Below, one piece after another: positions 1 through 64,000 of a stretch of DNA of 64,000 nt. Source of the DNA: Spiractinospora alimapuensis. Its GTDB lineage: Bacteria > Actinomycetota > Actinomycetes > Streptosporangiales > Streptosporangiaceae. A program made the translations under genes and the position numbers. The notes under the pieces are model-generated. The model saw only the letters and a program-made list of their open reading frames with translations. It made no database searches and was not told where the DNA came from. The stretch spans positions 1,550,001 through 1,614,000 of the forward strand of contig NZ_CP072467.1 in assembly GCF_018437505.1 (NCBI RefSeq), in the 5' to 3' direction. Position 1 is the first letter of the stretch. The number at the start of each line of letters is the position of its first letter.

Positions 1-788
1 TTCTCCACCGCGAGGCGCAGGCTGGCCAGTGGGTTGCGTAGCTGGTGGGACGCCTCGGAGACGAACGCTCGTTGCCGTTCCAGGGCGGTGCGCACCACGT
101 CCACCATCGTGTTGAAGGAGTTGGTGAGGCGCCGCAGTTCCGGCGGTCCCCGCTCCGCGTCCACCCGGACGTCCAGGTCCCCCGAGGCGACCGCCTCCGT
201 GGCGGCGTCCAGGCCGCGGATGGGGTGGAGCACCCAACGCGACAGAGGGAGTCCGGCGAAGACCAGGAGCGCCAGCGGGATGAGGCTGGCCAGCGCCAGC
301 CACCCCCAGGCCCTGAGCACGTCGCGGCCCAGGTCCTGTGTCGGTGCGATGAGGACGACCGCACCGACGACCTCACTGTCGCGCCCGATGGGGTCGGCGA
401 TGACCAGGGGAGCGTCCGACCACGGCCAGACCGTGGACGGCGGGGCGGGTCGCTCCCCCGCCAGGGCCGTGGTCACGTCGGTCGCGAGCAGGGCGCCGTC
501 GACGTCGCCCCGACCGGAGCCGGCGACGACGTCACCGTCCGGCGCGACCACGACCGCGGGGATGTCGTACAAGTCCTCGTAGCGGCCCATCTCCTGGTCG
601 AGCGCGTCCTGGCGGTCGGTCTCCAGCGCCGTTCGGGCCAGTGAGGCGAACCGGCCGGCGTCGCCGAGCCGGTCGACGTACATCTCCTGGGTCCGTTGCT
701 GGGCCACCATCGCTCCCATCGGGACGAAGACCGCTGCGACCAGTACGAACGCGACCGGGATGAGGATGCCGAGGAGCCGACGCAGCAT
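1..788 (-). CDS. Sensor histidine kinase (partial, C-terminus beyond window)
   Basis: Membrane sensor kinase of a two-component system. From the ATG at 788 the protein has a first membrane segment (about residues 5-27), an extracytoplasmic region, a second membrane segment (about 150-175), a HAMP-like linker and the start of the HisKA domain. The H-box reads SHQLRNPLASLR, placing the phosphorylated His near residue 248. The sequence runs off the left edge after about 262 residues, so the ATP-binding domain is not visible. The gene starts 3 bases after the stop of the response regulator, so the two are co-transcribed, regulator first. The signal sensed cannot be told from this sequence. Confidence 0.9.
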   Translation of the reverse strand, partial: MLRRLLGILIPVAFVLVAAVFVPMGAMVAQQRTQEMYVDRLGDAGRFASLARTALETDRQDALDQEMGRYEDLYDIPAVVVAPDGDVVAGSGRGDVDGALLATDVTTALAGERPAPPSTVWPWSDAPLVIADPIGRDSEVVGAVVLIAPTQDLGRDVLRAWGWLALASLIPLALLVFAGLPLSRWVLHPIRGLDAATEAVASGDLDVRVDAERGPPELRRLTNSFNTMVDVVRTALERQRAFVSEASHQLRNPLASLRLAVE

Positions 789-791
789 GGT

Positions 792-1460
792 CTACCCCCG
801 GTCGAGGACGTAGCCGACACCGCGGACCGTTCGAAAGCGCACCGCGTCGCCGAGTTTGGCCCGCAGCGAGGCCACGTGTGTGTCCAGGGTGCGTGAGGAC
901 GCCTCCCAGGCCGCGCCCCACACCTGGTCCAGGATGTGGTCGCGGCCGACCACGGCCGGGGCGCGCTGCACGAGAAGTGCGAGCAGGTCGAACTCCTTGC
1001 GGGTGAGTTGGGTGGGCAGGCCGTTGACCCGCGCCTCGCGCGTCGTCGGGTCCAAGGTCAGCGCGCCGAGCCGTACCGAGGGTTCCGCGTCCGGCGTCTC
1101 CGCCCGGGCCGCTCGCGTCCGACGCAACACCGCGTCGATCCGGGCCAGCAGCTCCGCCACCCCGAACGGTTTCACCACGTAGTCGTCGGCGCCGGCGCGC
1201 AACCCCCGGACCCGCTCGCGTTCCTCCCCGCGCGCGGTCACCGCGATGATCGCGGTCTGTGGTCGCTCCCGGAGTCTGCGCAGCAGGTCGATCCCGTCGG
1301 CGTCCGGCAACCCGAGGTCGAGCAGCACCACGTCGGCCGGAGGGGCGTTCAGGGCACGCTCGGCCGTTGCGGCCCGCTGCACGTCGAACGACGCCGCCGT
1401 CAGAGCGGTGACCAGGCCCCGCGCCACCCGGTCGTCGTCCTCCACCACGAGAATGCGCAT
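792..1460 (-). CDS. OmpR/PhoB-family response regulator
   Basis: Cognate regulator of the adjacent kinase, 222 aa. The receiver domain starts MRILVVEDDD, the phosphoacceptor Asp is about residue 48 (LLDLGLPDADG) and the conserved Lys lies in YVVKPFG. The C-terminal half is a winged-helix DNA-binding domain ending in RTVRGVGYVL, typical of OmpR/PhoB. I chose the ATG at 1460 because the receiver fold begins exactly there; an open frame extends upstream but does not look like protein. It is divergent from the HIT gene, with about 130 bases between the two starts. Target genes are unknown. Confidence 0.93.
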   Translation of the reverse strand: MRILVVEDDDRVARGLVTALTAASFDVQRAATAERALNAPPADVVLLDLGLPDADGIDLLRRLRERPQTAIIAVTARGEERERVRGLRAGADDYVVKPFGVAELLARIDAVLRRTRAARAETPDAEPSVRLGALTLDPTTREARVNGLPTQLTRKEFDLLALLVQRAPAVVGRDHILDQVWGAAWEASSRTLDTHVASLRAKLGDAVRFRTVRGVGYVLDRG

Positions 1461-1590
1461 GTCATGCAATGGTAGGCGCCGCGCGTGCCGCACCGATGAC
1501 GCGTGGACGATGGGCCGGCCGACCAGGATTCCTGGAGCGCCGGGCGGGAATCGGCACAAGTGAGCCCCAATCGTGAGAGGCCGAGGTGCG

Positions 1591-2082
1591 ATGCGACGTC
1601 ATCCCATGGATCTTCCGGCGTACGAGGCACGTGCTCGCCACGGGCCGTGCTTCGTCTGCTCCTTCGTGGCCGGTGACCCGGAGTACCGGCATGAGACCGT
1701 CCACGAGGACGAGTCGCACGTCGCCTTCCTCGATCGCTGGCCGACGGTTCCGGGGAAAGTCCTGGTCGCCCCCAAGGCACACGTCGAGCACGTCGTCCGC
1801 GACCTCGAGGAGTCGGCGTACCTGGAGTTGATGTCGTTCGTCCGGACGGTGGCTCTGGCCGTCGAACGGGTGATGGGCCCCGAACGCACCTACCTGCTCT
1901 CCCTCGGGAGTCAACAGGGCAACGCGCACCTGCATTGGCACGTCGCCGGTCTTCCGCCCGGTGTGCCCTACGCGGAGCAACAGTTCCACGCGCTCATGAG
2001 CGAGAACGGTGTGCTGTCCGTCCCTGCCGACCACGCCACCGCTCTGGCGGCGCGGCTGCGCGCCGAGGCCGGGGCGGGGTGA
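1591..2082 (+). CDS. HIT-family hydrolase/transferase
   Basis: Histidine-triad nucleotide-binding protein, about 163 aa. The triad HLHWHVAGLP is visible, and an N-terminal CFVC motif resembles the zinc-binding Cys pair of many actinobacterial HIT proteins. The family hydrolyses or transfers nucleoside monophosphates from dinucleotides or nucleoside phosphoramidates; the substrate here is unknown. The start is uncertain: GTG 1573, ATG 1591 and ATG 1606 are all in frame. I chose 1591 because GA-rich ribosome-binding sequence lies just upstream. It converges with the aldehyde dehydrogenase, 11 bases away. Confidence 0.85.
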   Translation: MRRHPMDLPAYEARARHGPCFVCSFVAGDPEYRHETVHEDESHVAFLDRWPTVPGKVLVAPKAHVEHVVRDLEESAYLELMSFVRTVALAVERVMGPERTYLLSLGSQQGNAHLHWHVAGLPPGVPYAEQQFHALMSENGVLSVPADHATALAARLRAEAGAG

Positions 2083-2093
2083 GCGCCGATCGA

Positions 2094-3572
2094 TCAGTAC
2101 GTGACGCAGACAGAGCGCCATTCCGTGTAGAAGTCCCACACCTGGGGCGAGCACTCAGGCGCACCGTGCTGGGACATCTTGGTGCCCCCGTGCGGCAGAT
2201 GCGCGTAGGACCCGACACCAGGACGATTCACATGGAGCATCCCCGCCTCGAACCACTCAAGAGCCTCGAAAGCCCGACCAATATCGCTGGTGAACAAAGC
2301 GCCGGACATCCCGTAGCGCACCCCGTTGGCGACGCGAAGGGCGTCGTCGAAGCCATCGCAGTCGACCACTGACAGGACCGGCCCGAAGACCTCCTCCTGG
2401 GCGATCGCGCTCTCCTCGGGCACGTCGAACAGGACTGTGGGCTCGACGTAGTTCCCGGGCGGGTCGATCTCGGCCGCCACTCCGCCGCAGAGCACCCGGG
2501 CGCCGGCGGCGCGGGCGGTGTCGATGGCGGTGACGCACTCCTCGCGACGTTGGGCGGTGATCAGCGGGCCGACGTCGGTGGCGTCGTCGGAGCCCGGGCC
2601 CACGCGTAGGCGGGTCACACGGTCCCGAAGTCTGTCGAGGAACTCCTCACGCACCGTGGTGTCGACGATCGCGCGGCTGGTGGCACTGCATCGTTGTCCG
2701 GCCTGCCCGAACGCCCCGCGCACGATCGCGTCCACCGCCAGATCGAGGTCGGCGTCGGCGAGGACGATCGCCGCGTTCTTACCGCCAAGCTCGAGTTGTG
2801 TCCGCAGAAGGCGTCCGGCACCGGCACGCTGGATCGCGGTTCCGACGGCGAGGGACCCGGTGAAGGACACCCCGGCGACGGTGGGGTGTTCCACCAGGGC
2901 CTCGCCCGCGGCCCGGTCTCCCTGCACCAGGTTGAGCACGCCGGGGGGCAGGGTGGCCTCGTGGAAGAGGTCGACGAGTCGCGCGGCGGTGAGTGGGGTG
3001 AACGGAGACGGTTTGAGGACGGCCGTGCAGCCGGCGAGCAGTGCCGGGGCGACCTTCCACACGGGTATCGCGAGAGGGAAGTTCCATGGGGTGATGAGGG
3101 CCGTCACCCCGAGCGCGCGCCGGAACGTGAACGCCAGGGTGCGTGGGTCCTCGGCGGGGGTGGTCACCCCGTTCAGCCGGCGCGCCTCACCGGCGGTGAA
3201 GTCCAGGATGGCCAGCGCCCGATCCACCTCGCCCCGCGCCTCGTCTCGTCGTTTCCCCTGCTCTCGCGTGATCGTCTGGGCGAAGTCCTCGCGTCGTTCC
3301 CGTAGGGCGTTCTCGACTCGGCGCAGGTATCGGGCTCGCTCGATGGCGCCAAGAGCGCGCCACTCCTCCTGCGCCCGTGCCGCCGCCGTCACCGCGAGTT
3401 CGGCGTCCGCGCCACCGGACTCGGCGAACGCGCCGATGACGTCGGTCGGGTCGGCGGGGTTGGTGTTGGTGCGGGTCTGTCCGCTCTCGGGCCGTACCCA
3501 TCGGCCGTCGAGGTAGTTGCCGTGGATAGGTGTGTGGCCTGGCCTCGTGGACGTCGGGTCCTGTGTCCCCAC
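2094..3572 (-). CDS. phnY: Aldehyde dehydrogenase, probable phosphonoacetaldehyde dehydrogenase
   Basis: NAD(P)-dependent aldehyde dehydrogenase, 492 aa. The NAD-binding region includes TPWNFPLAIP, the general-base Glu lies in LELGGKN and the catalytic Cys in GQRCSATSR. On family features alone it could be any ALDH. The specific name rests on context: the next gene upstream encodes phosphonoacetate hydrolase, and PhnY supplies its substrate by oxidising phosphonoacetaldehyde to phosphonoacetate in 2-aminoethylphosphonate breakdown. The start is a GTG at 3572 preceded by GAGGAG. A 43-base gap separates it from phnA, so they probably form one operon. No PhnW-type aminotransferase is in this window. 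Confidence 0.72.
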   Translation of the reverse strand: MGTQDPTSTRPGHTPIHGNYLDGRWVRPESGQTRTNTNPADPTDVIGAFAESGGADAELAVTAAARAQEEWRALGAIERARYLRRVENALRERREDFAQTITREQGKRRDEARGEVDRALAILDFTAGEARRLNGVTTPAEDPRTLAFTFRRALGVTALITPWNFPLAIPVWKVAPALLAGCTAVLKPSPFTPLTAARLVDLFHEATLPPGVLNLVQGDRAAGEALVEHPTVAGVSFTGSLAVGTAIQRAGAGRLLRTQLELGGKNAAIVLADADLDLAVDAIVRGAFGQAGQRCSATSRAIVDTTVREEFLDRLRDRVTRLRVGPGSDDATDVGPLITAQRREECVTAIDTARAAGARVLCGGVAAEIDPPGNYVEPTVLFDVPEESAIAQEEVFGPVLSVVDCDGFDDALRVANGVRYGMSGALFTSDIGRAFEALEWFEAGMLHVNRPGVGSYAHLPHGGTKMSQHGAPECSPQVWDFYTEWRSVCVTY

Positions 3573-3615
3573 CGGTCGCTCCTCAGGTTTCAGGGGCTCG
3601 TCAGCGCCGTGCGGA

Positions 3616-4863
3616 TCACGCGGGGGAACGCGCGACGTGGTTGAGCGCGAGCCAGTACGCGTCGTAGTTCCGCGGTTCGTGGGTCGGCGGCAGGCGCGTC
3701 ATTGGCCGGTTCAGGATCAGCGGCACGCGCTGCTCGGTGCGGCCGCCGTGGGATCGCAGTGGTTCGCGGAGTTGGGAGAGGTCATGGCGATCCTCCGCGG
3801 TACCGATGACGGTGTCCCGCTCCGCGAGCGCCACGAGCTCCCCGATGCGGTCCGGGGGGAGCTCGAAGGCCGCGGCCGCCTCTGCCCGACCGAGGACCTC
3901 GGCGACCCCCGGCGTCGACGCCAGGACCGACCGCGCCGCCGCGACGTCACCCGGCTCGGGAAGATGGATGGTGGCGAACGAACCAAGCGCCCCGTGGTGC
4001 ACGGTGTAGGGGTCGGTGATGGGGAGGACGACCCTGCTTCGCCCCTCCCCCAGGGCCTCGTCCAAGAGCCGTTGGGCGTAGACCACGTTGGGCCGCCCCT
4101 CCGCGTCGGACTTGCGGTTCATCCCGTGGTCCCCCGTCACCACCAACACCACGCCCAGGGCGTCGAGCTCCTGGAGGTAGCCGTCGAGCATGGCGTAGAA
4201 GTCGTTGGCGACCGGTGAGCCGGGGGCGTGCTTGTGCTGGATGTAGTCGGTCAACGACAGGTAGACGAGGTCGGGCCGGTCCCGCTCCATGAGCCGGACA
4301 CCGGCCGCCAGCACGAACTCGCTGAGGTCCGCACTGTAGACCTCCGGCTGGGGCAGGCCGACAAGGTCGAGGACCCGCTCGACACCGTTCTCGGCGAGGC
4401 TGGCCCGGGAGGCGTGCTCGGCGGAGAAACACACGCCGTCGCGGAGCCCCGCCCCGAGGAGCCGGCGCAGCTTGTCCTTCGCGGTGACCACGGCCACCCT
4501 CGCCCCGACTCGGGAGAACGCGGCGAACAGCGTGGGGCTACGAAGCAGCTCCGGACTGTTCATCATCACCTCCTCTCCTCGCTCGGCGTCATAGAAATAG
4601 TTGCCGCAGATCCCGTGGACGGCGGGCGGAGCCCCGGTGGCAATGGAGATGTTGTTGGGGTTGGTGAAGGATGGCATCGCCGACGTGGCCGTCCCCACCG
4701 ACCCTGCCTCGCTACCGGCGAGCCGCTCCAGATAGGGCATGCGGCCCGCCGCGATCGCTCGTTCGTGGTACGCGGGCTCGCTTCCGTCGACACACACCGC
4801 CACGACCGGCGTCTCGGGGAACGGGTACTCCCGTCCCGCGAGCGTCACTGGTTCGCCACCCAT
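3616..4863 (-). CDS. phnA: Phosphonoacetate hydrolase
   Basis: Alkaline-phosphatase-superfamily enzyme, 415 aa, that splits the C-P bond of phosphonoacetate to acetate and phosphate. Family-specific motifs are present: VVAVCVDGSEPAY (metal Asp), MPSFTNPNN with the nucleophile Thr, HGICGNYFYD, LTDYIQHKHAPG (Asp and His), VTGDHGMN (Asp-His) and SHGGRTEQRVP (late metal His). The combination of FTNPNN and HGICGN distinguishes it from nucleotide pyrophosphatases. The start at 4863 has AGGAAGGTG-type sequence just upstream; a longer frame to 4929 lacks conserved sequence. Co-oriented with the PhnY-like gene and divergent from the alcohol dehydrogenase. Confidence 0.88.
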   Translation of the reverse strand: MGGEPVTLAGREYPFPETPVVAVCVDGSEPAYHERAIAAGRMPYLERLAGSEAGSVGTATSAMPSFTNPNNISIATGAPPAVHGICGNYFYDAERGEEVMMNSPELLRSPTLFAAFSRVGARVAVVTAKDKLRRLLGAGLRDGVCFSAEHASRASLAENGVERVLDLVGLPQPEVYSADLSEFVLAAGVRLMERDRPDLVYLSLTDYIQHKHAPGSPVANDFYAMLDGYLQELDALGVVLVVTGDHGMNRKSDAEGRPNVVYAQRLLDEALGEGRSRVVLPITDPYTVHHGALGSFATIHLPEPGDVAAARSVLASTPGVAEVLGRAEAAAAFELPPDRIGELVALAERDTVIGTAEDRHDLSQLREPLRSHGGRTEQRVPLILNRPMTRLPPTHEPRNYDAYWLALNHVARSPA

Positions 4864-5321
4864 CTCCACACCTTCCTGCTCGGAGAGACTCCGTGACCGG
4901 ACACCGTGTATCCGCGGCGCTCGGGTCACGTTTTCTGTTCTAACAGGACCACCACGAATTGAGCACCCATGGTCGGGCTATGACCGCGATAGCGAAACCC
5001 TATGGGCATCGGCGCACATAATCGTTCACTTATGGGCCGCATAGGATTTCGCGGAGTTCCACCATGAACACCTGGATGCTAGAACCGAAGAAGAGGACGA
5101 ATCCCATGGAACAGGCTGGACACGTCGTGGACACACCGCGGCCATCGTGGCGCCACGCTACGGAAATCCCTCGACGAAATCCTGGACGCGGGCGCTGTCG
5201 ACACGTTCGGACCCACGTGATCAATTCACGATCGCGCCGGACGTGTGAATGGCGCCACCAACCGGTGGTCGGGAATTCGAATTCCAGGAGCCATGTTTCC
5301 CGCTTTCGAGGGAGTTGATCG
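4864..5321. other. Intergenic region between divergent phosphonate genes
   Basis: About 460 bases with no convincing gene between phnA (leftward) and the alcohol dehydrogenase (rightward). It is more AT-rich than its surroundings around 4930-5060 and should hold the promoters of both transcription units. It contains the palindrome listed at 5272-5285 and a small CTGTT/AACAG inverted repeat near 4940. No regulator gene is encoded between the two units. Confidence 0.6.
5272..5285. promoter_or_regulatory. 14-bp perfect palindrome, candidate operator
   Basis: GGAATTCGAATTCC reads the same on both strands and lies about 36 bases before the TTG start of the alcohol dehydrogenase. An AT-rich perfect palindrome is unusual in this GC-rich sequence. 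A role as a regulator site for the phosphonate genes is an inference from position. Confidence 0.4.
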
Positions 5322-6407
5322 TTGTTGTCGGGTCGTCAGAACGCACACGCCGCCGTCTGGTACGGACACTCCGACGGTTTCCAGCAGCGCGAGGTCCCGA
5401 TTCCCGTTCCGGAGTCCCGCGAGGCCGTGGTCCGGGTTCGGGCCGCGACCATCTGTGGCAGCGACCTGCACAGCCTCCGCGGCGACCGGGAGGTTCCCAC
5501 ACCCACGATCCTGGGTCACGAGGCGGTCGGTGAGATCGTCGCGGCGGGGGCGAACGCCACGGCGCACGACGGGCGATCGCTGACCCTTGGCACCCGGGTC
5601 ACCTGGACCATCGGTACCGCCTGTGGCACCTGCCCCCGGTGTTCCCGTGGCATGGGCCAGAAGTGCGTCGGGGTGCGCAAGTACGGGCACGAGGCGGTCT
5701 CGCCGCGCTGGTTCCTCAATGGTGGCCTGGCCACCCACTGCCACCTGCTCCCGGACACCGGCGTCGTCGTGGTGCCGGCGGAGATCCCGGACCTGGTGGC
5801 GGCGCCCGCCAACTGCGCGACGAGCACCGTTGCCAACGCGCTGGCCGACGTCCGCAAGGGGGTGGTGCGCGCCGCGGTGGTCCAGGGATGCGGCATGCTC
5901 GGACTCACCGCCGTCGCCTGGCTGCACGAGCGCGGCGTGGAGACGATCGTGGCCTGCGACACCGACGAGGACCGCCGCGCGCACGCCGGGAGCTTCGGTG
6001 CGACCGCCGCCGTGTCGCCGGACGAGTTGTTCACGACCGTCGCCGACCACACCGGCGGCGAGGGCGCCGACCTCGTGATCGAGCTCTCGGGCAGCTCCGC
6101 GGCCGTGGCCGACTCGGTCGCCCTGTTGGCGATCGGAGGCACCCTGCGGCTGGTGGGATCCGTCTCCCCCAGCGCCCCCGTGGCGCTCCACGCGGAGGAC
6201 ATCGTGCGTCGGCTGCTCACCGTTCGCGGTACACACAACTACACGACACACGACCTCGTGCAGGCGGTTGCCTTCCTCGAACGTTCGCACGCCACTTACC
6301 CGTTCGCGTCGCTCGTCGGTCCACGGTTTCCCCTCACGGAGATCGACCGCGCGATCGGCCACGCCGAGACGCACCGTCCACCTCGCGTGGCGGTGCTCCC
6401 CGGCTGA
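5322..6407 (+). CDS. Phosphonate-catabolism-associated zinc alcohol dehydrogenase
   Basis: Medium-chain zinc dehydrogenase, 361 aa. It has the catalytic-zinc Cys motif ICGSDLHSLRGD, the second-shell motif GHEAVGEI, structural-zinc Cys residues (CGTCPRCSRGMGQKC) and a Rossmann core (VVQGCGMLGL). It matches the family described as putative phosphonate-catabolism-associated alcohol dehydrogenase (TIGR03366, from memory). Its position beside phnA and phnY supports this; the alcohol substrate is unknown but could be a hydroxyethylphosphonate-type compound. The start is a TTG with GAGGGA 9 bases upstream. Divergent from phnA. Confidence 0.78.
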   Translation: MLSGRQNAHAAVWYGHSDGFQQREVPIPVPESREAVVRVRAATICGSDLHSLRGDREVPTPTILGHEAVGEIVAAGANATAHDGRSLTLGTRVTWTIGTACGTCPRCSRGMGQKCVGVRKYGHEAVSPRWFLNGGLATHCHLLPDTGVVVVPAEIPDLVAAPANCATSTVANALADVRKGVVRAAVVQGCGMLGLTAVAWLHERGVETIVACDTDEDRRAHAGSFGATAAVSPDELFTTVADHTGGEGADLVIELSGSSAAVADSVALLAIGGTLRLVGSVSPSAPVALHAEDIVRRLLTVRGTHNYTTHDLVQAVAFLERSHATYPFASLVGPRFPLTEIDRAIGHAETHRPPRVAVLPG

Positions 6408-6490
6408 CGCATGTCGGACCCCAGGCGCGGCTGGGGTCGCTTCTCTCCCCACCGACAGCGCTCGCCCTCCGGCCGTCCGGACGCGGCCGC

Positions 6491-6496
6491 TAGATT
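6491..6496 (+). promoter_or_regulatory. Candidate -10 box for a leaderless transcript
   Basis: TAGATT fits the actinobacterial TANNNT pattern and ends 6 bases before the GTG start at 6503. That spacing would put transcription start at or next to the start codon. No clear -35 box is seen. Confidence 0.35.
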
Positions 6497-6502
6497 GGAT
6501 GG

Positions 6503-7228
6503 GTGAACGTGACGCGAGAACCGGGAAGCCGCCCGGCGGGGCCCGAGGTCGCGCTGTTGCCGGTGGGCAGCCAGGAACAACACGGTCCACACCTTCCGCT
6601 GGACACCGACACGCTGATCGCCACCACCGTCGCCGAGGAGCTCGCGCGGGCCTATTCCGTTCGTCTGCTGCCCCCGATCGCCTACTCCTGTTCGCACGAG
6701 CACGACGCCTGGCCCGGCACGGTGAGCATCTCCGCGACCACGCTGTCCGCGCTCGTCTCCGACATCGCCGCTTCCCTCCGCCGGGCGGGGACGTCACGAC
6801 TGGTCCTCGTGAACGGCCACGGGGGAAACTACGTCCTGGGCAACGTGGTACAGGAGTCATCCGGCCGCATGGCGCTGTTCCCCGGTGTCGCCGAGTGGGA
6901 GGCCGCACGGCGCACGGCCGGGGTGGAGACCTCGGGCGAGGTCGACATGCACGCCGGGGAACTGGAGACGTCACTCCTCCTGCACGCACGCCCCGACGTG
7001 GTGGCGCGCGGGTTCGAGGCCCGCGACGAACTCACCGGGGACCGACCGCATCTGCTCACTCGTGGCCTCGCCGCCTACAGCGCCTCCGGAGTCGTCGGGC
7101 GTCCCTCACTCGCCTCGGCCAACAAGGGCCGCCTCGTGCTGGGAGACCTGGTCCGGTCCTTCTCCGGCCACCTCACCGCGCTGGGTGTCACATCCCCGGT
7201 TCCGGGTGAGCACGCGCCGGAACAGTAG
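6503..7228 (+). CDS. Creatininase-family amidohydrolase (possible formamide hydrolase)
   Basis: Creatininase-fold metal hydrolase, 241 aa. Ligand motifs are complete: GSQEQHGPHLPLDTD near the N-terminus, SHEHDAWPGT, NGHGGN and DMHAGELETS. The family includes creatininase, mycofactocin MftE and archaeal ArfB, which deformylates the pyrimidine FAPy made by GTP cyclohydrolases. No other mycofactocin gene is nearby, while a GTP cyclohydrolase II paralogue lies 6.4 kb downstream in the same gene cluster, so an ArfB-like role is the better inference. Its 3' end overlaps the convergent flippase-like gene by 123 bases. It is probably expressed from its own promoter (see 6491). Confidence 0.82.
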   Translation: MNVTREPGSRPAGPEVALLPVGSQEQHGPHLPLDTDTLIATTVAEELARAYSVRLLPPIAYSCSHEHDAWPGTVSISATTLSALVSDIAASLRRAGTSRLVLVNGHGGNYVLGNVVQESSGRMALFPGVAEWEAARRTAGVETSGEVDMHAGELETSLLLHARPDVVARGFEARDELTGDRPHLLTRGLAAYSASGVVGRPSLASANKGRLVLGDLVRSFSGHLTALGVTSPVPGEHAPEQ

Positions 7229-8131
7229 GACACCCAGCCCGGGGAGACTCGCGACGAACGCCAAGGCGCCGTAGGTGACCGCGGTCGCGAACCCGAGCTC
7301 CGGGGCGAGACCGACCGCGCCGAAGGCGAGGACCGCCGCGGCCTCCCGCGGCCCCCAGCCGGCGACGTTCACCGGGATCGACATCGCCACCAACGCCAGG
7401 ACCGCGATCGGCAGCACGAACGACGCCGGGGTCCGCGGGGTGGCCACCCCCGCCGCGACCAGGAACAGCGCGACGTGTCCCCCAATGGCCGCGACCGACA
7501 GGAAGAGCACGATGGGGCCGGTACGGCGCCCGAACAGCGCGACGCGCGCGTCGGCCAGGGCGACGCGCGTCTGGTGGCGTGCTCTCCCCCACCACTCCAG
7601 GTGGCGTACCGGCGAGCGCACGAGACTGAGAACGAGGAACGTCAGGACGGCGACCGCCGTCGCGCCGAGAGCGAGGGCGGGGAGAGCGCTCGAGGTGAGC
7701 TGGGCGAGGGAGAACGGCAGGACGAGCAGGACCGTCGCACCGACCACCAGTAGCACCGCCTGTCCGGCGACCCGCTCCAGCACCACCGCGCGGGCCGCCG
7801 GGCCGTACGCCCCGGACTCCCGGCCGTGACACGCCGCCCGGTGCACGTCACCGAGTACTCCGGCCGGCAGTACGGCGTTGAGGAACACGGCACGGTAGTA
7901 GTCCGCGACCGCGACCCGCATCGGGAGTGGCACCCCTACCGCGGCCGCGACGACGCGCCACCTCCACGCACACAACACGGTCGTGGCCAGCCCGATCCCC
8001 AACGCGGCCACCACGGCCCTCAGGTCCACCGCGGCCAAGGCGGCGACGGCGGCATGTGGTCGGACCTGCCACGCCAACGCCCCGAGTACGGCCAGACCGC
8101 CGCCGACCCGAATGACCCGCCGCCACGGCAT
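7106..8131 (-). CDS. Lysylphosphatidylglycerol-synthase-TM/flippase-like membrane protein
   Basis: Polytopic membrane protein of the UPF0104/LPG_synthase_TM type, about 341 aa with roughly eight hydrophobic segments. Conserved features include the FLNAVLPAGVLGDVHRA loop, the VLERVAGQ segment and the NVAGWGPREAA motif near the C-terminus. Relatives occur as the membrane half of MprF or next to glycosyltransferases, where lipid flipping or lipid-linked sugar handling is proposed. The start is uncertain (ATG 8131; a GTG lies just upstream). The tail after about residue 300 is hydrophilic and overlaps the creatininase gene on the other strand. It probably belongs to the pterin-like cluster. Confidence 0.78.
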   Translation of the reverse strand: MPWRRVIRVGGGLAVLGALAWQVRPHAAVAALAAVDLRAVVAALGIGLATTVLCAWRWRVVAAAVGVPLPMRVAVADYYRAVFLNAVLPAGVLGDVHRAACHGRESGAYGPAARAVVLERVAGQAVLLVVGATVLLVLPFSLAQLTSSALPALALGATAVAVLTFLVLSLVRSPVRHLEWWGRARHQTRVALADARVALFGRRTGPIVLFLSVAAIGGHVALFLVAAGVATPRTPASFVLPIAVLALVAMSIPVNVAGWGPREAAAVLAFGAVGLAPELGFATAVTYGALAFVASLPGLGVLLFRRVLTRNRGCDTQRGEVAGEGPDQVSQHEAALVGRGE

Positions 8132-9424
8132 CGTCACGACACCACCGGGGAAGCGGCTCGCCGCTTCCCGACGACATCCGGCCGGAAGGAGCCTCTCGAT
8201 CCGCGGTGGAGCGAGCCCACAACACCCACGCCCCCGTCCGTTCCCCGTTCGTTGGGCGGCCACGACCCATCCACGTCCATCGCGCCGACCCGCGCGCCAC
8301 GGTCCAACGACCGAACACACTCTCGACCCACCCCGCCGCCCGGGAACCCCGAGTACCCCAAGGCGGAGCTGGGCCAGGTCCGTAGCGCTCGGCACACCGC
8401 ACGGCGCGCTCCACACCACCGTCGAGGCGACGCTCCGCGCCGCCTTCTTACTCGACGGCCGGCGGCGTCACGACTGGTCCACCGCCCTCGCTCGAATGGT
8501 GGCGCCGCGAACACCGTCCGGCCACCACTCCCCGGGACCGTCACGGCCTCGTAGTCGATCACAACCTGGTCGTGTTCCTTCCGTGCTGTGTCTCTCTGGA
8601 GGCGCTGTCGGGGGCGTTCGGAGCTCGTGACCGTCAGGACGGCGATCGCCGCGTCGATCCTCTCGAACAGCCGACCAGGACGCCCCGCACGGATCGTCCT
8701 GCGTGACGACGCCCGAGCCCCCGCTCGGGCGTCGTCACGGAGCCGCCCCCGTAGCGGCGACGCCCTCTCCCTCATCCGAAAACCCGCAAAAACACTTCCC
8801 AGCCCCACGGGCCAGGACCGGACGAACAACGTTGCCGCACCGTCGCGCGGCGACCGACTTCGGAGTGCACGAGCAATCCCCGACAGACCGACGCTGGAGA
8901 AGCGGATCTCCCTCATGCGTCTCCGATCGCGTCAACCAAGAGAACAGTCATCTTTACGTTGTAGATCAACAAAGGGTTGCCGGAGGACCGCCGCCGGATC
9001 GAGGGCTCGGTCCACCAGCGCGCCCCACGCGGTCCTCCTCGACCTGATCCTGGGTTTCGACACTGCTCCGGCCGTGCGGGTGCGGGACCGGTTGGGCGTT
9101 CCGGGTTCTCCGCGAGGAATCGGAACGCGTCACACGCCCACGTCCCAGGAGCCGTCCGTCGACCGGTTCCGGGCCTGGTCCCCCACGCGGCAGCGGTACT
9201 CCCGCACGAGAGAGGCGCCGTCAGCACGTCGACACCCATTCCGCGCTCGTTCGAGGAACGTCCGCCGACCGCGTCGGTCGGTGCTCTCGCCGACGCGGCG
9301 TGGGCTTCGGTCTCTCGGAAGCGGTGACGGTGCCCGGTTCCCCGTCCCGCCACGGGGAACCGCACCACGTCGCCCCGTGGGCCGATGGGGTAGGCCACGG
9401 GTATCCGCGTGGGCCGCCCCGGAT
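8132..9424. other. 1.3-kb intergenic stretch without a convincing gene
   Basis: All six frames here translate to Arg/Pro/Ser-rich sequence with no recognisable domain and poor codon pattern. This is unusually long for the compact cluster around it. It contains the strong hairpin at 8702-8739 and an AT-rich pocket around 8940-8985. The hairpin may end the methyltransferase operon, and the rest may carry the promoter of the flippase-like gene or the decayed remains of a lost gene. Confidence 0.5.
8702..8739. terminator. 17-bp perfect hairpin, probable terminator
   Basis: CGTGACGACGCCCGAGC (8702-8718) is the exact reverse complement of 8723-8739, with a 4-base CCCC loop. There is no T-run, as is common for actinobacterial terminators. 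It lies about 690 bases beyond the methyltransferase stop. Confidence 0.6.
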
Positions 9425-10267
9425 TCACCCGCGCTCCGTGGGCAGAGCCAGCAGGTCCTCGTGGTCGATCACCGCCCGGAGGGTGCCCTGCCGGATGGCG
9501 TGCATTCTCTGGCTGAGGTAGTCGCGACTGGGCGGGATCAGGCGAGGACACTGGTCCAGGGCGGCTCCGACCCAGCCGTGGAGCCACTGCGACAGGAGTA
9601 TGTGGTCACCGTTTCCCAGATTCCACGGGCTGGGACGGCGGAGGACGGTCAGGCCGTGACCCTGGAGGGCTCGTGCCGCGACGAGCGGCGCGTCAGGGCC
9701 AAGGAGGGTGCGTCCCGCGGTGGTGCGTCGTTGGTGGGCGTCGAACGCCGCCGCGAATGTGGAGTCCAGGGCGTGCGGCGGGGTGAGCTCGACCCGGCCG
9801 GTCACACTGAGGCTCCACAGCACCGCGCACCGCGCGGCGGCGCAGGCTCGGGCGAGGGCGGCCACCTCCCCGTGGGTCAGCAGGTCGAGCACCGCCGACC
9901 CGGTGACGAGAGCGGCGCCGGCGAAGTCCCCGGCCTCCAGCCGCGTGAGGTCGCCGCGCCAGGTCTCCACGGTGACGGGGCTGCCGTCGGCACAGACCGA
10001 GGACTCGTCGCCGGGGGCGTCCCGGCTCGCCTCCGCGAGGAGTCGGGGGTCGCTGTCGTGCAGCACCCAGTGCTGTGGTCCGGGCAACCTTCGGGCGAGC
10101 CAGCGCCGCATGGACCCCGTGCCAGCGCCGATGTCGTGGATCTCCAGCGGCCCCGAATGTTGGGCGAGGTGGGTGGCGAGGGGCTCCAGCAGGGAGCGGG
10201 CCCGCGCAGCGCCGTCGGCCACCTCCCGGGCCGCCAGCCAGTCGGGCGGGAACTCACCCGTACTCAC
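9425..10267 (-). CDS. SAM-dependent methyltransferase
   Basis: Class I methyltransferase, 280 aa. Motif I is IHDIGAGTGSM and the acidic residue after the second strand is in VLHDSDPRLL. The GTG start at 10267 overlaps the stop of the glycosyltransferase in a GTGA overlap, so it is the last translationally coupled gene of the ribA-paralogue operon. The substrate cannot be read from sequence; the position suggests it modifies the product of the cluster. The C-terminal third contains the family-typical WNLGNGDHILLSQWLHGWV stretch. Confidence 0.82.
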   Translation of the reverse strand: MSTGEFPPDWLAAREVADGAARARSLLEPLATHLAQHSGPLEIHDIGAGTGSMRRWLARRLPGPQHWVLHDSDPRLLAEASRDAPGDESSVCADGSPVTVETWRGDLTRLEAGDFAGAALVTGSAVLDLLTHGEVAALARACAAARCAVLWSLSVTGRVELTPPHALDSTFAAAFDAHQRRTTAGRTLLGPDAPLVAARALQGHGLTVLRRPSPWNLGNGDHILLSQWLHGWVGAALDQCPRLIPPSRDYLSQRMHAIRQGTLRAVIDHEDLLALPTERG

Positions 10268-11307
10268 CCCGCACGTGTCCGCTCCAACGCTGCCACCATG
10301 CATCGCGCGGTCTCCCCCCATCCGCTCAGCGTGGTCCGCCGCGACGTCGCCGCCCGACGCAGCCGCCGCCGCGTGTCCACTTCTGTCAACCACATCCGCA
10401 AGGCGCTGGTCAGCGCGCCGACCTCGCCCGGCGGCACTAGAATCCCCGGAACTCCGCCCTCGGTAACCTCGCCGAGGGTGTTCGGTAGCGCCCCTCCGGT
10501 CGTCGTGAGCACCGGAATCGCGCGGGCCAGCGCCTCGGTCACCACCATCGCGTAGGTCTCGGTGTGCGACGGAAGCACTGCGAGATCGGTGTGGTGGTAG
10601 ATCTCGGCGAGCTCGGTGGCGGACCTCGGACCGAGGAGACGGACCCGATCGGTGAGCGCCGAGCGACGAATCGTGGACCGCAGCGCGTCGGCGAACCGGG
10701 CATCGCGCTCGTCCGGTCCGACCAGCAGGCACTCCCAGTCCAGGTCCCGCAGCCGCGCGAGGGCCGCGATCAGCGTGTCCTGCCCCTTTCGTGGGGTCAG
10801 CGCGGCGACGCAGACGAGCCGCGTCCCCGTGGTGGTTCCCGCGGCCACGGGGGCAGGATCGGTGCCGGGCGCGGCGACGTGGATCCGGGACTCGGGGAGG
10901 AGGTGGCGGGCACGCAGATGCTCCGCCGCCCACTGGCTCGTGGCGACGACCGTCGGCACGGCGCGCAGGACTCGACGCTCGCGAGCGTCACGCCGTCTCG
11001 CCTCCTCGGGAGCCAGTCCCGTCTCCTCCGCGAGTGGGAGATGCACCAGCACGGCGATCCGCAGCCGTCTCGTGTGGGGCAGCACGACCCCTGGGGTCCC
11101 GCAGGCCACGAGGCCGTCCATCAGGACCGTGGCACCGTCCGCGACGGAGCCGAGCGTCTCGTCGAGTCGGGCCCGCGCGTCGTCGTCCGGACACGGCCAG
11201 GGCCCCGCGACCGCCGCCTCCTGGACGCTGAGCCCGCGTCGCCGAAGCTCGTCGCACACCCGCCGGTCGTAGACGTTGCCGCCGCTGGGGAACGAAGGAT
11301 CGTCCAC
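10264..11307 (-). CDS. GT4-family glycosyltransferase (apparent frameshift at N-terminus)
   Basis: GT-B fold glycosyltransferase, 347 aa from the GTG at 11307. The donor-binding domain is clear: VCVAALTPRKGQDTLI, LLVGPDERDARF, and the acidic motif in LPSHTETYAMVVTEALA. The frame lacks the first beta strand normally found before DDPSFPSGGNVYDRR. That missing piece, [13 protein letters not shown]-like sequence, is present just upstream in another frame, beginning with a GTG at 11347 that overlaps the PTPS stop as GTGA. The intact gene therefore probably spanned 10264-11347, with an indel near 11311. The sugar donor and acceptor are unknown. Confidence 0.8.
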   Translation of the reverse strand: MDDPSFPSGGNVYDRRVCDELRRRGLSVQEAAVAGPWPCPDDDARARLDETLGSVADGATVLMDGLVACGTPGVVLPHTRRLRIAVLVHLPLAEETGLAPEEARRRDARERRVLRAVPTVVATSQWAAEHLRARHLLPESRIHVAAPGTDPAPVAAGTTTGTRLVCVAALTPRKGQDTLIAALARLRDLDWECLLVGPDERDARFADALRSTIRRSALTDRVRLLGPRSATELAEIYHHTDLAVLPSHTETYAMVVTEALARAIPVLTTTGGALPNTLGEVTEGGVPGILVPPGEVGALTSALRMWLTEVDTRRRLRRAATSRRTTLSGWGETARCMVAALERTRAG

Positions 11308-11343
11308 GTCCAGGGAGGACCAGGACTGGCGGTGGCTGGGGTC

Positions 11344-11742
11344 TCACAGGGCCCGCTCGTAGCTCGCCCACGCGACGTGCGACTCGTGCAGGGTGACGGT
11401 GAGCCCGACGAGTCCGCGTGCCTCCTCGCCGAGGGCTCCGCTGTGGACCCGCTCGGCCATCCGGTCGGCGACGACGCGGGCGAGATACTCCGTGGTCGTG
11501 TTCACGCCCCTGAAGGCGGGATCCTCGTCCAGGTTGCGGTAGTTGAGCGCGGCGAGGATTTCGGTCAGGGCCGCGGACGCCCGACCGATGTCCACGACCA
11601 GGTTGTCCCGGTCGAGTTCCTCACGCCGAAAGGTCGCGTCCACGATGAAGGTCGCGCCGTGGAGCCCTCGCGCGGGGCCGAAGGTCTCGCCGTGGAAACT
11701 GTGGGCGACCATCATGTGGTCGCGAACGGTGAGCGCGAACAT
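11344..11742 (-). CDS. 6-pyruvoyltetrahydropterin synthase (PTPS/QueD) homologue lacking catalytic residues
   Basis: T-fold protein, 132 aa, full length for the family. The pterin-anchoring Glu survives (LHESHVAW), and H14, H17 and H28 are present. The normal HGH zinc pair reads HGA (A30), and there is no Cys anywhere, so the catalytic Cys is absent. This matches what I recall for the Streptomyces coelicolor homologue SCO6650, whose structure was reported to lack zinc and the catalytic triad but keep a pterin-like pocket. It should therefore bind a pterin-like or pyrimidine compound but not do the classical reaction. It starts 15 bases after the MDR stop. Confidence 0.85.
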
Positions 11743-11757
11743 GGTGACTCCTGTGGG

Positions 11758-12780
11758 TTACGTCGAGGGATAGACGATGCGGTGGCAGAGCGTCGCCGCG
11801 GCGTCCACGTCGGGTGGTGCCGCCGAGGGGTGCCCGCCGGGTGGCGGTGTTGGGCCGGCGATCCGCGCCATGACCGCGGGCAACTCCGCGAACGCGCTCT
11901 CGCCGGAGAAGAGCGCGTCGAACGCCGGGTCGGCGAGCAGGCGGAGAGCCAGGGCACGGCGGTCGTTCGCGGTGCGGGTCGAACTCCGCGCGGGTGCGAC
12001 GGTGCCCACCTGGCTGGCCCGGAGTCCCAGACGGCGGGAATGGAACTCCTCCCCCAGCGCCGCCTGGACACCCGCCGTCCCGTACCAGCTCAGCTCCAGG
12101 ACCTCCCGGTCGGCGGCGAGGAGGCGCAAGGACGTCTCCAGTCCCGCGCCGGTGCCGCTGGTGTGCACCACCAGGTCACAGCCACGGGTCGCCTCGTCGG
12201 GGGGCGCGAATCGTGCTCCCATCGCCTCGGCCGTCGCGGCGCGGGACGGATCGACGTCGACCAGCTCGATGTCGACACCAGGGATCCGCGCGAGCAGGCG
12301 TGCGACACAGCAGCCCACCATGCCGGCGCCCACAACCGCGACGCGGTCGCCGAGCCGCGGCGCCCCGTCCCACAACGCGTTCACCGCGGTCTCCACCGTT
12401 CCCGCGAGCACGGCACGGTGGGCCGGCACGTTCTCGGGCACTGGGAGGACCGCGTGGCGGGGAACGGTGTAACGCGTCTGGTGAGGGTAGAGGCAGAAGA
12501 CGTCGCGCCCCACGAGCGCGTCCGGCCCGCGCTCAACCACACCAACACTGAGGTAGCCGTACTTGACCGGGCCAGGGAACTCGCCCTCCTGGAACGGGCA
12601 CCGCATCACCTCGCGCTGGCTCGCGGGGACCAGACCATGGAAGACCAGCGTCTCGGTGCCGCGGCTCACCGCGGAGAACCTCGTGCGCACCAGGACCTCG
12701 TCCGTGGTGGGCGGTGGGACCGACACCGGACGGATCTCGCACGTCCGAGGTGCCGTCAGCCAGAGTGCCTGCGCTCGCAT
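11758..12780 (-). CDS. MDR-superfamily dehydrogenase without catalytic zinc ligands
   Basis: Medium-chain dehydrogenase/reductase, 340 aa, with a Rossmann motif VAVVGAGMVGCCVAR and an acidic nucleotide-ribose position in ELVDVDPSRA. The usual catalytic Cys motif (CGxD) is replaced by FSAVSRGTETLVFHG, so a canonical zinc alcohol dehydrogenase reaction is unlikely; BchC-like members have similar RGTE sequences. It probably reduces or oxidises an intermediate in the cluster. The ATG at 12780 lies inside the 3' part of the preceding CDP-alcohol phosphatidyltransferase frame. Confidence 0.82.
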   Translation of the reverse strand: MRAQALWLTAPRTCEIRPVSVPPPTTDEVLVRTRFSAVSRGTETLVFHGLVPASQREVMRCPFQEGEFPGPVKYGYLSVGVVERGPDALVGRDVFCLYPHQTRYTVPRHAVLPVPENVPAHRAVLAGTVETAVNALWDGAPRLGDRVAVVGAGMVGCCVARLLARIPGVDIELVDVDPSRAATAEAMGARFAPPDEATRGCDLVVHTSGTGAGLETSLRLLAADREVLELSWYGTAGVQAALGEEFHSRRLGLRASQVGTVAPARSSTRTANDRRALALRLLADPAFDALFSGESAFAELPAVMARIAGPTPPPGGHPSAAPPDVDAAATLCHRIVYPST

Positions 12781-13591
12781 CCGTCTCCCTCACGATGTTC
12801 CGCTCCGTGCCATCTCCCCGCACCTCTCGTGGCGCCCTGGACGCGGCGACGACCGGGTGCGGGGACACGTGTCGCGCGGCGTGACGGAGCCCATGGACGT
12901 CCCGAGCGAACGACCAGGTCAGCGCGCATAGCGCCACCGCCAGGACACCGACCGCGACGGGTCCGGGGAACAGCGTGGAGCTCACCACGACCAGGGCGAC
13001 GCCCTGGGCGACGGCGACCGTCTTCCGGGCCTGGCTCGGGGGTAGGGCGCCCCCCAGCCACGGCCACCACGCCGACGCCGCCGCGAACACGTAGCGCATG
13101 CCGCCGATCGCGAGCACCCACCACCCGTACGCCTGCGCGACGTGCACGCTCAACACCAGGATCAGCAGCGCGTCGATCTCCATGTCGAACCGCGCGCCCC
13201 GTTCCGACACCGCCCCGGTCCGCCGGGCCAGCGCGCCGTCCACAGCGTCCAACGACAACGCGGTGGCCGCCAGGGCGACGAGGAGGGTCACGTCGACCAC
13301 GCCCGCGGCGCCGTCCGCCACGAGGACCGCTATCCCCCCGACCAACACCGCGCGGGTGAGGGTCACTCGGTCCGCCCCGGTGGCGGGCCCGGGGTCGTAC
13401 CGCCGCAGTACGGCCCACAGCAGTGGTGCGCCCACGAGCGCGTAGGTCAGACCGGTGAGCCATCCGGCCAGACCGACGCCGAGGGTCGCCCAGAACACGA
13501 GGACGAGGACGAGCGTCAGCCACGCCGCACCGGCGACGCTGTGCCACAGTGGTCGCCCGGTCACGACGGTCCGGGGCATCCGGTCACCCAT
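12533..13591 (-). CDS. CDP-alcohol phosphatidyltransferase
   Basis: Membrane enzyme with the family signature D-AVDGALARR...G-ARFD-MEID, matching DG(x)2AR(x)8G(x)3D(x)3D. Several hydrophobic segments flank it. The family transfers a phosphoalcohol between a CDP-activated alcohol and a hydroxyl acceptor, making phospholipids or soluble phosphodiesters. The start at 13591 overlaps the ribA-paralogue stop by 8 bases (ATG 13579 is an alternative). The natural end should fall near residue 270. Instead the frame continues 82 residues into the MDR gene with Arg/Gly/Pro-rich sequence, suggesting a lost stop or small indel. The true 3' end is uncertain. Confidence 0.8.
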   Translation of the reverse strand: MGDRMPRTVVTGRPLWHSVAGAAWLTLVLVLVFWATLGVGLAGWLTGLTYALVGAPLLWAVLRRYDPGPATGADRVTLTRAVLVGGIAVLVADGAAGVVDVTLLVALAATALSLDAVDGALARRTGAVSERGARFDMEIDALLILVLSVHVAQAYGWWVLAIGGMRYVFAAASAWWPWLGGALPPSQARKTVAVAQGVALVVVSSTLFPGPVAVGVLAVALCALTWSFARDVHGLRHAARHVSPHPVVAASRAPREVRGDGTERNIVRETDASAGTLADGTSDVRDPSGVGPTAHHGRGPGAHEVLRGEPRHRDAGLPWSGPREPARGDAVPVPGGRVPWPGQVRLPQCWCG

Positions 13592-14264
13592 GGCGTCGCC
13601 CCGCGTTCCGCGCCGACGCGCCGTCGCCCAGGTGCGGCACCGGAACACCGTTCAGGTGGGGCAGGTCGTGACCGAGCCGGTCCCGCTTGGCGGTCAGGTA
13701 GCCGATGTTGCGGTCGTGCACGGGCACCAACAGGGGCATTCGCCCGGCCACCCTGGTGCCGTACCGGGTGAGCGCGGCGACCTTGTCGGGGTTGTTGGAC
13801 ATCAGCCGCACGGACCTCACCCCCAGGTAACTGAGCGCACGGGCCGCCGGTCCGTAGTCACGAGTGTCGACCGGCAGGTCCAGCGCCGTCGCCGAGTCAA
13901 CCGTGTCCAGGCCGAGCCCGTCCTGCAGCGTGTGCGTGCGCACCTTCGCCAGCAGACCGATGCCGCGCCCCTCGTGCCCACGCAGGTACACGACGACGCC
14001 CCGCCCCGCGTCGACGATGGCGTCCAGCGCGGCCCGCAACTGCTCCCCACACTCGCAGCGCAAGGCACCGAAGACGTCACCCGTGAGGCACTCCGAGTGC
14101 ACACGGACCGCGACGTCCTCCACCCCGTCCACCTCCCCGAGGACGAGCGCGAGATGCTCCTGGCCGTCCAGCGGATCCCGAAACGCCACCGCGCGATACA
14201 CGGCCTGCCGGGTCGCCAGTTCCGACTCGGCGACCTCGCGTGGATCGATCGCGTGCTCGTGCAT
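13584..14264 (-). CDS. GTP cyclohydrolase II paralogue with His in place of the active-site Tyr
   Basis: RibA-type protein, 226 aa. The zinc Cys residues are C59, C70 and C72 (HSECLTGDVFGALRCECG) and the catalytic-loop motif is HEGRGIGL. The conserved Tyr of E. coli RibA (KIRAYALQ, Tyr105) is His111 here (KVRTHTLQ). In Streptomyces coelicolor SCO6655 the same Tyr is Met, and that enzyme was reported to stop at the formylated pyrimidine FAPy. By analogy this is likely a FAPy-forming enzyme and not a riboflavin one. First gene of the leftward operon. The start at 14264 has a GGGG/GGAC-rich ribosome site. Confidence 0.88.
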   Translation of the reverse strand: MHEHAIDPREVAESELATRQAVYRAVAFRDPLDGQEHLALVLGEVDGVEDVAVRVHSECLTGDVFGALRCECGEQLRAALDAIVDAGRGVVVYLRGHEGRGIGLLAKVRTHTLQDGLGLDTVDSATALDLPVDTRDYGPAARALSYLGVRSVRLMSNNPDKVAALTRYGTRVAGRMPLLVPVHDRNIGYLTAKRDRLGHDLPHLNGVPVPHLGDGASARNAGRRHG

Positions 14265-14436
14265 CTCGTCCCCTGCCCCTCCGTGATCACGTTCCAGTAC
14301 GAACGCTGGTCCCACTCCCCGATCGGCCCCCGACCCGGGGTGCGCCCTCGACGGGCGCCACCCCCTGCGTGCCCTCGGCCACACAGGGGTACTACCCGCA
14401 GACACAGGACACGGTTCCTCCTGGTCAGCGGTTCGT

Positions 14437-14461
14437 GATATCCTGTTTGAGACACGATATT
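14437..14461. promoter_or_regulatory. 25-bp inverted repeat, candidate TetR operator
   Basis: The arms 14437-14448 and 14450-14461 match at 9 of 12 positions around a single central base (GATATCCTGTTT and AATATCGTGTCT). The site lies between the divergent ribA paralogue and the TetR gene. It overlaps candidate boxes for both directions: TTGAGA-17-TAGATC rightward and TTGGAA-17-GATATC leftward. TetR proteins usually bind such sites in their own divergent promoters, so control of the whole operon is likely. Confidence 0.5.
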
Positions 14462-14513
14462 CCAAGTTTTAGATCCTTGGTCCCAACTGTACATCCCTCA
14501 GGAAGGTCAGGAA

Positions 14514-15377
14514 ATGCAGGGTGGCGAAGCCCCGGACAGTGGTCTGACGCGCGCACGACGCCGACTGTCGGACCAGGAGACGGAGCAGCGCATGCTGCGG
14601 TCCGCGATGGCGATGGTGCACGAGAACGGGCTCACGGTGAGCCTGGACCACATCAGCTTCGAGGACGTGATTCGCGTCGCGGGCGTCTCACGCAGCGCGG
14701 TCTACCGGCGCTGGCCACACAAGGAGTCGTTCTTCCGTGAACTCGTCAAGGAGCTCGCGCGCGGGGACACCCCGGACATCGGGGCGATGAACCCGGCGGC
14801 GACCGACGCGGTGCGTCGCACGATCCTGGACCACCTGGACTGGTTGCGGACCCCCGACGGACGCGTGTCGCTGATCGGCGAGATCCTCCGCAACGGAGCG
14901 CGCGACGAGTTCGGCACGTTCCTCGGATCGCCCCAGTGGCGCACCTACATCGCGCTGCACGCGACGTTCCTCAGCCTGCCAGCGGGTGACTTCCGAGAGG
15001 AGGTGCGTGGCGCACTCGGGCAGTCGCAGCGACGACTCATCGACGGCGTGGCGACGTTCCACGCCGCGGTCATGGACATCGTCGGCGTCAGACTCCGCCC
15101 CGAGACCGGTGCCACCTACACCACACTCGCCGAACTGGGCACCGCGTTGATGCGGGGGCTCGTGGTGATGGCCGCCTCGACGCCCCACATCGGCACCGAC
15201 CGCGTGGACGCCGCGCCCTTCGGCGCACGCCGCACCGCCGAGTGGTCCAACCCCGGACTCGGACTCGCGGCTCTGGCGACGAGCCTGTTGGAGGCCGACC
15301 CCGAGGTCACCTTCGACGAGGAGCACCTCGCCCACACTCGGAAACGACTCGCGGTGGGCACCGGCCCTTTCTGGTGA
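14514..15377 (+). CDS. TetR-family transcriptional regulator
   Basis: Regulator of 287 aa. The N-terminal helix-turn-helix is visible at about residues 22-75, with the recognition helix in VAGVSRSAVYRRWPHKESFF. The remainder is the variable ligand-binding domain. It is divergent from the GTP cyclohydrolase II paralogue, with the inverted repeat at 14437-14461 between them, so it probably represses or tunes that operon in response to a pathway-related ligand. The ATG has AGGAAGGTCAGGAA just upstream. It converges with the AtoE-like gene. Confidence 0.88.
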   Translation: MQGGEAPDSGLTRARRRLSDQETEQRMLRSAMAMVHENGLTVSLDHISFEDVIRVAGVSRSAVYRRWPHKESFFRELVKELARGDTPDIGAMNPAATDAVRRTILDHLDWLRTPDGRVSLIGEILRNGARDEFGTFLGSPQWRTYIALHATFLSLPAGDFREEVRGALGQSQRRLIDGVATFHAAVMDIVGVRLRPETGATYTTLAELGTALMRGLVVMAASTPHIGTDRVDAAPFGARRTAEWSNPGLGLAALATSLLEADPEVTFDEEHLAHTRKRLAVGTGPFW

Positions 15378-15413
15378 GGTGGGCGCTCACACCCCGCCGG
15401 AACCGCGCCCACC
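15378..15413. terminator. Hairpin between convergent genes
   Basis: GGTGGGCGC (15378-15386) pairs with GCGCCCACC (15405-15413) across an 18-base loop. It sits directly after the TetR stop and before the AtoE-like stop, so it may end transcription from both sides. Confidence 0.4.
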
Positions 15414-15421
15414 CGGCCCCC

Positions 15422-16771
15422 TCAGCTCAGGAAGGTGATGGACAGGGACGCCACGATGATGGCGAAGACCATCACCACGGCGCTGTAGCCCAGGACCTTC
15501 CCGGCGCGCAGGCGGGTCAGGGCCAACAGGGGCAGGGCCCAGAAGGGTTGGATGCCGTTCGTGAGCTGGTCCCCCATACCCACCGCCATAACTCCCACCC
15601 CCGGATCGATGCCGAGAGCCTCCGTCGCGCCGATGACGATCGGCCCCTGCACGGCCCACTGCCCGCCACCGGAGGGCACCGCGAGGTTCACCAGGCACGC
15701 GCTGATCAACGCCCAGAAGGGATAGGTGAACTCGGTGGAGAACGAGACGAACCGCTCGGAGATGATCCCCAGCAGACCGGAGTGCTCCATGATGCCCATG
15801 ATCCCGGCGTAGAAGGGGAACTGGACGATGACGGCGGCCGCGTTCTTCGCGCCCTCGGCCGCCGCGGTGGAGTAACCGGCGAGGGTCCCGTGCAGACCGA
15901 GGCCGGCCATGAGGAAGGTGAAGTTCAGGAGGTTGATGTCCATGCCCACCACTCCGTCGACCACCAACGACGGAACCAGATAGACCAACCCCGCCGCCAC
16001 CACGACCCAAACGAGGATCCGACTGTGCATGAGTCGTTGTGCCGGTGAAAGCGCCGTGGTCACGACCCGAACGGCTCCCCCCGACGACGGCGCGTCGGCT
16101 TCTCCGTCCGACTCCCCGATCTCCTCGACCTCGTTGGCCTTGGGGTGCATGCTCATGAGCAGCAAGGGCGCGCCGATCAGCATGGCCGCGAGGAAGACGA
16201 GGTTGAACGGCTGGAAGATCGTCTCACTCAGGGAGACGACCCCGATCTGGTCCTCCAAGAAGTGTCCGGGCGTGTTGACCAACAACGGCGCCGATCCGGA
16301 CAGTCCGCTGTGCCAGACCATCAATCCGGTGTAGCCGGCCGCGGCCAGCAACGGGAAGTGGACCCGAATACCGCGACTCCGGCAGGAGCGCGCGACCTCC
16401 ACGGCCAGCAGCGCACCGGCGATCAGCCCGAGACCCCAGTGCACCATCCCCAGCAGCGCCGCACCGAGCGCGGTCAGCCCACACGCCGAGAGCGGACCGC
16501 GCGGCAGCGAGGCCACCCAGGAGATCGCCCGGTGCGCGGGCGGCGACGAGGCGAGCGCGTACCCGGTCACCAGCACCAGGGTCATCTGCATTCCGAACTC
16601 CAGCAGCCCCCAGAACCCCGTGTACCAATCGTCGATGAGCCGTAGCGGGCCGTGGTCGGTCAGGAAGAGACCGAGGAGGTACACCGCGATGGACAGGATC
16701 ACTGCGAAGACGAAGGCGTCAGGGATCCACCGGGTGCTGAAGGAGGCGAGGAGATTTCCGAAGCGGCGCAT
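15422..16771 (-). CDS. atoE: Short-chain fatty acid transporter (AtoE family)
   Basis: Polytopic membrane protein, 449 aa with about eleven to twelve hydrophobic segments. It matches the AtoE/TIGR00366 family, which takes up short-chain fatty acids such as butyrate or acetoacetate. Typical stretches are FWGLLEFGMQMTLVLVTGYAL, MVHWGLGLI, WHSGLSGSAPLLVNTPGH and VPSGGGQWAVQGP. The start at 16771 has AGGATGG just upstream; an upstream extension to 16900 is not protein-like. It is unlinked to any recognisable ato genes here, so the substrate is uncertain. Confidence 0.85.
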   Translation of the reverse strand: MRRFGNLLASFSTRWIPDAFVFAVILSIAVYLLGLFLTDHGPLRLIDDWYTGFWGLLEFGMQMTLVLVTGYALASSPPAHRAISWVASLPRGPLSACGLTALGAALLGMVHWGLGLIAGALLAVEVARSCRSRGIRVHFPLLAAAGYTGLMVWHSGLSGSAPLLVNTPGHFLEDQIGVVSLSETIFQPFNLVFLAAMLIGAPLLLMSMHPKANEVEEIGESDGEADAPSSGGAVRVVTTALSPAQRLMHSRILVWVVVAAGLVYLVPSLVVDGVVGMDINLLNFTFLMAGLGLHGTLAGYSTAAAEGAKNAAAVIVQFPFYAGIMGIMEHSGLLGIISERFVSFSTEFTYPFWALISACLVNLAVPSGGGQWAVQGPIVIGATEALGIDPGVGVMAVGMGDQLTNGIQPFWALPLLALTRLRAGKVLGYSAVVMVFAIIVASLSITFLS

Positions 16772-16875
16772 GGTCCATCCTGAGGGGAGAATTGCCAGGC
16801 CCATGATCGGGCGGAATGACCTGGGTAATGTACGACTCCCGGCCGCCGGGGTCCAGGGGGAGGCGGCCGTCGAAA

Positions 16876-16881
16876 TAGGCT
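16876..16881 (+). promoter_or_regulatory. Candidate -10 box for a leaderless transcript
   Basis: TAGGCT ends 6 bases before the GTG start at 16888, the same spacing seen at 6491. No ribosome-binding site precedes the start. Confidence 0.35.
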
Positions 16882-16887
16882 CGGGGC

Positions 16888-17343
16888 GTGCCCTCGTCAT
16901 CGCCGCTCATCCCCCGCACGGCCCGCTTCGCCGACCTCGACGCCCCCACGCTCTACGCCCTGCTGCGGCTACGCGTGGACGTGTTCGTGGTCGAACAGGA
17001 GTGTGCCTACCCCGAGCTCGACGGCCGTGACACCGACCCCACGACCCGCCACGTGTGGCTCGGCGACGCTGACGGGGCGCCGCTGGCCTATCTCCGGGTG
17101 CTGAGGGAGCCCGAGGGAGCGCGCATCGGGCGGGTGGTCACCGCTCCCGCCGCACGCGGCCGTGGCCTCGCGGCCCGTCTCCTCGTCGCCGCCCTCGACG
17201 AGCTTCCCGGAGAGGTCGTTCGGCTCGCGGCACAGACCCACGCGACGGGACTGTACGAGTGGCACGGATTCACCCCCGACGGCCCGGAGTTCCTCGAGGA
17301 CGGCATCGCCCACCTCCCGATGATCCGACGCGTCCCCCGCTGA
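16888..17343 (+). CDS. ElaA-like GNAT N-acetyltransferase
   Basis: Small GNAT acetyltransferase, 151 aa, resembling E. coli ElaA. Seen are the N-terminal LYALLRLRVDVFVVEQECAY stretch, the acetyl-CoA-binding loop VVTAPAARGRGLAARLL and the closing LYEWHGFTPDGPEFLEDGI. The substrate of this family is poorly known. The GTG start is supported by a -10 box at leaderless spacing. It is divergent from the AtoE-like gene, with 116 bases between starts. Confidence 0.85.
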   Translation: MPSSSPLIPRTARFADLDAPTLYALLRLRVDVFVVEQECAYPELDGRDTDPTTRHVWLGDADGAPLAYLRVLREPEGARIGRVVTAPAARGRGLAARLLVAALDELPGEVVRLAAQTHATGLYEWHGFTPDGPEFLEDGIAHLPMIRRVPR

Positions 17344-17392
17344 CGTCGAACCCGCACACCCGGCGTTCCGCCGGCGGGACAACCGTCACGCC

Positions 17393-18283
17393 TCACCGCG
17401 CCGACGCGCCGCGTTCCCCCTCGAACCAGCGCCGCAGCCGCGTCACGATCGCCCGCAACGCCCCGCCGCGCACACACTCCCTCAACGCCGCGTCGTCGAA
17501 CCGTCGCCTTTGGACGAACGCGACGGCGAGGCGGGCCGCGTCCGCCACGGGAGCGTCGTCGAGGTCGGGACCGGACGGGACCCACGGTGTCACGCGGATC
17601 CAGCTCCTCCAGTCGAACACCAGGTCCTTCACCAAGGCACCCACGAGCGCGAGGATCTCGTCGCCCCGTTCGAGGTCCTTGGGCTCGTCGTCACCCGCGA
17701 CCTCGAACAGCCGGCGCCACCGATGAACCGGCTGGGCGGCCAGGCCAGCGGCGATCGTGGCGTCGTCGGGACCGGTTCCCCGCAGTGCGTCCCCGAACAC
17801 CGCGAGCGCGTCCTCGTCGAACAGAACGAAACGTCGATCGGTGACACTTGCGGGGGTGAATCGCACCGCCGCGGTGGCCAGCCGCGCCGCGTCGTCCATC
17901 GGCCACCGATACACGCCGGTGGAGATGGCCGGGAAGGCGATACTGCCCGCACCGAGTTCGTCGGCGAGGCGGAGGGCAGACGTATAGCAGGACAGTAGCT
18001 GGCCGGACCGGTCCTCCGTCGGGGAGTGGACTGGGCCCACGGTGTGGATCACCCATCGGGCGTTGAGGTCACCCGCGGTCGTGACCGCCGCCTCTCCGGT
18101 CGGAAGTCCGGCCTGGAACCGCCGGTTCCGCAGGTCGCGGCACTCCGCCAGGATCCTGGGTCCCCCGGCCCGGTGGATCGCGCCGTCCACCCCTCCGCCA
18201 CCCAGCAGCGTGGAGTTGGCGGCGTTCACGATTACGTCGGCGTACTGCCGGGTGATATCGCCGTGGTGCAGGGTGACGTTCAT
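17393..18283 (-). CDS. Macrodomain protein fused to a DUF6508-like domain
   Basis: Two-domain protein, 296 aa. Residues 1-170 form a macrodomain of the O-acetyl-ADP-ribose deacetylase/MacroD type: GDITRQYADVIVNAANSTLLGGGGVDGAIHRAGG, here split for reading as GDITRQ, VNAANS and GGGGVDGAIH, plus IAFPAISTGVY. It should bind or remove ADP-ribose. Residues about 185-296 resemble DUF6508 as I remember it: FDWRSWIRVTPW, then VQRRRFDDAALRECVRGGAL and a final RLRRWFEG. The fusion suggests a role in ADP-ribose signalling or stress; its partner is unknown. Confidence 0.85.
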   Translation of the reverse strand: MNVTLHHGDITRQYADVIVNAANSTLLGGGGVDGAIHRAGGPRILAECRDLRNRRFQAGLPTGEAAVTTAGDLNARWVIHTVGPVHSPTEDRSGQLLSCYTSALRLADELGAGSIAFPAISTGVYRWPMDDAARLATAAVRFTPASVTDRRFVLFDEDALAVFGDALRGTGPDDATIAAGLAAQPVHRWRRLFEVAGDDEPKDLERGDEILALVGALVKDLVFDWRSWIRVTPWVPSGPDLDDAPVADAARLAVAFVQRRRFDDAALRECVRGGALRAIVTRLRRWFEGERGASAR

Positions 18284-18392
18284 GGGCGCCAGTGTGCCAG
18301 AGCCTCCGCCACCGGGCGCGGTTCACCGCGACCACCCGGGCTGGCCCTCTATCGTGGGACGTCCTGTCCCATCGCTACTCCGGGAGGCGCTC

Positions 18393-18932
18393 ATGGCCGT
18401 TCCGCCCTCACCGTACGACTTCCTGCCCAGCGTGGCCTCGTTCACCGTGTCCAGCGACTCCGTCGTCACTGGCCAGATCTTGCCCAATGCCCAGGTCAGC
18501 GGCATCATGGGCGCGGGGGGTGAGGACGTCTCCCCGCACCTGGCCTGGAGTGGGTTCCCCGAGGCGACCCGCGGTTTCGCCGTGACGTGTTTCGACCCGG
18601 ACGCACCGACGGCCAGCGGCTTCTGGCACTGGGCGGTCTGCGACATCCCCATCGACACGACCGAGCTTCCGGCGGGTGCCGGCAGTGGAGAGCCGAACAG
18701 TGGGCTTCCCGCCGCCGCCATCACGCTGCGCAACGACGCGGGGAGCAAGCGGTTCATCGGCGCCGCGCCGCCGCCCGGGCACGGGCCCCATCGCTACATG
18801 TTCGTGGTGCACGCGTTGGACGTCGAGTCACTGGGTATCGACGACAGCGCGACGCCGGCCTTCCTGGGCTTCAACCTGTTCTTCCGCTCGATCGGCCGCG
18901 CACTGATCACCCCGATCTACGAACAGCTCTAA
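18393..18932 (+). CDS. YbhB/YbcL-family (PEBP-like) protein
   Basis: Phosphatidylethanolamine-binding-protein fold, 179 aa. Family motifs are FDPDAPTASGFWHWAVCDIP (anion-binding pocket) and GPHRYMFVVHALD. The function of bacterial members is unclear. The ATG at 18393 has GGGAGG 5 bases upstream. It is followed 80 bases later by the HAD hydrolase on the same strand. Confidence 0.9.
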   Translation: MAVPPSPYDFLPSVASFTVSSDSVVTGQILPNAQVSGIMGAGGEDVSPHLAWSGFPEATRGFAVTCFDPDAPTASGFWHWAVCDIPIDTTELPAGAGSGEPNSGLPAAAITLRNDAGSKRFIGAAPPPGHGPHRYMFVVHALDVESLGIDDSATPAFLGFNLFFRSIGRALITPIYEQL

Positions 18933-19012
18933 CCTTTGCGTATCCTGGCGTGCCCGTGCCCTCACGCCGTGTCGGTACGGGCACGCTCTGCCGTTCCACC
19001 GGGGAGAGACCA

Positions 19013-19642
19013 ATGAGTGTTGACCAGGACGCGCCCGCCGCCAGCACCACCATCATCTTCGACTACGGAGAGGTCCTCTCCCGACCGCAGTCCTCGACGA
19101 CGAAGCGGCACATGGAGGACATAAGTGGTGTGGGCGCGGCGGATTTCTGGGCGGCCTACTGGTCGCTGCGCCGTCCCTACGACGAGGGACAACCGGCGAC
19201 GGAGTACTGGCGCGCGGTGGCGGCGGAGGTCGGCACGGAGTGGACGCCGGCGCAACTACAGAGCCTTTGGGCCGCTGATCTCGGGGGTTGGCTGGACCTC
19301 GACCCTCGAGGCGTGGAACTGCTGGACACCCTGACCGCGCGCGAGACGCCGCTGGTGCTGCTCTCCAACGCGCCGCGGGACCTCGCGGCGGCGCTCCGGC
19401 ACAGCCCGGCCCTCAGCGGATTCCACACCCTCTTCTTCAGCGGCGAGCTCGGTCTCGCCAAGCCCGATCCCCTTATCTACGACCACGTGATGAGGGAGCT
19501 CGCCATTCCGGCGGAACACGCGCTGTTCGTGGACGACCGGGAGGAGAACATCCTGGCGGCGGACCGCCGGGGTATCCGGACCCACCACTTCACCGGACTC
19601 GACGCACTCACCCAGGACCTCGCGACGCGTGGCCTCCTGTGA
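19013..19642 (+). CDS. HAD-family hydrolase
   Basis: HAD phosphatase-like protein, 209 aa, subfamily IA. Motif I is IFDYGEVLS (nucleophile Asp), motif II is VLLSNAP, motif III Lys lies in GLAKPDPLIYDHV and motif IV is LFVDDREENILAA. The second Asp of motif I is Gly, as in the epoxide-hydrolase N-terminal-like and related HADs. The substrate is unknown. The start at 19013 has GGGGAGAG upstream. Confidence 0.88.
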   Translation: MSVDQDAPAASTTIIFDYGEVLSRPQSSTTKRHMEDISGVGAADFWAAYWSLRRPYDEGQPATEYWRAVAAEVGTEWTPAQLQSLWAADLGGWLDLDPRGVELLDTLTARETPLVLLSNAPRDLAAALRHSPALSGFHTLFFSGELGLAKPDPLIYDHVMRELAIPAEHALFVDDREENILAADRRGIRTHHFTGLDALTQDLATRGLL

Positions 19643-19814
19643 TCCCCACCACCGGCCCGTAGCACACCACGAACCGGCTTCGTGGCGTTGACCGCCCGGA
19701 GGAGTGGGCATACCAGTCGAATACCACCAACCCACGGGATCCACGGCTGCGGCGGCCACGTCTAAGCTAGTGGACAGGGCCTGGGAACCGGCAACGAGTG
19801 ACAGGGGGTGTGCC

Positions 19815-20333
19815 GTGGCCACGGATCCAGCACACAGACAGTCGCGCTCCGATGCTCTGCGTGCGTCCGACGCCGAACGGGACGCCACGGCGAAGCTCCT
19901 CGCCACCGCCCTCTCCGAAGGACGCCTCGGGCTGGAGGAGTACGAGCAACGCCTGACCGAGGCCATGAGCGCGCGCACCCGTGGCGAGCTCGTCCCCCTC
20001 ACCGCCGACCTTCCGGTCGAGCGGTCCACCACCGAGAGCGCACCCGCGAAGAAGAAGGACGACTCCGGGTGGCGTGAGTACCTCAACGAGTGGCGCACCT
20101 GGGCCGGCGGCGCCGTCATCATGGTCGGCATCTGGGGCGTCACCAGCGTTCTCTCCGGCAGCTTCAACTATTTCTGGCCGGCGATACCTCTCGCCATCTG
20201 GGGCGTCATCCTCATCGCCGGCCTGTTCTGGCCGGACGAAGAGGGCAAGGACGACGAGGACGAGGAAGACGAGGACGAAGACGACACCGGCGACACCGGC
20301 GACACCAAGAAGGGCGACGGCTGGTGGGGGTGA
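19815..20333 (+). CDS. DUF1707 membrane protein with acidic tail
   Basis: 172 aa. The N-terminal DUF1707 domain reads LRASDAERDATAKLLATAL, then GRLGLEEYEQRL and ARTRGEL. Two hydrophobic segments follow (about residues 98-140), then a strongly acidic tail of Glu/Asp with a DTGDTGDT repeat ending in WWG. DUF1707 is common in actinobacterial membrane or regulatory proteins with no known reaction. The GTG at 19815 is preceded by AGGGGG. A longer upstream frame is not conserved. Confidence 0.85.
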   Translation: MATDPAHRQSRSDALRASDAERDATAKLLATALSEGRLGLEEYEQRLTEAMSARTRGELVPLTADLPVERSTTESAPAKKKDDSGWREYLNEWRTWAGGAVIMVGIWGVTSVLSGSFNYFWPAIPLAIWGVILIAGLFWPDEEGKDDEDEEDEDEDDTGDTGDTKKGDGWWG

Positions 20334-20481
20334 GGTCGACCGTCATGCGCGGCGAGGTCTCCCCTGGGTCCACCGAACCGGACGCGATCGCGTGAACGTG
20401 GCGTCGGAGGCGACGTCAGGTCACCCCCTCGTGGCTGCCGCTCGTCGCCTCCCGGCCATACGAGGGTAGACTTCGCGGCCG

Positions 20482-20851
20482 TCACGCGAAAGCGCCCGCC
20501 GCTCGCCGACCCCATCGTCCGACAGCCGTACCGGAACGTGGACGGACACACCTGACGCCGGCGTCCGCCACGACCACGGTCAGTCCGCCCGGAGACTCCC
20601 CCGCGGATCCGGATCTCGGCGTGACGACCGACGTCCATCCAGCGGATGTCGCCCCCGGCCACGACGGCGTCTAGGACGGACTCCAGGTCGTCCCGTCTCC
20701 GGCGACGGGTCCAGCGCCCCGGCGAGGCACCGGGGCGGAGTATCGTCCCGTCGAGCAGGTCACGGGTCGAGGGCACACCGGGCAAATGGTGCCCTGGTGG
20801 CACGAACGGTGCCACCGATCGCACGTCATCCCGGCGCGGGAGACCGGTCAC
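20482..20851 (-). pseudogene. Possible small hypothetical gene with a frameshift
   Basis: From the GTG at 20851 the first 85 or so codons show the strong GC third-position bias of real genes (protein begins MTGLPRRDDVRSVAPFVPPG with GTG as start). After about 20595 that bias moves to another frame, which reads GLTVVVADAGVRCVRPRSG and stops at 20482. It lies 9 bases after the DUF3145 stop on the same strand. I cannot assign a family. It may be a degraded gene, a sequence error or chance; no ribosome site is clear. Confidence 0.28.
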
Positions 20852-20860
20852 GCGACGGAC

Positions 20861-21352
20861 TCATCCGACGGCGTTGAGCCACCGCACCGGTGCGCCGTCC
20901 CCGGCACGGCGGAAGGGCTCGAGTTCCTCGTCCCAGTCCCGCCCCAGAAGGTGCTCCAGTTGTTCCGCCAGGGGATGTTCGTCCCCGGAACGGCGCATCG
21001 CCGCGCGGAGGCGGGCCTCGGTGACGACGACATCTCCCGATGCCCCCGTCGTCGCCGAGTACATGCCGAGGGTCGGGGTGTAGCTGTACCGCACGCCGTC
21101 ACAGCCGGGAGTCGCCTCCTCGGTCACCTCGAAGCGCAGTCGCTGCCACCCGTTGAGGGCGGATGCGACGCGACCCGAGGTTCCGGGCAGACCCTGCCAG
21201 TTGAGCTCGGCACGGTAAGCACCCGGCACTGCGGGCTGCGGGTCCCAGTCAAGTTTCACAGGGACGCCAACGACGCCCGTGACCGCCCACTCGACATGTG
21301 GGCACAGCGCCGCGGGCGCGGAGTGGACGTACAGGACGCCACGAGCGGACAC
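20861..21352 (-). CDS. DUF3145 family protein
   Basis: Actinobacterial conserved protein of unknown function, 163 aa. Hallmarks are RGVLYVHSAPAALCPHVEWA at the N-terminus and WDEELEPFRRAGDGAPVRWL at the C-terminus. The GTG at 21352 is chosen because GGGAGG lies at the right distance and conservation begins there. It is divergent from the ECF sigma gene, with about 230 bases between. Confidence 0.88.
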   Translation of the reverse strand: MSARGVLYVHSAPAALCPHVEWAVTGVVGVPVKLDWDPQPAVPGAYRAELNWQGLPGTSGRVASALNGWQRLRFEVTEEATPGCDGVRYSYTPTLGMYSATTGASGDVVVTEARLRAAMRRSGDEHPLAEQLEHLLGRDWDEELEPFRRAGDGAPVRWLNAVG

Positions 21353-21579
21353 CGAACCTCCCGTTACGGACGAGTGCGCTTCCCCGACGCCCTCGTAAGC
21401 ATGGAGGTGCTGTCCCGTTGCCAGGTGGCTGGACACCTGGATACTGCCTTCACCATTGTGCCCCACCGGCACCAGACGCACCAGAGCGCGGAACGGCGAA
21501 TTGCTCGGGATAGATCACAGAGAGCCGCGGGAACCGTTACTGTGCGGGGCAATCTGTGTGACGCGACGCGGAGGGCGCA

Positions 21580-22149
21580 GTGGGGAACACTGGGGACGTA
21601 TCAGGCCTGGTCAACGCCGCGTCGACGGGGCGCGACGCCGCATGGCGCGAACTGACACGACGGTTCGGTGGACTGATCTGGACGATGGCCCGCGCCGAGG
21701 GACTCAACGCCCACGACGCGAGCGACGTCGAGCAGACCGTCTGGTTGAGGCTCGTGGAACACATCGACCATCTGCGCGAGCCGGACAGCGTTCGAGCCTG
21801 GTTGTTGACCACGGCGCGCCACGAGTGTCGCCGGCTGCGGCTCGCCAACCGTCGGGTGCGTCCGGTCGCCGAGCCAGCGCAGGACGGCTGGGTGCGGGCG
21901 GCCGACGAGGAGGCACACGAACGGGAACGGACCCGGCTGGTGCTGCGGGTGCTGCGCCGGCTGCCCGTGCCCTGCGGCCTGCTGCTGCGCCTCCAGGCCC
22001 ACGACCCGGTCCCCGAACCCGAGACCCTCGCGGCGGTGACCGGAGTGCCTGTCGGCGACCTGCCCAAGGCCCGCCGCCGGTGCCTCCGATCATTTCGCAG
22101 ACGCCTCGACGCCCTCTCCCGATCACCTCGAGGAAGGACCACACCATGA
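21580..22149 (+). CDS. ECF-type RNA polymerase sigma factor
   Basis: Sigma-70-family protein of ECF size, 189 aa. Region 2 is recognisable (WRELTRRFGGLIWTMARAEG, DASDVEQTVWLRLVEHI, VRAWLLTTARHECRRL). A degenerate region 4 follows (RLPVPCGLLLRL, then AVTGVPVGDLPKARRRCLRSF). No anti-sigma gene with a zinc-binding domain is adjacent. The GTG start has GCGGAGGGCGCA upstream. The stop overlaps the next start as ATGA, so it forms a coupled three-gene operon with the 154-aa protein and the CHAT protein. Confidence 0.88.
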   Translation: MGNTGDVSGLVNAASTGRDAAWRELTRRFGGLIWTMARAEGLNAHDASDVEQTVWLRLVEHIDHLREPDSVRAWLLTTARHECRRLRLANRRVRPVAEPAQDGWVRAADEEAHERERTRLVLRVLRRLPVPCGLLLRLQAHDPVPEPETLAAVTGVPVGDLPKARRRCLRSFRRRLDALSRSPRGRTTP

Positions 22150-22610
22150 GCCAGCGGGACTCCGACCTGCTGCGTCTGCTCCGCGTGGCACTCCAGCGGG
22201 GTGACCCGGTACCGGAGCGGGTTCTCTCCGACGCTCAGGCCGCCTTCTCTCACCGCTCGCGGGAGGTCTCCGCCGTGGCGGACCTCACGTCGGACTCCGT
22301 CCTCGACACCGACGGTCGACACCGCGTCTCGCCGGGGGCCGACCTTGGCGCACGATTCCTGGAGTTCCACCACGAAGACCTCACCATCCGGCTCGAAGTC
22401 AGTCCGCACGACGGACTGCTGCGGCTCAACGGCCAGCTCTCCACCGGTGGGGTGGCCGAGCTACGCGTCGCCCGGCCTTCCGGGGACACCCCCGTATCCA
22501 TCACCGCCCAACACACCTTCACGACGAAGGTCGCTCCAGGACCGCTACGCCTCCTCTGCCACTTCCCCCCACCGATGCCCCCGATAGCGACCACCTGGAC
22601 GGTGCTGTGA
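22146..22610 (+). CDS. Unknown 154-aa protein between sigma factor and CHAT gene
   Basis: No family recognised. The N-terminal part is helical (LLRLLRVALQRGDPVPERVL, then AQAAFSHRS). The rest looks beta-rich, with FLEFHHEDLTIRLEVSP, GLLRLNGQLS and a Pro-rich end. This resembles a carboxy-terminal substrate or effector-like domain more than an enzyme; no catalytic motif is seen. Its ATGA overlap with the sigma gene and GTGA overlap with the CHAT gene imply fixed stoichiometry. It could be the anti-sigma-like partner or the CHAT protease substrate; both are inference. Confidence 0.8.
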   Translation: MSQRDSDLLRLLRVALQRGDPVPERVLSDAQAAFSHRSREVSAVADLTSDSVLDTDGRHRVSPGADLGARFLEFHHEDLTIRLEVSPHDGLLRLNGQLSTGGVAELRVARPSGDTPVSITAQHTFTTKVAPGPLRLLCHFPPPMPPIATTWTVL

Positions 22611-24622
22611 CGGCGGACGACCATCCGGGGACCCACGCCGTCGAACTCGTTGGACACGACCCGACGCGTGCTCGTTCCGTCGCCACGCGTGTCCTGGCGG
22701 AGCACGACCGGCCGGCGGTTCGCGCCGCCGCGTTACGGGCGCTCGCGCTCGTCCACCGTGAGTACGGCGACACCCGAAAGGCCCGCCTCCTGCTGCGGCG
22801 CGCGTGGTTCGAGGCGGACGGCGCCGGTGACCGGGGCGAAGCGGAGCTCGCCCGAGGAGGGATCGATGGGCTGATGGCCCTGCACCACCCTCGGGGATCC
22901 TCTCGCGCTTTCCGCGACGCCCTGGGCACGCACGGTCTGCTCCGACAGGGCGTGCGCCAGACCCAGCTCGGCGCGTTGGTCGACGCGAGGCACTCGTTCA
23001 CCGCCGTCCTGCTGCGAAGCGCCGACCCCCAGGTTCAGGTGGCCGCGCTGCTCGGTCAGGGCGAAGCCCAGCTCACCGCGGGAGCCCTCGCGGACGCCTC
23101 CGACCAGCTCGAGCGCGCACTGGCCGTAGCCGAGGCCGGGGCACTGCACTATCTCGGCGCGTTGGTCCGTCAGTGCGCGGCACGACTGGCCGCCCGGACC
23201 GGGGATCCCGCCGCGGCGCTCACGGCGATGGACGCGGCGGTCCCGTGGCTGCGAGGCGAACGCGCGGCCGACCTCGCGTTCGAACGCGCGGGCGTGCTCT
23301 CCGATGCCGGCCTGTCCGCCGAAGCAGAGTCGGTCGTCGCGGGGCATCTGCCCCCAACCCCACACGGTCGTCGGGTCACCAGGCTGTGGGCGCGGGCACA
23401 GGACGCGGTGCGACGCCGGGACACGACGTCGGCGTTGGACTACGTCCGTCGGCTGCGCGCGCTTCCCGGTCCCGGCCCCTGGGTTGGCGCCCACGTCGAA
23501 CGTCAGGCCCGGTCCGTCGCGCCGGGCGGTCGGCCGATCCTCCTCTCACCCAGCCGCGCCCCAGCGATGCGCCCGACGGTGCGCACCCTCCTCGCGCGCT
23601 TTCGTCGAACGTGGCTGCTCGCGCACGCGAACAACGGACAACGGTCGGCGTCGCCGACTCTTCGCTCCGAGCTCGCCGTGCTCGCCCGAAGGATCCATGA
23701 CGGATACCGGGCCAGCGCCGAAGGTCACGTGTCCGTTCCCGCACCCCCGAACCGTGTCGTCCCGACGGTCCGGTTCCGAGAGGTCGGGGGCGATGTCGTC
23801 GCCGAGGTGACCGCGCACGGCACGTCGTCCACCCGCCGGATCGGGACGGTGACGCAGGTCCGAGCGACCGTCGCCGGCGTGCGTTCGGCCGTTTGGCGCG
23901 GCACCGAAGCGCGTACGGGTCCACGGGGTGAGGCCCTGTGGCCGCTCGCCGAGGCGGTCCTCCCCACGGCCCTCTCCCTACCGGAGCGCGGCCCGGTGAC
24001 GATCGCACCGCATGGGGCCCTGTGGCAAGTCCCCTGGGGGATGCTGCCGCGACTGCGCGGTCGTGAGGTTCGGGTTCTCGGCCCGCCTCCCGTGACCCTC
24101 GCTCCTGGGGAGTCCGACCGTGGTCCCGTGTCGGTGACCTTGGTCGCCGGACCGTCGGCGACCAGCGCGTCGGAGATCCGGAAGCTCGGCGCGCTGCGCC
24201 CGGACGCCCGGACGCTGACGGGCCAGGACGCCGTGTGCTCCCAGGTGAGCGACGCCATGAGTCGCGGCGGCCTGGTCCATGTCGCGGGACACGGCGTGGC
24301 GGGGTACCACCGGATGGGCGGCGGGATCCTGCTCACGGACGGGCCCTACACCGGGTATGATCTCTGGCTCGCGGCACGGCCGCCCCGAGTTCTCGTCCTG
24401 TCGGCCTGCGGTCCCGCGGGAAGCACCCCGCTGGGGCTTCCGCTGGCGGCGATTCGGCACGGGGTGGCGGTCGTCATCGCCAGCGTCGTTCCGGTGCGGG
24501 ACACGCTGCTTCCCGCCGCCATGCTGGCCACGCACCGTTCGCTTCTCGACGGTGTTCCGCCCGCCCGCGCTGTGGACCGCCACCTCGCCCATCTGGGGTT
24601 CGTGGTCTTCTCCCGCGAGTGA
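22607..24622 (+). CDS. TPR-CHAT protease-like protein
   Basis: 671 aa. The N-terminal 300 residues are Ala/Leu/Arg-rich helical repeats of the TPR type (for example ALRALALVHREYGDTRKARL and AALLGQGEAQLTAGALADAS). The C-terminal part is a CHAT domain, a caspase-related fold: the catalytic His is near residue 562 (LVHVAGHG) and the catalytic Cys near 601 (VLVLSACGPAG). Both are intact, so protease activity is expected. CHAT proteins act in stress, cell death and defence; TPR-CHAT is the effector paired with type III-E CRISPR, but no CRISPR lies here. The GTG start overlaps the upstream stop. Confidence 0.86.
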   Translation: MTADDHPGTHAVELVGHDPTRARSVATRVLAEHDRPAVRAAALRALALVHREYGDTRKARLLLRRAWFEADGAGDRGEAELARGGIDGLMALHHPRGSSRAFRDALGTHGLLRQGVRQTQLGALVDARHSFTAVLLRSADPQVQVAALLGQGEAQLTAGALADASDQLERALAVAEAGALHYLGALVRQCAARLAARTGDPAAALTAMDAAVPWLRGERAADLAFERAGVLSDAGLSAEAESVVAGHLPPTPHGRRVTRLWARAQDAVRRRDTTSALDYVRRLRALPGPGPWVGAHVERQARSVAPGGRPILLSPSRAPAMRPTVRTLLARFRRTWLLAHANNGQRSASPTLRSELAVLARRIHDGYRASAEGHVSVPAPPNRVVPTVRFREVGGDVVAEVTAHGTSSTRRIGTVTQVRATVAGVRSAVWRGTEARTGPRGEALWPLAEAVLPTALSLPERGPVTIAPHGALWQVPWGMLPRLRGREVRVLGPPPVTLAPGESDRGPVSVTLVAGPSATSASEIRKLGALRPDARTLTGQDAVCSQVSDAMSRGGLVHVAGHGVAGYHRMGGGILLTDGPYTGYDLWLAARPPRVLVLSACGPAGSTPLGLPLAAIRHGVAVVIASVVPVRDTLLPAAMLATHRSLLDGVPPARAVDRHLAHLGFVVFSRE

Positions 24623-24742
24623 CAGCGGCCCGTCAGCGTCGGCCCGGCTCACCTCTCGCGTCGGATCGAGGAAAACCGTTGGGATACGCCGACCACGAGC
24701 CGGTAGCCTCCGGGGGCGTCAGACAGATGAGGAGGACAGGCA

Positions 24743-25090
24743 GTGATACCCAACCACTGGATTCGGCACCTCCGGGAGGAGGACCTCGAACTGGTCGGAT
24801 ACATCATCCCGACCGGCGACGGTCGGTTCGTTCCGGCGACGTTGTTCGGCTACCCCCTGGCCGAGGCCGGGGATCGCGCCGACGCCGAATCGGTGCTCGA
24901 CGCTGCCGGGCTGAGCTACCTCGCCGACACCTGGATGTTGCGCAACGAGGACGAGGAGCCGTTCCAGGTCGAGATCGTGGAGTCGAGTCCCGACCGGGTC
25001 GTGGTGCGCAACGTCGACTTCGGCCGCGAAGACGACTACGGCGCGCGCATCCCCCTGGACGTCCCCACGGACCAGTTGAGCCGACGGTGA
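24743..25090 (+). CDS. Conserved hypothetical protein
   Basis: 115 aa, starting GTG with GGAGGACAGG upstream. The sequence NHWIRHLREEDLELVGYIIP, then RFVPATLFGYPLAEA and WMLRNEDEEPFQVEIVE, is typical of small actinobacterial proteins of unknown function. It is acidic, has no membrane segment and no catalytic motif. It follows the CHAT gene by 120 bases but has its own ribosome site and probably its own promoter. Confidence 0.75.
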   Translation: MIPNHWIRHLREEDLELVGYIIPTGDGRFVPATLFGYPLAEAGDRADAESVLDAAGLSYLADTWMLRNEDEEPFQVEIVESSPDRVVVRNVDFGREDDYGARIPLDVPTDQLSRR

Positions 25091-25146
25091 CACCGGTCCT
25101 CCTCTCCGTGTCCCTACCGACCCCGGGGAGAAGGACCGGACCGTGC

Positions 25147-25809
25147 CTACCAGCCGCGGGACCGCCATTCGGCCAGGTGGGGCCGTTCCACACCCAAGGT
25201 GGTGTCCTTCCCGTGCCCGGGATAGACCCACGTCGTGTCGTCCATCGTGGCGAAGAGACGCTCCTCCACGTCGTCGATGAGGGAGGTGAAGTCGGCGGGA
25301 CTCCACGTCTTGCCCACACCCCCCGGGAACAACGAGTCCCCGGTGAAGAGGTGGGTGGCTCCCTCGGGGTCGTCGTAGCGCAGCGCGATCGAGCCGGGGG
25401 TGTGGCCCCGTAGGTGGATGACGTCCAGGCGACACTCGCCGACCCAGACCGCGTCGCCGTGTTCCACCGGGTCGTCCACCGTGACCGGGAGTTCCCCTCC
25501 GTCGACGGGATGGGCGGTGGTCTTGGCCCCGGTCGTGCCCACGACCTCCGCGAGTGCTCCCCAGTGGTCGGAGTGTCGGTGTGTGGTCACGACCCTCTTG
25601 AGACCGCGGTCCCGCAACAGCTCCAGGATCCGATCGGCCTCGCTGGCGGCGTCGATCAACAACGCCTCATCTGTGCCTCGGCACCGCAGGAGGTAGGCGT
25701 TGTTGTCCATCGACCCCACCGCGAGCTTCGTGATCGTGAGATGGGGCAGTTCGCGCACGTCGGCCGGTCCACCGACCTGTGTGTCTCCGGTATAGCTCAC
25801 CCGGCCCAT
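25147..25809 (-). CDS. MBL-fold metallo-hydrolase (glyoxalase II-like)
   Basis: Metallo-beta-lactamase-fold hydrolase, 220 aa. The metal motif is THRHSDHWGA, with further ligands in HLRGHTPGS, FTGDSLFPGG and VYPGHG. This order fits hydroxyacylglutathione-hydrolase-like proteins, but actinobacteria lack glutathione, so the substrate may be a mycothiol thioester or another thioester. The start is uncertain (ATG 25809 or a GTG three codons later). It is the last gene of a leftward run from DUF5998. Confidence 0.85.
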   Translation of the reverse strand: MGRVSYTGDTQVGGPADVRELPHLTITKLAVGSMDNNAYLLRCRGTDEALLIDAASEADRILELLRDRGLKRVVTTHRHSDHWGALAEVVGTTGAKTTAHPVDGGELPVTVDDPVEHGDAVWVGECRLDVIHLRGHTPGSIALRYDDPEGATHLFTGDSLFPGGVGKTWSPADFTSLIDDVEERLFATMDDTTWVYPGHGKDTTLGVERPHLAEWRSRGW

Positions 25810-25846
25810 TGTGGCGGATGGGGTTGGTCGGGCGCCAGCGTCCGGG

Positions 25847-26620
25847 TCACATCGCCCAACGCGGCGCTCGCTTCTCCTGGAACGCGGCGCGCCCCTCGGC
25901 CGCGTCCTCGGAGGCGAAGAACTCGGTGGAGATCTTCCCCATCCGCTCGTATGCCGCCACCTCCGCCGCGGCATCAGCACCCAGCACGGCCGCCTTGGTC
26001 GCCATCAGCGCCGCGGGAGCGGCTTGGCGCAGCCCATCCACCACGCGTTCGGTCGCGGCGGTCAGCTCGCCGTCGGGCACGGTCTCGGTGACGAGCCCGG
26101 AGTCCGCCGCCTCGCGAGCGGAGAAGACCTCACCAGTGAGGAAGTACCGCTCGAAGGGACGCTGGTGCATCCTTCGCCCCACCGGCACGGAGATGACGGC
26201 GGGCACGACGCCGATCCGCACCTCGGTGAACGCGAAGGTGGCGCTGTCCACGGCGATCGCGATGTCACTCGCGGCGACGATGCCGACGCCGCCCGCCCGC
26301 GCCGGCCCCTGCACCGCGGTCACGACCGGTTTGGGTGCCTGGCCGATGCCGTGCAGCAGCTCGGAGAGCGTGGGCGCGTCGGGGTCGGCGGGTCGTCCCG
26401 CCCTCTCCGCCGCGACCTCCTTCAGGTCGACTCCCGCGCAGAAGGCCGGACCGGCGGCGGTGAGCACGACCGCGCGCACGGAGTCGTCGGCCATCGCGGC
26501 GGCCAGGGCGCGCGCGAGGCCGATCCGCACCGCGGCGGAGAGGGCGTTGCGCCGCTCCGGTGAGTTGAGGGTGATCGTGGCGATTCCCCGCGAGGTCTCG
26601 CTCAGGACCGGCTGCGACAC
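25847..26620 (-). CDS. Enoyl-CoA hydratase/isomerase family protein
   Basis: Crotonase-fold protein, 257 aa. Seen are the NSPERRNALS motif, the oxyanion-hole AGPAFCAGVDLKE and the GVGIVAASD segment. The Glu in FAFTEVRIGVVP is present, but the first catalytic Glu of classical hydratases (in the GG-E segment) is not; the sequence there is GGVGIV. A simple enoyl-CoA hydratase reaction is therefore not certain; isomerase, lyase or hydrolase activity is possible. The GTG start has AGGGAA upstream. Confidence 0.85.
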   Translation of the reverse strand: MSQPVLSETSRGIATITLNSPERRNALSAAVRIGLARALAAAMADDSVRAVVLTAAGPAFCAGVDLKEVAAERAGRPADPDAPTLSELLHGIGQAPKPVVTAVQGPARAGGVGIVAASDIAIAVDSATFAFTEVRIGVVPAVISVPVGRRMHQRPFERYFLTGEVFSAREAADSGLVTETVPDGELTAATERVVDGLRQAAPAALMATKAAVLGADAAAEVAAYERMGKISTEFFASEDAAEGRAAFQEKRAPRWAM

Positions 26621-26658
26621 CTTGATTCCCTTCGTCGGTCTGTCAACGCGCCATTGTC

Positions 26659-27123
26659 TCAGGAGGCCGGTTCGCGCAGGGCACGCAGGGCACCGTCCGC
26701 GTGCGCCGCCATGCGGACCTCGTTCCTGATCACGGCGCGTACCCGCGCGTTCGGGTCGATCACGAAGGTTCGGCGGCGGGTCGGCGCGACCGCGGACATC
26801 GGCCTTGACCTCCGTACCCCGAACGCGGTCGCGACGACGCCGTCGGGGTCGGAGAGCAACGGATAGTCGAAGCCGTGGGTGTCGGCGAACTCCCGCTGCC
26901 GGTCGACGGCGTCGGCACTGATACCGACGGGCCGCGCGCCCAGGGCGCGGAACTCGCCGGTCAGATCGCGGAAGTGGCAGCTCTCGGCGGTGCAGCCACG
27001 GGTGAGTGCGGCGGGATAGAAGAACAGGACCACGGCGCCGTCGGCCAGGAGGTCGTAGAGGCGAACCGGCTGTCCGTTGTGGTCACGCAGCTCGAAGTCG
27101 GCCACGTGGTCTCCGACCCTCAT
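26659..27123 (-). CDS. Peroxiredoxin (BCP/AhpC-TSA type)
   Basis: Thiol peroxidase, 154 aa. The peroxidatic motif is YPAALTRGCTAESC with two Cys five residues apart, as in 2-Cys bacterioferritin-comigratory proteins. The conserved Arg is in the later TFVIDPNARVR region. The ATG overlaps the stop of the upstream phosphodiesterase as ATGA, and GGGGAG precedes it. It detoxifies hydroperoxides in the cytoplasm. Confidence 0.9.
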   Translation of the reverse strand: MRVGDHVADFELRDHNGQPVRLYDLLADGAVVLFFYPAALTRGCTAESCHFRDLTGEFRALGARPVGISADAVDRQREFADTHGFDYPLLSDPDGVVATAFGVRRSRPMSAVAPTRRRTFVIDPNARVRAVIRNEVRMAAHADGALRALREPAS

Positions 27124-28274
27124 CGTGCGTCTCCCCTCACCCGTAACAGTGGTACCCGTGACTCGGCCGTGGTGAGCGAACCATGCATCCCCACCAGCGA
27201 GGACATCGTGGGCTCGGCCAGCGGGGCGACGAAGGCGGTCTCCCCCAGCGCGACCGCCAGCACGTCCCCGATCCGGGGGCGGACCTGGGACTCCACGGGA
27301 CCGAACCAACCCGCGGCGATCGCCTCCTCCCGACCGAGCACCAGGGCACGATCCGCGAACCGCTCCCGCCACGCGGCGAGGACGTCGTCCGTGGCGCCCG
27401 GATGGGCGTAGACGTGACGCATTCGGGCCTCTCCGGCGAGGACACGGACACCCGCGGCGAGGTCCCGGTCGGACTCGACGTCGAACTTGAGCTCCCCGGG
27501 GACGTCGACCATGCCGTGGTCGGCGACGACGTACAGTACTCCGTCCCGGGGAAGGGAGTGCGCGAGCCGCTCGACGAGTCGGTCGACGAACGCCAGTTCG
27601 GTCCGCCAGTGCTGGGAGTCCACACCGAACAGGTGCCCGACGGCGTCGAGATGGCTGTGGTACACGAACGTGTAGGAGCGGTCCGCCGCCCGGGCGGACT
27701 CCCGCGCCGCGATGACCAGCTCGGTGAAGCCGTCGGCGGGACGGTAGTGCCCACCGCGCGCCGAGGCTTGGGTGAGATCCGAATCCCGGAAGGCGCTGGC
27801 CGCCACGTAGCTCGCGTGGACGCCAGCCGCCTCGGCACGTTGGAACGCGGTGCGGTGCGGCTGCCACCGCCGCGGGTCGACGTCCGCCTCCCACAGAAGC
27901 TGGTTGAGGATCTGGTCAGTGCCGGGAATCGCGACCTGGTAGCCCACGATCCCGTGGTGCCCCGGAGGCCGCCCCGTGCCCAACGAGGTCAAACTGGTGG
28001 CCGTCGTGGTGGGAAAGCCGGCGGTCAGCGACCGCCCGGAGTCCACGAGCTCACCCAGGAACGGCGCGTCGTCGGGATGGTCTCGCAGCAGGTCCCAGCC
28101 CAGCCCGTCGATGAGCAACACCCACGCGTGGCGCGTGGGTTCCAGCCCGAGGATGTTGGGTTCGCCCTCGACGCCCAGCGAGGCCAACACCGAGGGCGCG
28201 ACGTCGGCGAGGGTGGAGTGACCATAGGTCACGGTCGGAATCCCGGTGTCCCCCGGCACCGCGCCGCCGTCCAT
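27120..28274 (-). CDS. Alkaline-phosphatase-superfamily phosphodiesterase/pyrophosphatase
   Basis: 384 aa with the type I phosphodiesterase/nucleotide-pyrophosphatase core. Metal and nucleophile motifs are LLIDGLGWD (Asp), FPTTTATSLTS (nucleophile Thr), HLDAVGHLFG (Asp/His), VVADHGMVD (Asp-His) and GMHGSL (His). Substrates in this actinobacterial branch are not established. Its start overlaps the DUF5998 stop by one base (TGATG), and its stop overlaps the peroxiredoxin start, so all three are co-translated. Confidence 0.88.
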   Translation of the reverse strand: MDGGAVPGDTGIPTVTYGHSTLADVAPSVLASLGVEGEPNILGLEPTRHAWVLLIDGLGWDLLRDHPDDAPFLGELVDSGRSLTAGFPTTTATSLTSLGTGRPPGHHGIVGYQVAIPGTDQILNQLLWEADVDPRRWQPHRTAFQRAEAAGVHASYVAASAFRDSDLTQASARGGHYRPADGFTELVIAARESARAADRSYTFVYHSHLDAVGHLFGVDSQHWRTELAFVDRLVERLAHSLPRDGVLYVVADHGMVDVPGELKFDVESDRDLAAGVRVLAGEARMRHVYAHPGATDDVLAAWRERFADRALVLGREEAIAAGWFGPVESQVRPRIGDVLAVALGETAFVAPLAEPTMSSLVGMHGSLTTAESRVPLLRVRGDAR

Positions 28275-28864
28275 CAGGTCGTGGCCCGGGACAGGGCCAT
28301 CGCGAAGTCGATCAGGTTGGCGACGGACTCCGGGCCCTCGGCCGCGCCACTCACCCGCAGCGTGAGGGACTCGTTGGTGATGGTCCCGGTGTAGCCATGG
28401 TCGGCCTCGCAGGACTCGTCGGAGCAGGTCGCTGGTTCCAGGTCGATCTGGGCCGCCGTCCCCCAGTTCATGGGCAGATTCACGCTCAGCACCACTTCGG
28501 TGGCCTCGGTTCCCGGCGCGTAGCGCGCCGGGTCCGGAATGACACGTGTCAGTGCCACGGACCGGACGTTGTCGAGCTTCACGGCCTCGGTCGTGGTGGA
28601 GGCGTTGGGTTTGGCGTTGGCCTCGACGGCGGGATGTTCGTCGGTGTGGCAGATCAACAGCCGGCTGGGGGTCAGGATCAGGACGGTGATGTGCCGCCGC
28701 ATCTCCATGTCCGGATCGAAGATGGTCTCGTGGTGGACCATCGACGCTTCGACGAGTTCGTCGCCGAGGTGGTCAGCCACGGCGTCGATCACCAGACCGG
28801 GGTAGTAGCCGCTCCGCTCGATCTGGGCTCGCCAGTCGGTGGCGGCCGCACGCGTTTTCCTCAT
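28274..28864 (-). CDS. DUF5998 family protein
   Basis: 196 aa, a conserved actinobacterial protein normally found beside the phosphodiesterase gene, as here. Seen are AQIERSGYYPGLVIDAVADH at the N-terminus and MEMRRHITVLILTPSRLL in the middle. It looks like a PH-like beta-rich cytoplasmic protein with no catalytic motif. The ATG at 28864 is preceded by CAGGATGGGAG. First gene of a five-gene leftward run. Confidence 0.82.
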   Translation of the reverse strand: MRKTRAAATDWRAQIERSGYYPGLVIDAVADHLGDELVEASMVHHETIFDPDMEMRRHITVLILTPSRLLICHTDEHPAVEANAKPNASTTTEAVKLDNVRSVALTRVIPDPARYAPGTEATEVVLSVNLPMNWGTAAQIDLEPATCSDESCEADHGYTGTITNESLTLRVSGAAEGPESVANLIDFAMALSRATT

Positions 28865-29005
28865 ACTCCCATCCTGCCCTGTCATGGGGACAGGGCGCGA
28901 CACCGGCGTCACAACCGTGCCCCGCCCCCGACGTCCCGGCCCGCCCCCGGCCCAGCCGGCCGCCCGTGCCCACCGTGGCTCCCGTCACCGGGCCGCCGCG
29001 GGTGA

Positions 29006-29031
29006 TGCCCGCCGGAGTGTCCCGGCGGGCA
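29006..29031 (-). terminator. Hairpin after the GNAT/acyl-CoA synthetase gene
   Basis: TGCCCGCCGG (29006-29015) pairs with CCGGCGGGCA (29022-29031) around a 6-base loop, immediately after the stop at 29034. Confidence 0.55.
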
Positions 29032-29033
29032 GG

Positions 29034-31751
29034 TCAGTACGGTTCCCGAAGCCGGCGCGGCCCGTAGTCCAGCCGCAGGTTGCGGGTCTCCCGCAGCCAG
29101 ACCCGGGCCCCCAGGACGTGTGCCCCGTCGGAGTTCACGGTCACCGGGTCGAGTTCCACGTGCGCCACCTCCGGCACCGCGTCGACCAGGCGCGAGACCC
29201 GAACGAGGAGCTCCTCCAGGTCGTCGATGTCGGGCTGGTCAGCGAGGCTCGTCGCCCCCTCCGGGACTCCGAACAGCAGGGCGGAGGACCGCACCGCGCG
29301 TACCAGGTCCGCGGAGTCGGTGTCCGTCAGTGGCGCCAGGCGGTACGCACGATCGTCGAGCAGCTCCGCAGTGGGGTCGGCGAGGCCGAAACTCACCACG
29401 GATCCGAAGGAAGGGTTCTCCCCGGCGCGGACGAGAATCGGCACGCCCGGGGTCACCATCCGCTGGACGACCAGGGTCGCGACGTCGCCGAAGCGATCGT
29501 GCAGCGCGGTGAAGGCGCCGCGTACATCCTCCGGGGTGCGCAGCTCGTCACGATGTCCCGCCCCGCCGGCACGCATCCGCATGTCGGGTGAGTCCGCGCG
29601 AACGACGACCGGGCCGCCGAGGCTCTCCAGTGCCTCGACCGCCTCCTCGGTGGACGTCACCCGCACGCTCGGCAGTACGTTGACGCCGTAGCACGCGAGC
29701 AGCGCGTTGCCCAACGTCGTCTCCGCCGCGGTGCCCTCCTCGTATACCGGTTCGCTGCTGAACCACACCTCGTGGTCGGTCAGCCCGGTCTCCTCGGCCT
29801 TCGCGAGCGCCTCGTCGATGAGGGTCCGCGCCGCTGCCCCGTCGATACCGTCGAGCTCGAGGTGGCGGCCGGGGTCACGCCTGCGCCAGAGGGCGTAGTG
29901 CGTCGCGTGGGCGAGTGCGCGCACCGCGTCCTCCGGGGAGGGAAACGAGGGGACGGATCCGGGCGCGATGGTGCCGTCCTCCGAGCGAAGCCGCAGCTCC
30001 TCCGGCATTCCCTGATAGCCCAGGTAGGTGGTGACGATCGGCTTGGTCGCGTCCGCGGCGGCGTCGCGCAGCACGGCCGCCACGTCGTCGGATATGGGCG
30101 TGAGGGCCGGAATGAACACGACGACCACGGCGTCCACTCCGTCGTCGTCCAACGCGCGCGACATCGCCGTGGAGAAGTCCTCGGCGTTGGCGTTGGGGCC
30201 GAGGTCCACGGGGTCACGCGGGCGGAGCCCAGAGCGCACGCAGGCGTTCTTGACCAGCAGACCGAGGGAGTCGGAGTTCCCGAGGATCCCGACCCTGGGG
30301 CCACGGGGCAGTGGTTGGTGCGCGAAGAGCTGGGCGACATCGAACATCTGCGTGATGTCCTCCACCCGCACCATCCCGGCCTGGTGGAACAGTGAGGTGA
30401 CCGCGTAGTCGGGCAGGGCGAGGGTGGAGGCGGCGTGCCCCGCCGGGATTCCCGACTCACCGCTGGCGACCACGACGATCGGCTTACTGCGGGCCAGGCG
30501 CCGCGCCAACCGGGTGAACTTGCGGGGGTTGCCCAGGGACTCCAGATACTGCAACACGACGTCGGTCGTGTCGTCCTCCTGCCAGTACTGCAGGAGGTCG
30601 TTACCGGAGACGTCGGCCCGGTTTCCGGCGGAGACGAAGGTGGACAGGCCCATCCCCCGTTCGGACACCCGGCGCAGGATCGCGCGCCCGAGGGCGCCGG
30701 ACTGGGCGAACAGGCCGACCCGCCCCCGGGGCGGTAGGTCGGAGGCGAGGGTGGCGTTGAGCGAGACCGCGGGACTGGTGTTGGCCACCCCCAGTGCGTT
30801 GGGTCCCACGACGCGCATCCCCGCCGCCCGGGCGGTGAGCACCAACTCTTCCTGGCGCTCGCGGCCCAGGTCACCCGACTCACCGAACCCCGAGCTGAGC
30901 ACCACCAACCCGTGCACGCCCTTCTGGGCGCACTGTTCCACCACCTCCGACACCCGTTCGGCGGCGACCGAGACCACGGCGAGATCCACCGGGTCGGGGA
31001 TGTCGAGGATGGTGGGGTAGGCGCGCACACCCGCGACGGCACGCGCGTGTGGGTGGACCGGGAACACCGGACCACGGAAGTCACCGTCCAGCAGGTTGCG
31101 CAGGACGGTCTGGCCGATGCTGTGCGCGGTGCGACTCGCGCCGATGACGGCGACCGACTCGGGTGCCAGCAGGCGCGCGATGGACGCCGACTCGGCCCGC
31201 TGCTCGCGCGCACGCATCACGCTCACCGCGCTGTCGGTCGGTTCCAGGTCGAGCGTGAGCCGGATGACACCGTCGTCGAAGGACTGCTCGGCGGTGTAGC
31301 CGGCCTCGCGGAAGACGTTCACCATCCGCCGGTTCTCCGGCAGCACGTCGGCGATGAACCGGTGCACCCCCCGCTCCCTGGCGACCGCCCCGATGTGCTC
31401 CAACAGGACCGACGCCAGGCCCCGCCCCTGGTGGGCGTCCTCGACGACGAACGCGACCTCGGCCTCGTCGGCGTCGATCCGGTCGTAGCGGACCACCGCG
31501 ACGAGTTCGCCGCCCAAGGTCGCCACCAGCGCGACGCGGTCGGTGTAGTCGACGGTCGTGAACCTGCTGACGTCGCGTTCCGACAGCTCCGGATACGGGG
31601 CGAAGAAGCGGTAGTAGATGGTCTCCGGTGAGAGCCGCGAATGGAACCGACGCAGCGCGTCGGCATCGTCCGGTGTGATGGGGCGCAGGTGGGCGGTCCC
31701 GCCGTCGCTCAGAACGACGTCGGCTTCCCAGTGCTCAGGGTATGGCTGCAC
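29034..31751 (-). CDS. GNAT-acyl-CoA synthetase (ADP-forming) fusion, Pat-like protein acetyltransferase
   Basis: About 905 aa. The N-terminal GNAT domain (about residues 20-165) has the acetyl-CoA loop EDAHQGRGLASVLL. It is followed by a CoA-binding domain (ESVAVIGASRTAHSIGQTVL), succinyl-CoA-synthetase-like domains (FAQSGALGRAIL, VVASGESGIPAGHAAST) and an ATP-grasp domain. Such fusions are known as Pat-type lysine acetyltransferases controlling acyl-CoA synthetases. Activity of the synthetase half cannot be judged: its phosphohistidine region reads SGESGIPAGHAAST. Several GTG starts are in frame (31826, 31793, 31790, 31751); I chose 31751 because family homology begins there. Confidence 0.85.
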   Translation of the reverse strand: MQPYPEHWEADVVLSDGGTAHLRPITPDDADALRRFHSRLSPETIYYRFFAPYPELSERDVSRFTTVDYTDRVALVATLGGELVAVVRYDRIDADEAEVAFVVEDAHQGRGLASVLLEHIGAVARERGVHRFIADVLPENRRMVNVFREAGYTAEQSFDDGVIRLTLDLEPTDSAVSVMRAREQRAESASIARLLAPESVAVIGASRTAHSIGQTVLRNLLDGDFRGPVFPVHPHARAVAGVRAYPTILDIPDPVDLAVVSVAAERVSEVVEQCAQKGVHGLVVLSSGFGESGDLGRERQEELVLTARAAGMRVVGPNALGVANTSPAVSLNATLASDLPPRGRVGLFAQSGALGRAILRRVSERGMGLSTFVSAGNRADVSGNDLLQYWQEDDTTDVVLQYLESLGNPRKFTRLARRLARSKPIVVVASGESGIPAGHAASTLALPDYAVTSLFHQAGMVRVEDITQMFDVAQLFAHQPLPRGPRVGILGNSDSLGLLVKNACVRSGLRPRDPVDLGPNANAEDFSTAMSRALDDDGVDAVVVVFIPALTPISDDVAAVLRDAAADATKPIVTTYLGYQGMPEELRLRSEDGTIAPGSVPSFPSPEDAVRALAHATHYALWRRRDPGRHLELDGIDGAAARTLIDEALAKAEETGLTDHEVWFSSEPVYEEGTAAETTLGNALLACYGVNVLPSVRVTSTEEAVEALESLGGPVVVRADSPDMRMRAGGAGHRDELRTPEDVRGAFTALHDRFGDVATLVVQRMVTPGVPILVRAGENPSFGSVVSFGLADPTAELLDDRAYRLAPLTDTDSADLVRAVRSSALLFGVPEGATSLADQPDIDDLEELLVRVSRLVDAVPEVAHVELDPVTVNSDGAHVLGARVWLRETRNLRLDYGPRRLREPY

Positions 31752-31835
31752 GGTGTCGAGGTTAGACGAAAACCACCGGTTTGCGGTGACCACGCCCCGA
31801 TCGTCACCACAGTCGGGCCCGAACACGACCTGACG

Positions 31836-31871
31836 GCACCGCCCCCGGGGGGGGTCACCCTGGGGCGGTGC
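31836..31871 (-). terminator. Hairpin at the end of the mnh operon
   Basis: GCACCGCCCC (31836-31845) pairs with GGGGCGGTGC (31862-31871) across a 16-base loop, just beyond the mnhG stop. Confidence 0.5.
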
Positions 31872-31877
31872 GATCCG

Positions 31878-32222
31878 TCAGTGTTCCTTGCCCTGCTCCT
31901 TGCGAACCGCGAGTTCGTCCACGATGACCAGGTCCCGCTTGACCCTCCCGGTCCGGTAGGCGGTCCGACTCACGAAGTGGGCCGCGACCGGAACGGTGAT
32001 GACCTGGAACAGCACGATCATCAGAATCGTGGTTCCCGCGTCCAGCGGGGCGCCCAACTCGATCGCCAGGGCGGCCATGATCAGGATGAGTCCGAGCACC
32101 TGGGGTTTGAGGGCGGCGTGCAGTCGCGCCAACACGTCCGGGAACCGGACCATGGCGATGCCGGCGATGAGCGAGAGCGACGCACCCGCGATGAGCAGGA
32201 CCGAGATGATGACATCCTTCAT
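31878..32222 (-). CDS. mnhG: Mrp Na+/H+ antiporter subunit G
   Basis: Small membrane subunit, 114 aa, with three hydrophobic segments and the family stretch MVRFPDVLARLHAALKPQVLG. It is the last gene of the Mrp complex operon; its ATG overlaps the mnhF stop as ATGA. The complex exchanges internal Na+ for protons and needs all subunits. Confidence 0.93.
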   Translation of the reverse strand: MKDVIISVLLIAGASLSLIAGIAMVRFPDVLARLHAALKPQVLGLILIMAALAIELGAPLDAGTTILMIVLFQVITVPVAAHFVSRTAYRTGRVKRDLVIVDELAVRKEQGKEH

Positions 32223-32518
32223 CGCTGACCCCCTTTCCGCTTGGCCGACTCGGCCGTCCGGTTGTACAACGACGGCGCGAAGCGGGAGATGGCGACGGAA
32301 CCGGTGAACCCGATGATCGCCAGGACGAGCAGGATCGGCAGGGTGGTGGTGCGCCCGTGGGCGACCGCCTCCGCTCCGATGCCACAGATCATGACGGCGA
32401 TCAGGGTGTCCAGCGCGGTGGCCCGGTCGAGCGCCGACGGGCCCCGAACGAGCCGAACCATCGTCAGCGCGGCGGCCGTGCTCAGCAGCACCGCGACGAT
32501 CACGTATACGACGGTCAT
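32219..32518 (-). CDS. mnhF: Mrp Na+/H+ antiporter subunit F
   Basis: 99 aa with three hydrophobic segments. The family motif MVRLVRGPSALDRATALDTL is clear. The start at 32518 is set by the ATGA overlap with mnhE and by the point where similarity begins. Part of the six-gene antiporter operon. Confidence 0.93.
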   Translation of the reverse strand: MTVVYVIVAVLLSTAAALTMVRLVRGPSALDRATALDTLIAVMICGIGAEAVAHGRTTTLPILLVLAIIGFTGSVAISRFAPSLYNRTAESAKRKGGQR

Positions 32519-33012
32519 TTCTTGGCCCCCAACGCGAGCAGCACTCGCTCGGTCAGCAGGTGTGCGGACTTGCGCGTCTTCTCGACGTCGGCTTTGTCCT
32601 TGACCCCGAGGACGTGCACGTAGATGCGCCCTGGGTGTCGCCACACCTCGATGGCGGAGCTTCCCGGGGTGACCGAGAAGGCGATCGCCAGGAAGGTCAA
32701 CGCCAGGTCCGACCGAGACGGAACCGGGACCTCGATCACGGCGCTGCGTGGCGGGTCGCGACGGAGGACCATCGCGCCGACCCGGAAACTCCCCGCGACG
32801 AGCTCCCAGCCTAGGGAGACGATGACGACGAGGAGCCGGAATGGATGCGGCCGCACCCCGATGGCGATCGGCGGCATCGGGAAGAGCAGTACCACGATCG
32901 CCGACACCACGAGTCCGGAGAGGATCCGGCCGACGCCGAAGTCACCCCAGAGGAACAGCCAGATCAATACGAGCGCGATGAGCCACGGGGTTCGCCGAAG
33001 AGCCTGCTTCAT
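32515..33012 (-). CDS. mnhE: Mrp Na+/H+ antiporter subunit E
   Basis: 165 aa with two or three N-terminal hydrophobic segments and a cytoplasmic C-terminal part containing FLAIAFSVTPGSSAIEVWR and IYVHVLGV. The ATG at 33012 overlaps the mnhD stop as ATGA. Subunit of the monovalent cation/proton antiporter. Confidence 0.92.
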   Translation of the reverse strand: MKQALRRTPWLIALVLIWLFLWGDFGVGRILSGLVVSAIVVLLFPMPPIAIGVRPHPFRLLVVIVSLGWELVAGSFRVGAMVLRRDPPRSAVIEVPVPSRSDLALTFLAIAFSVTPGSSAIEVWRHPGRIYVHVLGVKDKADVEKTRKSAHLLTERVLLALGAKK

Positions 33013-34577
33013 TTTGCTTCCTCGTGGAACGGCACCGACTGGATGTAGTTGCTCTCTGGGTCCAACAGCTCCTCCGCGGTCCGGTCGGCCAGGTCGGCGA
33101 GCGGCCCGGCGACCACCGTGTAGCCGACCATCACCGCGATGAGGACACCGGTCGGCCACACCATCGTCCGGGGCAGGCTCTTGGTGACCACGATGTCCTT
33201 ACCGCTGAGCCCGACGGCGTCCACCTGGCCGTCCCGGGCGACCTGTCCGCGCTCCCCCCAGAAGCTACGGTTCCAGACCAGGCACACCGCGTACAGCGTG
33301 AGCAGGCTGGTGGCCAGACTTGCGATGACCAGGGCCCAGGCCGTCGGTCCTCCGACGCCGATGCCCGCCTGCAGCAGACCGAGCTTCGCCATGAAGCCGG
33401 AGAACGGCGGGATCCCACCCAGACTCATCGCCGGGACGAAGAACAACACCCCCAGTAACGGTGAGACGCGGATCAGCCCGCCGAGGCGTTCCTTGGACGT
33501 CGTGCCGGTTCGACGTTCGATCAGTCCGACGGTGAGGAACAGGGCCGTCTGCACGGTGATGTGGTGGACGATGTAGAAGACGGCGCCGGCGATGGCGGCC
33601 TGAGTGGCCAACGCGATGCCGAAGACCATGAACCCAACGTGGCTGACCAGTGTGAACGACAACAGACGTTTGATGTCGTCCTGCGCGAGAGCACCCAGGA
33701 TACCGACCACCATGGTGAGGATCGCGGCCACCGCGAGGATCACCGTGAGGGGGTTGTCCGGGAACAGCAGTGTCTGGGTCCGGATCATGGTGTAGACGCC
33801 CACCTTGGTGAGCAGTCCCGCGAAGACCGCGGTCACCGGGGCCGAAGCCGTCGGATAGCTGTCCGGCAGCCAGGCCGACAGTGGGAACACCGCGGCCTTG
33901 ATCGCGAAGCCGAGCAACAGCATCAGTTGGAGGACCTGGGCCACGCCCGGGTCCAGCTCCGCCAAGCGGTGGCTGAGCTGCGCCAGGTTGATGGTTCCGG
34001 TCGCCGCGTAGACGAACGCGATCGCCACGAGGAACACCAAGGACGAGAACAGGTTGATGATGACGTAGGTGGTACCGGCGCGGATCCGCGCCGCCGTCCC
34101 GCCCAGGGTGATCAGTACATAGCTGGCCGTCAGCAGGATTTCGAAGCCGACGAACAGGTTGAACAGGTCACCGGCGAGGAACGCGCAGGCGACACCGGCC
34201 ATCAACACCAGATAGGACGGGTGGAAGATCGCCAGAGGCGCGGTGTCGTCCTCGTCGGCCAGACCCTGCCCGAGCGCGTAGATCAACACGAACAGGGTGA
34301 CGAGCGCGGACACCAACAGCACCAGGGCCGCGAACCGGTCCGCGACCAGGCTGATCCCCACCGGAGCGGGCCAGCCGCCCGCCTGGGCGACCTGGGGACC
34401 GTAGCGGTCCGCCTGGTACAGCAGGACTCCCGCGACCACGGCGATCGTCACGAGGACGGTCACGCTGATGGCCTCGCGCAGTCGCCGCTGGTGGGCGCCG
34501 ATCAGGAACTTGATTCCCGCCGCGAGCAGGGGAAGGATCACCGGCACCGGCACCAGAACGTTGCCAATGCCAGTCAC
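33009..34577 (-). CDS. mnhD: Mrp Na+/H+ antiporter subunit D
   Basis: 522 aa, about fourteen hydrophobic segments, of the proton-translocating NuoM/N-like family. Seen are FNLFVGFEILLTASYVLITL, the AAVFPLSAWLPDSYPTASAPV stretch, and the Lys/His of TKVGVYTMIRT and KRLLSFTLVSHVGFM. Coupled to mnhC and mnhE by 4-base overlaps. Confidence 0.94.
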   Translation of the reverse strand: MTGIGNVLVPVPVILPLLAAGIKFLIGAHQRRLREAISVTVLVTIAVVAGVLLYQADRYGPQVAQAGGWPAPVGISLVADRFAALVLLVSALVTLFVLIYALGQGLADEDDTAPLAIFHPSYLVLMAGVACAFLAGDLFNLFVGFEILLTASYVLITLGGTAARIRAGTTYVIINLFSSLVFLVAIAFVYAATGTINLAQLSHRLAELDPGVAQVLQLMLLLGFAIKAAVFPLSAWLPDSYPTASAPVTAVFAGLLTKVGVYTMIRTQTLLFPDNPLTVILAVAAILTMVVGILGALAQDDIKRLLSFTLVSHVGFMVFGIALATQAAIAGAVFYIVHHITVQTALFLTVGLIERRTGTTSKERLGGLIRVSPLLGVLFFVPAMSLGGIPPFSGFMAKLGLLQAGIGVGGPTAWALVIASLATSLLTLYAVCLVWNRSFWGERGQVARDGQVDAVGLSGKDIVVTKSLPRTMVWPTGVLIAVMVGYTVVAGPLADLADRTAEELLDPESNYIQSVPFHEEAK

Positions 34578-34993
34578 TGGACGTCTCCCATGGTCGAGTC
34601 GGTTCCGCGGTCGGCCTCTCCGGTGTCACCGCGTTCGGCGCGCTCCCGGATTCTCCGGTCTTCGGAGTCGTCGCGCAGTCGGTCACCGCGGGCGATGTGC
34701 CACGCGCGATAGGCCAGGGCGAGGAGGAACGACGTCGTTCCCAGCGTGATGACGATGGCGGTGAGCACCATCGCCTGGGGCAGGGGGTCCGCCATCGGGC
34801 CGGACCCCGTCAGGTTGAGGAAGGGGTCGCGTCCCGCGGCGCCCCCCGCGACGATGATCAGGATGTTGATGCCGTTGGCAAGGAGTACCGTGCCGACGAT
34901 GATGCGGACGAGGCCGCGGTCGAGGATCAGGTAGATGCCGGTTCCCGCCAGCACTCCGGTCAGAACAAGCAGGGCCAGATTGCCCACGGTCAT
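34574..34993 (-). CDS. mnhC: Mrp Na+/H+ antiporter subunit C
   Basis: 139 aa, NuoK-like, three hydrophobic segments with IYLILDRGLVRIIVGTVLLANGINILI in the first two and PQAMVLTAIVITLGTTSF in the third. The C-terminal 40 residues are a charged extension rich in Arg and Asp. Four-base overlaps join it to the neighbouring genes. Confidence 0.92.
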   Translation of the reverse strand: MTVGNLALLVLTGVLAGTGIYLILDRGLVRIIVGTVLLANGINILIIVAGGAAGRDPFLNLTGSGPMADPLPQAMVLTAIVITLGTTSFLLALAYRAWHIARGDRLRDDSEDRRIRERAERGDTGEADRGTDSTMGDVQ

Positions 34994-37815
34994 CCGCTCA
35001 CCATCCTCTCTGGGCCTCGCGCCGATTCGATCTGGCGGTCGACCTCCGCCCCCAGCGCACGCAACAACTCGACAACTAGACCGATGACCAGTAAGTACAC
35101 CCCGATATCGAAGACGACGACCGAACTGATGTGCACTTCACCGATGATGGGGAGGTGCCAATCGACCTCGCCGCTTCGGAGTACCTGGCCGGTCGCCAAC
35201 AGACTCACGATCCCCGAGCCGGTGGCGAGGGTCAGCCCGGTCCCCAGCAACGGACCGGCCGCCTTGGGCACCGCCTCTCCCAGCTCGTAGCGGCCGCCGG
35301 CGAGGTAACGCACCGCGAGGGCGAGACCGGCGACGATCCCGCCCGCGAACCCTCCGCCGGTGTCGTTGTGCCCGGCGAACAGAAGGTACACCGACAGCAG
35401 CAGGATCGGATGGAAGATGATCCGGGCGAGGACCTCCAGCACGATGGAGCGCCGCTCGGGGGCGAGCGTCGCGCTGCCACGCAGCCACGCACCACCCTCG
35501 CCGTCGCGGGTCGTGCTCGCCCCCGAACGGGGACGCACACCCCAGACGTGCGCCGCGCTGTCGGCGTCGGAGACACGCGGCAGCGGCCGGTTGCCCCGGC
35601 GCACGAAGATCAGGCTGGTCACGCCCGCGGCCACGGCGAGCAGGACCGAGATCTCCCCCATGGTGTCCCAGGCGCGCAGATCGACCAGGGTCACGTTGAC
35701 GATGTTGTAGCCCCCGGCCTCCTCCACCGCCGCGGGGTAGAGCTCCGACACCGGGTCGTGGACCCGAGCACCGAGCGCGAGGTACCCCACCGCGACGATC
35801 AGGACACCGGCCGCCGTGGCCACCGCGGCGCGGATGCGCCGGTTCAGGCGGGGCTGGTTCTCACTGAACCGGTCCGGCAACCTGCGCAGCACCAGGATGA
35901 AGACGAGGAGTAGGATCGTCTCGGCCAACACCTGCGTGAGAGCGACGTCCGGGGCGCCCTGTAGAGCGAAGGCGGCGGCCGTGCCGTAGCCGGTCACGCC
36001 GGCGAGGATGACCGCGCCGAGCCGGTCCCGCGCGGCCACGGTCGCGAAGGCGGCGAAGGCGACGAGGATCGCCAACGGCACCTGTACCGGTAGCTCCCAC
36101 TCGGGCAGCCCACCGTTGCCGGGGAAGGCCATGATCACCGCCGTCCCGGGCAGGATCAGCAGGACCGCGAGGATCCAGCCCAGGTAGGCGGGTAGTGAGC
36201 CGCGCTGGGTGATGCTGGCGGCCCAGCCGGCGACCCGTCCCAGCTCCGCCATGAAGACCCGGTATCCGTGCTCCGCGTTCAGAGCCGAGATGCTGACCGT
36301 GGCCTGGAACTTCTCCACGCGATCGTGAATCAGGAACAGTCCGACTCCCCCGAGGATCGCGACGACGGACAGCATGAGAGCCAAGCCGATGTGCGGGATC
36401 AGGTCGTGGGCGATCGCGACGTACGGCGCGATGACGAGTCCGACGGTGGCGAGCAGGGCCGGCGGCCACACCAGGGACCAGCCGGGCGCGTGGTCGAGCG
36501 GGGCGGGTCCCCCCGGGACCGTGTAGCCCCGCCATTCGAAGAAAGCGCCCCAGACGTAGCGCACGCTGTAGGCCATGGTGAGCACCGAGCCCACGACCAG
36601 CCCGACCAAAACGAGCGTGTCGACGGGGCCGCCTCCGGAGAAGGCCTCGAACGCGGCCTCCTTCCCCACGAAGCCGACCAGCGGGGGGATTCCGGCCATG
36701 GAACCCGCCGCGAGGATCGCGGCGATGAAGGTGATCGGCATGGTGCGCCGGAGCCCACTGAGACGGCGCAGGTCGCGTGTCCCGGTCGAGTGGTCGATCG
36801 CGCCCGTGATGAGGAACAACGCCGCTTTGAACAGGGCGTGCGAGACCAGCACCACCATGCCGGCCAGTAGGGCCTTCTCCGTCCCGGCGCCCATGAGGAC
36901 CGTGAGGAAGCCCAACTGGCTGACGGTGCTGAACGCGAGGAGGAGCTTGATGTCGTACTGCCGCAGCGCTCGATAAGCGCCGACGATCATGGTGGCCACG
37001 CCCAGTGTCAGGACGATGGCCCGCCAGGGGACCTCCGGGGCGAAAGCCGGGGAGAAACGGGCGACCAGATAGATCCCCGCCTTGACCATGGCCGCGGCGT
37101 GCAGGTAGGCACTGATCGGGGTCGGTGCGGCCATCGCGCCGGGGAGCCAGAAGTGCAGGGGAACGAGAGCCGACTTCGACAGGGCCCCCAACAGCACGAG
37201 CACCAGGGCGACACCGATGAACGGACCTTCCGGCGGATTGGCCAGAACGTCGGAAATACGGTAGGTTCCTGCGGTTATGCCGATCATGATGAAACCGGCG
37301 AGCATCGCGAGTCCACCAAGGGTGGTCACCACGATCGCGGTGAGCGCGGCTCGTCGGCTGTCACGGTCCTCGGCCTTGTGCCCGATGAGGAGGTAGGAGA
37401 AGACCGTCGTCAACTCCCAAAAAATGTAGAGCAGGATCAGGTCGTCGGCCAGTACCAGGCCGAGCATCGCACCGGAGAAGGCGACCAACGAGCCGCTGAG
37501 CAGCCCGAGGCCACGTTCCTTGGACGTGAAGTACCCGGAACAGTAGATCAGCACGAGCGCACCGATCGCCGTGATGATCACGGTCATCAGCAGCCCGAGG
37601 CCGTCCATCCGGAAGTCGAGGCTCAGCCCCAACGCCGGAACCCATTCGTGTCGCTCGGCTAACTCTCCTCCCGCCGAGGACGCGGTCGTTAGTGCCCACA
37701 CCAACACGGCGGTGGGCGCCAGTGCCAGTAGAACGAAAGCCGTGACGCCTGTTCTACGAACCAGAGCCCCCGCGAACACCGCAGCGCCAAAGAGGGCGCA
37801 CGTCGCAAGCAACAT
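34990..37815 (-). CDS. mnhA: Mrp Na+/H+ antiporter subunit A fused to subunit B
   Basis: About 941 aa. The N-terminal 500 residues are the NuoL-like proton-translocating unit (ILLYIFWELTTVFSYLLIGH, KSALVPLHFWLPGAMAAPTP, HAAAMVKAGIYL). A MrpA C-terminal region follows, then a MnhB domain (HNDTGGGFAGGIVAGLAL). There is no separate mnhB gene, so this fusion supplies both. Start is uncertain: ATG 37815 begins the first membrane segment and lacks a ribosome site but has TATCAT 8 bases before it; GTG 37872 adds 19 residues. First gene of the operon. Confidence 0.92.
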   Translation of the reverse strand: MLLATCALFGAAVFAGALVRRTGVTAFVLLALAPTAVLVWALTTASSAGGELAERHEWVPALGLSLDFRMDGLGLLMTVIITAIGALVLIYCSGYFTSKERGLGLLSGSLVAFSGAMLGLVLADDLILLYIFWELTTVFSYLLIGHKAEDRDSRRAALTAIVVTTLGGLAMLAGFIMIGITAGTYRISDVLANPPEGPFIGVALVLVLLGALSKSALVPLHFWLPGAMAAPTPISAYLHAAAMVKAGIYLVARFSPAFAPEVPWRAIVLTLGVATMIVGAYRALRQYDIKLLLAFSTVSQLGFLTVLMGAGTEKALLAGMVVLVSHALFKAALFLITGAIDHSTGTRDLRRLSGLRRTMPITFIAAILAAGSMAGIPPLVGFVGKEAAFEAFSGGGPVDTLVLVGLVVGSVLTMAYSVRYVWGAFFEWRGYTVPGGPAPLDHAPGWSLVWPPALLATVGLVIAPYVAIAHDLIPHIGLALMLSVVAILGGVGLFLIHDRVEKFQATVSISALNAEHGYRVFMAELGRVAGWAASITQRGSLPAYLGWILAVLLILPGTAVIMAFPGNGGLPEWELPVQVPLAILVAFAAFATVAARDRLGAVILAGVTGYGTAAAFALQGAPDVALTQVLAETILLLVFILVLRRLPDRFSENQPRLNRRIRAAVATAAGVLIVAVGYLALGARVHDPVSELYPAAVEEAGGYNIVNVTLVDLRAWDTMGEISVLLAVAAGVTSLIFVRRGNRPLPRVSDADSAAHVWGVRPRSGASTTRDGEGGAWLRGSATLAPERRSIVLEVLARIIFHPILLLSVYLLFAGHNDTGGGFAGGIVAGLALAVRYLAGGRYELGEAVPKAAGPLLGTGLTLATGSGIVSLLATGQVLRSGEVDWHLPIIGEVHISSVVVFDIGVYLLVIGLVVELLRALGAEVDRQIESARGPERMVSG

Positions 37816-37961
37816 CGCGAACGATGATAACTGAGGGAAATCTGGGCTAATCGATGAACCCGCCGCGCCCACCCGCCGCCGGACCGCATCCGGGTGCGTT
37901 AACGAAATGTGACAAGAAGCGGGGAACTCTCGCTGTGAAGCCTTGCCAACGTGGGAAAACG

Positions 37962-38038
37962 TGGTGGGGCGGGTCGGGCTTGAACCGACGACCGACAGAT
38001 TATGAGTCTGCTGCTCTGACCAGCTGAGCTACCGCCCC
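37962..38038 (-). tRNA. tRNA-Met (CAT anticodon, elongator type)
   Basis: Cloverleaf read by eye: acceptor GGGGCGG/CCGCCCC, D arm with AGCTGGTCAGA, anticodon loop CTCATAA, T arm GTCGG/CCGAC with loop TTCAAGC, discriminator A. The CCA end is encoded in the DNA at 37962-37964. The acceptor starts with a paired G-C, which argues against an initiator tRNA. A modified-C Ile tRNA also has CAT and cannot be fully excluded. Confidence 0.93.
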
Positions 38039-38116
38039 GGCACTTCAGAAGTGTGCCATACAACAGGAGATTCCTCGTCCCCCGGACCGCGATCCTACGC
38101 GGGGGCGACGACACTC

Positions 38117-38575
38117 TCACGCCTCGTGCAGGAGATGGGTGTTCGGTCGTCGCGCGGCCGCGGCGAGCTCTCCTCGTCGTACGGTCTCGACTCCGGCGGC
38201 GCGCAGCCGCTCCGCGCCGCTGGCGGGCACGAAGACCGGCGGCTCGGACCAGGCGTAGACGACACGGTGGACCCCGGCGGCGATGATCCGTTCCGCGCAC
38301 GGACGCGGGCGGGAGGCGCGCGCGCCGCACGGCTCCAAGGAGCTGTAGAGGGTGGCGTCAGAGAGGTCCGCTCCAGGTGGGAGCCGCTCCAGCGCCACCT
38401 CCTCAGCATGGTCGTGGGGGTCACGTTGGCGCGAGTACCCCTCCGCCAGGACCTGGCCGTTCCCCGAGACGATGACACATCCCACAGAGAAAGCCGTGGT
38501 CGACGGAGGACACTCCCACGCGAGACCCACCGCGCGACGGAGCCACCGGTCGTCGGTGTCCGCCGACGGAGTCAC
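38117..38575 (-). CDS. RibD-type deaminase domain protein
   Basis: Zinc cytidine-deaminase-fold protein, 152 aa. The zinc motifs are HAEEVALE and PCGARASRPRPC, with the RibD-like opening DDRWLRRAVGLAWECPPS. In riboflavin synthesis the RibD N-terminal half deaminates the diaminopyrimidine ribityl/ribosyl phosphate. Here it is a separate gene, overlapping the reductase gene by ATGA. It could serve riboflavin synthesis or act on a pyrimidine in a related pathway. Confidence 0.85.
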   Translation of the reverse strand: MTPSADTDDRWLRRAVGLAWECPPSTTAFSVGCVIVSGNGQVLAEGYSRQRDPHDHAEEVALERLPPGADLSDATLYSSLEPCGARASRPRPCAERIIAAGVHRVVYAWSEPPVFVPASGAERLRAAGVETVRRGELAAAARRPNTHLLHEA

Positions 38576-39273
38576 CGTGACGCGCCCGAGAGAAGGTAGT
38601 GCAGCGCGATCACGCCGTCGAGGTCCTCCGAGCCGACCAGGGTCATCGGGGTGATGGCCGTGTGCGGGAAGAAACCTGGGTGTACGAACCGCGGCGCGTC
38701 GGCGTCACCGACGAAGAACGGGGCCACGGCCAACCGCAGCTCGTCGACCAGCCCGGCGGTGAGGAACCCGGTGTGCACCTTCCCGCCTCCCTCGACGATC
38801 AACCGGTAGAGGCCACGGCGTGCGAGGTCCGCGACCACGAATCCGAGATCCAGGGGATCGCCCGCGTCGATGACCGTGACGTCGTCGTTGCCCGCCAGAC
38901 GCGCGCCGGTGTCGAAGAAGGCGGGTGAGGCGGCGTAGACGAGCTTGGGCGAGTCACCGGTAGTGAAGAACTCCGCGTTGGGGTCGACGTCACCGCTGGT
39001 GGTCAGCGTGACCTTGGTGAGGTCACCAGGCTTTCCCTCCTCTGTGCGGCGGTCACGGCGTTCGGTCGATCGCAACAGGAGGCGCGGATTGTCCCGACGT
39101 ATGGTCTCCGCACCGACCAGGATCGCGTCGCATCCCGCCCGAATCTCGTCGACGCGATCGAAGTCGGCGTCGGATGACAGGCGAAGGCGATGATCCGTGG
39201 CGTCGTCTATGTATCCGTCCACGGACATCGCGCAGCTGAGAATGGTGTACGGCCGCTCCAGGGGTGCGCTCAT
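38572..39273 (-). CDS. RibD C-terminal/dihydrofolate-reductase-like reductase
   Basis: 233 aa with the bacterial bifunctional deaminase-reductase C-terminal fold. Motifs are CAMSVDGYIDDATDHRLRLS, AILVGAETIRRDNPRLL and LIVEGGGKVHTGFL (NADPH site). It reduces the ribosyl side chain of the pyrimidine intermediate in riboflavin synthesis. It is translationally coupled to the deaminase. The start at 39273 is where similarity begins; upstream sequence is not conserved. No other rib gene lies beside it. Confidence 0.85.
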   Translation of the reverse strand: MSAPLERPYTILSCAMSVDGYIDDATDHRLRLSSDADFDRVDEIRAGCDAILVGAETIRRDNPRLLLRSTERRDRRTEEGKPGDLTKVTLTTSGDVDPNAEFFTTGDSPKLVYAASPAFFDTGARLAGNDDVTVIDAGDPLDLGFVVADLARRGLYRLIVEGGGKVHTGFLTAGLVDELRLAVAPFFVGDADAPRFVHPGFFPHTAITPMTLVGSEDLDGVIALHYLLSGASR

Positions 39274-39654
39274 GGTGAACCAGGCTAGGCCATTCCCGCC
39301 CCCTTCCCCCACCTGTCGCCCGTGTTCGGCCGATTGTGGCGACGAGGTTGGCACGCCCCGCTCGCCCCGGAGGGGCTCCGGTCGCCGTGACCGGGGAGCG
39401 CACGGCCGCCGACGTGGGTCGCTCCCCCGGGTGCCGGGGAAAGTGGTTCGGTCAGGGGCGCCGCTTCTCGGGTTTCGGATTGCCCGGATGTCGGTGACGC
39501 GGACGCGGACGGCTCGATCGTTCCACGCTCGGAGAACGCACCACGGGGCCGTTGGCGTCCGGACCGGCGTACCCCCTCCAATGTGTCGCGTCCGTGGCGG
39601 CGCCCGTCCCGGGGACGCGACACGCGCCGCACCGGCGTCCGAGCGTATGCCGGC
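39274..39654. other. Intergenic region, nothing recognisable
   Basis: About 380 bases between the reductase start and the P1 peptidase stop. Frames here give only Arg/Pro/Gly-rich sequence. It presumably contains the promoter of the split RibD pair. Confidence 0.5.
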
Positions 39655-40686
39655 CTATCTCCCGTGCAGGGAGTCCGAGTAGCTCGGCCAGTGGCCGACG
39701 GGAGTCCGCACCGTCTCGGCCGCGATCACCGCGCGCACGATGGCGCGCGTGACACACTCGGCCGCGGCCCACTGCAGTGTGTACAGCCCGACCGGGTCGG
39801 GTGCGGGTCGACCGGCGGTGGACAACGCGAACACGGTGTCCCCGTCGAACATCGTGTGCGCCGGAACGATGGCGCGGGCGATCCCGTCCTGGGCCACTCC
39901 GGCGAGCTTGGCGCACTCCGCCTTGGTGAGGGTGGCGTCGGTCGCGACCACGGCGAGGGTGGTGTTGAGGCCGACTCCGGGCCCACCTGGCGCCGCGACG
40001 GGACCCACGGGTCGGTCCGCCGCGAATGCGGGGAGCTCTCCCGGCAGCGTGTGCGGGGCGCCGTGGAGCCGACCGGTCGTCGGATCGACGAGGCGTCCGG
40101 CACTGTTGACGGCGGCGAGAGCTCCCAGGGTCGAGCCGTCGGGCAAGACGGAACTCGCCGTGCCGACGCCTCCCTTGAGCCCGCCAGCGACCGCGCCGGT
40201 CCCGGCCCCGACGTTGCCCTGCGCGGGCGGCGCGTCGGTCGCGTCGTCGAACGCCTGGGCTCCGAAGGAGGCGTCCGGTCGCGCCAGGGGGTCGCCTCCC
40301 CGGCCAAGGTCGAACAGGATCGCCGCCGGGACGATGGGGACCACGAGTCGGGCCGCGGCCGTTTCCACCACGACCCCCTCCCCCGCCTCCCCCAGTCGTC
40401 CCATGACGCCGTCGGCCGCCGACAGACCGAAGGCGCTTCCCCCTCCAAGGAGCAGGGCGTTGACCTTGTGGACCGAGTTACGGGGGTCCAGCAGATCCGT
40501 CTCGCGTGTCCCCGGTCCTCCCCCACGTACGTCGACACTGGCGACCGCGCCTCCCGGCGGTGGCAGCACGACCGTGGTGCCGGTCAACCAGCCGTCACCC
40601 CTCGCGCTGTGGTGACCCACCCTGATTCCGCGCACGTCCACGATGCTGTTGGTCGGCCCGGCCTGCGGGCGAGGCGGCTCGTTCAT
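39655..40686 (-). CDS. P1-family (DmpA/NylC-like) peptidase or amidohydrolase
   Basis: 343 aa, N-terminal-nucleophile hydrolase. The family opening is IVDVRGIRVGHHSARGDGWL and the core has NALLLGGGSAFGLSAADGVM. Self-processing between Asn and Thr is expected in GVGLNTTLAVVATDATLTK, leaving Thr as nucleophile. Relatives cleave N-terminal D- or beta-amino acids or nylon oligomers. The natural substrate here is unknown. Single gene, no obvious partners. Confidence 0.88.
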   Translation of the reverse strand: MNEPPRPQAGPTNSIVDVRGIRVGHHSARGDGWLTGTTVVLPPPGGAVASVDVRGGGPGTRETDLLDPRNSVHKVNALLLGGGSAFGLSAADGVMGRLGEAGEGVVVETAAARLVVPIVPAAILFDLGRGGDPLARPDASFGAQAFDDATDAPPAQGNVGAGTGAVAGGLKGGVGTASSVLPDGSTLGALAAVNSAGRLVDPTTGRLHGAPHTLPGELPAFAADRPVGPVAAPGGPGVGLNTTLAVVATDATLTKAECAKLAGVAQDGIARAIVPAHTMFDGDTVFALSTAGRPAPDPVGLYTLQWAAAECVTRAIVRAVIAAETVRTPVGHWPSYSDSLHGR

Positions 40687-40800
40687 GGCACGAGACTAAC
40701 GCAGAGCGTTGCCCCCCGCGCGGCCCGTGGGCCACCCTCCGCTGGTCACCGCCTCATGTCCCCCGACATACGGCCCCGAGAGGAGTCACTCAACCGGGAA

Positions 40801-40847
40801 CTGGTCGATTCGCGGCTATTGACCAGATATTGACCAGCGTCTACTTT
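40801..40847 (+). promoter_or_regulatory. Promoter with tandem TATTGACCAG repeats
   Basis: TATTGACCAG occurs at 40817-40826 and again at 40828-40837, an 11-base period, and an inverted CTGGTC lies at 40801. The first copy supplies TTGACC as -35 box (40819-40824), 17 bases before TACTTT (40842-40847) as -10 box. It lies about 140 bases before the sugar isomerase start. The repeats may also be an activator or repressor site. Confidence 0.55.
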
Positions 40848-40989
40848 TGCTGATTAGACAACAGAACCATCGATATTTCCGGCACAAGTCAGCGTGGATA
40901 TCACTGTCCACCGGCATTTCGCATGCCCCTGGCCGGGCTGAGGTCGGCCATGGGGCGACCTATGCCACCGGCCACGGAAGCGGGAAACG

Positions 40990-42018
40990 ATGACGAAACG
41001 AGACTGGAGTCGGATCGACCGGCGCGGGTTCCTCACGGCACTGGGCGCCGGAACCGTCGCGGTCAGCGCCGGGACGCTCGGAGCCCTGGGGGCAACCCCG
41101 GCACACGCCCAGGCGACCGCGGGAGGCGGCAAGGGGCCACGAGCCTTCCCTCCCGGGCGCATCGGAATCCAGCTTTACAGCATTCGTACCGTGATCCCGG
41201 AGCTCGGGTTCGCCCGTGTCTTCGAGGCACTGTCGGACATGGGATACCGCGAGGTCGAGTTCTTCGGCTACGACCAGGGCGACGCCGGACCGATCACCGT
41301 CGAGGAGATTCGTCGCGCCCTGGACGACAACGGCCTGCGAGCGGTCGGCGCGCACCGCGGCATCGGGCTGTGGCGTTCGAACCTCGAGGAGGAGCTCGAC
41401 AACGCCGAGATCCTCGGACTCCGCCACATCGGGACCGCGGATCCGCCCACGGGGTGGGGCGGTGGTGAGACCGTGGACGACTACCGCGCCGCCGCGGAGG
41501 AGTTCAACTTCTGGGGCGCCGCGGCGGCCGAGCGAGGGATCACCTTCTACCAGCACAACCACGCGGGGGAGTTCGGATTCGCCTCCGACGACCCAAGCCG
41601 GCGCCTCTATGACGTCTTCCTCGAGCACACCGATCCGGCGGCGGTCTCGCTGCAGATGGACATCTACTGGGCCTACGCGGGGCAGCACCGGTTCGGTGGC
41701 TTCGAACCGGCCGACTACGTGATCGACAATCCGGACCGTTTTCCCTTGTTCCACGTGAAGGACGGGGCACGGAACCCGGAGAATCCCGACGGCTACGACA
41801 TGATCGAGTTCGGCGCGGGTGACATCGACTTCCGGTCTTTCTTCCATCGGCTACACACGCACGGCATCCGGTCCTACCGCCCCCAGTGGGAGCAGGACAA
41901 CGCCCACGAGACGGCCGTACCGCCCCACCCGATCGACGCGCTGGGCAACGCCGAACGCAGCTACGACGCCATGCGGGAACTGCGCGTCGGCCCCCCAGGC
42001 CAGGGACGCGACGACTGA
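40990..42018 (+). CDS. Tat-exported sugar phosphate isomerase/epimerase-like protein
   Basis: 342 aa. The N-terminus has a Tat signal: twin-Arg motif IDRRGFLTALGAG, hydrophobic stretch, then ATPAHAQA with a likely cleavage after AHA. The mature part is a xylose-isomerase-like TIM barrel (IGIQLYSIRTVIPELGF, MGYREVEFFGY, ITFYQHNHAGEFG, VSLQMDIYWAYAG, FPLFHVKDG). Metal ligands Glu, Asp, His and Glu appear in these stretches. It is followed 51 bases later by an exported dehydrogenase, suggesting extracellular sugar processing. Confidence 0.88.
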   Translation: MTKRDWSRIDRRGFLTALGAGTVAVSAGTLGALGATPAHAQATAGGGKGPRAFPPGRIGIQLYSIRTVIPELGFARVFEALSDMGYREVEFFGYDQGDAGPITVEEIRRALDDNGLRAVGAHRGIGLWRSNLEEELDNAEILGLRHIGTADPPTGWGGGETVDDYRAAAEEFNFWGAAAAERGITFYQHNHAGEFGFASDDPSRRLYDVFLEHTDPAAVSLQMDIYWAYAGQHRFGGFEPADYVIDNPDRFPLFHVKDGARNPENPDGYDMIEFGAGDIDFRSFFHRLHTHGIRSYRPQWEQDNAHETAVPPHPIDALGNAERSYDAMRELRVGPPGQGRDD

Positions 42019-42069
42019 CTCCCTCCCCTCCTCCACCGTCTCCCCTCCCCCGATCCGAGGAGCGTGTTC

Positions 42070-44856
42070 GTGACCTCACTGCGTGTACGACTGGCCGCGC
42101 TCACGGCCGCCGTCGTCTTACCCACCGGTTTCCTCATGACCATGCCGTCGACCGCCGCCGCCGAGCCAGTACCGGAACCCGACTGGGACGACTTCACGAA
42201 GGTGACGCTCACCGACGAGGTCGGTGAACCGATGTCCATGGCGGTCCTGCCGGATCGACGGGTCCTGCACACCAACCGGCAGGGACAGTTCCGGCTCTAC
42301 GACTCCGACACGTCGATCACCCAGGAGATCGCGTCCCTGCCGGTGTACGACTTCTCCGAGGACGGGATGCAGGGCATCGCCCTGGACCCCGACTTCGAGG
42401 AGAACAACTGGGTCTACGTCTACTACTCGCCCCAACTCCCCGACCTTCCCACCGACGCGGCCCCCGACGAGGTGGAGCCCGACGGCGACACGAGCGTCTT
42501 CGACGACTACGTGGGCAAGAACCACCTGTCCCGCTTCCAGTTCGTCGACGACCCGGTCAATCCGACGATCGACCTGGCTTCCGAGCAGGTCATCCTCGAG
42601 ATCCCGATCAACAGGGGCCAGTGTTGCCACAACGGCGGCGACATCGACTTCGACTCCGAGGGCAATCTGTACCTGTCGACGGGCGACGACACCAACCCCT
42701 TCCAATCCGACGGCTACACACCGATCGACGAACGCGAATACCGCAACCCGAGCTTCGACGCCCAGCGGACCTCGAGCAACACGGCCGATCCGCGCGGCAA
42801 GCTGTTACGCATCACGGTTCAGGAGGACGGCTCCTACACGGTCCCCGAGGACAACCTCTTCAACAGCGGAGAGTACGACCACCTCTTCCCGGAGGGCACC
42901 TACGACCCGGAACTGGCGCTCCCCGAGATCTACGCCATGGGGTTCCGCAACCCGTTCCGGTTCTCGGTCGACCCCAGAACCGACACGGTCTACCTCGGTG
43001 ACTACGGCCCGGACGCCAACAACGACAGCGCCGACCGCGGACCGCGCGCGACGGTGGAGTGGGTCGTCATCGACGAGCCACGCAACCACGGATGGCCCTA
43101 CTGCGTCGGCCCCGCCCGGCCGTTCGTCGACTTCGACTTCGAGACCGGGGAATCCGGCGAGGAGTTCGACTGTGCCGCCCCCCTCAACGACTCTCCGCGC
43201 AACACCGGCCTCGAGGAACTCCCACCAGTCACCCCCGCTGAGGTCTGGTACCACAACGACTACGTCGCTCCGGAGTTCCCCGAACTGGGTACGGGCGGCA
43301 CCGGCCCGATGGGCGGCCCGGCCTACGTCTACGACGCGGACGTAGCCGAGGAGTGGCCGACCGCCTTCCCGGAGGAGCTCGACGGAATCCCGCTGCTGTA
43401 CGAGTGGGCCCGCAACTACGTCATGATGATGCCCGTCGAGGACGGGGAGTTGGCGGGCATCCAGGACTTCCTGCCCGACGGCGACTGGAACGCGCCAATG
43501 GACATGGAATTCGGCCCCGACGGGTCGCTGTACGTCCTGGAATACGGGGGTGGGTTCTTCGTCGAGGACGAGAACGCACAGCTCTCGAGGGTGGACTACG
43601 TTCCCGACGGGCGTTCACCCATCGCGCGCGCCCAGGCCGACGTCCGCTCGGGACAGGCGCCGCTCACCGTGGAGTTCACCGGGGAGAACAGCGACCACCC
43701 CGAAGACGGCGAGGAGATCGTCTCCTACGAGTGGGACTTCGGGGACGGCGCCACGTCGACGGAGGTCAACCCGACCCACACCTACACCGAGAACGGTGTC
43801 CACGGGGCGACCCTGACGGTCACCGACGGCGACGGAAAGACCGGACGCGCGGGCGTCACGATCGTCGTGGGCAACACCGAGCCCAACGTCACCTTCCGGA
43901 CTCCGCCGGACGGCGCCTTCTTCGACTGGGGCGACGAGGGTCCCTACCGCATCGAGGTCACCGACGCCGAGGACGAGACCATCGACTGTGACACGGTGGT
44001 GATGAACTCGGCGCTGGGCCACGACCAGCACGCCCATCCCATCGACGAGCAGAACGGGTGCGACGGGACCTTCGACACTCCCGCGGACTCCGGCCACGGT
44101 GACGATCTGGATCTGTACTGGGTACTGAACACCCGCTACACCGACCAAGGCGCGGACGGTCTCCCCACCCTGTCCGGCACCGACCAGGTCACCCTCAACC
44201 CGAAGCGCAAGCAGGCACAGTACTTCGAGGACTCCTCGGGAGTGGACACCGAGACCACGGACGACGACCAGGGCGGAATCGACCACGTCACCGGGATCGA
44301 ACACGGGGACTGGACCGCCTACACCCCGGTCGACCTGCTCAACATCGACACCGTGGAGCTCCGGGTCCGATCGGAGTACGGCGGCGGCCAGATCGAACTA
44401 CGCCAGGACGCGCCCGATGGCGAGGCCCTCGCGACGGTCGCGGTTCCCGACACCGGTGGTGAGTGGGCTGACGTGTCCGCCGACGTGACCGACCCCGGGC
44501 ACCCGTTCACTCTCTACCTGGCGTTCACCGACACCGACGGCGACTCCGAAGTGTCGCTGTTCGACCTGAACTACTTCGAGGTCGTCGGTGACGGCATCAC
44601 GGGCCCCGAACGAGAGGGCGAGTGCGAGGGCACCGTCACCTTCGGCGATGTCGACTCCGGCGTCGCCGACCGGATGACGGGCGACGGCTGCCTCGGTGAA
44701 CTACTCGACGACGGGCGCGACTGGGCGAACCACGGCGCGTTCGTCCAACACGTGACCCAGACGACCCGCGACCTGATGGAACAGGAGGTCATCACCGGGC
44801 AGGAAAGGTCGGCACTGATCAGCTCCGCAGCCCGATCCGACGTCGGTCAGGTATAG
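42070..44856 (+). CDS. Secreted PQQ-dependent sugar dehydrogenase-like protein with PKD and CBM6-like domains
   Basis: 928 aa. A Sec signal peptide ends near AAAEP. A glucose/sorbosone-dehydrogenase beta-propeller follows (DGMQGIALDPDFEENNWVYV, GQCCHNGGDIDFDSEGNLYL, AMGFRNPFRFSVDP). Then come a PKD domain (YEWDFGDGATSTEVNPTHTY), a region of unknown fold, a CBM6-like module (HVTGIEHGDWTAYTPVDL) and a C-terminal stretch NHGAFVQHVTQTTRDLMEQE. The GTG at 42070 is favoured over 42064 by spacing from GAGGAG. It probably oxidises sugars or polysaccharide ends outside the cell, with the adjacent isomerase. Confidence 0.87.
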   Translation: MTSLRVRLAALTAAVVLPTGFLMTMPSTAAAEPVPEPDWDDFTKVTLTDEVGEPMSMAVLPDRRVLHTNRQGQFRLYDSDTSITQEIASLPVYDFSEDGMQGIALDPDFEENNWVYVYYSPQLPDLPTDAAPDEVEPDGDTSVFDDYVGKNHLSRFQFVDDPVNPTIDLASEQVILEIPINRGQCCHNGGDIDFDSEGNLYLSTGDDTNPFQSDGYTPIDEREYRNPSFDAQRTSSNTADPRGKLLRITVQEDGSYTVPEDNLFNSGEYDHLFPEGTYDPELALPEIYAMGFRNPFRFSVDPRTDTVYLGDYGPDANNDSADRGPRATVEWVVIDEPRNHGWPYCVGPARPFVDFDFETGESGEEFDCAAPLNDSPRNTGLEELPPVTPAEVWYHNDYVAPEFPELGTGGTGPMGGPAYVYDADVAEEWPTAFPEELDGIPLLYEWARNYVMMMPVEDGELAGIQDFLPDGDWNAPMDMEFGPDGSLYVLEYGGGFFVEDENAQLSRVDYVPDGRSPIARAQADVRSGQAPLTVEFTGENSDHPEDGEEIVSYEWDFGDGATSTEVNPTHTYTENGVHGATLTVTDGDGKTGRAGVTIVVGNTEPNVTFRTPPDGAFFDWGDEGPYRIEVTDAEDETIDCDTVVMNSALGHDQHAHPIDEQNGCDGTFDTPADSGHGDDLDLYWVLNTRYTDQGADGLPTLSGTDQVTLNPKRKQAQYFEDSSGVDTETTDDDQGGIDHVTGIEHGDWTAYTPVDLLNIDTVELRVRSEYGGGQIELRQDAPDGEALATVAVPDTGGEWADVSADVTDPGHPFTLYLAFTDTDGDSEVSLFDLNYFEVVGDGITGPEREGECEGTVTFGDVDSGVADRMTGDGCLGELLDDGRDWANHGAFVQHVTQTTRDLMEQEVITGQERSALISSAARSDVGQV

Positions 44857-44868
44857 CCCCCACGATCA

Positions 44869-44898
44869 GGAGCCGCCGGGCCCCCTCCCGGCGGCTCC
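44869..44898. terminator. 12-bp perfect hairpin between convergent genes
   Basis: GGAGCCGCCGGG (44869-44880) pairs exactly with CCCGGCGGCTCC (44887-44898) around a 6-base loop. It lies just after the dehydrogenase stop and can end both converging transcripts. Confidence 0.7.
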
Positions 44899-44920
44899 CC
44901 CGCGTCGGGCACGGTCTCCC

Positions 44921-46543
44921 CTATCGACCGTCCGCGCCGTCCCTGGTTCGCTCCGGGGGCTCCGGGGGCTCCGCGGTCGCCACCGGCTCCAGGAACTGGG
45001 CGAGGAGCCCGGGGACCGCGGCGTCGGCGAGCGCGAGCCCGGCGGAGGTGTCGGCGTCGACCGCGCGGTGCGTCCCCTTGCCCGCCGCGACCATCGCCCC
45101 GACGGTCGTGAGATCGGACCGTCGCTGGAACGGGGTCTGGGAGAACGTCCACCCGATCACCGCGTCGCACTTGAGGACCGCGGTGGACCGCGCCGCCATC
45201 CCCCCACGCAGGTAGAGGAACCGTCCGGACAGGCCGTGTCCGAGCCCCCTGTAGCTGCCTCGGGCGTAGGGAAAGGCGAGAAGCGCGCTGACCAGGATGA
45301 GCGCGGGCACCAGCCACACCGGGAAACCAGGCACGAGCCACGCGACTCCGATGACGAGGACGGCGAACATCACCACGGCGGCGGTGGCCCGCACCATACG
45401 ACGGCGCGACGCGGCACGCGGGTGCGCCACGAGTGTCGTGGCCTCGACTCCGGGCAGGGCGGCGGCCGCGACGCGCAACGCGTCGGCGCGCGGCATGTCC
45501 GGGGTCAGTGTCCGCTTGGGGACGATGCCCGTGTTCGCCCCGGAGTCCTTGAACCCGGACACGATCGCGGCGACACTCGCGGCGCCGAACCATCTCAGCG
45601 GTAGGTAGTCGCGAACCTGGACGCCTCGCATCCTCTTCTCCTCGATGGAGATCGAGGACAGGTTGAGGAGTCCGCGCCGGACGAGCAGTGTCCCGTCGGA
45701 CTCCCTGGTCAGCCGGTAACCCCACCACGCTTCCGTGTGGAGAAGGAGCGCCAGCACCGCGCCGGTGACGAGCGCGCCCGCCGCCGCGACGACCCCAGCG
45801 AGGAGCACGACCCGAAACGGTGCGGCTCCGGCCGCGTCGATGACGTTGGCGGCCACGAAGTCGGCGGCCACGCCAAGGCCCGCCGCCAAGGCGCTGTACC
45901 CCGCGGTCGCGGAGAGCGGGGAGAACACGCCGTAACGGAACCATGCGGGGCGGATCGTGGCGAGCTCCACCGACTCCTCCTTCCCGCCGCCCCCGTTTGG
46001 CGTCTCCTCGCCGGCCGTGTCCTCCACGAGTTCGCGGCGCAGGAGTTCCGAACGCAGGCGTTCGCCCTCGACCTTCGCGATCGGCTCGACCTTCAGTTCG
46101 TCGGCGGAGCTCTCCCCCGAGCCGACGATCACCTGACAGAGCCCGAACGGCCGGACGAAGATCGTCGCCGAGACGTCCACGTTGCGTACCCGGTCCCGTC
46201 GCAGCGAACGATGGTGACGGGAGAACACCCCGGACCGGAACTCGAAGTGCGTGGAGGTCACCCGGTAGCTGGTGGTTCGGTAACGCAGGACCTCCGCGAC
46301 GGTGATTCCGCCGAACAGCACCGCGCCGGCCCCCAAGGGAATGAGCGTCCAGGGCCACGCGGTCCCCACCACCGCGATGAAGACCGCGACGATGACCGCA
46401 GGCACCAGAACGACAGCGGCGAGCACCACGACGGTGCACTGCACCGTGCGCGGACTCAACCTGAGCCAGCGGTGAGCGTTGTCCTCCACCGTCGCGTCGA
46501 CCGGGATGTCGCCCTGGCGACGGCTCTCCTGTGGGGGCGTCAT
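44921..46543 (-). CDS. PH-domain membrane protein (YdbT-like)
   Basis: 540 aa with several hydrophobic pairs alternating with bacterial PH (bPH2/DUF304) domains. Typical strand patterns are YRTTSYRVTSTHFEFRSGVF, RRDRVRNVDVSATIFVRPFG, WWGYRLTRESDGTLLVRRGL and LKCDAVIGWTFSQTPFQRR. The function of this family is not settled; E. coli/Bacillus relatives affect membrane or bacteriocin-related traits. It overlaps the smaller PH gene by ATGA and is co-transcribed after it. Confidence 0.85.
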   Translation of the reverse strand: MTPPQESRRQGDIPVDATVEDNAHRWLRLSPRTVQCTVVVLAAVVLVPAVIVAVFIAVVGTAWPWTLIPLGAGAVLFGGITVAEVLRYRTTSYRVTSTHFEFRSGVFSRHHRSLRRDRVRNVDVSATIFVRPFGLCQVIVGSGESSADELKVEPIAKVEGERLRSELLRRELVEDTAGEETPNGGGGKEESVELATIRPAWFRYGVFSPLSATAGYSALAAGLGVAADFVAANVIDAAGAAPFRVVLLAGVVAAAGALVTGAVLALLLHTEAWWGYRLTRESDGTLLVRRGLLNLSSISIEEKRMRGVQVRDYLPLRWFGAASVAAIVSGFKDSGANTGIVPKRTLTPDMPRADALRVAAAALPGVEATTLVAHPRAASRRRMVRATAAVVMFAVLVIGVAWLVPGFPVWLVPALILVSALLAFPYARGSYRGLGHGLSGRFLYLRGGMAARSTAVLKCDAVIGWTFSQTPFQRRSDLTTVGAMVAAGKGTHRAVDADTSAGLALADAAVPGLLAQFLEPVATAEPPEPPERTRDGADGR

Positions 46544-47103
46544 GTCGCGTCTCCCGGGGTCGCCTGGGTCGCGGCGGTGAGTTGTGCGGCGACGTCCGCC
46601 GCACTGTCCGCGCCCAGACTCTCGATTCGCAGAGGCCCGGCCGCGGAGGCGGTGGTGACGATGACCGTGGAGAGTCCGAGCGGCCGCTGCAGCGGACCGC
46701 GGTGGGTGTCAACCGTCTGGATCCGTGACAACGGTGCGACGCGCCACTCCTGCCAGAACCAACCGGACAGGGTGTAGACGGCGTCGTTGGTCACCTCCCA
46801 GCGGTGGACGCGGAAGCGCCAACGCGGCATGACCACGGTGACCACCGCGGCCGCGAGAGCGGTGACACCGGTGACGCCCCACAGCAGCAGGGACAGCCAG
46901 GACACGTCGGTGAACGCCTGGATGATGACAGCGGCCACCAGCGGGGGTCCGACGAAGCACGCGGATCCGACCAACGCGCGCAGCGTCCAGTGGCTGACCG
47001 AACGCCGGTGGACCTCGTTTCGGGGTGGGCGCAGCCGTAGGGATCCAGGCGGAACCTCCTGTCGCGCGACGGAGAACCCGTCGTCTCGTTCTTCGGCCAT
47101 CAC
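46540..47103 (-). CDS. PH-domain membrane protein (YdbS-like)
   Basis: 187 aa. Two hydrophobic segments (about residues 42-92) are followed by one bacterial PH domain (FRVHRWEVTNDAVYTLSGWF, VAPLSRIQTVDTHRGPLQRP). YdbS/YdbT gene pairs are common in Gram-positive bacteria. First gene of the pair, with an ATG start and little ribosome-site support (GAGGGAGCC upstream). Confidence 0.87.
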   Translation of the reverse strand: MMAEERDDGFSVARQEVPPGSLRLRPPRNEVHRRSVSHWTLRALVGSACFVGPPLVAAVIIQAFTDVSWLSLLLWGVTGVTALAAAVVTVVMPRWRFRVHRWEVTNDAVYTLSGWFWQEWRVAPLSRIQTVDTHRGPLQRPLGLSTVIVTTASAAGPLRIESLGADSAADVAAQLTAATQATPGDAT

Positions 47104-47254
47104 GGGCTCCCTCAGCTACGGACAGATAATCTGATATCAGTTTAATAGCTGAATGAAATCATGCAAGTGTTCTCGTCGGATCCCCGCGACGACCGGTGGC
47201 CCCGCGCCCCGGAGGGACGCGGGGCCACCGGGACCACCACGGATCGAGTCGGCG

Positions 47255-48352
47255 TCAGAACCTCAGGAGCGCCCCGACCCCGTCCTGGAGCGCCAGTCGA
47301 TCAGGAGCGACGAAGACGAGGTCGGCGGATGTGGCCACCGCGGCACGCAGCAGCGCGGCCTCCGCGGTCTCCCGTTCGGGGTGTTGGATCCCCAGGTCCC
47401 GCGCCTCGGTGTCGGAAACGGCGAGGTCCTGGCCACCGGGACCAATCCACAGATCATCGCGAGCGGCGAGATCCGCCGCCCACAGGAGCGTCCCAACCTG
47501 GCCCCGCCGCAGGGACCGCACGATCGCGCCCGTCCCCTCGGCGACGCGGTCGTCCGCCCCGCGACCGCGCTCGAACTCGGCGACCACCGCGGCCACGTGG
47601 CTCTCCTCCTGCTCGGCGAGCCGTCGATCGAGCTCCTCGTTCAACGGTGATTCTTCCGAGCCCGACGCTCGCGCGCCGGTGTCGACGTCGACCACGGCAC
47701 CCCGCAGCCGGCGGGGCAGGAGATCGGCCAGTTCACCTCGGAGACCCACTTCACCGGCGATCGCCACGACCTCGGCGTCCGCACGATCGGCGTAGCGCGA
47801 GACCTCCTGGGCCACCTTCTTGAGGTTCTGCTTGACCCGCTCGTCCACCGCACGCTGCATCTGGTTGTGGTGGTATCCGCCTTCACGCACCTTGTGCGTC
47901 GGCTTGTCCTCGCCCACGACCTGCCGCCGCACGCGGTGTCCGCTCGGGTACTCCGCGGTGAGGTCGGCGCCACGGCTGTCAACGACGCCGAGTACGAAGG
48001 GCACATGACTCCTGGCGCCACGCAGGTAGAGCATGGGGTCAGCGAGGGGTCCGACACGCAGGTCATAGTCCGGCGGTGTCGAGGCGACGGGGAACTCGTC
48101 GAGCACGCGTCCGTCGGCGGCGAAGATCGCCTGACCGTGCGGACCCGCGATTCCCCGTGTCTGTCCGACGATCTCGTCGACGGCGGCGACGGTGTCCTCG
48201 CCCGCACCGTCGGCGCGGGCCGCCCGTCGGGCGTTCTCCCAACGAAGACCGATGGCGTGGTCCGCGTCCTCGGCGTCTCGGGAGACATTGATGTGCAGCG
48301 ACAGGACCGGACCGCCCACACCGTAGAGAGTTTCCAGTTCGGAGAGATCCAT
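47255..48352 (-). CDS. baeRF2-family protein (eRF1/Vms1-related, Rv2629-like)
   Basis: 365 aa, related to the bacterial eRF1-like baeRF families and to Mycobacterium Rv2629. Seen are LSLHINVSRDAEDADHAIGL at the N-terminus, a GGYHHNQMQRAVDERVKQNL helix at the position where eRF1 relatives carry a Gln-containing loop, and the L7Ae-like C-terminal domain (VRSLRRGQVGTLLWAADLAA). A role in peptidyl-tRNA or stalled-ribosome handling is proposed for the superfamily; not shown here. The start at 48352 is set by GAGGAGG upstream. Confidence 0.85.
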   Translation of the reverse strand: MDLSELETLYGVGGPVLSLHINVSRDAEDADHAIGLRWENARRAARADGAGEDTVAAVDEIVGQTRGIAGPHGQAIFAADGRVLDEFPVASTPPDYDLRVGPLADPMLYLRGARSHVPFVLGVVDSRGADLTAEYPSGHRVRRQVVGEDKPTHKVREGGYHHNQMQRAVDERVKQNLKKVAQEVSRYADRADAEVVAIAGEVGLRGELADLLPRRLRGAVVDVDTGARASGSEESPLNEELDRRLAEQEESHVAAVVAEFERGRGADDRVAEGTGAIVRSLRRGQVGTLLWAADLAARDDLWIGPGGQDLAVSDTEARDLGIQHPERETAEAALLRAAVATSADLVFVAPDRLALQDGVGALLRF

Positions 48353-48509
48353 GACCGCCTCCTCAGACGTCTCACGACTCTCTCCGTGCCTTCCCACCTG
48401 CGGGATTCGCATTCATGTGGGATGGTTCGGGTTTCGTCGTGGGGCGCCGCGGCCAACTCCGAGGCCCCCCTGACACAGCGGCGGAGTCCGACGACGCGTC
48501 GACGGCGTT

Positions 48510-48535
48510 CGTCACCCACCCGGGGGTGGGTGACG
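48510..48535. terminator. 11-bp hairpin downstream of the DUF397 gene
   Basis: CGTCACCCACC (48510-48520) pairs exactly with GGTGGGTGACG (48525-48535) around a CGGG loop. It follows the XRE-DUF397 genes and precedes the baeRF2 gene, so it likely separates them. The remaining bases from 48353 to 48647 hold no gene. Confidence 0.6.
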
Positions 48536-48647
48536 CGAAACCATCCACGGTCGGCGCGGCCCCACTGCTGTGCCAGGGGAACTTGTCCACCGGCACTCTC
48601 CACGTGCGGACAGCGCGGTGCACGCTTGGACGACGAAGAGGGGGATC

Positions 48648-48839
48648 CTAGCCGAGCTCCTCCTTCTGGGCCGCGGACAAGAACGCGTGCCACTCCGTGG
48701 CAGAGAACGAGAGGTGGGGGAGATCGGGGTTCATGGAGTCCCGCACGTCCACCGCGGACGTCGCCGCCAACCGCGCCTCCACGCAGTTAGCGTTTCCCCC
48801 CACGCTGTAGCTCGACTTCAGCCAACCGTCGTACCTCAT
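48648..48839 (-). CDS. DUF397 protein
   Basis: 63 aa. The DUF397 pattern WLKSSYSVGGNANCVEARL, VDVRDSMNPDLPHLSFSATEWHAFL (shown in two parts) is complete. These small proteins pair with DUF5753-type XRE regulators and are thought to act as their antitoxin-like or signalling partners. Its ATG overlaps the regulator stop (48836-48839), confirming the pair. Confidence 0.9.
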   Translation of the reverse strand: MRYDGWLKSSYSVGGNANCVEARLAATSAVDVRDSMNPDLPHLSFSATEWHAFLSAAQKEELG

Positions 48840-49648
48840 TCGTACTCCTTCATGATTGTGCGGATGAGACCTCGCGAGCCATCCTCGGGTAGTGCGGCAC
48901 CACGGAGCTCCCCGAACAAACGGGTGTAATCGCGCAACTGATCGGGATCTGTCGAGAAGTCCGCGCGATTCCGCGTCTCCGAGTAGACGTACTCGCCTTG
49001 ACCCGGAACCCAGATGAGCTGGAACGAGCCGTCAATCCCGGCGAGGGTGGTCGTATCCATGGGTATTACCTGCACGGTCACCCTGGACCACTCGGACACG
49101 ACAAGGAGGTACTCCAATTGCGCTCGCATAACACGTGCTCCACCGACTGGCCGATGAAGCCATGGCTCATCGAGAACGACAACGTACCAAGGGGGATCCT
49201 CCCCTTTCAGGATTTCCTGTCTTTTCATCCGCGCATCAAGAACACTCCTGAGGTGATCCCCCTCACGCACGACACGACCGAAGCGCAAGAGTTCTTCGGC
49301 GTACTTGGGCGTCTGCAGCAACCCGGGAATCAGGGAGATCTGGTACTCGTGGATCTGGTTGGCGCGCGCCTGGAGGTCCGCCTTGTCCGTGAACCAGGCC
49401 GGGAGCCCTCCGGCTCGGAAGATGGCGCGCCACCGTCCGACCAGTGATCCGCGAGCGTCCACAATTTCATCAAATTGGGCGATTTGCTCCTCGGTGGTGC
49501 CCCTGGTTCCGACCTCGATACTACTGACGTGTGATTGGCTGACGTTGGCCGCGCGGGCGAGTTGTTTCTGCGTAAACCGAGCGTGTGTGCGGAACCCCCG
49601 GAGCTCCTCACCGAATTTCGCTCGCATCGATCGAGTGGACCGGTCCAT
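48836..49648 (-). CDS. XRE-family regulator with DUF5753 domain
   Basis: 270 aa. A helix-turn-helix at about residues 12-65 contains FTQKQLARAANVSQSHVSSI. The rest is DUF5753 (QISLIPGLLQTPKYAEELLR, ARMKRQEIL, VGGARVMRAQLEYLL, GSFQLIWVPGQGEYVYSE). This type, with DUF397 and a nearby RsbW-like ATPase, forms the abaA/whiJ-like regulatory modules of actinomycetes that influence development and antibiotic production. The ATG at 49648 is where similarity begins. Confidence 0.9.
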   Translation of the reverse strand: MDRSTRSMRAKFGEELRGFRTHARFTQKQLARAANVSQSHVSSIEVGTRGTTEEQIAQFDEIVDARGSLVGRWRAIFRAGGLPAWFTDKADLQARANQIHEYQISLIPGLLQTPKYAEELLRFGRVVREGDHLRSVLDARMKRQEILKGEDPPWYVVVLDEPWLHRPVGGARVMRAQLEYLLVVSEWSRVTVQVIPMDTTTLAGIDGSFQLIWVPGQGEYVYSETRNRADFSTDPDQLRDYTRLFGELRGAALPEDGSRGLIRTIMKEYE

Positions 49649-50079
49649 CTCATCACTCCGTACCACGCGCCAGCAATAGAGATGACACCCTACTCCGATA
49701 GCGACCCATTCGCGTAGTACTGGTGGCCTCATCGGGCGCGATACGGGACGGTATTGGCATGGCCCGGAGCGTCACCGCTCTGACGAGGCCACGCGTCTCG
49801 CGCGCCGTGCCATCAAGCGGCCCTGCTCAGTGCACCACCACGGAGCAGGGCCCGATCCCTCTACCTGAAAAAGGCAGGTGAAGGACCTTTGCGTCAGCCT
49901 AGTCCGCGGATGCCCGCAGGGGAGACGCGGGTCGGGTCGCCGTCGGTGGACCCCCTCCTCCCGCCGGTCCCGCCCTCGTCGCGGCACCGTGCTCGCGCCA
50001 CACGGTGTCTCCGCCGCCCAGCCCTCGTCCCGGGCGCGGCGGCGATGAACCTGTCCACTCAGAGGTCGAAAGCGTCCGA
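49649..50079. other. Intergenic region between divergent regulatory genes, with hairpin 49819-49852
   Basis: About 430 bases without a gene. GGCCCTGCTC (49819-49828) pairs exactly with 49843-49852 across a 14-base loop. An AAAAAGGCAGGTGAAGGACC stretch follows at about 49870. The region should hold promoters for the XRE gene (leftward) and the ATPase gene (rightward). Confidence 0.5.
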
Positions 50080-50487
50080 ATGACCACCACCATGCACGTG
50101 AGCCTTCCCGGGTCGGTGGAGAGCGTCGGCCGGGCCCGCGACTGGCTCCGCGAGATCCTGCCCACGATGGGCCTGACCACGTGCGTCGAAGACGCGCTCC
50201 TCGTCATCTCCGAGCTCGCCACCAACGCGGTGCGGCACTCCCGCAGTGGCGACCCCCTCGGTCGGTACCAGATTCGGGTCCACACGGAACCCCCTCGTGT
50301 GCTGCTGGCGGTGACCGACGCCGGTGGACCCCACGTACCAGCGACGACGGACAACGCGACGACGGATTTTTCCTCCGATTCCGGCCACGGCCTGCGGCTC
50401 GTGGAACACTTTGCTCAACGCTGGTGGTGCCGCGGTGATTCGCGCAGCCGAACCGTCACCGCCGAACTCGCTATGGGAGGTGCCTGA
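50080..50487 (+). CDS. RsbW-like ATP-binding (anti-sigma/HATPase) protein
   Basis: 135 aa, GHKL-fold ATP-binding domain of the anti-sigma regulatory kinase type. The N-box is in LVISELATNAVRHSRSG, the G1 box is VTDAGGPHV and the G2-like segment is GHGLRLVEHFAQRW. It may phosphorylate or bind an anti-sigma antagonist or act in the divergent XRE module. The ATG at 50080 is chosen because the domain begins there; a longer upstream frame is not conserved. Confidence 0.88.
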   Translation: MTTTMHVSLPGSVESVGRARDWLREILPTMGLTTCVEDALLVISELATNAVRHSRSGDPLGRYQIRVHTEPPRVLLAVTDAGGPHVPATTDNATTDFSSDSGHGLRLVEHFAQRWWCRGDSRSRTVTAELAMGGA

Positions 50488-50825
50488 TGGGCATCCATTA
50501 CCAAGGTCCGCTCACCCCCGAGGAACGCGAGCTCCTCAAGCCGCGACCGCCCAAGCCGCCATGGACCGTGATCTCCTGTCGCAACCTCGCCCTGCGGTGC
50601 CCGTTGTTGCACCGGGACGACATCGAGACCGAACTCGACGAGGACGCGTGCACGGTGACCGTGCGCCGGGGAGAACTGCGGGTGGTCATGGCGGCGCGTG
50701 AGGGACGTTGGGTCTCCGACCCGCCCAACCCGGATCTCGACATGTCGCTGGAGAGCACGGTCCCGCTGGCCCGTCGACTCCACTCGATGCTCACCATGAC
50801 CAGCACGGCCAGCGACGCCAACTGA
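50487..50825 (+). CDS. Hypothetical protein coupled to the ATPase gene
   Basis: 112 aa. The sequence MGIHYQGPLTPEERELLKPR, then RCPLLHRDDIETELDED and CTVTVRRGELRVVM, has no recognised domain. Such small proteins regularly follow the RsbW-like ATPase in actinobacterial XRE/DUF397 modules. The start overlaps the ATPase stop by one base (TGATG), so they are co-translated. Confidence 0.72.
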   Translation: MGIHYQGPLTPEERELLKPRPPKPPWTVISCRNLALRCPLLHRDDIETELDEDACTVTVRRGELRVVMAAREGRWVSDPPNPDLDMSLESTVPLARRLHSMLTMTSTASDAN

Positions 50826-51003
50826 GCGCCCCGCCCCCTCACCGTGTCCGGTCACTCCCCCGGCACCTCGCCACCCTGCCCGGAATCCCCTGTGTCCCCG
50901 GGCGGATCCAGCGTGCGCTGACACACCCTGCCTCCCCCGGCACCGTCCCCCCACCACGCGAAACGGCACCGAACCATCGGGATGTCCAGCCCCTGTCCCC
51001 GGG

Positions 51004-51759
51004 TCAGCTCCTTTGTTCGGCCCCGGACCCGATCAGGTTGGCTCCCGCCACCGCCCGCATGGCGTCGGCGTCCCGCAACGCGTAGTCCAGATTCCGCTTG
51101 GCCATCCGCGCGTGCTCCCGGCTCAGGTCCTCCGCCCGCTCCGCGTCCCCGGTCTCGATCGCCGCCAGGATGTCGTGGTGTTGGCGTTGCGCGAGCCGGA
51201 CGACACCGAGGGTCTCGGGGAGGTGTGCCTGGGCCCGCACGAACGCGCTCGGCGAGGCGAAGGGGAGTGCGACCACGCGTTCCAGCGCGGCGCGCAGCAT
51301 GCGATTGTCACTGGCCCGCACCAGGACGGCATGGAACCGCTCGTTGTGCTCCACGTAGCGCAGGAAGGGCTCGTCGGTCCCGTCGAGCACCTCGACGACC
51401 TCGTCCAGCGCCGCGACACAGTCCGCCAACTGGGCATGGACCCGTCGGGTGAGACCGTTCTCCGCGGCGAGGCGAGCCGCCATGCCCTCCAAGGTGCCGC
51501 GCACGTCGATGGCGTCGGCGACGTCGGCCGCGGTGAAGGACGCCACCGCGTAGCCTCCTCCGGGCCAGGCCACGAGCAGACCTTCGGACTCCAGTCGAGC
51601 CAGCGCCGCTCGGACCGGAGTACGGGAAACGCCGAGCCGACGCACGAGGTCCTGCTCGACGAGCCGGTCACCGGCGCGGAGCCGCCCCTGCAGGATCAGT
51701 TCCCGCAGACCGAGCTCCGCGGAGACCGTCTGCTTCTGTGCGGATTCCATCCGCGTCAC
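51004..51759 (-). CDS. GntR-family regulator (FadR/FCD subfamily)
   Basis: 251 aa. Winged-helix N-terminus (ELILQGRLRAGDRLVEQDLV, LGVSRTPVRAALARLESEGL) and an FCD ligand domain with metal-binding residues (HNERFHAVLVRASDNRML, QHHDILAAIETGDAERAEDL). FCD regulators sense organic acids. It is the last gene of the leftward catabolic run, and the CGTAT repeats at 53019-53043 may be its site. The GTG start has GGGAGG upstream. Confidence 0.9.
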   Translation of the reverse strand: MTRMESAQKQTVSAELGLRELILQGRLRAGDRLVEQDLVRRLGVSRTPVRAALARLESEGLLVAWPGGGYAVASFTAADVADAIDVRGTLEGMAARLAAENGLTRRVHAQLADCVAALDEVVEVLDGTDEPFLRYVEHNERFHAVLVRASDNRMLRAALERVVALPFASPSAFVRAQAHLPETLGVVRLAQRQHHDILAAIETGDAERAEDLSREHARMAKRNLDYALRDADAMRAVAGANLIGSGAEQRS

Positions 51760-51884
51760 CCTCGACCTCCCTCACTCGTCAATCCGCACGGTATCCCGCC
51801 CCTCCGGGCGTTCCGCGCACGCCACCGGGGTGGGGAGGGGACCGCGTCCACCGCGTTGTCCCCTCCCTGGAGGAAGTGGAGAGT

Positions 51885-53009
51885 CTAGCCCCACACCTCC
51901 TGGGCGACTTCGACGATGAGCTCCAACTTGGCGATCTGCTCGTCGCGCGAAAGGTCATTGCCTTCGAAGGTGGAGGAGAATCCGCACTGCGGCGACAGGC
52001 ACAGTTGCTCCAACGGGGCGTACTTGCTCGCCTCCTCGATGCGCCGCTTCAGGAAGTCCTTGGTTTCCAAGGCCCCCTTCTTCGTGGTGACCAGGCCGAG
52101 GACCACGAACTTGTCCTTGGGCAGGTAGCGGAGCGGCTCGAAGGTCCCGGAACGCTCGTCGTCGAACTCCATGAAGAATCCGTCGACCTGAAGCTGGTTG
52201 AACAGCTCGTCGGCCACGTAGTCGTAGCCACCGGACGCGACCCACGAGGAGCGGAAGTTGCCGCGGCACATGTGCGTAGTGATCCGCATGTCCCGGGGTC
52301 GCCCCGCCAGGGCGGCGTTGATCTGGCGGATGTACTTGACGTGCAGGGCCTCGCCGTTGTCCCCGCGGTCGTCAATCATCTGCCGTTGGCTGGGGTCGTT
52401 CAGGTAGGCGAGACTGGTGTCGTCGAGCTGGAGGTAGGTACAACCGAGTTCGCCCAGCGCCTTGACCTGAGCGGCGTAGGCGGCCGAGAGGTCGGTCCAG
52501 AACTCCTCGATGTCCGGGTAGACGTCGGGGTCGATCGACGCCTGGCCGCCACGGTAGTGCACCATGCTCGGCGAGGGGATGGTCAGTTTGGGCGTCGCCG
52601 TGGTCGTCGTGTCCTTCAGGAAGCCGAACGCGTCGGCGAAGATCGGGTCCTGGAGGTGGATCTTGCCGTCCACCCGGAGACCGGAGGGCGTGAACTCCAG
52701 GTCTCCCTCGGCGTTGTGGAAGGTGACCTTCAGTTCGTCCTGGACCTTGCTCACGCCACCGAGCTGGTAGATGAAGTCCATGTGCCACGAGGAGCGACGG
52801 AACTCCCCGTCGGTCGCGGAGCGAAGCCCGATGTCCTCCTGCATGCGCACGACGTCACGGATGGAGGAGTCCTCGATCGCTCGGAGTTCGTCGGCACCGA
52901 GCTCGCCGGCGGCGTGGCGCGCCCGCGCGTCGAGCAGTTCCTTCGGACGCAGGAGACTGCCGACGTGGTCGGCCCGGTACGGCGGAAGCTGCGGATTCTG
53001 GGAGGTCAT
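51885..53009 (-). CDS. Cobalamin-independent methionine-synthase-like protein (MetE C-terminal domain only)
   Basis: 374 aa, equivalent to only the catalytic C-terminal half of MetE, as in Bacillus YxjG/YxjH. Zinc ligands are visible: ITTHMCRGNFRSSW (His and Cys), MEFDDERSGTFE (Glu) and LCLSPQCGF (Cys). It could transfer a methyl group to homocysteine or another thiol. Its position between aldehyde dehydrogenase and GntR genes suggests a role in the same pathway, for example handling a methyl group released from the substrate (inference). Start at 53009 where similarity begins; weak ribosome site. Confidence 0.85.
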   Translation of the reverse strand: MTSQNPQLPPYRADHVGSLLRPKELLDARARHAAGELGADELRAIEDSSIRDVVRMQEDIGLRSATDGEFRRSSWHMDFIYQLGGVSKVQDELKVTFHNAEGDLEFTPSGLRVDGKIHLQDPIFADAFGFLKDTTTTATPKLTIPSPSMVHYRGGQASIDPDVYPDIEEFWTDLSAAYAAQVKALGELGCTYLQLDDTSLAYLNDPSQRQMIDDRGDNGEALHVKYIRQINAALAGRPRDMRITTHMCRGNFRSSWVASGGYDYVADELFNQLQVDGFFMEFDDERSGTFEPLRYLPKDKFVVLGLVTTKKGALETKDFLKRRIEEASKYAPLEQLCLSPQCGFSSTFEGNDLSRDEQIAKLELIVEVAQEVWG

Positions 53010-53018
53010 GAGAAAAAT

Positions 53019-53043
53019 CGTATCCCTTCGTATACAACCGTAT
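53019..53043. promoter_or_regulatory. Three CGTAT repeats at 10-base period, candidate GntR site
   Basis: CGTAT occurs at 53019-53023, 53029-53033 and 53039-53043, one helical turn apart. The middle copy is part of TTCGTATACAA (53027-53037), a near palindrome similar to FadR-type operators. It lies 10 bases before the MetE-like start. Confidence 0.5.
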
Positions 53044-53193
53044 TCGCCATCGTGGCCCGGTTCGTGGACGGGAGGCAAGCTCCCGACCGCGAGGATTTCG
53101 CCGTCCGCGGTCCCCGCACCGTCATGGCGGGGTGCGGAGGCCGGCCCGAGACTGATGTCCCGGGCCGACGCGCCCACGGAGGTCCGTCTGTGT

Positions 53194-54651
53194 CTAGAAC
53201 GGGTAGCGCGCGGGCTCGGCCTGCATGGTGACCCACTGCGTCTCGGTGAACGCCTCCAGGTTGGCGCGTCCGCCCACCCGTGACCCGTTACCCGACGCGG
53301 CCACGCCGCCGAACGGGGCGACCGCTTCGTCGTCGACTGTCTGGTCGTTGATGTGGACGATCCCGGAGGGGATGCGGTCGGCGATCTCCAGACCACGCAT
53401 CGGGTTTCGGGTGAGGATTCCGAGGGACAGGCCGTACTCGCTGTTCGCGGCGATGGCGGCGAGCTCGTCCACCGAGGAGAACCGGATCACGGAGGCGACC
53501 GGCCCGAACACCTCGGTGTTGTAGGCGGGGGTCTCCTGCGTCACGTGGTCGAGAACCGTCGGCCGGTAGAACAGGTCGTCATAGGTGCCGCCCGCGGCGA
53601 GCGTCGCGCCGCCCGAGACGCTCGAGGTCACCAGTCCGTGGATCTTGTCGCGTTGGGCCGCGTCGATGATCGGGCCGAGGGCGACCTCCCTCTGGAGGGG
53701 ATCGCCGACCGGGAGGCCCTTCGCCTTCTGGGAGAGCTTGGCGACGTACTCGTCGGCGACGGACTCGTGCACGATGTGGCGGCCGGCGATCATGCAGATC
53801 TGGCCCTGGTGCAGGAACGCCGACCACGCGCCGTTCTCGGCGGCGGCGTCGATATCGACATCGTCCAGGACGATGAGTGGTGAGTTGCCACCGAGCTCGA
53901 GGTGCGTGCGCTTGAGGTGGGTGCTCGCGGCCTCCGCGATCTTACGACCGGCGGCCGTGGAGCCGGTGAAGGCGATCACGGGAACGTTGGGGTCGGCGAC
54001 GAGCTGTTGACCGGCCTCGACACCACCGGGGAGGACCTGCAGGACCCCCTCGGGGAGGCCCGCTTGGCGGAACGCCTCCGCGATCACCGCGCCGCCGCAG
54101 ATGGCGGTACGCGGGTCAGGCTTGAGGATCACCGCGTTGCCCAGCGCCAGGGCCGGAGCCACCGACCGGATCCCCAGGATGAGCGGGGCGTTGAACGGTG
54201 AGATCACACCGACCACCCCGACCGGGATCTGGCGGGAGAAACTGAGCCGTGGCTTCTCCGAGCGCAGGATCTCGCCATAGGGCTGGGAGGCGAGAGCCGC
54301 CGCCTCGAAGCATTCCGCGCCCCCGACGTGCACGTTGAAGCCGGCCATACCCGCGGCGGCCCCGGCCTCCTGCTTGAACCAGTCGATGATCTCGGCACCG
54401 TTGTCCTCGATGACGCGTCCGGCCCGGTGCAGGATGGCGGCCCGTTCGACGAACGGCAGCGCGGCCCACCCCTTCTGTGCCTCGGCCGCCCGGGCCGCGG
54501 CCTCGGCGACGTCCTGTCCGTTGGAGCTGCCGGCACGGCCGACCTCCGCGCCCGAGGACGGGTTGACGATCGGGGCGTCTCCCCCGTGCGCCCTCGTCCA
54601 CTGGCCGGTGAAGATCTTCCCGGTCAGTTCGTCGATGTTCAGAAAGCTCAT
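53194..54651 (-). CDS. Benzaldehyde-dehydrogenase-like aldehyde dehydrogenase
   Basis: 485 aa. ALDH motifs are present: SPFNAPLILGIRSVAPALAL, general base in LELGGNSPLIV and catalytic Cys in HQGQICMIAGRHIVHE. The N-terminal region around TGKIFTGQWTRAHGGDAP and the QICM Cys motif resemble benzaldehyde dehydrogenases of the XylC/AreC type. It follows the benzoylformate-decarboxylase-like gene, whose aldehyde product it would oxidise. The ATG at 54651 has AGGAGAGAA just upstream; the longer frame is not conserved. Confidence 0.87.
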   Translation of the reverse strand: MSFLNIDELTGKIFTGQWTRAHGGDAPIVNPSSGAEVGRAGSSNGQDVAEAAARAAEAQKGWAALPFVERAAILHRAGRVIEDNGAEIIDWFKQEAGAAAGMAGFNVHVGGAECFEAAALASQPYGEILRSEKPRLSFSRQIPVGVVGVISPFNAPLILGIRSVAPALALGNAVILKPDPRTAICGGAVIAEAFRQAGLPEGVLQVLPGGVEAGQQLVADPNVPVIAFTGSTAAGRKIAEAASTHLKRTHLELGGNSPLIVLDDVDIDAAAENGAWSAFLHQGQICMIAGRHIVHESVADEYVAKLSQKAKGLPVGDPLQREVALGPIIDAAQRDKIHGLVTSSVSGGATLAAGGTYDDLFYRPTVLDHVTQETPAYNTEVFGPVASVIRFSSVDELAAIAANSEYGLSLGILTRNPMRGLEIADRIPSGIVHINDQTVDDEAVAPFGGVAASGNGSRVGGRANLEAFTETQWVTMQAEPARYPF

Positions 54652-54756
54652 GGGTTCTCTCCTGATCGCCTGTGTCGGTGGCTCGATCGGTGACCGTGTC
54701 CCCCCGTTGCCCCGCGCCACCTCAGCGGCGCGTACGCGGGACCGGGCCGGGCCGGT

Positions 54757-56391
54757 TCACGGCTGAAATGTCAGGTCGGGTGTGACCGCGACGTCCAACA
54801 GGAGGGGTTCGCTCCGGTCTGCGAGGCTCGGGAGGACCTCGTCGAGCGTCTCGAGGAGTGTGGTGTGGTCGGAGATCTCGCGGGTGGCGCAGCCCAACGA
54901 CCGTGCGAGACCGCTCAACGAGACGTCCTCGAAGGCCGGCCAAGCCGGCTTGCCGCCATGATGGTCGGCGAGCCGGTCCATGACGGCGTAGCGCCCGTTG
55001 GCCAGGACGATGAAGAGCACACCGACCTGGTACCGGGCCGCGCTCCACAGCGCCTGCACCTGGTAGAGGGCCGAGCCGTCCCCGACCACGGCGATCACGG
55101 GGCGTCTCGGACTGGCCATGCGCACACCGGTGGCCGCGGGGAGCGCGAAGCCGAGGCCGCCCATCGCCGCGGAGAGGAAGCCCATCGGGCGACGCGCCGG
55201 CAGGAGTTGGTGCATATCGGGCCGGCTGGACGGCGTCTCCTCGACGAACACCGTGTCCTCGGCGGCGCGCTGGGCGAGGGCGCTCAACACGTGGGCGGCG
55301 CGCAACGGCTCGGTCGGCCCCGGGGCCTCGGGGTGCTCCGTGGCACGGGGGCCGGGGAGGTCCCGATCGGGTCGCGGGTCGACTTCGGTGACCAGGGCGT
55401 TGACGAAGGCGGCAATCGAGGCGTGCACCCCCAGCTCGGCGGGACTTCGGTGGACCTCCTCCGGGTCCTCCGACACCACGGCGATCCGGAGATCGCGGGG
55501 GAAGAGGAGTCCTTCGGTGAACGGGTACTGCCGGAACACCGGCGCCCCGACCGACAGCACCGCGTCGTAGGGCTCCAGTCGCGCGCGCAGCCGAGGACGG
55601 TCGGCGGGCAGGAACCCGGCGAACTGGGGATGGTCCTGGGGGAACCCGGCGCGCGCTCCGAAGCACTCCTGGAAGACGGGGCAGCGCAGTTTCTCGGCCA
55701 GGTCGACCAGTGCCCGCCATGACGGTTCGGAGTCCGCGCCCGAGCCCACGACCAGTGCGGGCGTCCGTGCACCCCGCAGCAGCTCGGCCACCGCGGCCAC
55801 CGCGGCGGGGTCGGCGTCCCCGCCGCGGAGCACGCGACGAGCCGCCGCGTGGTTCGCGGGGTCGCCCGCGGGCTCCGACCAGTCGTCCATCGGGACGATG
55901 ACCACCGCGGGACCCTTGCCGTGCGCGGCCTCATGCGAGGCGCGGGCGACGGCGCCCGGGACGTCCTGGGCACGGGCGGGATGGTTCACCCACACCGGGT
56001 AATCCCCGGCGAGCCCCTCGAGTCGTCCGGCGAGGAACGGCTCGAGCGCGAGGTGCCGACGGTCCTGCTGCCCGACGATGACGACGAGTGGGGCACGGTT
56101 GACCCGCGCGGTCGCCAGGGCGCTCACCGCGTTGCCGAGACCGGCCGTGGTGTGCAGGAGCACCAGCGCCGGTCGTTCGTTCGCCAGCGCCCACCCGGTG
56201 GCCATCCCCACGACGGAGCCCTCGTGCAGCCCAAGGACGAACTCCAGGTCGGAGGGAAGGTCCGTCAGGAACGGGACCTCGGTCGATCCGGGGTTGGAGA
56301 AGATCGTGTCCAATCCGTACTCACGGAAGACGTCCATCGTCGCGTCCCGAACCGTACGTCCGGGTGTGCCCTGGTCGGTCACTGTCACCAT
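54757..56391 (-). CDS. mdlC: Benzoylformate-decarboxylase-like ThDP enzyme
   Basis: 544 aa ThDP-dependent 2-keto-acid decarboxylase. Seen are IFSNPGSTEVPFL (Ser26 equivalent), LGLHEGSVVGMATG (Glu47), LHTTAGLGNAVSA (His70) and the ThDP/Mg motif GDGSALYQVQALWSAARYQ. In P. putida MdlC a YHQY motif supplies catalytic His281; here that part reads GAPVFRQYPF, with no His. The substrate or efficiency may therefore differ from benzoylformate. It lies between the ABC transporter genes and the aldehyde dehydrogenase. Confidence 0.82.
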   Translation of the reverse strand: MVTVTDQGTPGRTVRDATMDVFREYGLDTIFSNPGSTEVPFLTDLPSDLEFVLGLHEGSVVGMATGWALANERPALVLLHTTAGLGNAVSALATARVNRAPLVVIVGQQDRRHLALEPFLAGRLEGLAGDYPVWVNHPARAQDVPGAVARASHEAAHGKGPAVVIVPMDDWSEPAGDPANHAAARRVLRGGDADPAAVAAVAELLRGARTPALVVGSGADSEPSWRALVDLAEKLRCPVFQECFGARAGFPQDHPQFAGFLPADRPRLRARLEPYDAVLSVGAPVFRQYPFTEGLLFPRDLRIAVVSEDPEEVHRSPAELGVHASIAAFVNALVTEVDPRPDRDLPGPRATEHPEAPGPTEPLRAAHVLSALAQRAAEDTVFVEETPSSRPDMHQLLPARRPMGFLSAAMGGLGFALPAATGVRMASPRRPVIAVVGDGSALYQVQALWSAARYQVGVLFIVLANGRYAVMDRLADHHGGKPAWPAFEDVSLSGLARSLGCATREISDHTTLLETLDEVLPSLADRSEPLLLDVAVTPDLTFQP

Positions 56392-56425
56392 GCCTCGGCT
56401 TCCTCCACCCCTACCTCACTACACG

Positions 56426-57223
56426 TCAGTGCTCGGTAACAGCCATGTCGGTCGGACCACCGTTCTTGGCGCGCTGGATCTCCGCGTAGATCCGCGCTCG
56501 CAGCTCCGTGAACGTGGGATCCTGTCGGGTCGACAGTTGGTCACGCTCGTCCGGCAGGTCGACGGTGATGTCATCCTGGATCACCGTCGGAGACTTGGAC
56601 AGCACAAGTACGCGCTGACCGAGGTAGACCGACTCGTCGATGTCGTGGGTCACGAACAGGATGGTCACGCCGAGCGTGCGCCAGATCGACCGGATCAGGT
56701 CCTCCAGGTCGGCACGGGTCTGCGCGTCGACCGCGGCGAAGGGTTCGTCCATCAACATGACGCGTGGCTGATAGGCGATCGCCCGGGCGATCGCCACGCG
56801 TTGCTGCATACCGCCGGAGAGCTGCCAGGGGTAGGACGTGGTGAAGTCGGAGAGTCCCACGGCGTCCAGCGCCTCGTTGACCAGGCGGTCGCGCTCGTCG
56901 CGCGACAGCTTCTTCTCCTTGAGGGGCAGCTCGACGTTGCCGCGCACCGTCATCCATGGGAAAAGGCTGCGTCCGTACTCCTGGAAGACGATGGCCATGT
57001 CCGGCGGCGGGCCGGCGACGTGCCGGTCGTTGACCCGGACCGTTCCGTCCGTGGGCGGGAGCAGCCCACCGATGCACTTCAGCAGCGTGGTCTTGCCACA
57101 GCCGGAGGGACCGACCAGGCACACCAGTTCTCCGTCGCCGATCCGGAAGGTGAGGTCGCGCACCGCCTCCACGGCGCGTCCCTCACCCTCGTAGACCTTC
57201 CTCAATCCCGTCACTTCAAGCAT
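56426..57223 (-). CDS. ABC transporter ATP-binding protein (SsuB/TauB type)
   Basis: 265 aa. Walker A GPSGCGKTT, Q-loop FQEYGRSLFPW, signature LSGGMQQRVAIARA, Walker B VMLMDEPFAAVD and switch His in VTHDIDES. The branch usually serves nitrate/sulfonate/taurine or aromatic-acid importers with NMT1-like binding proteins, as here. It powers the two adjacent permeases. The ATG start is 57 bases after the permease stop. Confidence 0.9.
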   Translation of the reverse strand: MLEVTGLRKVYEGEGRAVEAVRDLTFRIGDGELVCLVGPSGCGKTTLLKCIGGLLPPTDGTVRVNDRHVAGPPPDMAIVFQEYGRSLFPWMTVRGNVELPLKEKKLSRDERDRLVNEALDAVGLSDFTTSYPWQLSGGMQQRVAIARAIAYQPRVMLMDEPFAAVDAQTRADLEDLIRSIWRTLGVTILFVTHDIDESVYLGQRVLVLSKSPTVIQDDITVDLPDERDQLSTRQDPTFTELRARIYAEIQRAKNGGPTDMAVTEH

Positions 57224-57280
57224 TGGCGCAGTTCCCGTCTCGATGCGTCCATGGGGAGTCCAGACGTCCCATGGGACTGT

Positions 57281-58117
57281 CTACTCTCCCCTGGTGGCGG
57301 CACGAAGCCCCGTGTACCAGCGCAGCGTTCGTCGTTCGATCATCATGAAGATCGCCGAGGCCGTGAAGCCGATGAGTCCCAGCAACACGATTCCGGACCA
57401 CATCTCCGGTATCGCGAAACTGCGCTGGAACTGGACGATGGTGAAACCGAGTCCACTGGAACTGGCGAACATCTCGCTGATCACCATCAGGATGATGGCG
57501 ATGGCCAGGGCCAGGCGAAGACCCGCCATGATCTGGGGACTCGCCGAACGAAGAACGAGCACACGCATGCGGGTCGTACCCCGGATGCCGTAGCTACGGC
57601 AGGTGTCCGACAGCACCTGGTCGATCGCCCGCACACCCTCAACGGTGTTCAGCAGGATCGGCCAGACGCATCCGGAGATGATGACCAGGATCTTCATTCC
57701 GTTGTCGATGCCCGCCAGGAGAATCATCAGCGGGACGAGCACCGGTGGGGGGATGGCGCGGAGAAACTCCAGGACGGGCTCGGCGAGGGCTCGGGCGGTC
57801 CGGTTCAGACCGAGCAGTACGCCCAACAGCACGCCGATGACCGCGGCGAGCCCGAAGCCCGCGAGCAGGCGCCCGAGGCTGGGCAGTACGTCGCGGAAGA
57901 CGCGCTCGGAGAACCACGTGTCGGCGAAGGTCGTCGCGATGACGTCCGGCGTCGGCATGTAGTAGTTGTCGCTCGTGACGCTCGCCCACCACCACAACAG
58001 GATGAGAACGGCGGGCAGTCCGAGGAGCTCGACTAGACGGATCCCGAGCCGGGCCGGCCAGGGACGGGGTCCGCGCCGCGACCTCTTGGTGGTGGAATCG
58101 TGCGAGGACCGGGTCAT
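57281..58117 (-). CDS. ABC transporter permease
   Basis: 278 aa BPD-type permease with about six hydrophobic segments. The EAA-like loop is around TCRSYGIRGTTRMRVLVLRSAS. The ATG at 58117 overlaps the previous permease stop as ATGA and has GGGGAGG upstream. It pairs with the second permease to form the membrane channel of the importer. Confidence 0.9.
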   Translation of the reverse strand: MTRSSHDSTTKRSRRGPRPWPARLGIRLVELLGLPAVLILLWWWASVTSDNYYMPTPDVIATTFADTWFSERVFRDVLPSLGRLLAGFGLAAVIGVLLGVLLGLNRTARALAEPVLEFLRAIPPPVLVPLMILLAGIDNGMKILVIISGCVWPILLNTVEGVRAIDQVLSDTCRSYGIRGTTRMRVLVLRSASPQIMAGLRLALAIAIILMVISEMFASSSGLGFTIVQFQRSFAIPEMWSGIVLLGLIGFTASAIFMMIERRTLRWYTGLRAATRGE

Positions 58118-58971
58118 TGGGCCGCCTCCCCACGGACTGAGGTGTGCCACCGCAACAGGTAGCGTTCCACGGCGCGCACCGCCAGGTTGACCAGGACGCC
58201 GATGGCCCCCGTGGCGACGACCAGCGCGTAGACGAGGGCGACCGCGCCGCTGGACTGCGCGACAGCGATCTCCGATCCCAGGCCCGGGCTACCGATGATC
58301 AGTTGGGCCGTGATGGCGAGGATGAGGGCGACGGCCGCGCCCAGCCGGACGCCGGTCATCAGGAACGGCAGGGTGGTCGGCCACACCACGTAGCGAAGGC
58401 GGGCGATCCTCCCCAGGCCGTAGGAGCGCGCGGTCTGCTCGGCCACGGGGTCGACGTCGGCCACGCCGTAGAGAACCTGGATGTAGATGAGCCAGAACGC
58501 GGCGTAGACCACGAGGAGCAGGGTGGAACGGATGTCGGTTCCGAACACCAGCACCGCGAGGGGGATCAGGGCCACGGACGGGATGGGCCGTAGGAAGTCG
58601 ACGGTCGAGGTGGTGAGGCGTCGCAGCAGCGGAACCGACGCGACCACGAACCCCAGCGCCAGGGCGAGTACGAAGGCGATCGCCAGTCCGAGGCCCCAGC
58701 CGTAGAGCGTGTCGGCCACGGCCGCCCAGAACTCGGGGGTCGCGGCGCGTTCGACCAGTGTGGACAGGACCTCGGTCGCTGGGGGAAGGTATCGCGCCGA
58801 GACGATGTCAAGGCGCGGGACCGCCTCCCACAGGCCCAGGAACGCGACGGCCCCCACGACGCCCAACAGGCCACGTCGTGCCCCGGCGAAACGCCGTCGC
58901 ACGGCGCCGGGACCATGGGGCAGGCGCCCCGTGGCCCCGGTCGTCGTGGAACTCTCCTTGAGTGTTGTCAT
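58114..58971 (-). CDS. ABC transporter permease
   Basis: 285 aa BPD-type permease, about six hydrophobic segments; the EAA-like loop is near TARSYGLGRIARLRYVVWPT. Its start overlaps the stop of the shortened substrate-binding protein (ATGA). Two different permeases with one ATPase suggest a heterodimeric channel. Confidence 0.9.
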   Translation of the reverse strand: MTTLKESSTTTGATGRLPHGPGAVRRRFAGARRGLLGVVGAVAFLGLWEAVPRLDIVSARYLPPATEVLSTLVERAATPEFWAAVADTLYGWGLGLAIAFVLALALGFVVASVPLLRRLTTSTVDFLRPIPSVALIPLAVLVFGTDIRSTLLLVVYAAFWLIYIQVLYGVADVDPVAEQTARSYGLGRIARLRYVVWPTTLPFLMTGVRLGAAVALILAITAQLIIGSPGLGSEIAVAQSSGAVALVYALVVATGAIGVLVNLAVRAVERYLLRWHTSVRGEAAQ

Positions 58972-59459
58972 CGAATCAGCTCGTCGAGATTTGGTTCGTC
59001 GTCGATGAGACCGTCCTCGGTGGCGAGACCCCCCACGTGCGCCAGGGCCTCCTCATCGATGTCGGTGAAGAAGTGAGGCAGCCGCATCGCCTCGACGACA
59101 TCCTCGTCGATGTCGGTGTAGGTGCCAAGGATGCGCCGAACCTCGTCCGGGTTCTCCGCGGCGTAGTCCAGCCCCTCGTTCAGGGCCTCGGTGAACGCGT
59201 CGGCGGTCTCGGGGTTGTCGGCGGCGAAATCCTCGGTCGTGAAGTACCCGGCGATGGTGACGAAGGGTTCCACGTCCAGCCCGCGGTCCTCGAAGAAGCC
59301 TTGGTCCTCAGTCAGGTAGATCGGCGCGACCGCGGTGATCGACAGGACCCCGACACGCAGCTCGGTCCGCTCGCCGTCCTCGTCGGCGGCGTTTCCCCCG
59401 CAACCGGCGGACACCATCAGTGTCGCCGCCGCGGCGAGAGCGACTGACCGTCGACCCAT
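58968..59459 (-). CDS. Internally deleted substrate-binding lipoprotein
   Basis: 163 aa. The lipobox VSAGC and first 66 residues match the neighbouring 315-aa binding protein, up to EDRGLDVEPF. The sequence then jumps to VTIAGYFTTEDFAADNPETA, which aligns with residues from about 219 of that protein, and continues to its C-terminus (GLIDDEPNLDELIR). About 152 residues are missing without loss of frame; the junction is near 59261. It cannot form a normal two-lobe binding site. It keeps ATGA coupling to the permease, so it may be a remnant or an adapted accessory lipoprotein. Confidence 0.85.
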   Translation of the reverse strand: MGRRSVALAAAATLMVSAGCGGNAADEDGERTELRVGVLSITAVAPIYLTEDQGFFEDRGLDVEPFVTIAGYFTTEDFAADNPETADAFTEALNEGLDYAAENPDEVRRILGTYTDIDEDVVEAMRLPHFFTDIDEEALAHVGGLATEDGLIDDEPNLDELIR

Positions 59460-59502
59460 TGTGAACTCCTCGTGGGGGATGGTTCCTGGGGAACACTGGG
59501 AG

Positions 59503-60450
59503 TTAACGGAACAACTCGTCGACGTTGACCTCGTCCTCGACGAGCCCGTCCTCGTGCATCAGGTCCGCGATCAGCTCGACGGACTCCATGTTGGTCTCGG
59601 CCGGCCACTTCGGCAGCCGCACCCGCTGCAGCAAGTTCTCGTCGATCTCGGTGTAGGAGGGCACGATCTCGCGCACCTCGTCCGGGTTCTCCTCGGCGTA
59701 TTCGAGGGACTCCGCGAGGGCTGCGGACAGGTCGTCGTAGAGCTCGGGATCCTCGGCGATGGACTGTTCGTTGGCGAAGTACACGGCGATGGTGAGCTCC
59801 GGGTGGGTACCGGCGTAGTTGGAGCCGATCTCACGGAATCCCTCTTCCTCCGCCATGGTGGTGAAGGGCTCGACCACCCAGATCGCGTCGACCTGCTCGT
59901 TCTCCAGGCTCGCGTTCATGTCGCCCAGCGGCATCTCCACGAATTCGACCTCGGAGGGATCCCCACCGTCGTCGCGGACGATCTGGCGCACGGTCGTGTC
60001 GCCGATGTTGTTCAGCGTGTTGGCGGCGACCGTGGCCCCTTCCAAGTCGGAGAGGCTCTCGATGGGGCTGTCGTCGAGGACGAAGACGCCGCTGAAGTCC
60101 GCCCCGATCTCGCCGTTGCTTCCCACTCCGTTGGCGAACGCCTGGAGCGGCAGTTCCTCGTTGATCATGAGCGAGACGACGTTGCTGAACCCGAAGTCGA
60201 ACTCCTGGCTGACAACGCTGGGAACGAGTGCCGCTCCACCCTGCGCTTGTTGGATTTCGAGGTCGAGGCCGCGTTCTTCGAAGAAACCCTGCTCCATTCC
60301 GAGATAAAGCGGCGCCACGTCCACAATGGGGATGACACCGGCGGTTACCTCACGAAGCTCTCCGTCGTCGTCGGACGCGTCACCTCCGCCGCAGGCCGAG
60401 GTTGCCGCCAGAGCGAGTGCGCTACCCAGTACGAGTATGCGTCGACGCAT
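59503..60450 (-). CDS. ABC transporter substrate-binding lipoprotein (NMT1/SsuA-like)
   Basis: 315 aa. A lipobox ATSAC marks a membrane-anchored lipoprotein. The NMT1-like fold shows VDVAPLYLGMEQGFFEERGL at the N-terminus and VDAIWVVEPFTTMAEEEGF in the middle. The mature protein is strongly acidic, usual for actinobacterial binding proteins. It is the first gene of the leftward operon. GGAGAA lies 7 bases before the ATG. Confidence 0.9.
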   Translation of the reverse strand: MRRRILVLGSALALAATSACGGGDASDDDGELREVTAGVIPIVDVAPLYLGMEQGFFEERGLDLEIQQAQGGAALVPSVVSQEFDFGFSNVVSLMINEELPLQAFANGVGSNGEIGADFSGVFVLDDSPIESLSDLEGATVAANTLNNIGDTTVRQIVRDDGGDPSEVEFVEMPLGDMNASLENEQVDAIWVVEPFTTMAEEEGFREIGSNYAGTHPELTIAVYFANEQSIAEDPELYDDLSAALAESLEYAEENPDEVREIVPSYTEIDENLLQRVRLPKWPAETNMESVELIADLMHEDGLVEDEVNVDELFR

Positions 60451-60552
60451 CGTGATTCTTCTCCAGGGGGGCGATGACAGGGAATCCGTCCGACAGGTCG
60501 CCGTTGGTCAGAAAGAACGGCGACAGTTCGCGGGTACGCAAACCGATCGGAC

Positions 60553-60598
60553 CTTAAGTGCGATTTACGCACATCTGTTCTGGCACCGAACTTAAGTG
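60553..60598. promoter_or_regulatory. Intergenic operator region with GTTC-N7-GAAC and other repeats
   Basis: GTTC (60577-60580) and GAAC (60588-60591) form an inverted repeat with 7 bases between. CTTAAGTG occurs at 60553-60560 and 60591-60598. GTGCG/CGCAC flank a 5-base centre at 60558-60572. The region lies between the leftward transporter operon and the rightward IclR gene. The same GTTC-N7-GAAC arrangement recurs before catI at 61916, suggesting one IclR regulator. Confidence 0.5.
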
Positions 60599-60811
60599 AC
60601 CGGGGTTACCCCGTCAAGAGGCCATGTCCAAGCTGTTACGGACGTTTGGGGCGTCGCGCCTGGACAGCCGAGCAGCGCACACTGAGGTGTACGCGTTCCG
60701 GACACCCGGGCTTTGCACCCCCGGACCCGACCGGCAACAATGACGGCAAACCGACGAGGCGAAGGAGCATCGCGCCATGCGCAACACCCCGAATCGCGGC
60801 CGGAGCGACGG

Positions 60812-61606
60812 ATGACCGTGGAGGAACCGCGCGGTACGCACTTCGTCCAGTCACTGGAACGTGGACTCGCCGTCGTACGGGCGTTCTCCGCGGACGAGAC
60901 GTCGATGACGCTCAGCGAAGTCGCGCGCAAGACCGGACTGACCCGCGCCGCCGCCCGCCGCTTCCTTCTCACTCTCGCCGACCTGGGATACGTGCGCAGC
61001 GACGGGCGGAACTTCGCCCTGACCCCCCGGGTTCTGGAGCTGGGCTACGCCTACCTCTCCTCCGCGGGACTGCCGGAGGTCGCCCAGCCCCATCTCGAGC
61101 GACTCGTCAGCGAGGTGCGCGAGTCGTCCTCGGTCTCCGTACTGGACGGAGACGAGGTCGTGTACATCGCACGAGTGCCCACCTCGCGCATCATGGCCGT
61201 CTCGATCAGCGTGGGGACGCGGTTCCCCGCGTACGCGACGTCGATGGGGCGGGTCCTGCTGGCCGGGAAGTCCGCCGCCCAACTGGACGCCTACCTGGAA
61301 CGCGTGACCCTGCAGCGCCTCACCGCCCACACCATCACCACGCCCGGACGACTCCGCGCCGAGCTTGACCGCGTGCGCAGCCAGGGGTGGGCGATCGTCG
61401 ACCAAGAACTGGAGGAGGGCCTGCGTTCGGTCGCGGCACCGATTAGGGACCGGGACGGCACCGTGGTCGCGGCGGCGAACGTCTCCGCCCACGCCAATCG
61501 GACCCCGGTGGAGGACATACGACGCGACCTCCTTCCCCCGCTACTCGCGATGACCGCCCGCCTCGAGGCCGACCTGGAGATCGCGAGCCGCGGTCGCACC
61601 CTGTGA
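60812..61606 (+). CDS. IclR-family regulator (PcaR/PcaU-like)
   Basis: 264 aa. The helix-turn-helix contains LSEVARKTGLTRAAARRFLL and the ligand domain has VYIARVPTSRIMAVSISVGT and ATSMGRVLLAG. This matches the PcaR/PcaU/PobR group, which senses protocatechuate, beta-ketoadipate or related acids. It lies between the transporter operon and the catIJF-like genes and probably controls both. The ATG at 60812 is where similarity begins. Confidence 0.9.
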   Translation: MTVEEPRGTHFVQSLERGLAVVRAFSADETSMTLSEVARKTGLTRAAARRFLLTLADLGYVRSDGRNFALTPRVLELGYAYLSSAGLPEVAQPHLERLVSEVRESSSVSVLDGDEVVYIARVPTSRIMAVSISVGTRFPAYATSMGRVLLAGKSAAQLDAYLERVTLQRLTAHTITTPGRLRAELDRVRSQGWAIVDQELEEGLRSVAAPIRDRDGTVVAAANVSAHANRTPVEDIRRDLLPPLLAMTARLEADLEIASRGRTL

Positions 61607-61781
61607 GGGTGGGGTGACACGGGTCCGGGGGTGACCGACCGCGCGACGGCGTCGGCGCCCCCGACCCCGTAGCCGTCCGCCCACGGTCCGACGGCGCGGA
61701 CCGTGCGGGTGACCGACACCGATCCGCGCCGGGCGCGGTCGCGACCTCGGTCTCCAACGACCGCGTTCGGAGCGCGGGAAT

Positions 61782-61813
61782 CAAGCCCCGGTTGGCACGC
61801 CAACCGGGGCTTG
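61782..61813 (+). terminator. 15-bp perfect hairpin after the IclR gene
   Basis: CAAGCCCCGGTTGGC (61782-61796) pairs exactly with 61799-61813 around a 2-base gap. It probably ends the IclR transcript before the cat promoter. Confidence 0.7.
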
Positions 61814-61875
61814 CCTGTACCCGCCGGCCCTACGGCGGCCGAGCGGGAGTCTCCCGTGCCGGACCACACGGATTC

Positions 61876-61932
61876 TTGACCAGTGCGACGGGTCGGGTTA
61901 ATGTCTGTGCATTGATGTTCGCTTTATGAACA
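61876..61932 (+). promoter_or_regulatory. cat promoter and IclR-like operator
   Basis: TTGACC (61876-61881) and TAATGT (61899-61904) are separated by 17 bases, a textbook sigma-70-type promoter. TGTTC (61916-61920) and GAACA (61928-61932) form an inverted repeat with 7 bases between, just after the expected transcription start. The site could block or tune transcription of catI, catJ and catF. Confidence 0.65.
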
Positions 61933-61967
61933 ACTATGCGGTATTCGAACGAAAGTTGAGGGCGCAC

Positions 61968-62795
61968 ATGATCGTGGCGCTGGACGAGGGGATCCGCGAG
62001 CTCGTCCATGACGGAGACACGGTCGCGCTTGAGGGGTTCACCCACCTCATTCCGGTCGCTGCGGGACACGAGATCATCCGCCAGCGCCGGCGCGACCTGA
62101 CGCTGGTCCGGATGACCCCGGACATCGTCTACGACCAGCTCATCGGCGCCGGATGTGCCGCCAAGCTGGTGTTCTCCTGGGGTGGTAACCCCGGAGTCGG
62201 CTCCCTCCACCGCTTCCGGGACGCGATCCAGAACAACTGGCCCCGGCCGCTGGAGATCGAGGAACACAGCCACGCGGGTATGGCCAACCGCTACGTCGCC
62301 GGTGCGTCCGGGATTCCCTTCGCGGTCCTGCGCGGATACGTCGGCACCGACCTCGTCGGCCAGACCGCCAACATCAAGCCGATCACCTGCCCCTTCACCG
62401 GTGAGTCCCTCACCGCGGTACCGGCCCTGAACCCCGACGTCGCCATCGTGCACGCGCAACGCGCCGACCGTGCGGGCAACGTCCAGATGTGGGGCATCAC
62501 CGGGGTACAGAAGGAGGTCGTGCTGGCGGCGCGGCGGGCGCTGGTGACGGTCGAGGAGGTCGTCGACGAGCTGGAGCCCGTTCCCGGCGCGACGATTCTC
62601 CCCCATCGGGTCATCTCCGCCGTCGCCGTCGCGCCCAACGGGGCCGCGCCGTCCTATGCTCACGGCTATTACGCCCGGGACAACCAGGCGTACCAGGCGT
62701 GGGATCCCATCGGACGGGACCGGGACTCCTTCACCGCGTGGCTCGACTCCGAGGTCCTCGGCTCCGCCGGCGAAAACGCGAAGGGAACGTCATGA
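61968..62795 (+). CDS. catI: 3-oxoadipate CoA-transferase, alpha subunit
   Basis: 275 aa CoA-transferase family I subunit. Seen are LVHDGDTVALEGFTHLIPVA, WGGNPGVGSLHRFRDA and VGTDLVGQTANIKPITCPFTG. It resembles CatI of Pseudomonas knackmussii and glutaconate CoA-transferase A; the thiolase downstream favours 3-oxoadipate. It activates 3-oxoadipate with CoA from succinyl-CoA. Start at 61968 has a GAGGGCG ribosome site; an upstream ATG at 61926 is less likely. Confidence 0.86.
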   Translation: MIVALDEGIRELVHDGDTVALEGFTHLIPVAAGHEIIRQRRRDLTLVRMTPDIVYDQLIGAGCAAKLVFSWGGNPGVGSLHRFRDAIQNNWPRPLEIEEHSHAGMANRYVAGASGIPFAVLRGYVGTDLVGQTANIKPITCPFTGESLTAVPALNPDVAIVHAQRADRAGNVQMWGITGVQKEVVLAARRALVTVEEVVDELEPVPGATILPHRVISAVAVAPNGAAPSYAHGYYARDNQAYQAWDPIGRDRDSFTAWLDSEVLGSAGENAKGTS

Positions 62796-63547
62796 GCACA
62801 GAGAACCAGTGGTCCTCCGACGAGATCATGACGGTCACCGCCTCCCGCGCGCTGGTCGGTGACGCCGCGTGCTTCGTGGGAATCGGGCTGCCGAGCACGG
62901 CCGCGAACCTGGCCCGTCGCACGCACGCGCCGGACCTGTGGCTGATCTACGAGTCGGGCACGCTGGGCGCCAAGCCCGAGACGCTCCCCCTGTCCATCGG
63001 GGACGGGATCCTCGCCGAGACCGCCGACACAGTCGTCCCGGTCCCGGAGGTCTTCAACTACTGGCTGCAGCCGGGCCGCATCGACGTCGGTTTCCTCGGC
63101 GCCGCACAACTGGACAGGTTCGGCAACATCAACACCACCGTGATCGGCGACTACGCCGATCCGAAGGTACGTCTCCCCGGAGCCGGCGGGGCACCCGAGA
63201 TCGCCGCGAACTGCCGTGAGGTCATGGTCATCGTGCGCCAGAGCCGACGCACGTTCGTGGAGAAGGTGGACTTCGTGACGTCCGTCGGGTTCGGGAACGG
63301 AGCTGGCGACCGAGAGCGGCTCGGACTTCGTGGCGCGGGCCCCACACGCGTCATCACCGACCTCGGGGTCCTGGAACCCGACCCCGAAACCCGGGAGCTT
63401 ACGCTGGTCACGGTGCACCCCGGCATCGATGTGGATGACGTACGCGCGGCCACCGGCTGGGAACTCGCCGTATCACCCGACCTGACGACGACCACACCGC
63501 CGTCCGACGAGGAGCTCGCCGTTCTGCGAGTCCTCACCGGCAAGTAG
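62792..63547 (+). CDS. catJ: 3-oxoadipate CoA-transferase, beta subunit
   Basis: 251 aa. The active-site Glu that forms a thioester is in WLIYESGTLGA. Other family stretches are FVGIGLPSTAANLARRTHAP and LGAAQLDRFGNINTTVIGDY. The ATG overlaps the alpha-subunit stop as ATGA, ensuring equal synthesis of both subunits. Forms the heteromeric enzyme with CatI. Confidence 0.87.
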   Translation: MSTENQWSSDEIMTVTASRALVGDAACFVGIGLPSTAANLARRTHAPDLWLIYESGTLGAKPETLPLSIGDGILAETADTVVPVPEVFNYWLQPGRIDVGFLGAAQLDRFGNINTTVIGDYADPKVRLPGAGGAPEIAANCREVMVIVRQSRRTFVEKVDFVTSVGFGNGAGDRERLGLRGAGPTRVITDLGVLEPDPETRELTLVTVHPGIDVDDVRAATGWELAVSPDLTTTTPPSDEELAVLRVLTGK

Positions 63548-63557
63548 GGGCAGCCCC

Positions 63558-64000
63558 ATGACAGAGACCTTCATCCTCGACGCGGTACGCACCCCGTTCG
63601 GCAAGTACGGCGGTGCCCTTTCCGGTGAACGCCCCGACGACCTCGCCGCGCACGTGGTCCGCGCGCTCGTCGACCGCTCTCCCGACCTGGACCCCGCGAC
63701 GATCGACGACATCCTGCTCGGAGACGCGAACGCCGCGGGAGAGGACAACCGTGACGTCGCACGGATGGCCGGCCTGCTGGCGGGGCTGCCCACCAGCGTG
63801 CCGGGAGCCACGGTGAACCGGCTTTGCGGGTCCGGGATGGAGGCCGCCATCGCGGCCAACCGCGCGATCGCCGTCGGCGACGCCTCGCTCATGATCGCCG
63901 GTGGTGTGGAGTCGATGAGTCGCGCCCCCTGGGTCATGCCCAAGCCCCCCAAGGGCTTCCCCGCCGGGAACGCCACCATGTACTCCACCACCCTCGGCTG
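63558..64000 (+). CDS. catF: Thiolase, probable beta-ketoadipyl-CoA thiolase (partial)
   Basis: First 147 residues of a thiolase, cut by the window end. Opening FILDAVRTPFGKYGGALSGERP and active-site Cys in NRLCGSGMEAAIAANRAI are seen. Its position 10 bases after the CoA-transferase genes points to cleavage of 3-oxoadipyl-CoA to succinyl-CoA and acetyl-CoA (PcaF/CatF), not acetoacetyl-CoA chemistry. The C-terminal His and Cys are outside the window. Confidence 0.85.
   Translation, partial: MTETFILDAVRTPFGKYGGALSGERPDDLAAHVVRALVDRSPDLDPATIDDILLGDANAAGEDNRDVARMAGLLAGLPTSVPGATVNRLCGSGMEAAIAANRAIAVGDASLMIAGGVESMSRAPWVMPKPPKGFPAGNATMYSTTLG

Follow-up and report, generated by a model that had tools for sequence, protein, structure and literature searches.

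Two lineages of GTP cyclohydrolase II (GCH II) supply one type of gene cluster, which is widespread in Actinomycetota, including many soil actinobacteria. In the cluster of Spiractinospora alimapuensis, a GCH II paralogue is predicted to make FAPy as its product, and a creatininase-family amidohydrolase is predicted to act as a FAPy formamidase. What appears to be new here, from sequence comparison, is the loss of a switch tyrosine in GCH II, the pairing of this loss with the creatininase, and the use of two alternative pyrimidine modules. We give about even chances to the reading that the cluster has a dedicated set of enzymes for the first half of riboflavin synthesis and diverts the pyrimidine to another use, followed by a non-canonical PTPS, an MDR dehydrogenase, and glycosyl, methyl and phospho-alcohol tailoring.

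The window, i.e. the whole stretch of DNA analysed, comprises 64,000 nt (GCF_018437505.1, NZ_CP072467.1, 1,550,001-1,614,000), and gene coordinates below are window positions. Families were assigned by Pfam and NCBIfam profile searches, which bore out the gene positions and families named in the initial annotation:

14514-15377, + strand: TetR-type regulator, divergent from the operon (PF00440, 24.1 bits, cut-off 24)
14446-14454, - strand: candidate operator core TGTCTCAAA, in the TetR/GCH II gap, single copy in the window
13584-14264, - strand: GCH II paralogue, predicted FAPy-forming (PF00925, 198.6 bits, cut-off 23.3)
12533-13591, - strand: CDP-alcohol phosphatidyltransferase (PF01066, CDP-OH_P_transf, 40 bits)
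11758-12780, - strand: BchC-like MDR dehydrogenase (best NCBIfam model BchC, 52.8 bits, far under the cut-off of 291.25)
11344-11742, - strand: PTPS-IV homologue, orthologue of SCO6650 (PF01242, 84.5 bits)
10264-11307, - strand: GT4 glycosyltransferase (PF00534/PF13692, 87 bits)
9425-10267, - strand: class I SAM methyltransferase (Pfam, 20.8 bits, under the cut-off of 27)
7106 to about 8137, - strand: flippase-like LPG_synthase_TM membrane protein (PF03706, 102 bits)
6503-7228, + strand: creatininase-family amidohydrolase, predicted FAPy formamidase (PF02633, 207.7 bits)
38572-39273, - strand: ArfC-like RibD_C pyrimidine reductase, 24 kb from the cluster

In the ORF list, the frame of the CDP-alcohol transferase continues into the MDR gene for 248 bases, and the 3' end of the LPG_synthase_TM gene overlaps the creatininase gene. 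Region 8140-9424 holds no called gene and gave no tblastn match from genes called in related loci, so we rejected the idea that it is a decayed gene. A zinc alcohol dehydrogenase gene beside the creatininase (5322-6407, + strand) was also rejected as a member, being the best match of no ORF in 80 loci. The divergent TetR gene and its operator candidate, both proposed earlier, held up: TGTCTCAAA is conserved between TetR and GCH II in all five loci with an orthologous TetR in the same place (L059, L086, L089, L113 and L116; four are distinct, as L113 repeats L089), against a background of one match in 3,334,738 strand-bases of other loci from L021 on. A TetR repressor probably controls the operon in the window.

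We then compared the cluster GCH IIs. A profile search found a second PF00925 gene in the window genome (C1:1124010), hence the window enzyme is a paralogue. In the alignment its Cys and core residues are conserved, including C60, C71 and C73, which we take to be zinc ligands. At the switch position, where a Tyr presumably decides between FAPy and APy as product (Tyr105 in E. coli), the window enzyme has His (VRTHTLQD) and so lacks the Tyr of APy-forming riboflavin enzymes; RibBA of M. tuberculosis (4i14) and RibBA of the window genome (L132) both have it. Among 54 distinct cluster GCH IIs, the window's included, 29 carry Tyr and 25 carry H, M, L, I or Q. A creatininase scoring above 150 bits is present in 21 of the 25 non-Tyr loci and in none of the 29 Tyr loci. 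A looser count gives 23/25, with L061 and L091 added by ORF scan, and the remaining two loci (L058 and L080) are cut by a contig or flank end. The ArfC-like reductase shows the reverse pattern (1/25 non-Tyr vs 26/29 Tyr loci). The Fisher value for switch residue against creatininase ignores kinship, and the non-Tyr enzymes form a single branch of the GCH II tree (90/89), so the correlation may reflect one event. The tree has two groups of 27 and 32 rows (100/100 each); L056, a Tyr-type cluster enzyme on a long branch, sits in the first rather than the second.

The window creatininase keeps the motifs EQHG, NGHGGN and HAGExETS. Across the family alignment, NGHxGN is found in 23/24 rows, HAGExETS in 21/24 and EQHG in 20 of the 21 rows listed; we assume these motifs to be metal sites. 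A homologue of at least 240 bits occurs in 10 of 60 genomes, eight of which, counting the window's own, hold this PTPS; in the other seven of these, creatininase and PTPS share a contig and are no more than 5 kb apart. Two genomes carry a close creatininase without this PTPS (G016, G052), and two loci have the creatininase without a linked GCH II (L032, L037). The best NCBIfam match of the window protein is MftE (150.1 bits), from which one could argue that it belongs to a peptide pathway, that of mycofactocin, and stands in the cluster by chance. The score is under the MftE cut-off of 172, on which we rejected this identity, and both the linkage to the PTPS and the pairing with non-Tyr GCH IIs make such a chance presence very improbable. 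The initial annotation had placed the protein in the family of the FAPy deformylase ArfB, with the idea that it might share this activity. The ArfB equivalog cut-off is missed by far (36.6 bits against 180), as is every other equivalog cut-off, yet the activity itself is favoured by the switch-residue pattern and by the precedent of BrbF, a bacterial creatininase-family FAPy formamidase reported from experiment (PMC9478397).

Relatives of the cluster add an ArfC-like reductase, phosphatase-family genes (IMPase or HAD in some) and an LtaS-like enzyme. TIGR01508 was the best model for the three reductases scanned, with scores below its cut-off. None of these three kinds of gene was found linked to the window cluster, and for the IMPase that adjoins GCH II in some relatives the window genome has only 34-38% homologues. 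The ArfC-like gene at 38572-39273 matches the L074 cluster reductase with 249 bits (TIGR01508 is again the best model, below cut-off). It was rejected as a cluster member because such genes are not specific, occurring also in 22 of the 45 genomes that lack this PTPS; it could possibly supply the reduction step.

The PTPS homologue is the only PF01242 gene found in the window genome and matches the structure of S. coelicolor SCO6650 (3d7j) with 218 bits. SCO6650 is said to lack zinc and the catalytic triad and to have no PTPS activity. At the location that we took from QueD for the Asp-His catalytic pair, both residues occur together in 0/81 rows. Canonical PTPS/QueD enzymes have zinc motifs CxxxHGH, CxxxxxHGH or ExxHGH (PMC5041015); HGH is absent from our alignment, which reads HGAT in 81/81 rows. 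This corrects the initial annotation: with HGA for HGH and no Asp-His pair, the homologue is non-canonical, and one should not take it to perform the usual PTPS reaction. It does carry the PTPS-IV signature FGPAQ (FGPA at least 97% conserved; the next residue is Q in 73/81 rows and R in 8/81, the window among the latter), and PTPS-IV retains the C-terminal Glu, the presumed substrate anchor, without the zinc and catalytic set. The PTPS-IV neighbourhood is also present: of 80 loci retrieved with the MDR gene, 49 have a GCH II (one a 28-bit fragment) and 38 an ArfC-like gene, with only GCH II adjacent in the window. By these features the cluster is of the type of SCO6650 and of PTPS-IV. The initial annotation called it a possible undescribed pathway; as a neighbourhood it is not undescribed, because PTPS-IV with PF00925 and RibD_C is published (PMC5445326) and the SCO6650 structure is solved; for the pathway or product of the PTPS-IV/SCO6650/SCO6655 cluster, we found no description in a mainly open-access literature. 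As a member of the PTPS/QueD family, the homologue might also act as a QueD on the way to a 7-deazapurine or queuosine-type compound. We rejected this route on a QueD score of 36 (cut-off 89.25), the HGA motif in every row and an inspection by eye of the 40 most frequent gene groups in the loci, none of which we recognised as QueE or QueC; the cluster has, moreover, GCH II and not GCH I, which leaves this route barely credible.

Co-occurrence was assessed in the same 80 loci by an ORF scan; the gene groups and the ArfC-like count come from a simple codon-position caller that misses some genes (e.g. the L091 creatininase and the window CDP-alcohol gene). The PTPS homologue is present in 80/80, GT4 in 75/80, the CDP-alcohol transferase in 69/80, the flippase-like gene in 67/80 and the methyltransferase in 51/80. 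A linked GCH II is absent from 13 of the 47 full-flank loci. Counting unlinked copies too, a second GCH II occurs in 12/15 genomes with this PTPS vs 3/45 without. L115 combines PTPS, GCH II, creatininase, a RibD-type deaminase, an ArfC-like reductase and an LtaS-like gene. Linkage is tight and co-occurrence exceeds chance (Fisher tests in 60 genomes, kinship ignored). The genes travel together across Actinomycetota, and the absence of co-occurrence that was to refute the initial proposal did not appear. The locus might nonetheless make two products: a soluble pterin or pyrimidine cofactor or pigment from MDR, PTPS, reductase and GCH II, and an unrelated envelope lipid or polymer from GT4, CDP-alcohol transferase, LPG_synthase_TM and LtaS-like proteins. 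MDR-PTPS-reductase sets without GT4, LPG or CDP-alcohol genes (L063, L068), MDR-PTPS alone (L124) and GCH II-reductase pairs away from PTPS (L129-L131) all point that way. However, GT4 and LPG genes are each found in 45/47 full-flank loci and CDP-alcohol transferase in 43/47, mostly within one run of genes, and we consider two products rather unlikely.

The CDP-alcohol motif DxxDGxxAR...GxxxDxxxD is present in the window sequence, and the 12 commonest variants listed for each motif half, of 70 rows, all fit. The methyltransferase misses its Pfam cut-off, which two of three tested relatives exceed; its predicted model (pLDDT 93.6) matches SAM methyltransferases. The MDR proteins share GAGMVGCC in 81/81 rows, and a structure search gave no close solved relative. 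The LtaS-like family of relatives (F7) is fused to the CDP-alcohol transferase in 21/41. Its best solved matches are LtaP and LtaS (Foldseek E-value of 6.8e-9 against LtaP, with a TM-score of 0.36 on query length and 0.47 on target length), and E256, T299, H416, D487 and H488, presumably metal or catalytic residues by LtaS numbering, are invariant in 18 rows. The one member scanned had no Pfam or NCBIfam match; none was found in the window genome by a search that had no positive control.

Under the dedicated-pathway reading, the non-Tyr GCH II paralogue would open GTP to FAPy 5'-phosphate and the creatininase-family enzyme would remove formate to give diamino-ribosylaminopyrimidinone phosphate, both of which we infer strongly; in relatives whose cluster has a Tyr-type GCH II, usually from the other lineage, that enzyme would perform both steps alone. 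With moderate confidence, an ArfC-like reductase and a phosphatase would then yield ribityl-diaminopyrimidine, the reductase usually being encoded near a Tyr-type GCH II and, for the window, possibly elsewhere in the genome. More speculatively, PTPS-IV and the BchC-like MDR might form a pterin-like unit, to which GT4, methyltransferase and CDP-alcohol transferase might add sugar, methyl and phospho-alcohol before the membrane protein carries the product across the membrane. The first module, from GTP through FAPy to a diaminopyrimidine, probably ribityl, appears well supported by comparison; we infer the tailoring tail and any lipid product. The cluster could alternatively serve, late in growth, to provide more precursor for riboflavin or F420, with no new product. 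GCH II, creatininase, deaminase and ArfC-like reductase do belong to riboflavin/F420-precursor enzyme families, and PTPS-IV is stated, citing unpublished work, to be involved in F420 synthesis (PMC5041015). But inspection by eye of the 40 commonest gene groups revealed neither a lumazine or riboflavin synthase nor any F420 gene, and the constant PTPS, MDR, GT4, methyltransferase and CDP-alcohol genes are, from general knowledge, foreign to riboflavin synthesis, so that we find mere precursor supply quite unlikely.

The PTPS-IV and SCO6650/SCO6655 proteins already have a structure and, reportedly, odd enzyme activity. Gene set, creatininase/switch pattern and two pyrimidine modules now combine into a concrete, ordered and testable pathway. 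We tentatively suggest, while thinking it doubtful, an unrecognised class of membrane or surface molecules that actinobacteria would make late in growth or on aerial hyphae and spores. Such a molecule would consist of a ribityl-pyrimidine or pterin derived from GTP, bearing sugar and methyl groups and attached to a phospho-alcohol lipid or a teichoic-like chain; a PTPS-fold enzyme without zinc would perform new chemistry, and two interchangeable GCH II modules would provide the ring. If true, a pterin-bearing envelope lipid would be a new chemical class across much of a phylum.

Among known systems, the first half of riboflavin synthesis in its archaeal/BrbF-style form is alike in GTP opening, a separate formamidase family and a separate ArfC-like reductase; the cluster differs in that its creatininase falls short of the ArfB cut-off and its reductase of that for TIGR01508, and in that its commonest linked genes include no lumazine or riboflavin synthase recognised by eye. 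LtaS and LtaP resemble F7 in fold and invariant residues, whereas F7 lacks a profile match in the member scanned and is often fused to the CDP-alcohol transferase. In the SCO6650-SCO6655 region of S. coelicolor, SCO6650 is orthologous to the window PTPS and the other genes presumably correspond one by one. Its GCH II, SCO6655, reportedly makes FAPy via Met120, which fits the Met found at the switch in L070, L084, L115 and L128; the window enzyme has His instead, and its TetR/operator arrangement is seen in only few relatives. Expression data on the counterparts point weakly to late growth and to aerial or spore stages: SCO6652 is reported at log2 +0.8, +4.3 and +4.1 at 24, 48 and 72 h (PMC3610822), and SCO6655 is anticorrelated with predicted riboflavin flux (r -0.61), a weak clue since the paralogue SCO2687 is in the same list (r -0.52) (PMC2853524). 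Finally, the published PTPS-IV subfamily of COG0720 shares with our loci the FGPA signature and the PF00925/RibD_C neighbourhood; its account labels PF00925 GTP cyclohydrolase I/FolE2, whereas the Pfam name is GTP cyclohydrolase II, and its passages on this subfamily make no mention of the creatininase, MDR, GT4, CDP-alcohol or LtaS-like genes (PMC5445326) that accompany PTPS-IV here.

Pfam and NCBIfam models recovered in place every gene that the initial annotation had named in the cluster at 6503-14464: GTP cyclohydrolase II (GCH II), CDP-alcohol transferase, MDR dehydrogenase, PTPS homologue, GT4 glycosyltransferase, the flippase-like LPG_synthase_TM protein (LPG-TM), creatininase, TetR and a methyltransferase. 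The best model for the MDR protein, BchC, scores below its cut-off, as does the weak match of the methyltransferase, whose cut-off is passed by two of three relatives tested; an AlphaFold2 model of the methyltransferase (pLDDT 93.6) matches SAM methyltransferases. The window GCH II is a paralogue, since the genome holds another PF00925 gene elsewhere, and no PF01242 gene besides that of the PTPS was found in it. TGTCTCAAA occurs once in the window, in the gap between TetR and GCH II, and the same site is found in all five loci with an orthologous TetR (four distinct). Further features were seen in and around the operon:

12533-12780: the CDP-alcohol transferase frame extends 248 bases over the MDR start, in a different frame (a real overlap, a lost stop or a sequence error); the median length of the unfused transferase in relatives is 243 aa.
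8140-9424: a stretch of about 1.3 kb in an otherwise tight operon where no gene was called and no similarity to genes called in related loci was found.
3616-4848: a PF01663 gene (type I phosphodiesterase/nucleotide pyrophosphatase), about 1.7 kb from the creatininase.
17393-18283: a DUF6508 fused to a macro-domain protein.

The MDR protein was scanned against genome contigs, and the best 80 of at least 190 confirmed loci were kept. By title, almost all belong to Actinomycetota, ranging between Nocardiopsis or Streptomyces and Thermoleophilia MAGs; L052 is titled as a Burkholderiaceae MAG and could be misbinned. The cluster genes do co-occur: among these best 80, and conditional on MDR because loci were picked by MDR closeness, we found PTPS in 80, GT4 in 75, CDP-alcohol transferase in 69, LPG-TM in 67, methyltransferase in 51, GCH II in 49 (L049 with a 28-bit fragment only), creatininase in 21 (L045 with just 96 bits) and TetR in 4 (L034 with just 25 bits). 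The 47 of these loci with full flanks gave PTPS 47, GT4 45, LPG-TM 45, CDP-alcohol transferase 43, GCH II 34, methyltransferase 33 and creatininase 18, of which the L045 gene is again a weak match and lies some 8 kb away from the cluster. In a kinship sample of 60 relatives, own genome included, 15 carry a close PTPS (>130 bits). At least two GCH II genes (the extra copy not always linked) are present in 12/15 of these vs 3/45 of the genomes without it; a close creatininase (≥240 bits) in 8/15 vs 2/45; and a homologue of the ArfC-like RibD_C pyrimidine reductase of relatives (E 1e-30 or better) in 14/15 vs 22/45.

The window GCH II aligns a His with the Tyr of M. tuberculosis RibBA (4i14), at a position (E. 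coli Tyr105, S. coelicolor SCO6655 Met120) that we take to decide between FAPy, the formamidopyrimidine product, and its deformylated form. We compared 54 distinct GCH IIs, window included, from loci with MDR or PTPS, excluding duplicates (L059, L113, L118) and five Tyr rows with neither gene: 29 have Tyr and 25 another residue (H, M, L, I or Q). In a maximum likelihood tree of 59 rows, the non-Tyr enzymes form one branch (90/89) inside a 27-row group (100/100) that also contains the genome's own RibBA and L056, a long-branched Tyr-type cluster enzyme; the remaining 32 Tyr enzymes form a second group (100/100). Clusters of this one type thus draw on either of two GCH II lineages, of which the first is mostly accompanied by creatininase and the second by the ArfC-like reductase. 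A creatininase above 150 bits is found in 21/25 non-Tyr loci and 0/29 Tyr loci (L045 has the 96-bit one), statistics that are limited because, with all non-Tyr enzymes on one branch, the correlation may reflect one single event. Outside the 21, an ORF scan found the gene in L061 (split over two frames) and L091, and in L058 and L080 the sequence stops too early to tell. The reductase accompanies 26/29 Tyr and 1/25 non-Tyr enzymes, the sole locus with both, L115, also having a RibD-type deaminase. This replacement of one lineage and its partner by the other is the best evidence that the pathway starts at GTP. In G022 and G057, Tyr-type GCH II and reductase pairs also occur at L129:9017-9595, L130:8999-9793 and L131:7944-10545, where the 20 kb retrieved contain no PTPS gene; they would represent a stand-alone ribityl-pyrimidine module.

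A bacterial FAPy formamidase of the creatininase family, BrbF, is known (PMC9478397), and such a role is predicted for the cluster creatininase. Against it, close homologues are present in two relatives without a cluster-type PTPS (G016 and G052), two Sciscionella loci (L032 and L037) have the creatininase in the cluster with no linked GCH II, and the window protein scores below both the ArfB and MftE cut-offs.

Gene calling and clustering in the best 80 of at least 190 loci revealed genes beyond those of the window. The ArfC-like reductase is present in 38/80 (22 of the 47 full-flank loci), with TIGR01508 as best NCBIfam model in 3/3 scanned, below its cut-off. F7, a membrane protein whose unfused form has about 500-570 aa, is present in 41/80 (23 of 47), and 21 of those 41 carry it as a fusion with the CDP-alcohol transferase. 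The F7 protein scanned had no match in Pfam or NCBIfam; the F7 model (pLDDT 80.3) has LtaP/LtaS as top structural matches, and 18 aligned rows all share E256, T299, H416, D487 and H488. A search of the window's genome, run without a positive control, found no F7. Five of the 80 loci have an IMPase-family gene adjoining or near GCH II (as do 5 of 20 further stretches, two repeating named loci), five a HAD-family gene, and some additional methyltransferase genes.

The initial annotation had GTP converted to a pyrimidine or pterin-like unit that is reduced, glycosylated, methylated and joined to a phospho-alcohol, perhaps as a membrane lipid. This broad idea is supported in part only, a lipid product being one of two live options. 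Since the core stands alone in L063 and L068 (MDR-PTPS-reductase) and L124 (MDR-PTPS), all without sugar and lipid genes, the genes for glycosyl, methyl and phospho-alcohol transfer seem either to tailor the core product or to belong to a second pathway. After the trio, the two Streptomyces loci (L063:12128-15383, L068:12163-15463) encode a Trypco2 protein, assigned to PF19631 by a scan of L063, and a protein of 972/992 aa resembling by eye a trypsin-NTPase-repeat protein, a conflict-system-like neighbourhood.

Expression data exist for S. coelicolor. In a run where phosphate depletion triggered stationary phase, the genes listed as anticorrelated with predicted flux include SCO6655 (GCH II; r -0.61), and most but not all of those listed reportedly go up in that phase (PMC2853524); SCO6655 is not singled out, since its paralogue SCO2687 (r -0.52) is in the same list. 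SCO6652, probably the methyltransferase from the gene order PTPS, GT4, methyltransferase in L070 and L084, is up by log2 0.8, 4.3 and 4.1 at 24, 48 and 72 h vs early mycelium (PMC3610822).

The FAPy/creatininase step, the alternative module of Tyr GCH II and ArfC-like reductase and the LtaS-like fusion make the pathway idea more testable. No close relative of the MDR protein, which has GAGMVGCC in 81/81 rows, was found among solved structures. SCO6650 (PDB 3d7j, 218 bits) is the orthologue of the window PTPS. HGAT replaces HGH in 81/81 rows and the Asp-His pair is absent from all 81; H14, H28 and E120, the C-terminal Glu, by contrast show conservation of at least 97%. The FGPA(Q/R) signature makes it a PTPS-IV. 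As a gene neighbourhood the cluster is not undescribed, being of a known, orphan type: PMC5445326 gives the PTPS-IV neighbourhood with RibD_C and PF00925, there termed GTP cyclohydrolase I, and PMC5041015 connects PTPS-IV with F420 by reference to unpublished work.

Follow-up and report, generated by a model that had tools for sequence, protein, structure and literature searches.

A GTP cyclohydrolase II homologue without the active-site tyrosine, conserved together with a creatininase-family hydrolase, suggests a two-enzyme route from GTP to a diaminopyrimidine in actinobacteria

To our knowledge, SCO6655 and SCO6650 of Streptomyces coelicolor have been known since 2006-2008 without an assigned pathway. 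Spoonamore et al. reportedly found in 2006 that SCO6655, a GTP cyclohydrolase II (GCHII) with methionine at position 120, turns GTP into FAPy, and that the exchange Met120Tyr restores the normal deformylated product. The paper on the structure of SCO6650 is said to describe a protein that has lost the PTPS catalytic residues, in line with the PTPS-like proteins considered here. No description of SCO6648-6655 as a pathway was found in the open literature that we searched. SCO6655 is listed among the S. coelicolor genes whose expression is opposed to predicted flux, a set that mostly increases in stationary phase (PMC2853524), and PMC3509567 cites the SCO6655 study for changed GCHII activities only. 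In Sinorhizobium meliloti, BrbF, a member of the creatininase family, releases formate from AFRPP (the same compound as FAPy); its authors reported the FAPy-forming partner as undiscovered (PMC9478397).

The window analysed here is a 64,000-nucleotide stretch of the Spiractinospora alimapuensis genome. At 13584..14264 on the minus strand it encodes a stand-alone GCHII homologue, with no RibB domain, which is the genome's second GCHII gene. The protein scored 199.6 bits against PF00925 in a profile search (cut-off 23.3) and matched RibBA 4i14 (E = 7.9e-59) and E. coli GCHII 2bz0 (E = 1.7e-45) in the PDB. The initial annotation had proposed that histidine replaces Tyr105 of E. coli RibA and that the zinc cysteines are all kept, and both points were borne out. 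The codon at 13932-13934 is CAC on the minus strand (GTG on the plus strand), and the alignment with E. coli GCHII (2bz0) has no gap at the site (KVRTH against KIRAY); the number His111 is correct when counted from the Met at 14264 and equals residue 113 of frame P0001. The zinc ligands are Cys59, Cys70 and Cys72 (P0001 61, 72 and 74). The first of these, in HSEC (14088..14090, minus strand), is invariant in all 112 rows of the alignment, as are the aspartate and arginine of the DxR motif (13860..13868, minus strand; P0001 D135 and R137), which correspond to Asp126 and Arg128 of the E. coli enzyme. The other two cysteines flank a clade-specific glutamate in RCECG (Cys-Glu-Cys at 14049..14057, minus strand), where the enzymes with tyrosine have aspartate. 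With histidine at the Tyr105 site the protein lacks the tyrosine of canonical RibA, and it scored 195.2 bits against the RibA equivalog model TIGR00505, short of the cut-off of 205.85. The genome's other GCHII (G000:C1:1124010) is within a 691-codon open frame, the size of a RibBA, and carries the tyrosine; with this RibBA present, a second copy for riboflavin supply is unlikely.

Relatives of the window GCHII were gathered from genomes of the same family and the same class, and from named records of Nocardiopsis, Actinomadura, Saccharopolyspora, Amycolatopsis, Lentzea, Pseudonocardia, Kibdelosporangium and Streptomyces. In a tree computed without the columns around the Tyr105 site, the 71 distinct GCHII lacking the tyrosine all fell to the same side of a branch with SH-aLRT 92, adjacent to RibBA. 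Two starred subgroups were resolved within this clade, one of Streptomyces and Kibdelosporangium (methionine) and one holding the remainder, mostly with histidine. Residues at the site were His (35), Met (24), Leu (7), Gln (3), Asn (1) and Ile (1), with tyrosine in none of the 71, whereas all 93 other distinct GCHII of the same survey, including the RibBA of the window genome, had tyrosine. A sequencing error behind the histidine can be ruled out, CAC or CAT being found in 35 clade members, and so can a lone oddity, histidine being the commonest residue of the clade. The surrounding motif is otherwise nearly fixed (EGRGIGL..K....LQ). Within the family, 34 of 201 genomes, including that of the window, carry a clade member (62-72% identity to the window GCHII), and every one of these carriers has at least two GCHII; the clade copy is thus an addition, never the sole GCHII in this sample.

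At least seven changes have occurred at the site inside the clade, none of them to tyrosine. Histidine is encoded by CAC in 33 members and CAT in two, tyrosine in the other enzymes by TAC in 91 and TAT in two, so that a single C-to-T step would turn CAC into the tyrosine codon TAC. As the tyrosine was never regained despite these changes and the short mutational distance, the selected feature of the clade seems to be the absence of tyrosine rather than the presence of histidine. The glutamate between the zinc cysteines follows the same division, RCECG occurring in 70 of the 71 Tyr-less GCHII and in none of the 93 with tyrosine, which all have RCDCG; the mark is not perfectly specific, since one further RibBA (L235) combines CECG with tyrosine. 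Together, a residue other than tyrosine at position 105 and a glutamate between the zinc cysteines make a two-residue signature that could correct annotations of such proteins as riboflavin enzymes.

Searches of genomic neighbourhoods with the window proteins (tblastn) recovered a conserved set of eight genes, encoding the GCHII, a CDP-alcohol phosphatidyltransferase, an MDR dehydrogenase-like protein, a PTPS-like protein, a GT4 glycosyltransferase, a methyltransferase-like protein, an LPG_synthase_TM protein and a creatininase; the synteny extends over several families. All but the creatininase gene lie on the minus strand of the window. The CDP-alcohol phosphatidyltransferase gene (12533..13591; PF01066, 40 bits) is a conserved neighbour, and its start and the GCHII stop share 8 bases. 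Its open frame, doubtful in its C-terminal part, continues uninterrupted for about 250 bases within the next gene, which may reflect a frameshift or a genuine overlap. Two core genes are likewise conserved neighbours, namely the zinc-alcohol-dehydrogenase-like (MDR) oxidoreductase (11758..12780; TIGR01202, 52.8 bits, below cut-off) and the GT4 glycosyltransferase (10264..11307; PF00534/PF13692). They are accompanied by the methyltransferase-like protein (9425..10285; PF13649, a weak 22.3 bits, below cut-off; also a conserved neighbour) and the flippase-like LPG_synthase_TM membrane protein (7106..8149; PF03706, 103 bits). The creatininase-family amidohydrolase, our proposed FAPy deformylase, is encoded on the plus strand (6503..7228; PF02633, 207.7 bits) and has orthologues in the Tyr-less clusters. 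In some Nocardiopsis-type clusters (L157, L159, L174 and similar), a gap of about 3-4 kb between the glycosyltransferase and methyltransferase genes suggests extra inserted genes. Beside the cluster, at 2094-6407 of the window, are genes for phosphonoacetate hydrolase PhnA (541.6 bits) and an HpnZ-type dehydrogenase (369.5 bits), both above cut-off, and for an aldehyde dehydrogenase, which likely serve phosphonate catabolism; they were rejected as cluster members because they are absent beside the clade in other genomes.

The PTPS-like protein (11344..11742, minus strand; PF01242) ties this locus to S. coelicolor. Its one PDB match is SCO6650 (3d7j; E = 2.9e-64, about 71% identity), and because the PTPS-like protein of a conserved cluster is this close to SCO6650, we assign the window locus to the SCO6655 type. 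In the PTPS-like proteins the catalytic cysteine of PTPS (at FGKC), the Asp-His pair and one zinc histidine are missing (HGHN became HGAT, LDHRNLD became LNYRNLD), which places the window protein in the SCO6650 subfamily instead of with 6-pyruvoyltetrahydropterin synthase or QueD. Streptomyces members such as that of S. curacoi (L135, Met) stood in for SCO6655, and the window GCHII shares their clade and their cluster as well as a switch residue other than tyrosine, the mark of an SCO6655-type, FAPy-forming GCHII. In the Streptomyces arrangement the PTPS and GCHII genes are five apart, matching the numbers SCO6650 and SCO6655. The histidine itself is a new substitution within a known functional type.

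Less expected is that the Tyr-less GCHII is conserved as a pair with the creatininase, a pair that in sister clusters is coordinately replaced by a GCHII with tyrosine; no description of this pairing was found in the papers searched, though Spoonamore et al. may have discussed the gene context in 2006. Seeding the search with the PTPS-like protein, instead of the GCHII, returned 58 of the 395 genomes of the class, with two kinds of neighbourhood around the PTPS core: one combines a Tyr-less GCHII with a creatininase orthologue (57-71% identity to that of the window), the other lacks a creatininase. Across the core-gene set, and with genome-wide searches included, all 66 assessable Tyr-less clusters have the creatininase as against none of the 24 others. 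The raw count was 65 to 1, the one exception (L073) being apparently identical with genome G199, which has the creatininase. Where a Tyr-less locus seemed to lack it in the stretch examined, it turned up at another place in the genome or at a contig edge; in the one remaining case, Nocardiopsis salina (L066), the assembly shows no creatininase and the cluster is cut by a contig end. The orthologue is absent genome-wide from the 24 genomes with the core but no Tyr-less GCHII, in which creatininase relatives were found only at 30-45% identity and at other places, apart from one 38-residue fragment at 50%. In 13 of these genomes that were checked, all 20 GCHII have tyrosine.

Because a single origin underlies the Tyr-less GCHII, the clusters in the raw count are not independent events, and we therefore checked the count on a tree of the core genes (PTPS, dehydrogenase and GT4). 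This tree requires four changes of the Tyr-less state and contains three (starred branches) to four (all branches) independent pairs; in essentially all of these (on average 2.9 of 3) the creatininase shifts in the same direction as the Tyr-less GCHII. With three to four independent events, a sign test of co-gain or co-loss cannot reach significance. The same coupling is visible within genera. In g31, the Tyr-less GCHII and the creatininase are both present in one genome (G128) and both missing from two (G030 and G080); in g47, the two genes are missing from G134 and present in its relatives. The remainder of the cluster persists in G030, G080 and G134.

A GCHII lies near the core in 13 of the creatininase-free clusters; all 13 have tyrosine, and 11 are of a different GCHII type. 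In Tyr-type clusters an ArfC-like reductase accompanies the GCHII, which points to the deformylated nucleotide as the compound that is used. The different GCHII type occurs with an ArfC-like RibD_C reductase, and without a creatininase, in L194, L196, L198, L201, L204, L206, L208, L209, L210, L215 and L221. L199, L211, L213 and L214 also have a RibD_C reductase close to the GCHII or to core genes. A few Tyr-less clusters (L071, L075, L152, L191, L193 and L197) likewise contain a RibD_C, a more distant one. Core clusters without a nearby GCHII (L202, L205, L211, L212, L213, L214, L216, L217 and L220) presumably obtain their precursor through GCHII encoded at other loci of the same genome. The cluster of the window has no reductase of its own. 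Further along the window, an ArfC-like RibD_C reductase gene (38572..39354, minus strand), with 47-57% identity to the reductase near the GCHII in Tyr-type clusters, overlaps a gene for a stand-alone RibD-type deaminase (38117..38575, minus strand), the genome's best RibD-deaminase match; no match to the fused RibD model scored above cut-off in this genome. The reductase of this split RibD is a possible supplier of the reduction step, and reductase and deaminase may simply serve riboflavin.

The exchange of His, Met, Leu, Gln, Asn and Ile without recovery of tyrosine, together with the co-occurring creatininase-family hydrolase, fits release of FAPy; this outcome, already proposed in the initial annotation, is a well-supported prediction from sequence for the window GCHII. 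We consider it likely that the Tyr-less GCHII releases FAPy, that the creatininase of the cluster deformylates it, and that the deformylated pyrimidine feeds the cluster. The GCHII would open the imidazole ring of GTP, free pyrophosphate and stop at the formylated pyrimidine nucleotide (FAPy/AFRPP). The creatininase would then remove formate to give 2,5-diamino-6-ribosylamino-4(3H)-pyrimidinone 5'-phosphate, the precursor that the cluster would consume, possibly with an ArfC-like reduction next. Jointly the two proteins would replace one ordinary GCHII, as ArfA and ArfB do in archaea. The basis of this reading is sequence, clade membership, cluster content and co-occurrence, from which we infer both activities, the order of the steps and the later steps. 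As speculation, the dehydrogenase, altered PTPS, glycosyltransferase, CDP-alcohol phosphatidyltransferase, methyltransferase-like and flippase-like proteins would lead to a modified, perhaps membrane-linked or exported product.

The substrate of the creatininase bears on a second reading, in which FAPy is released and its formyl group kept in the final product, the creatininase acting on another, later intermediate. Five metal-site residues (E25, H27, D36, H106 and E153) are invariant in 16 members. The protein is only distantly related to ArfB (36.6 bits against the equivalog model NF033501, cut-off 180) and closer to the MftE peptidase model TIGR03964, where it again falls short (150.1 against 172 bits), so that it was rejected as an MftE, the mycofactocin peptidase. 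As the curated cut-offs make it neither ArfB nor MftE, we propose its substrate from context and precedent; co-occurrence does not name that substrate, and the pathway is uncharacterised, which leaves room for retention of the formyl group. Against this, clusters that share the core and lack the pair have a GCHII with tyrosine, which would give the deformylated compound directly, and no creatininase, and BrbF is a precedent for deformylation of FAPy by a creatininase-family protein (PMC9478397). On balance, retention of the formyl group is unlikely. It is very improbable that the window GCHII is an ordinary duplicate for riboflavin supply, forming the normal product with histidine in the role of tyrosine. 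Histidine can donate and accept hydrogen bonds, and all other catalytic residues are kept; however, close relatives in the same cluster have Leu, Ile, Met, Gln or Asn at this position, every sampled carrier has another GCHII, and the methionine form, SCO6655, is the one said to release FAPy. Decay to a non-catalytic paralogue, suggested by six residue types at a site free to vary, can be dismissed as scarcely credible, given that the zinc cysteines, EGRGIGL, the DxR aspartate and arginine and a lysine close to the C-terminus do not vary among the 71 sequences and that the synteny holds across several families.

Under the two-enzyme route, the SCO6650/SCO6655 cluster gains a testable first half, with FAPy release, separate deformylation and possibly an ArfC-like reduction, and the Tyr-less GCHII becomes a model for the partner that the authors of BrbF reported missing. 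We are evenly divided on a broader reading, in which an actinobacterial two-enzyme route from GTP to a diaminopyrimidine, convergent with ArfA/ArfB, is a detachable module that feeds, by way of the altered PTPS, a possibly lipid-linked or exported metabolite derived from a pterin or pyrimidine, and in which the pairing could point to the missing BrbF partner.

Among known systems, the nearest is SCO6655, with which the window GCHII shares a clade of stand-alone, extra GCHII, the SCO6650-type PTPS cluster, and the loss of the tyrosine with the other catalytic residues kept; it differs in having histidine instead of methionine, in its identity of about 57% to the Streptomyces members, and in a rearranged gene order. 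Canonical RibA and RibBA have the fold, zinc cysteines and ring-opening residues in common with it, but the window protein lacks Tyr105, has glutamate between the zinc cysteines, and is an extra copy outside the riboflavin operon. BrbF of S. meliloti and Brucella belongs to the creatininase family and catalyses the reaction that is proposed for the cluster creatininase; BrbF, however, serves riboflavin synthesis, whereas the window creatininase has a FAPy-type GCHII in its own cluster. The archaeal ArfA (GTP cyclohydrolase III), ArfB and ArfC follow the logic that we propose here, with FAPy formation and deformylation on two proteins, and an ArfC-like reductase occurs in some of the clusters; yet the GCHII homologue is unrelated to ArfA, the creatininase is not ArfB by model score, and the route of the window likely does not lead to riboflavin.
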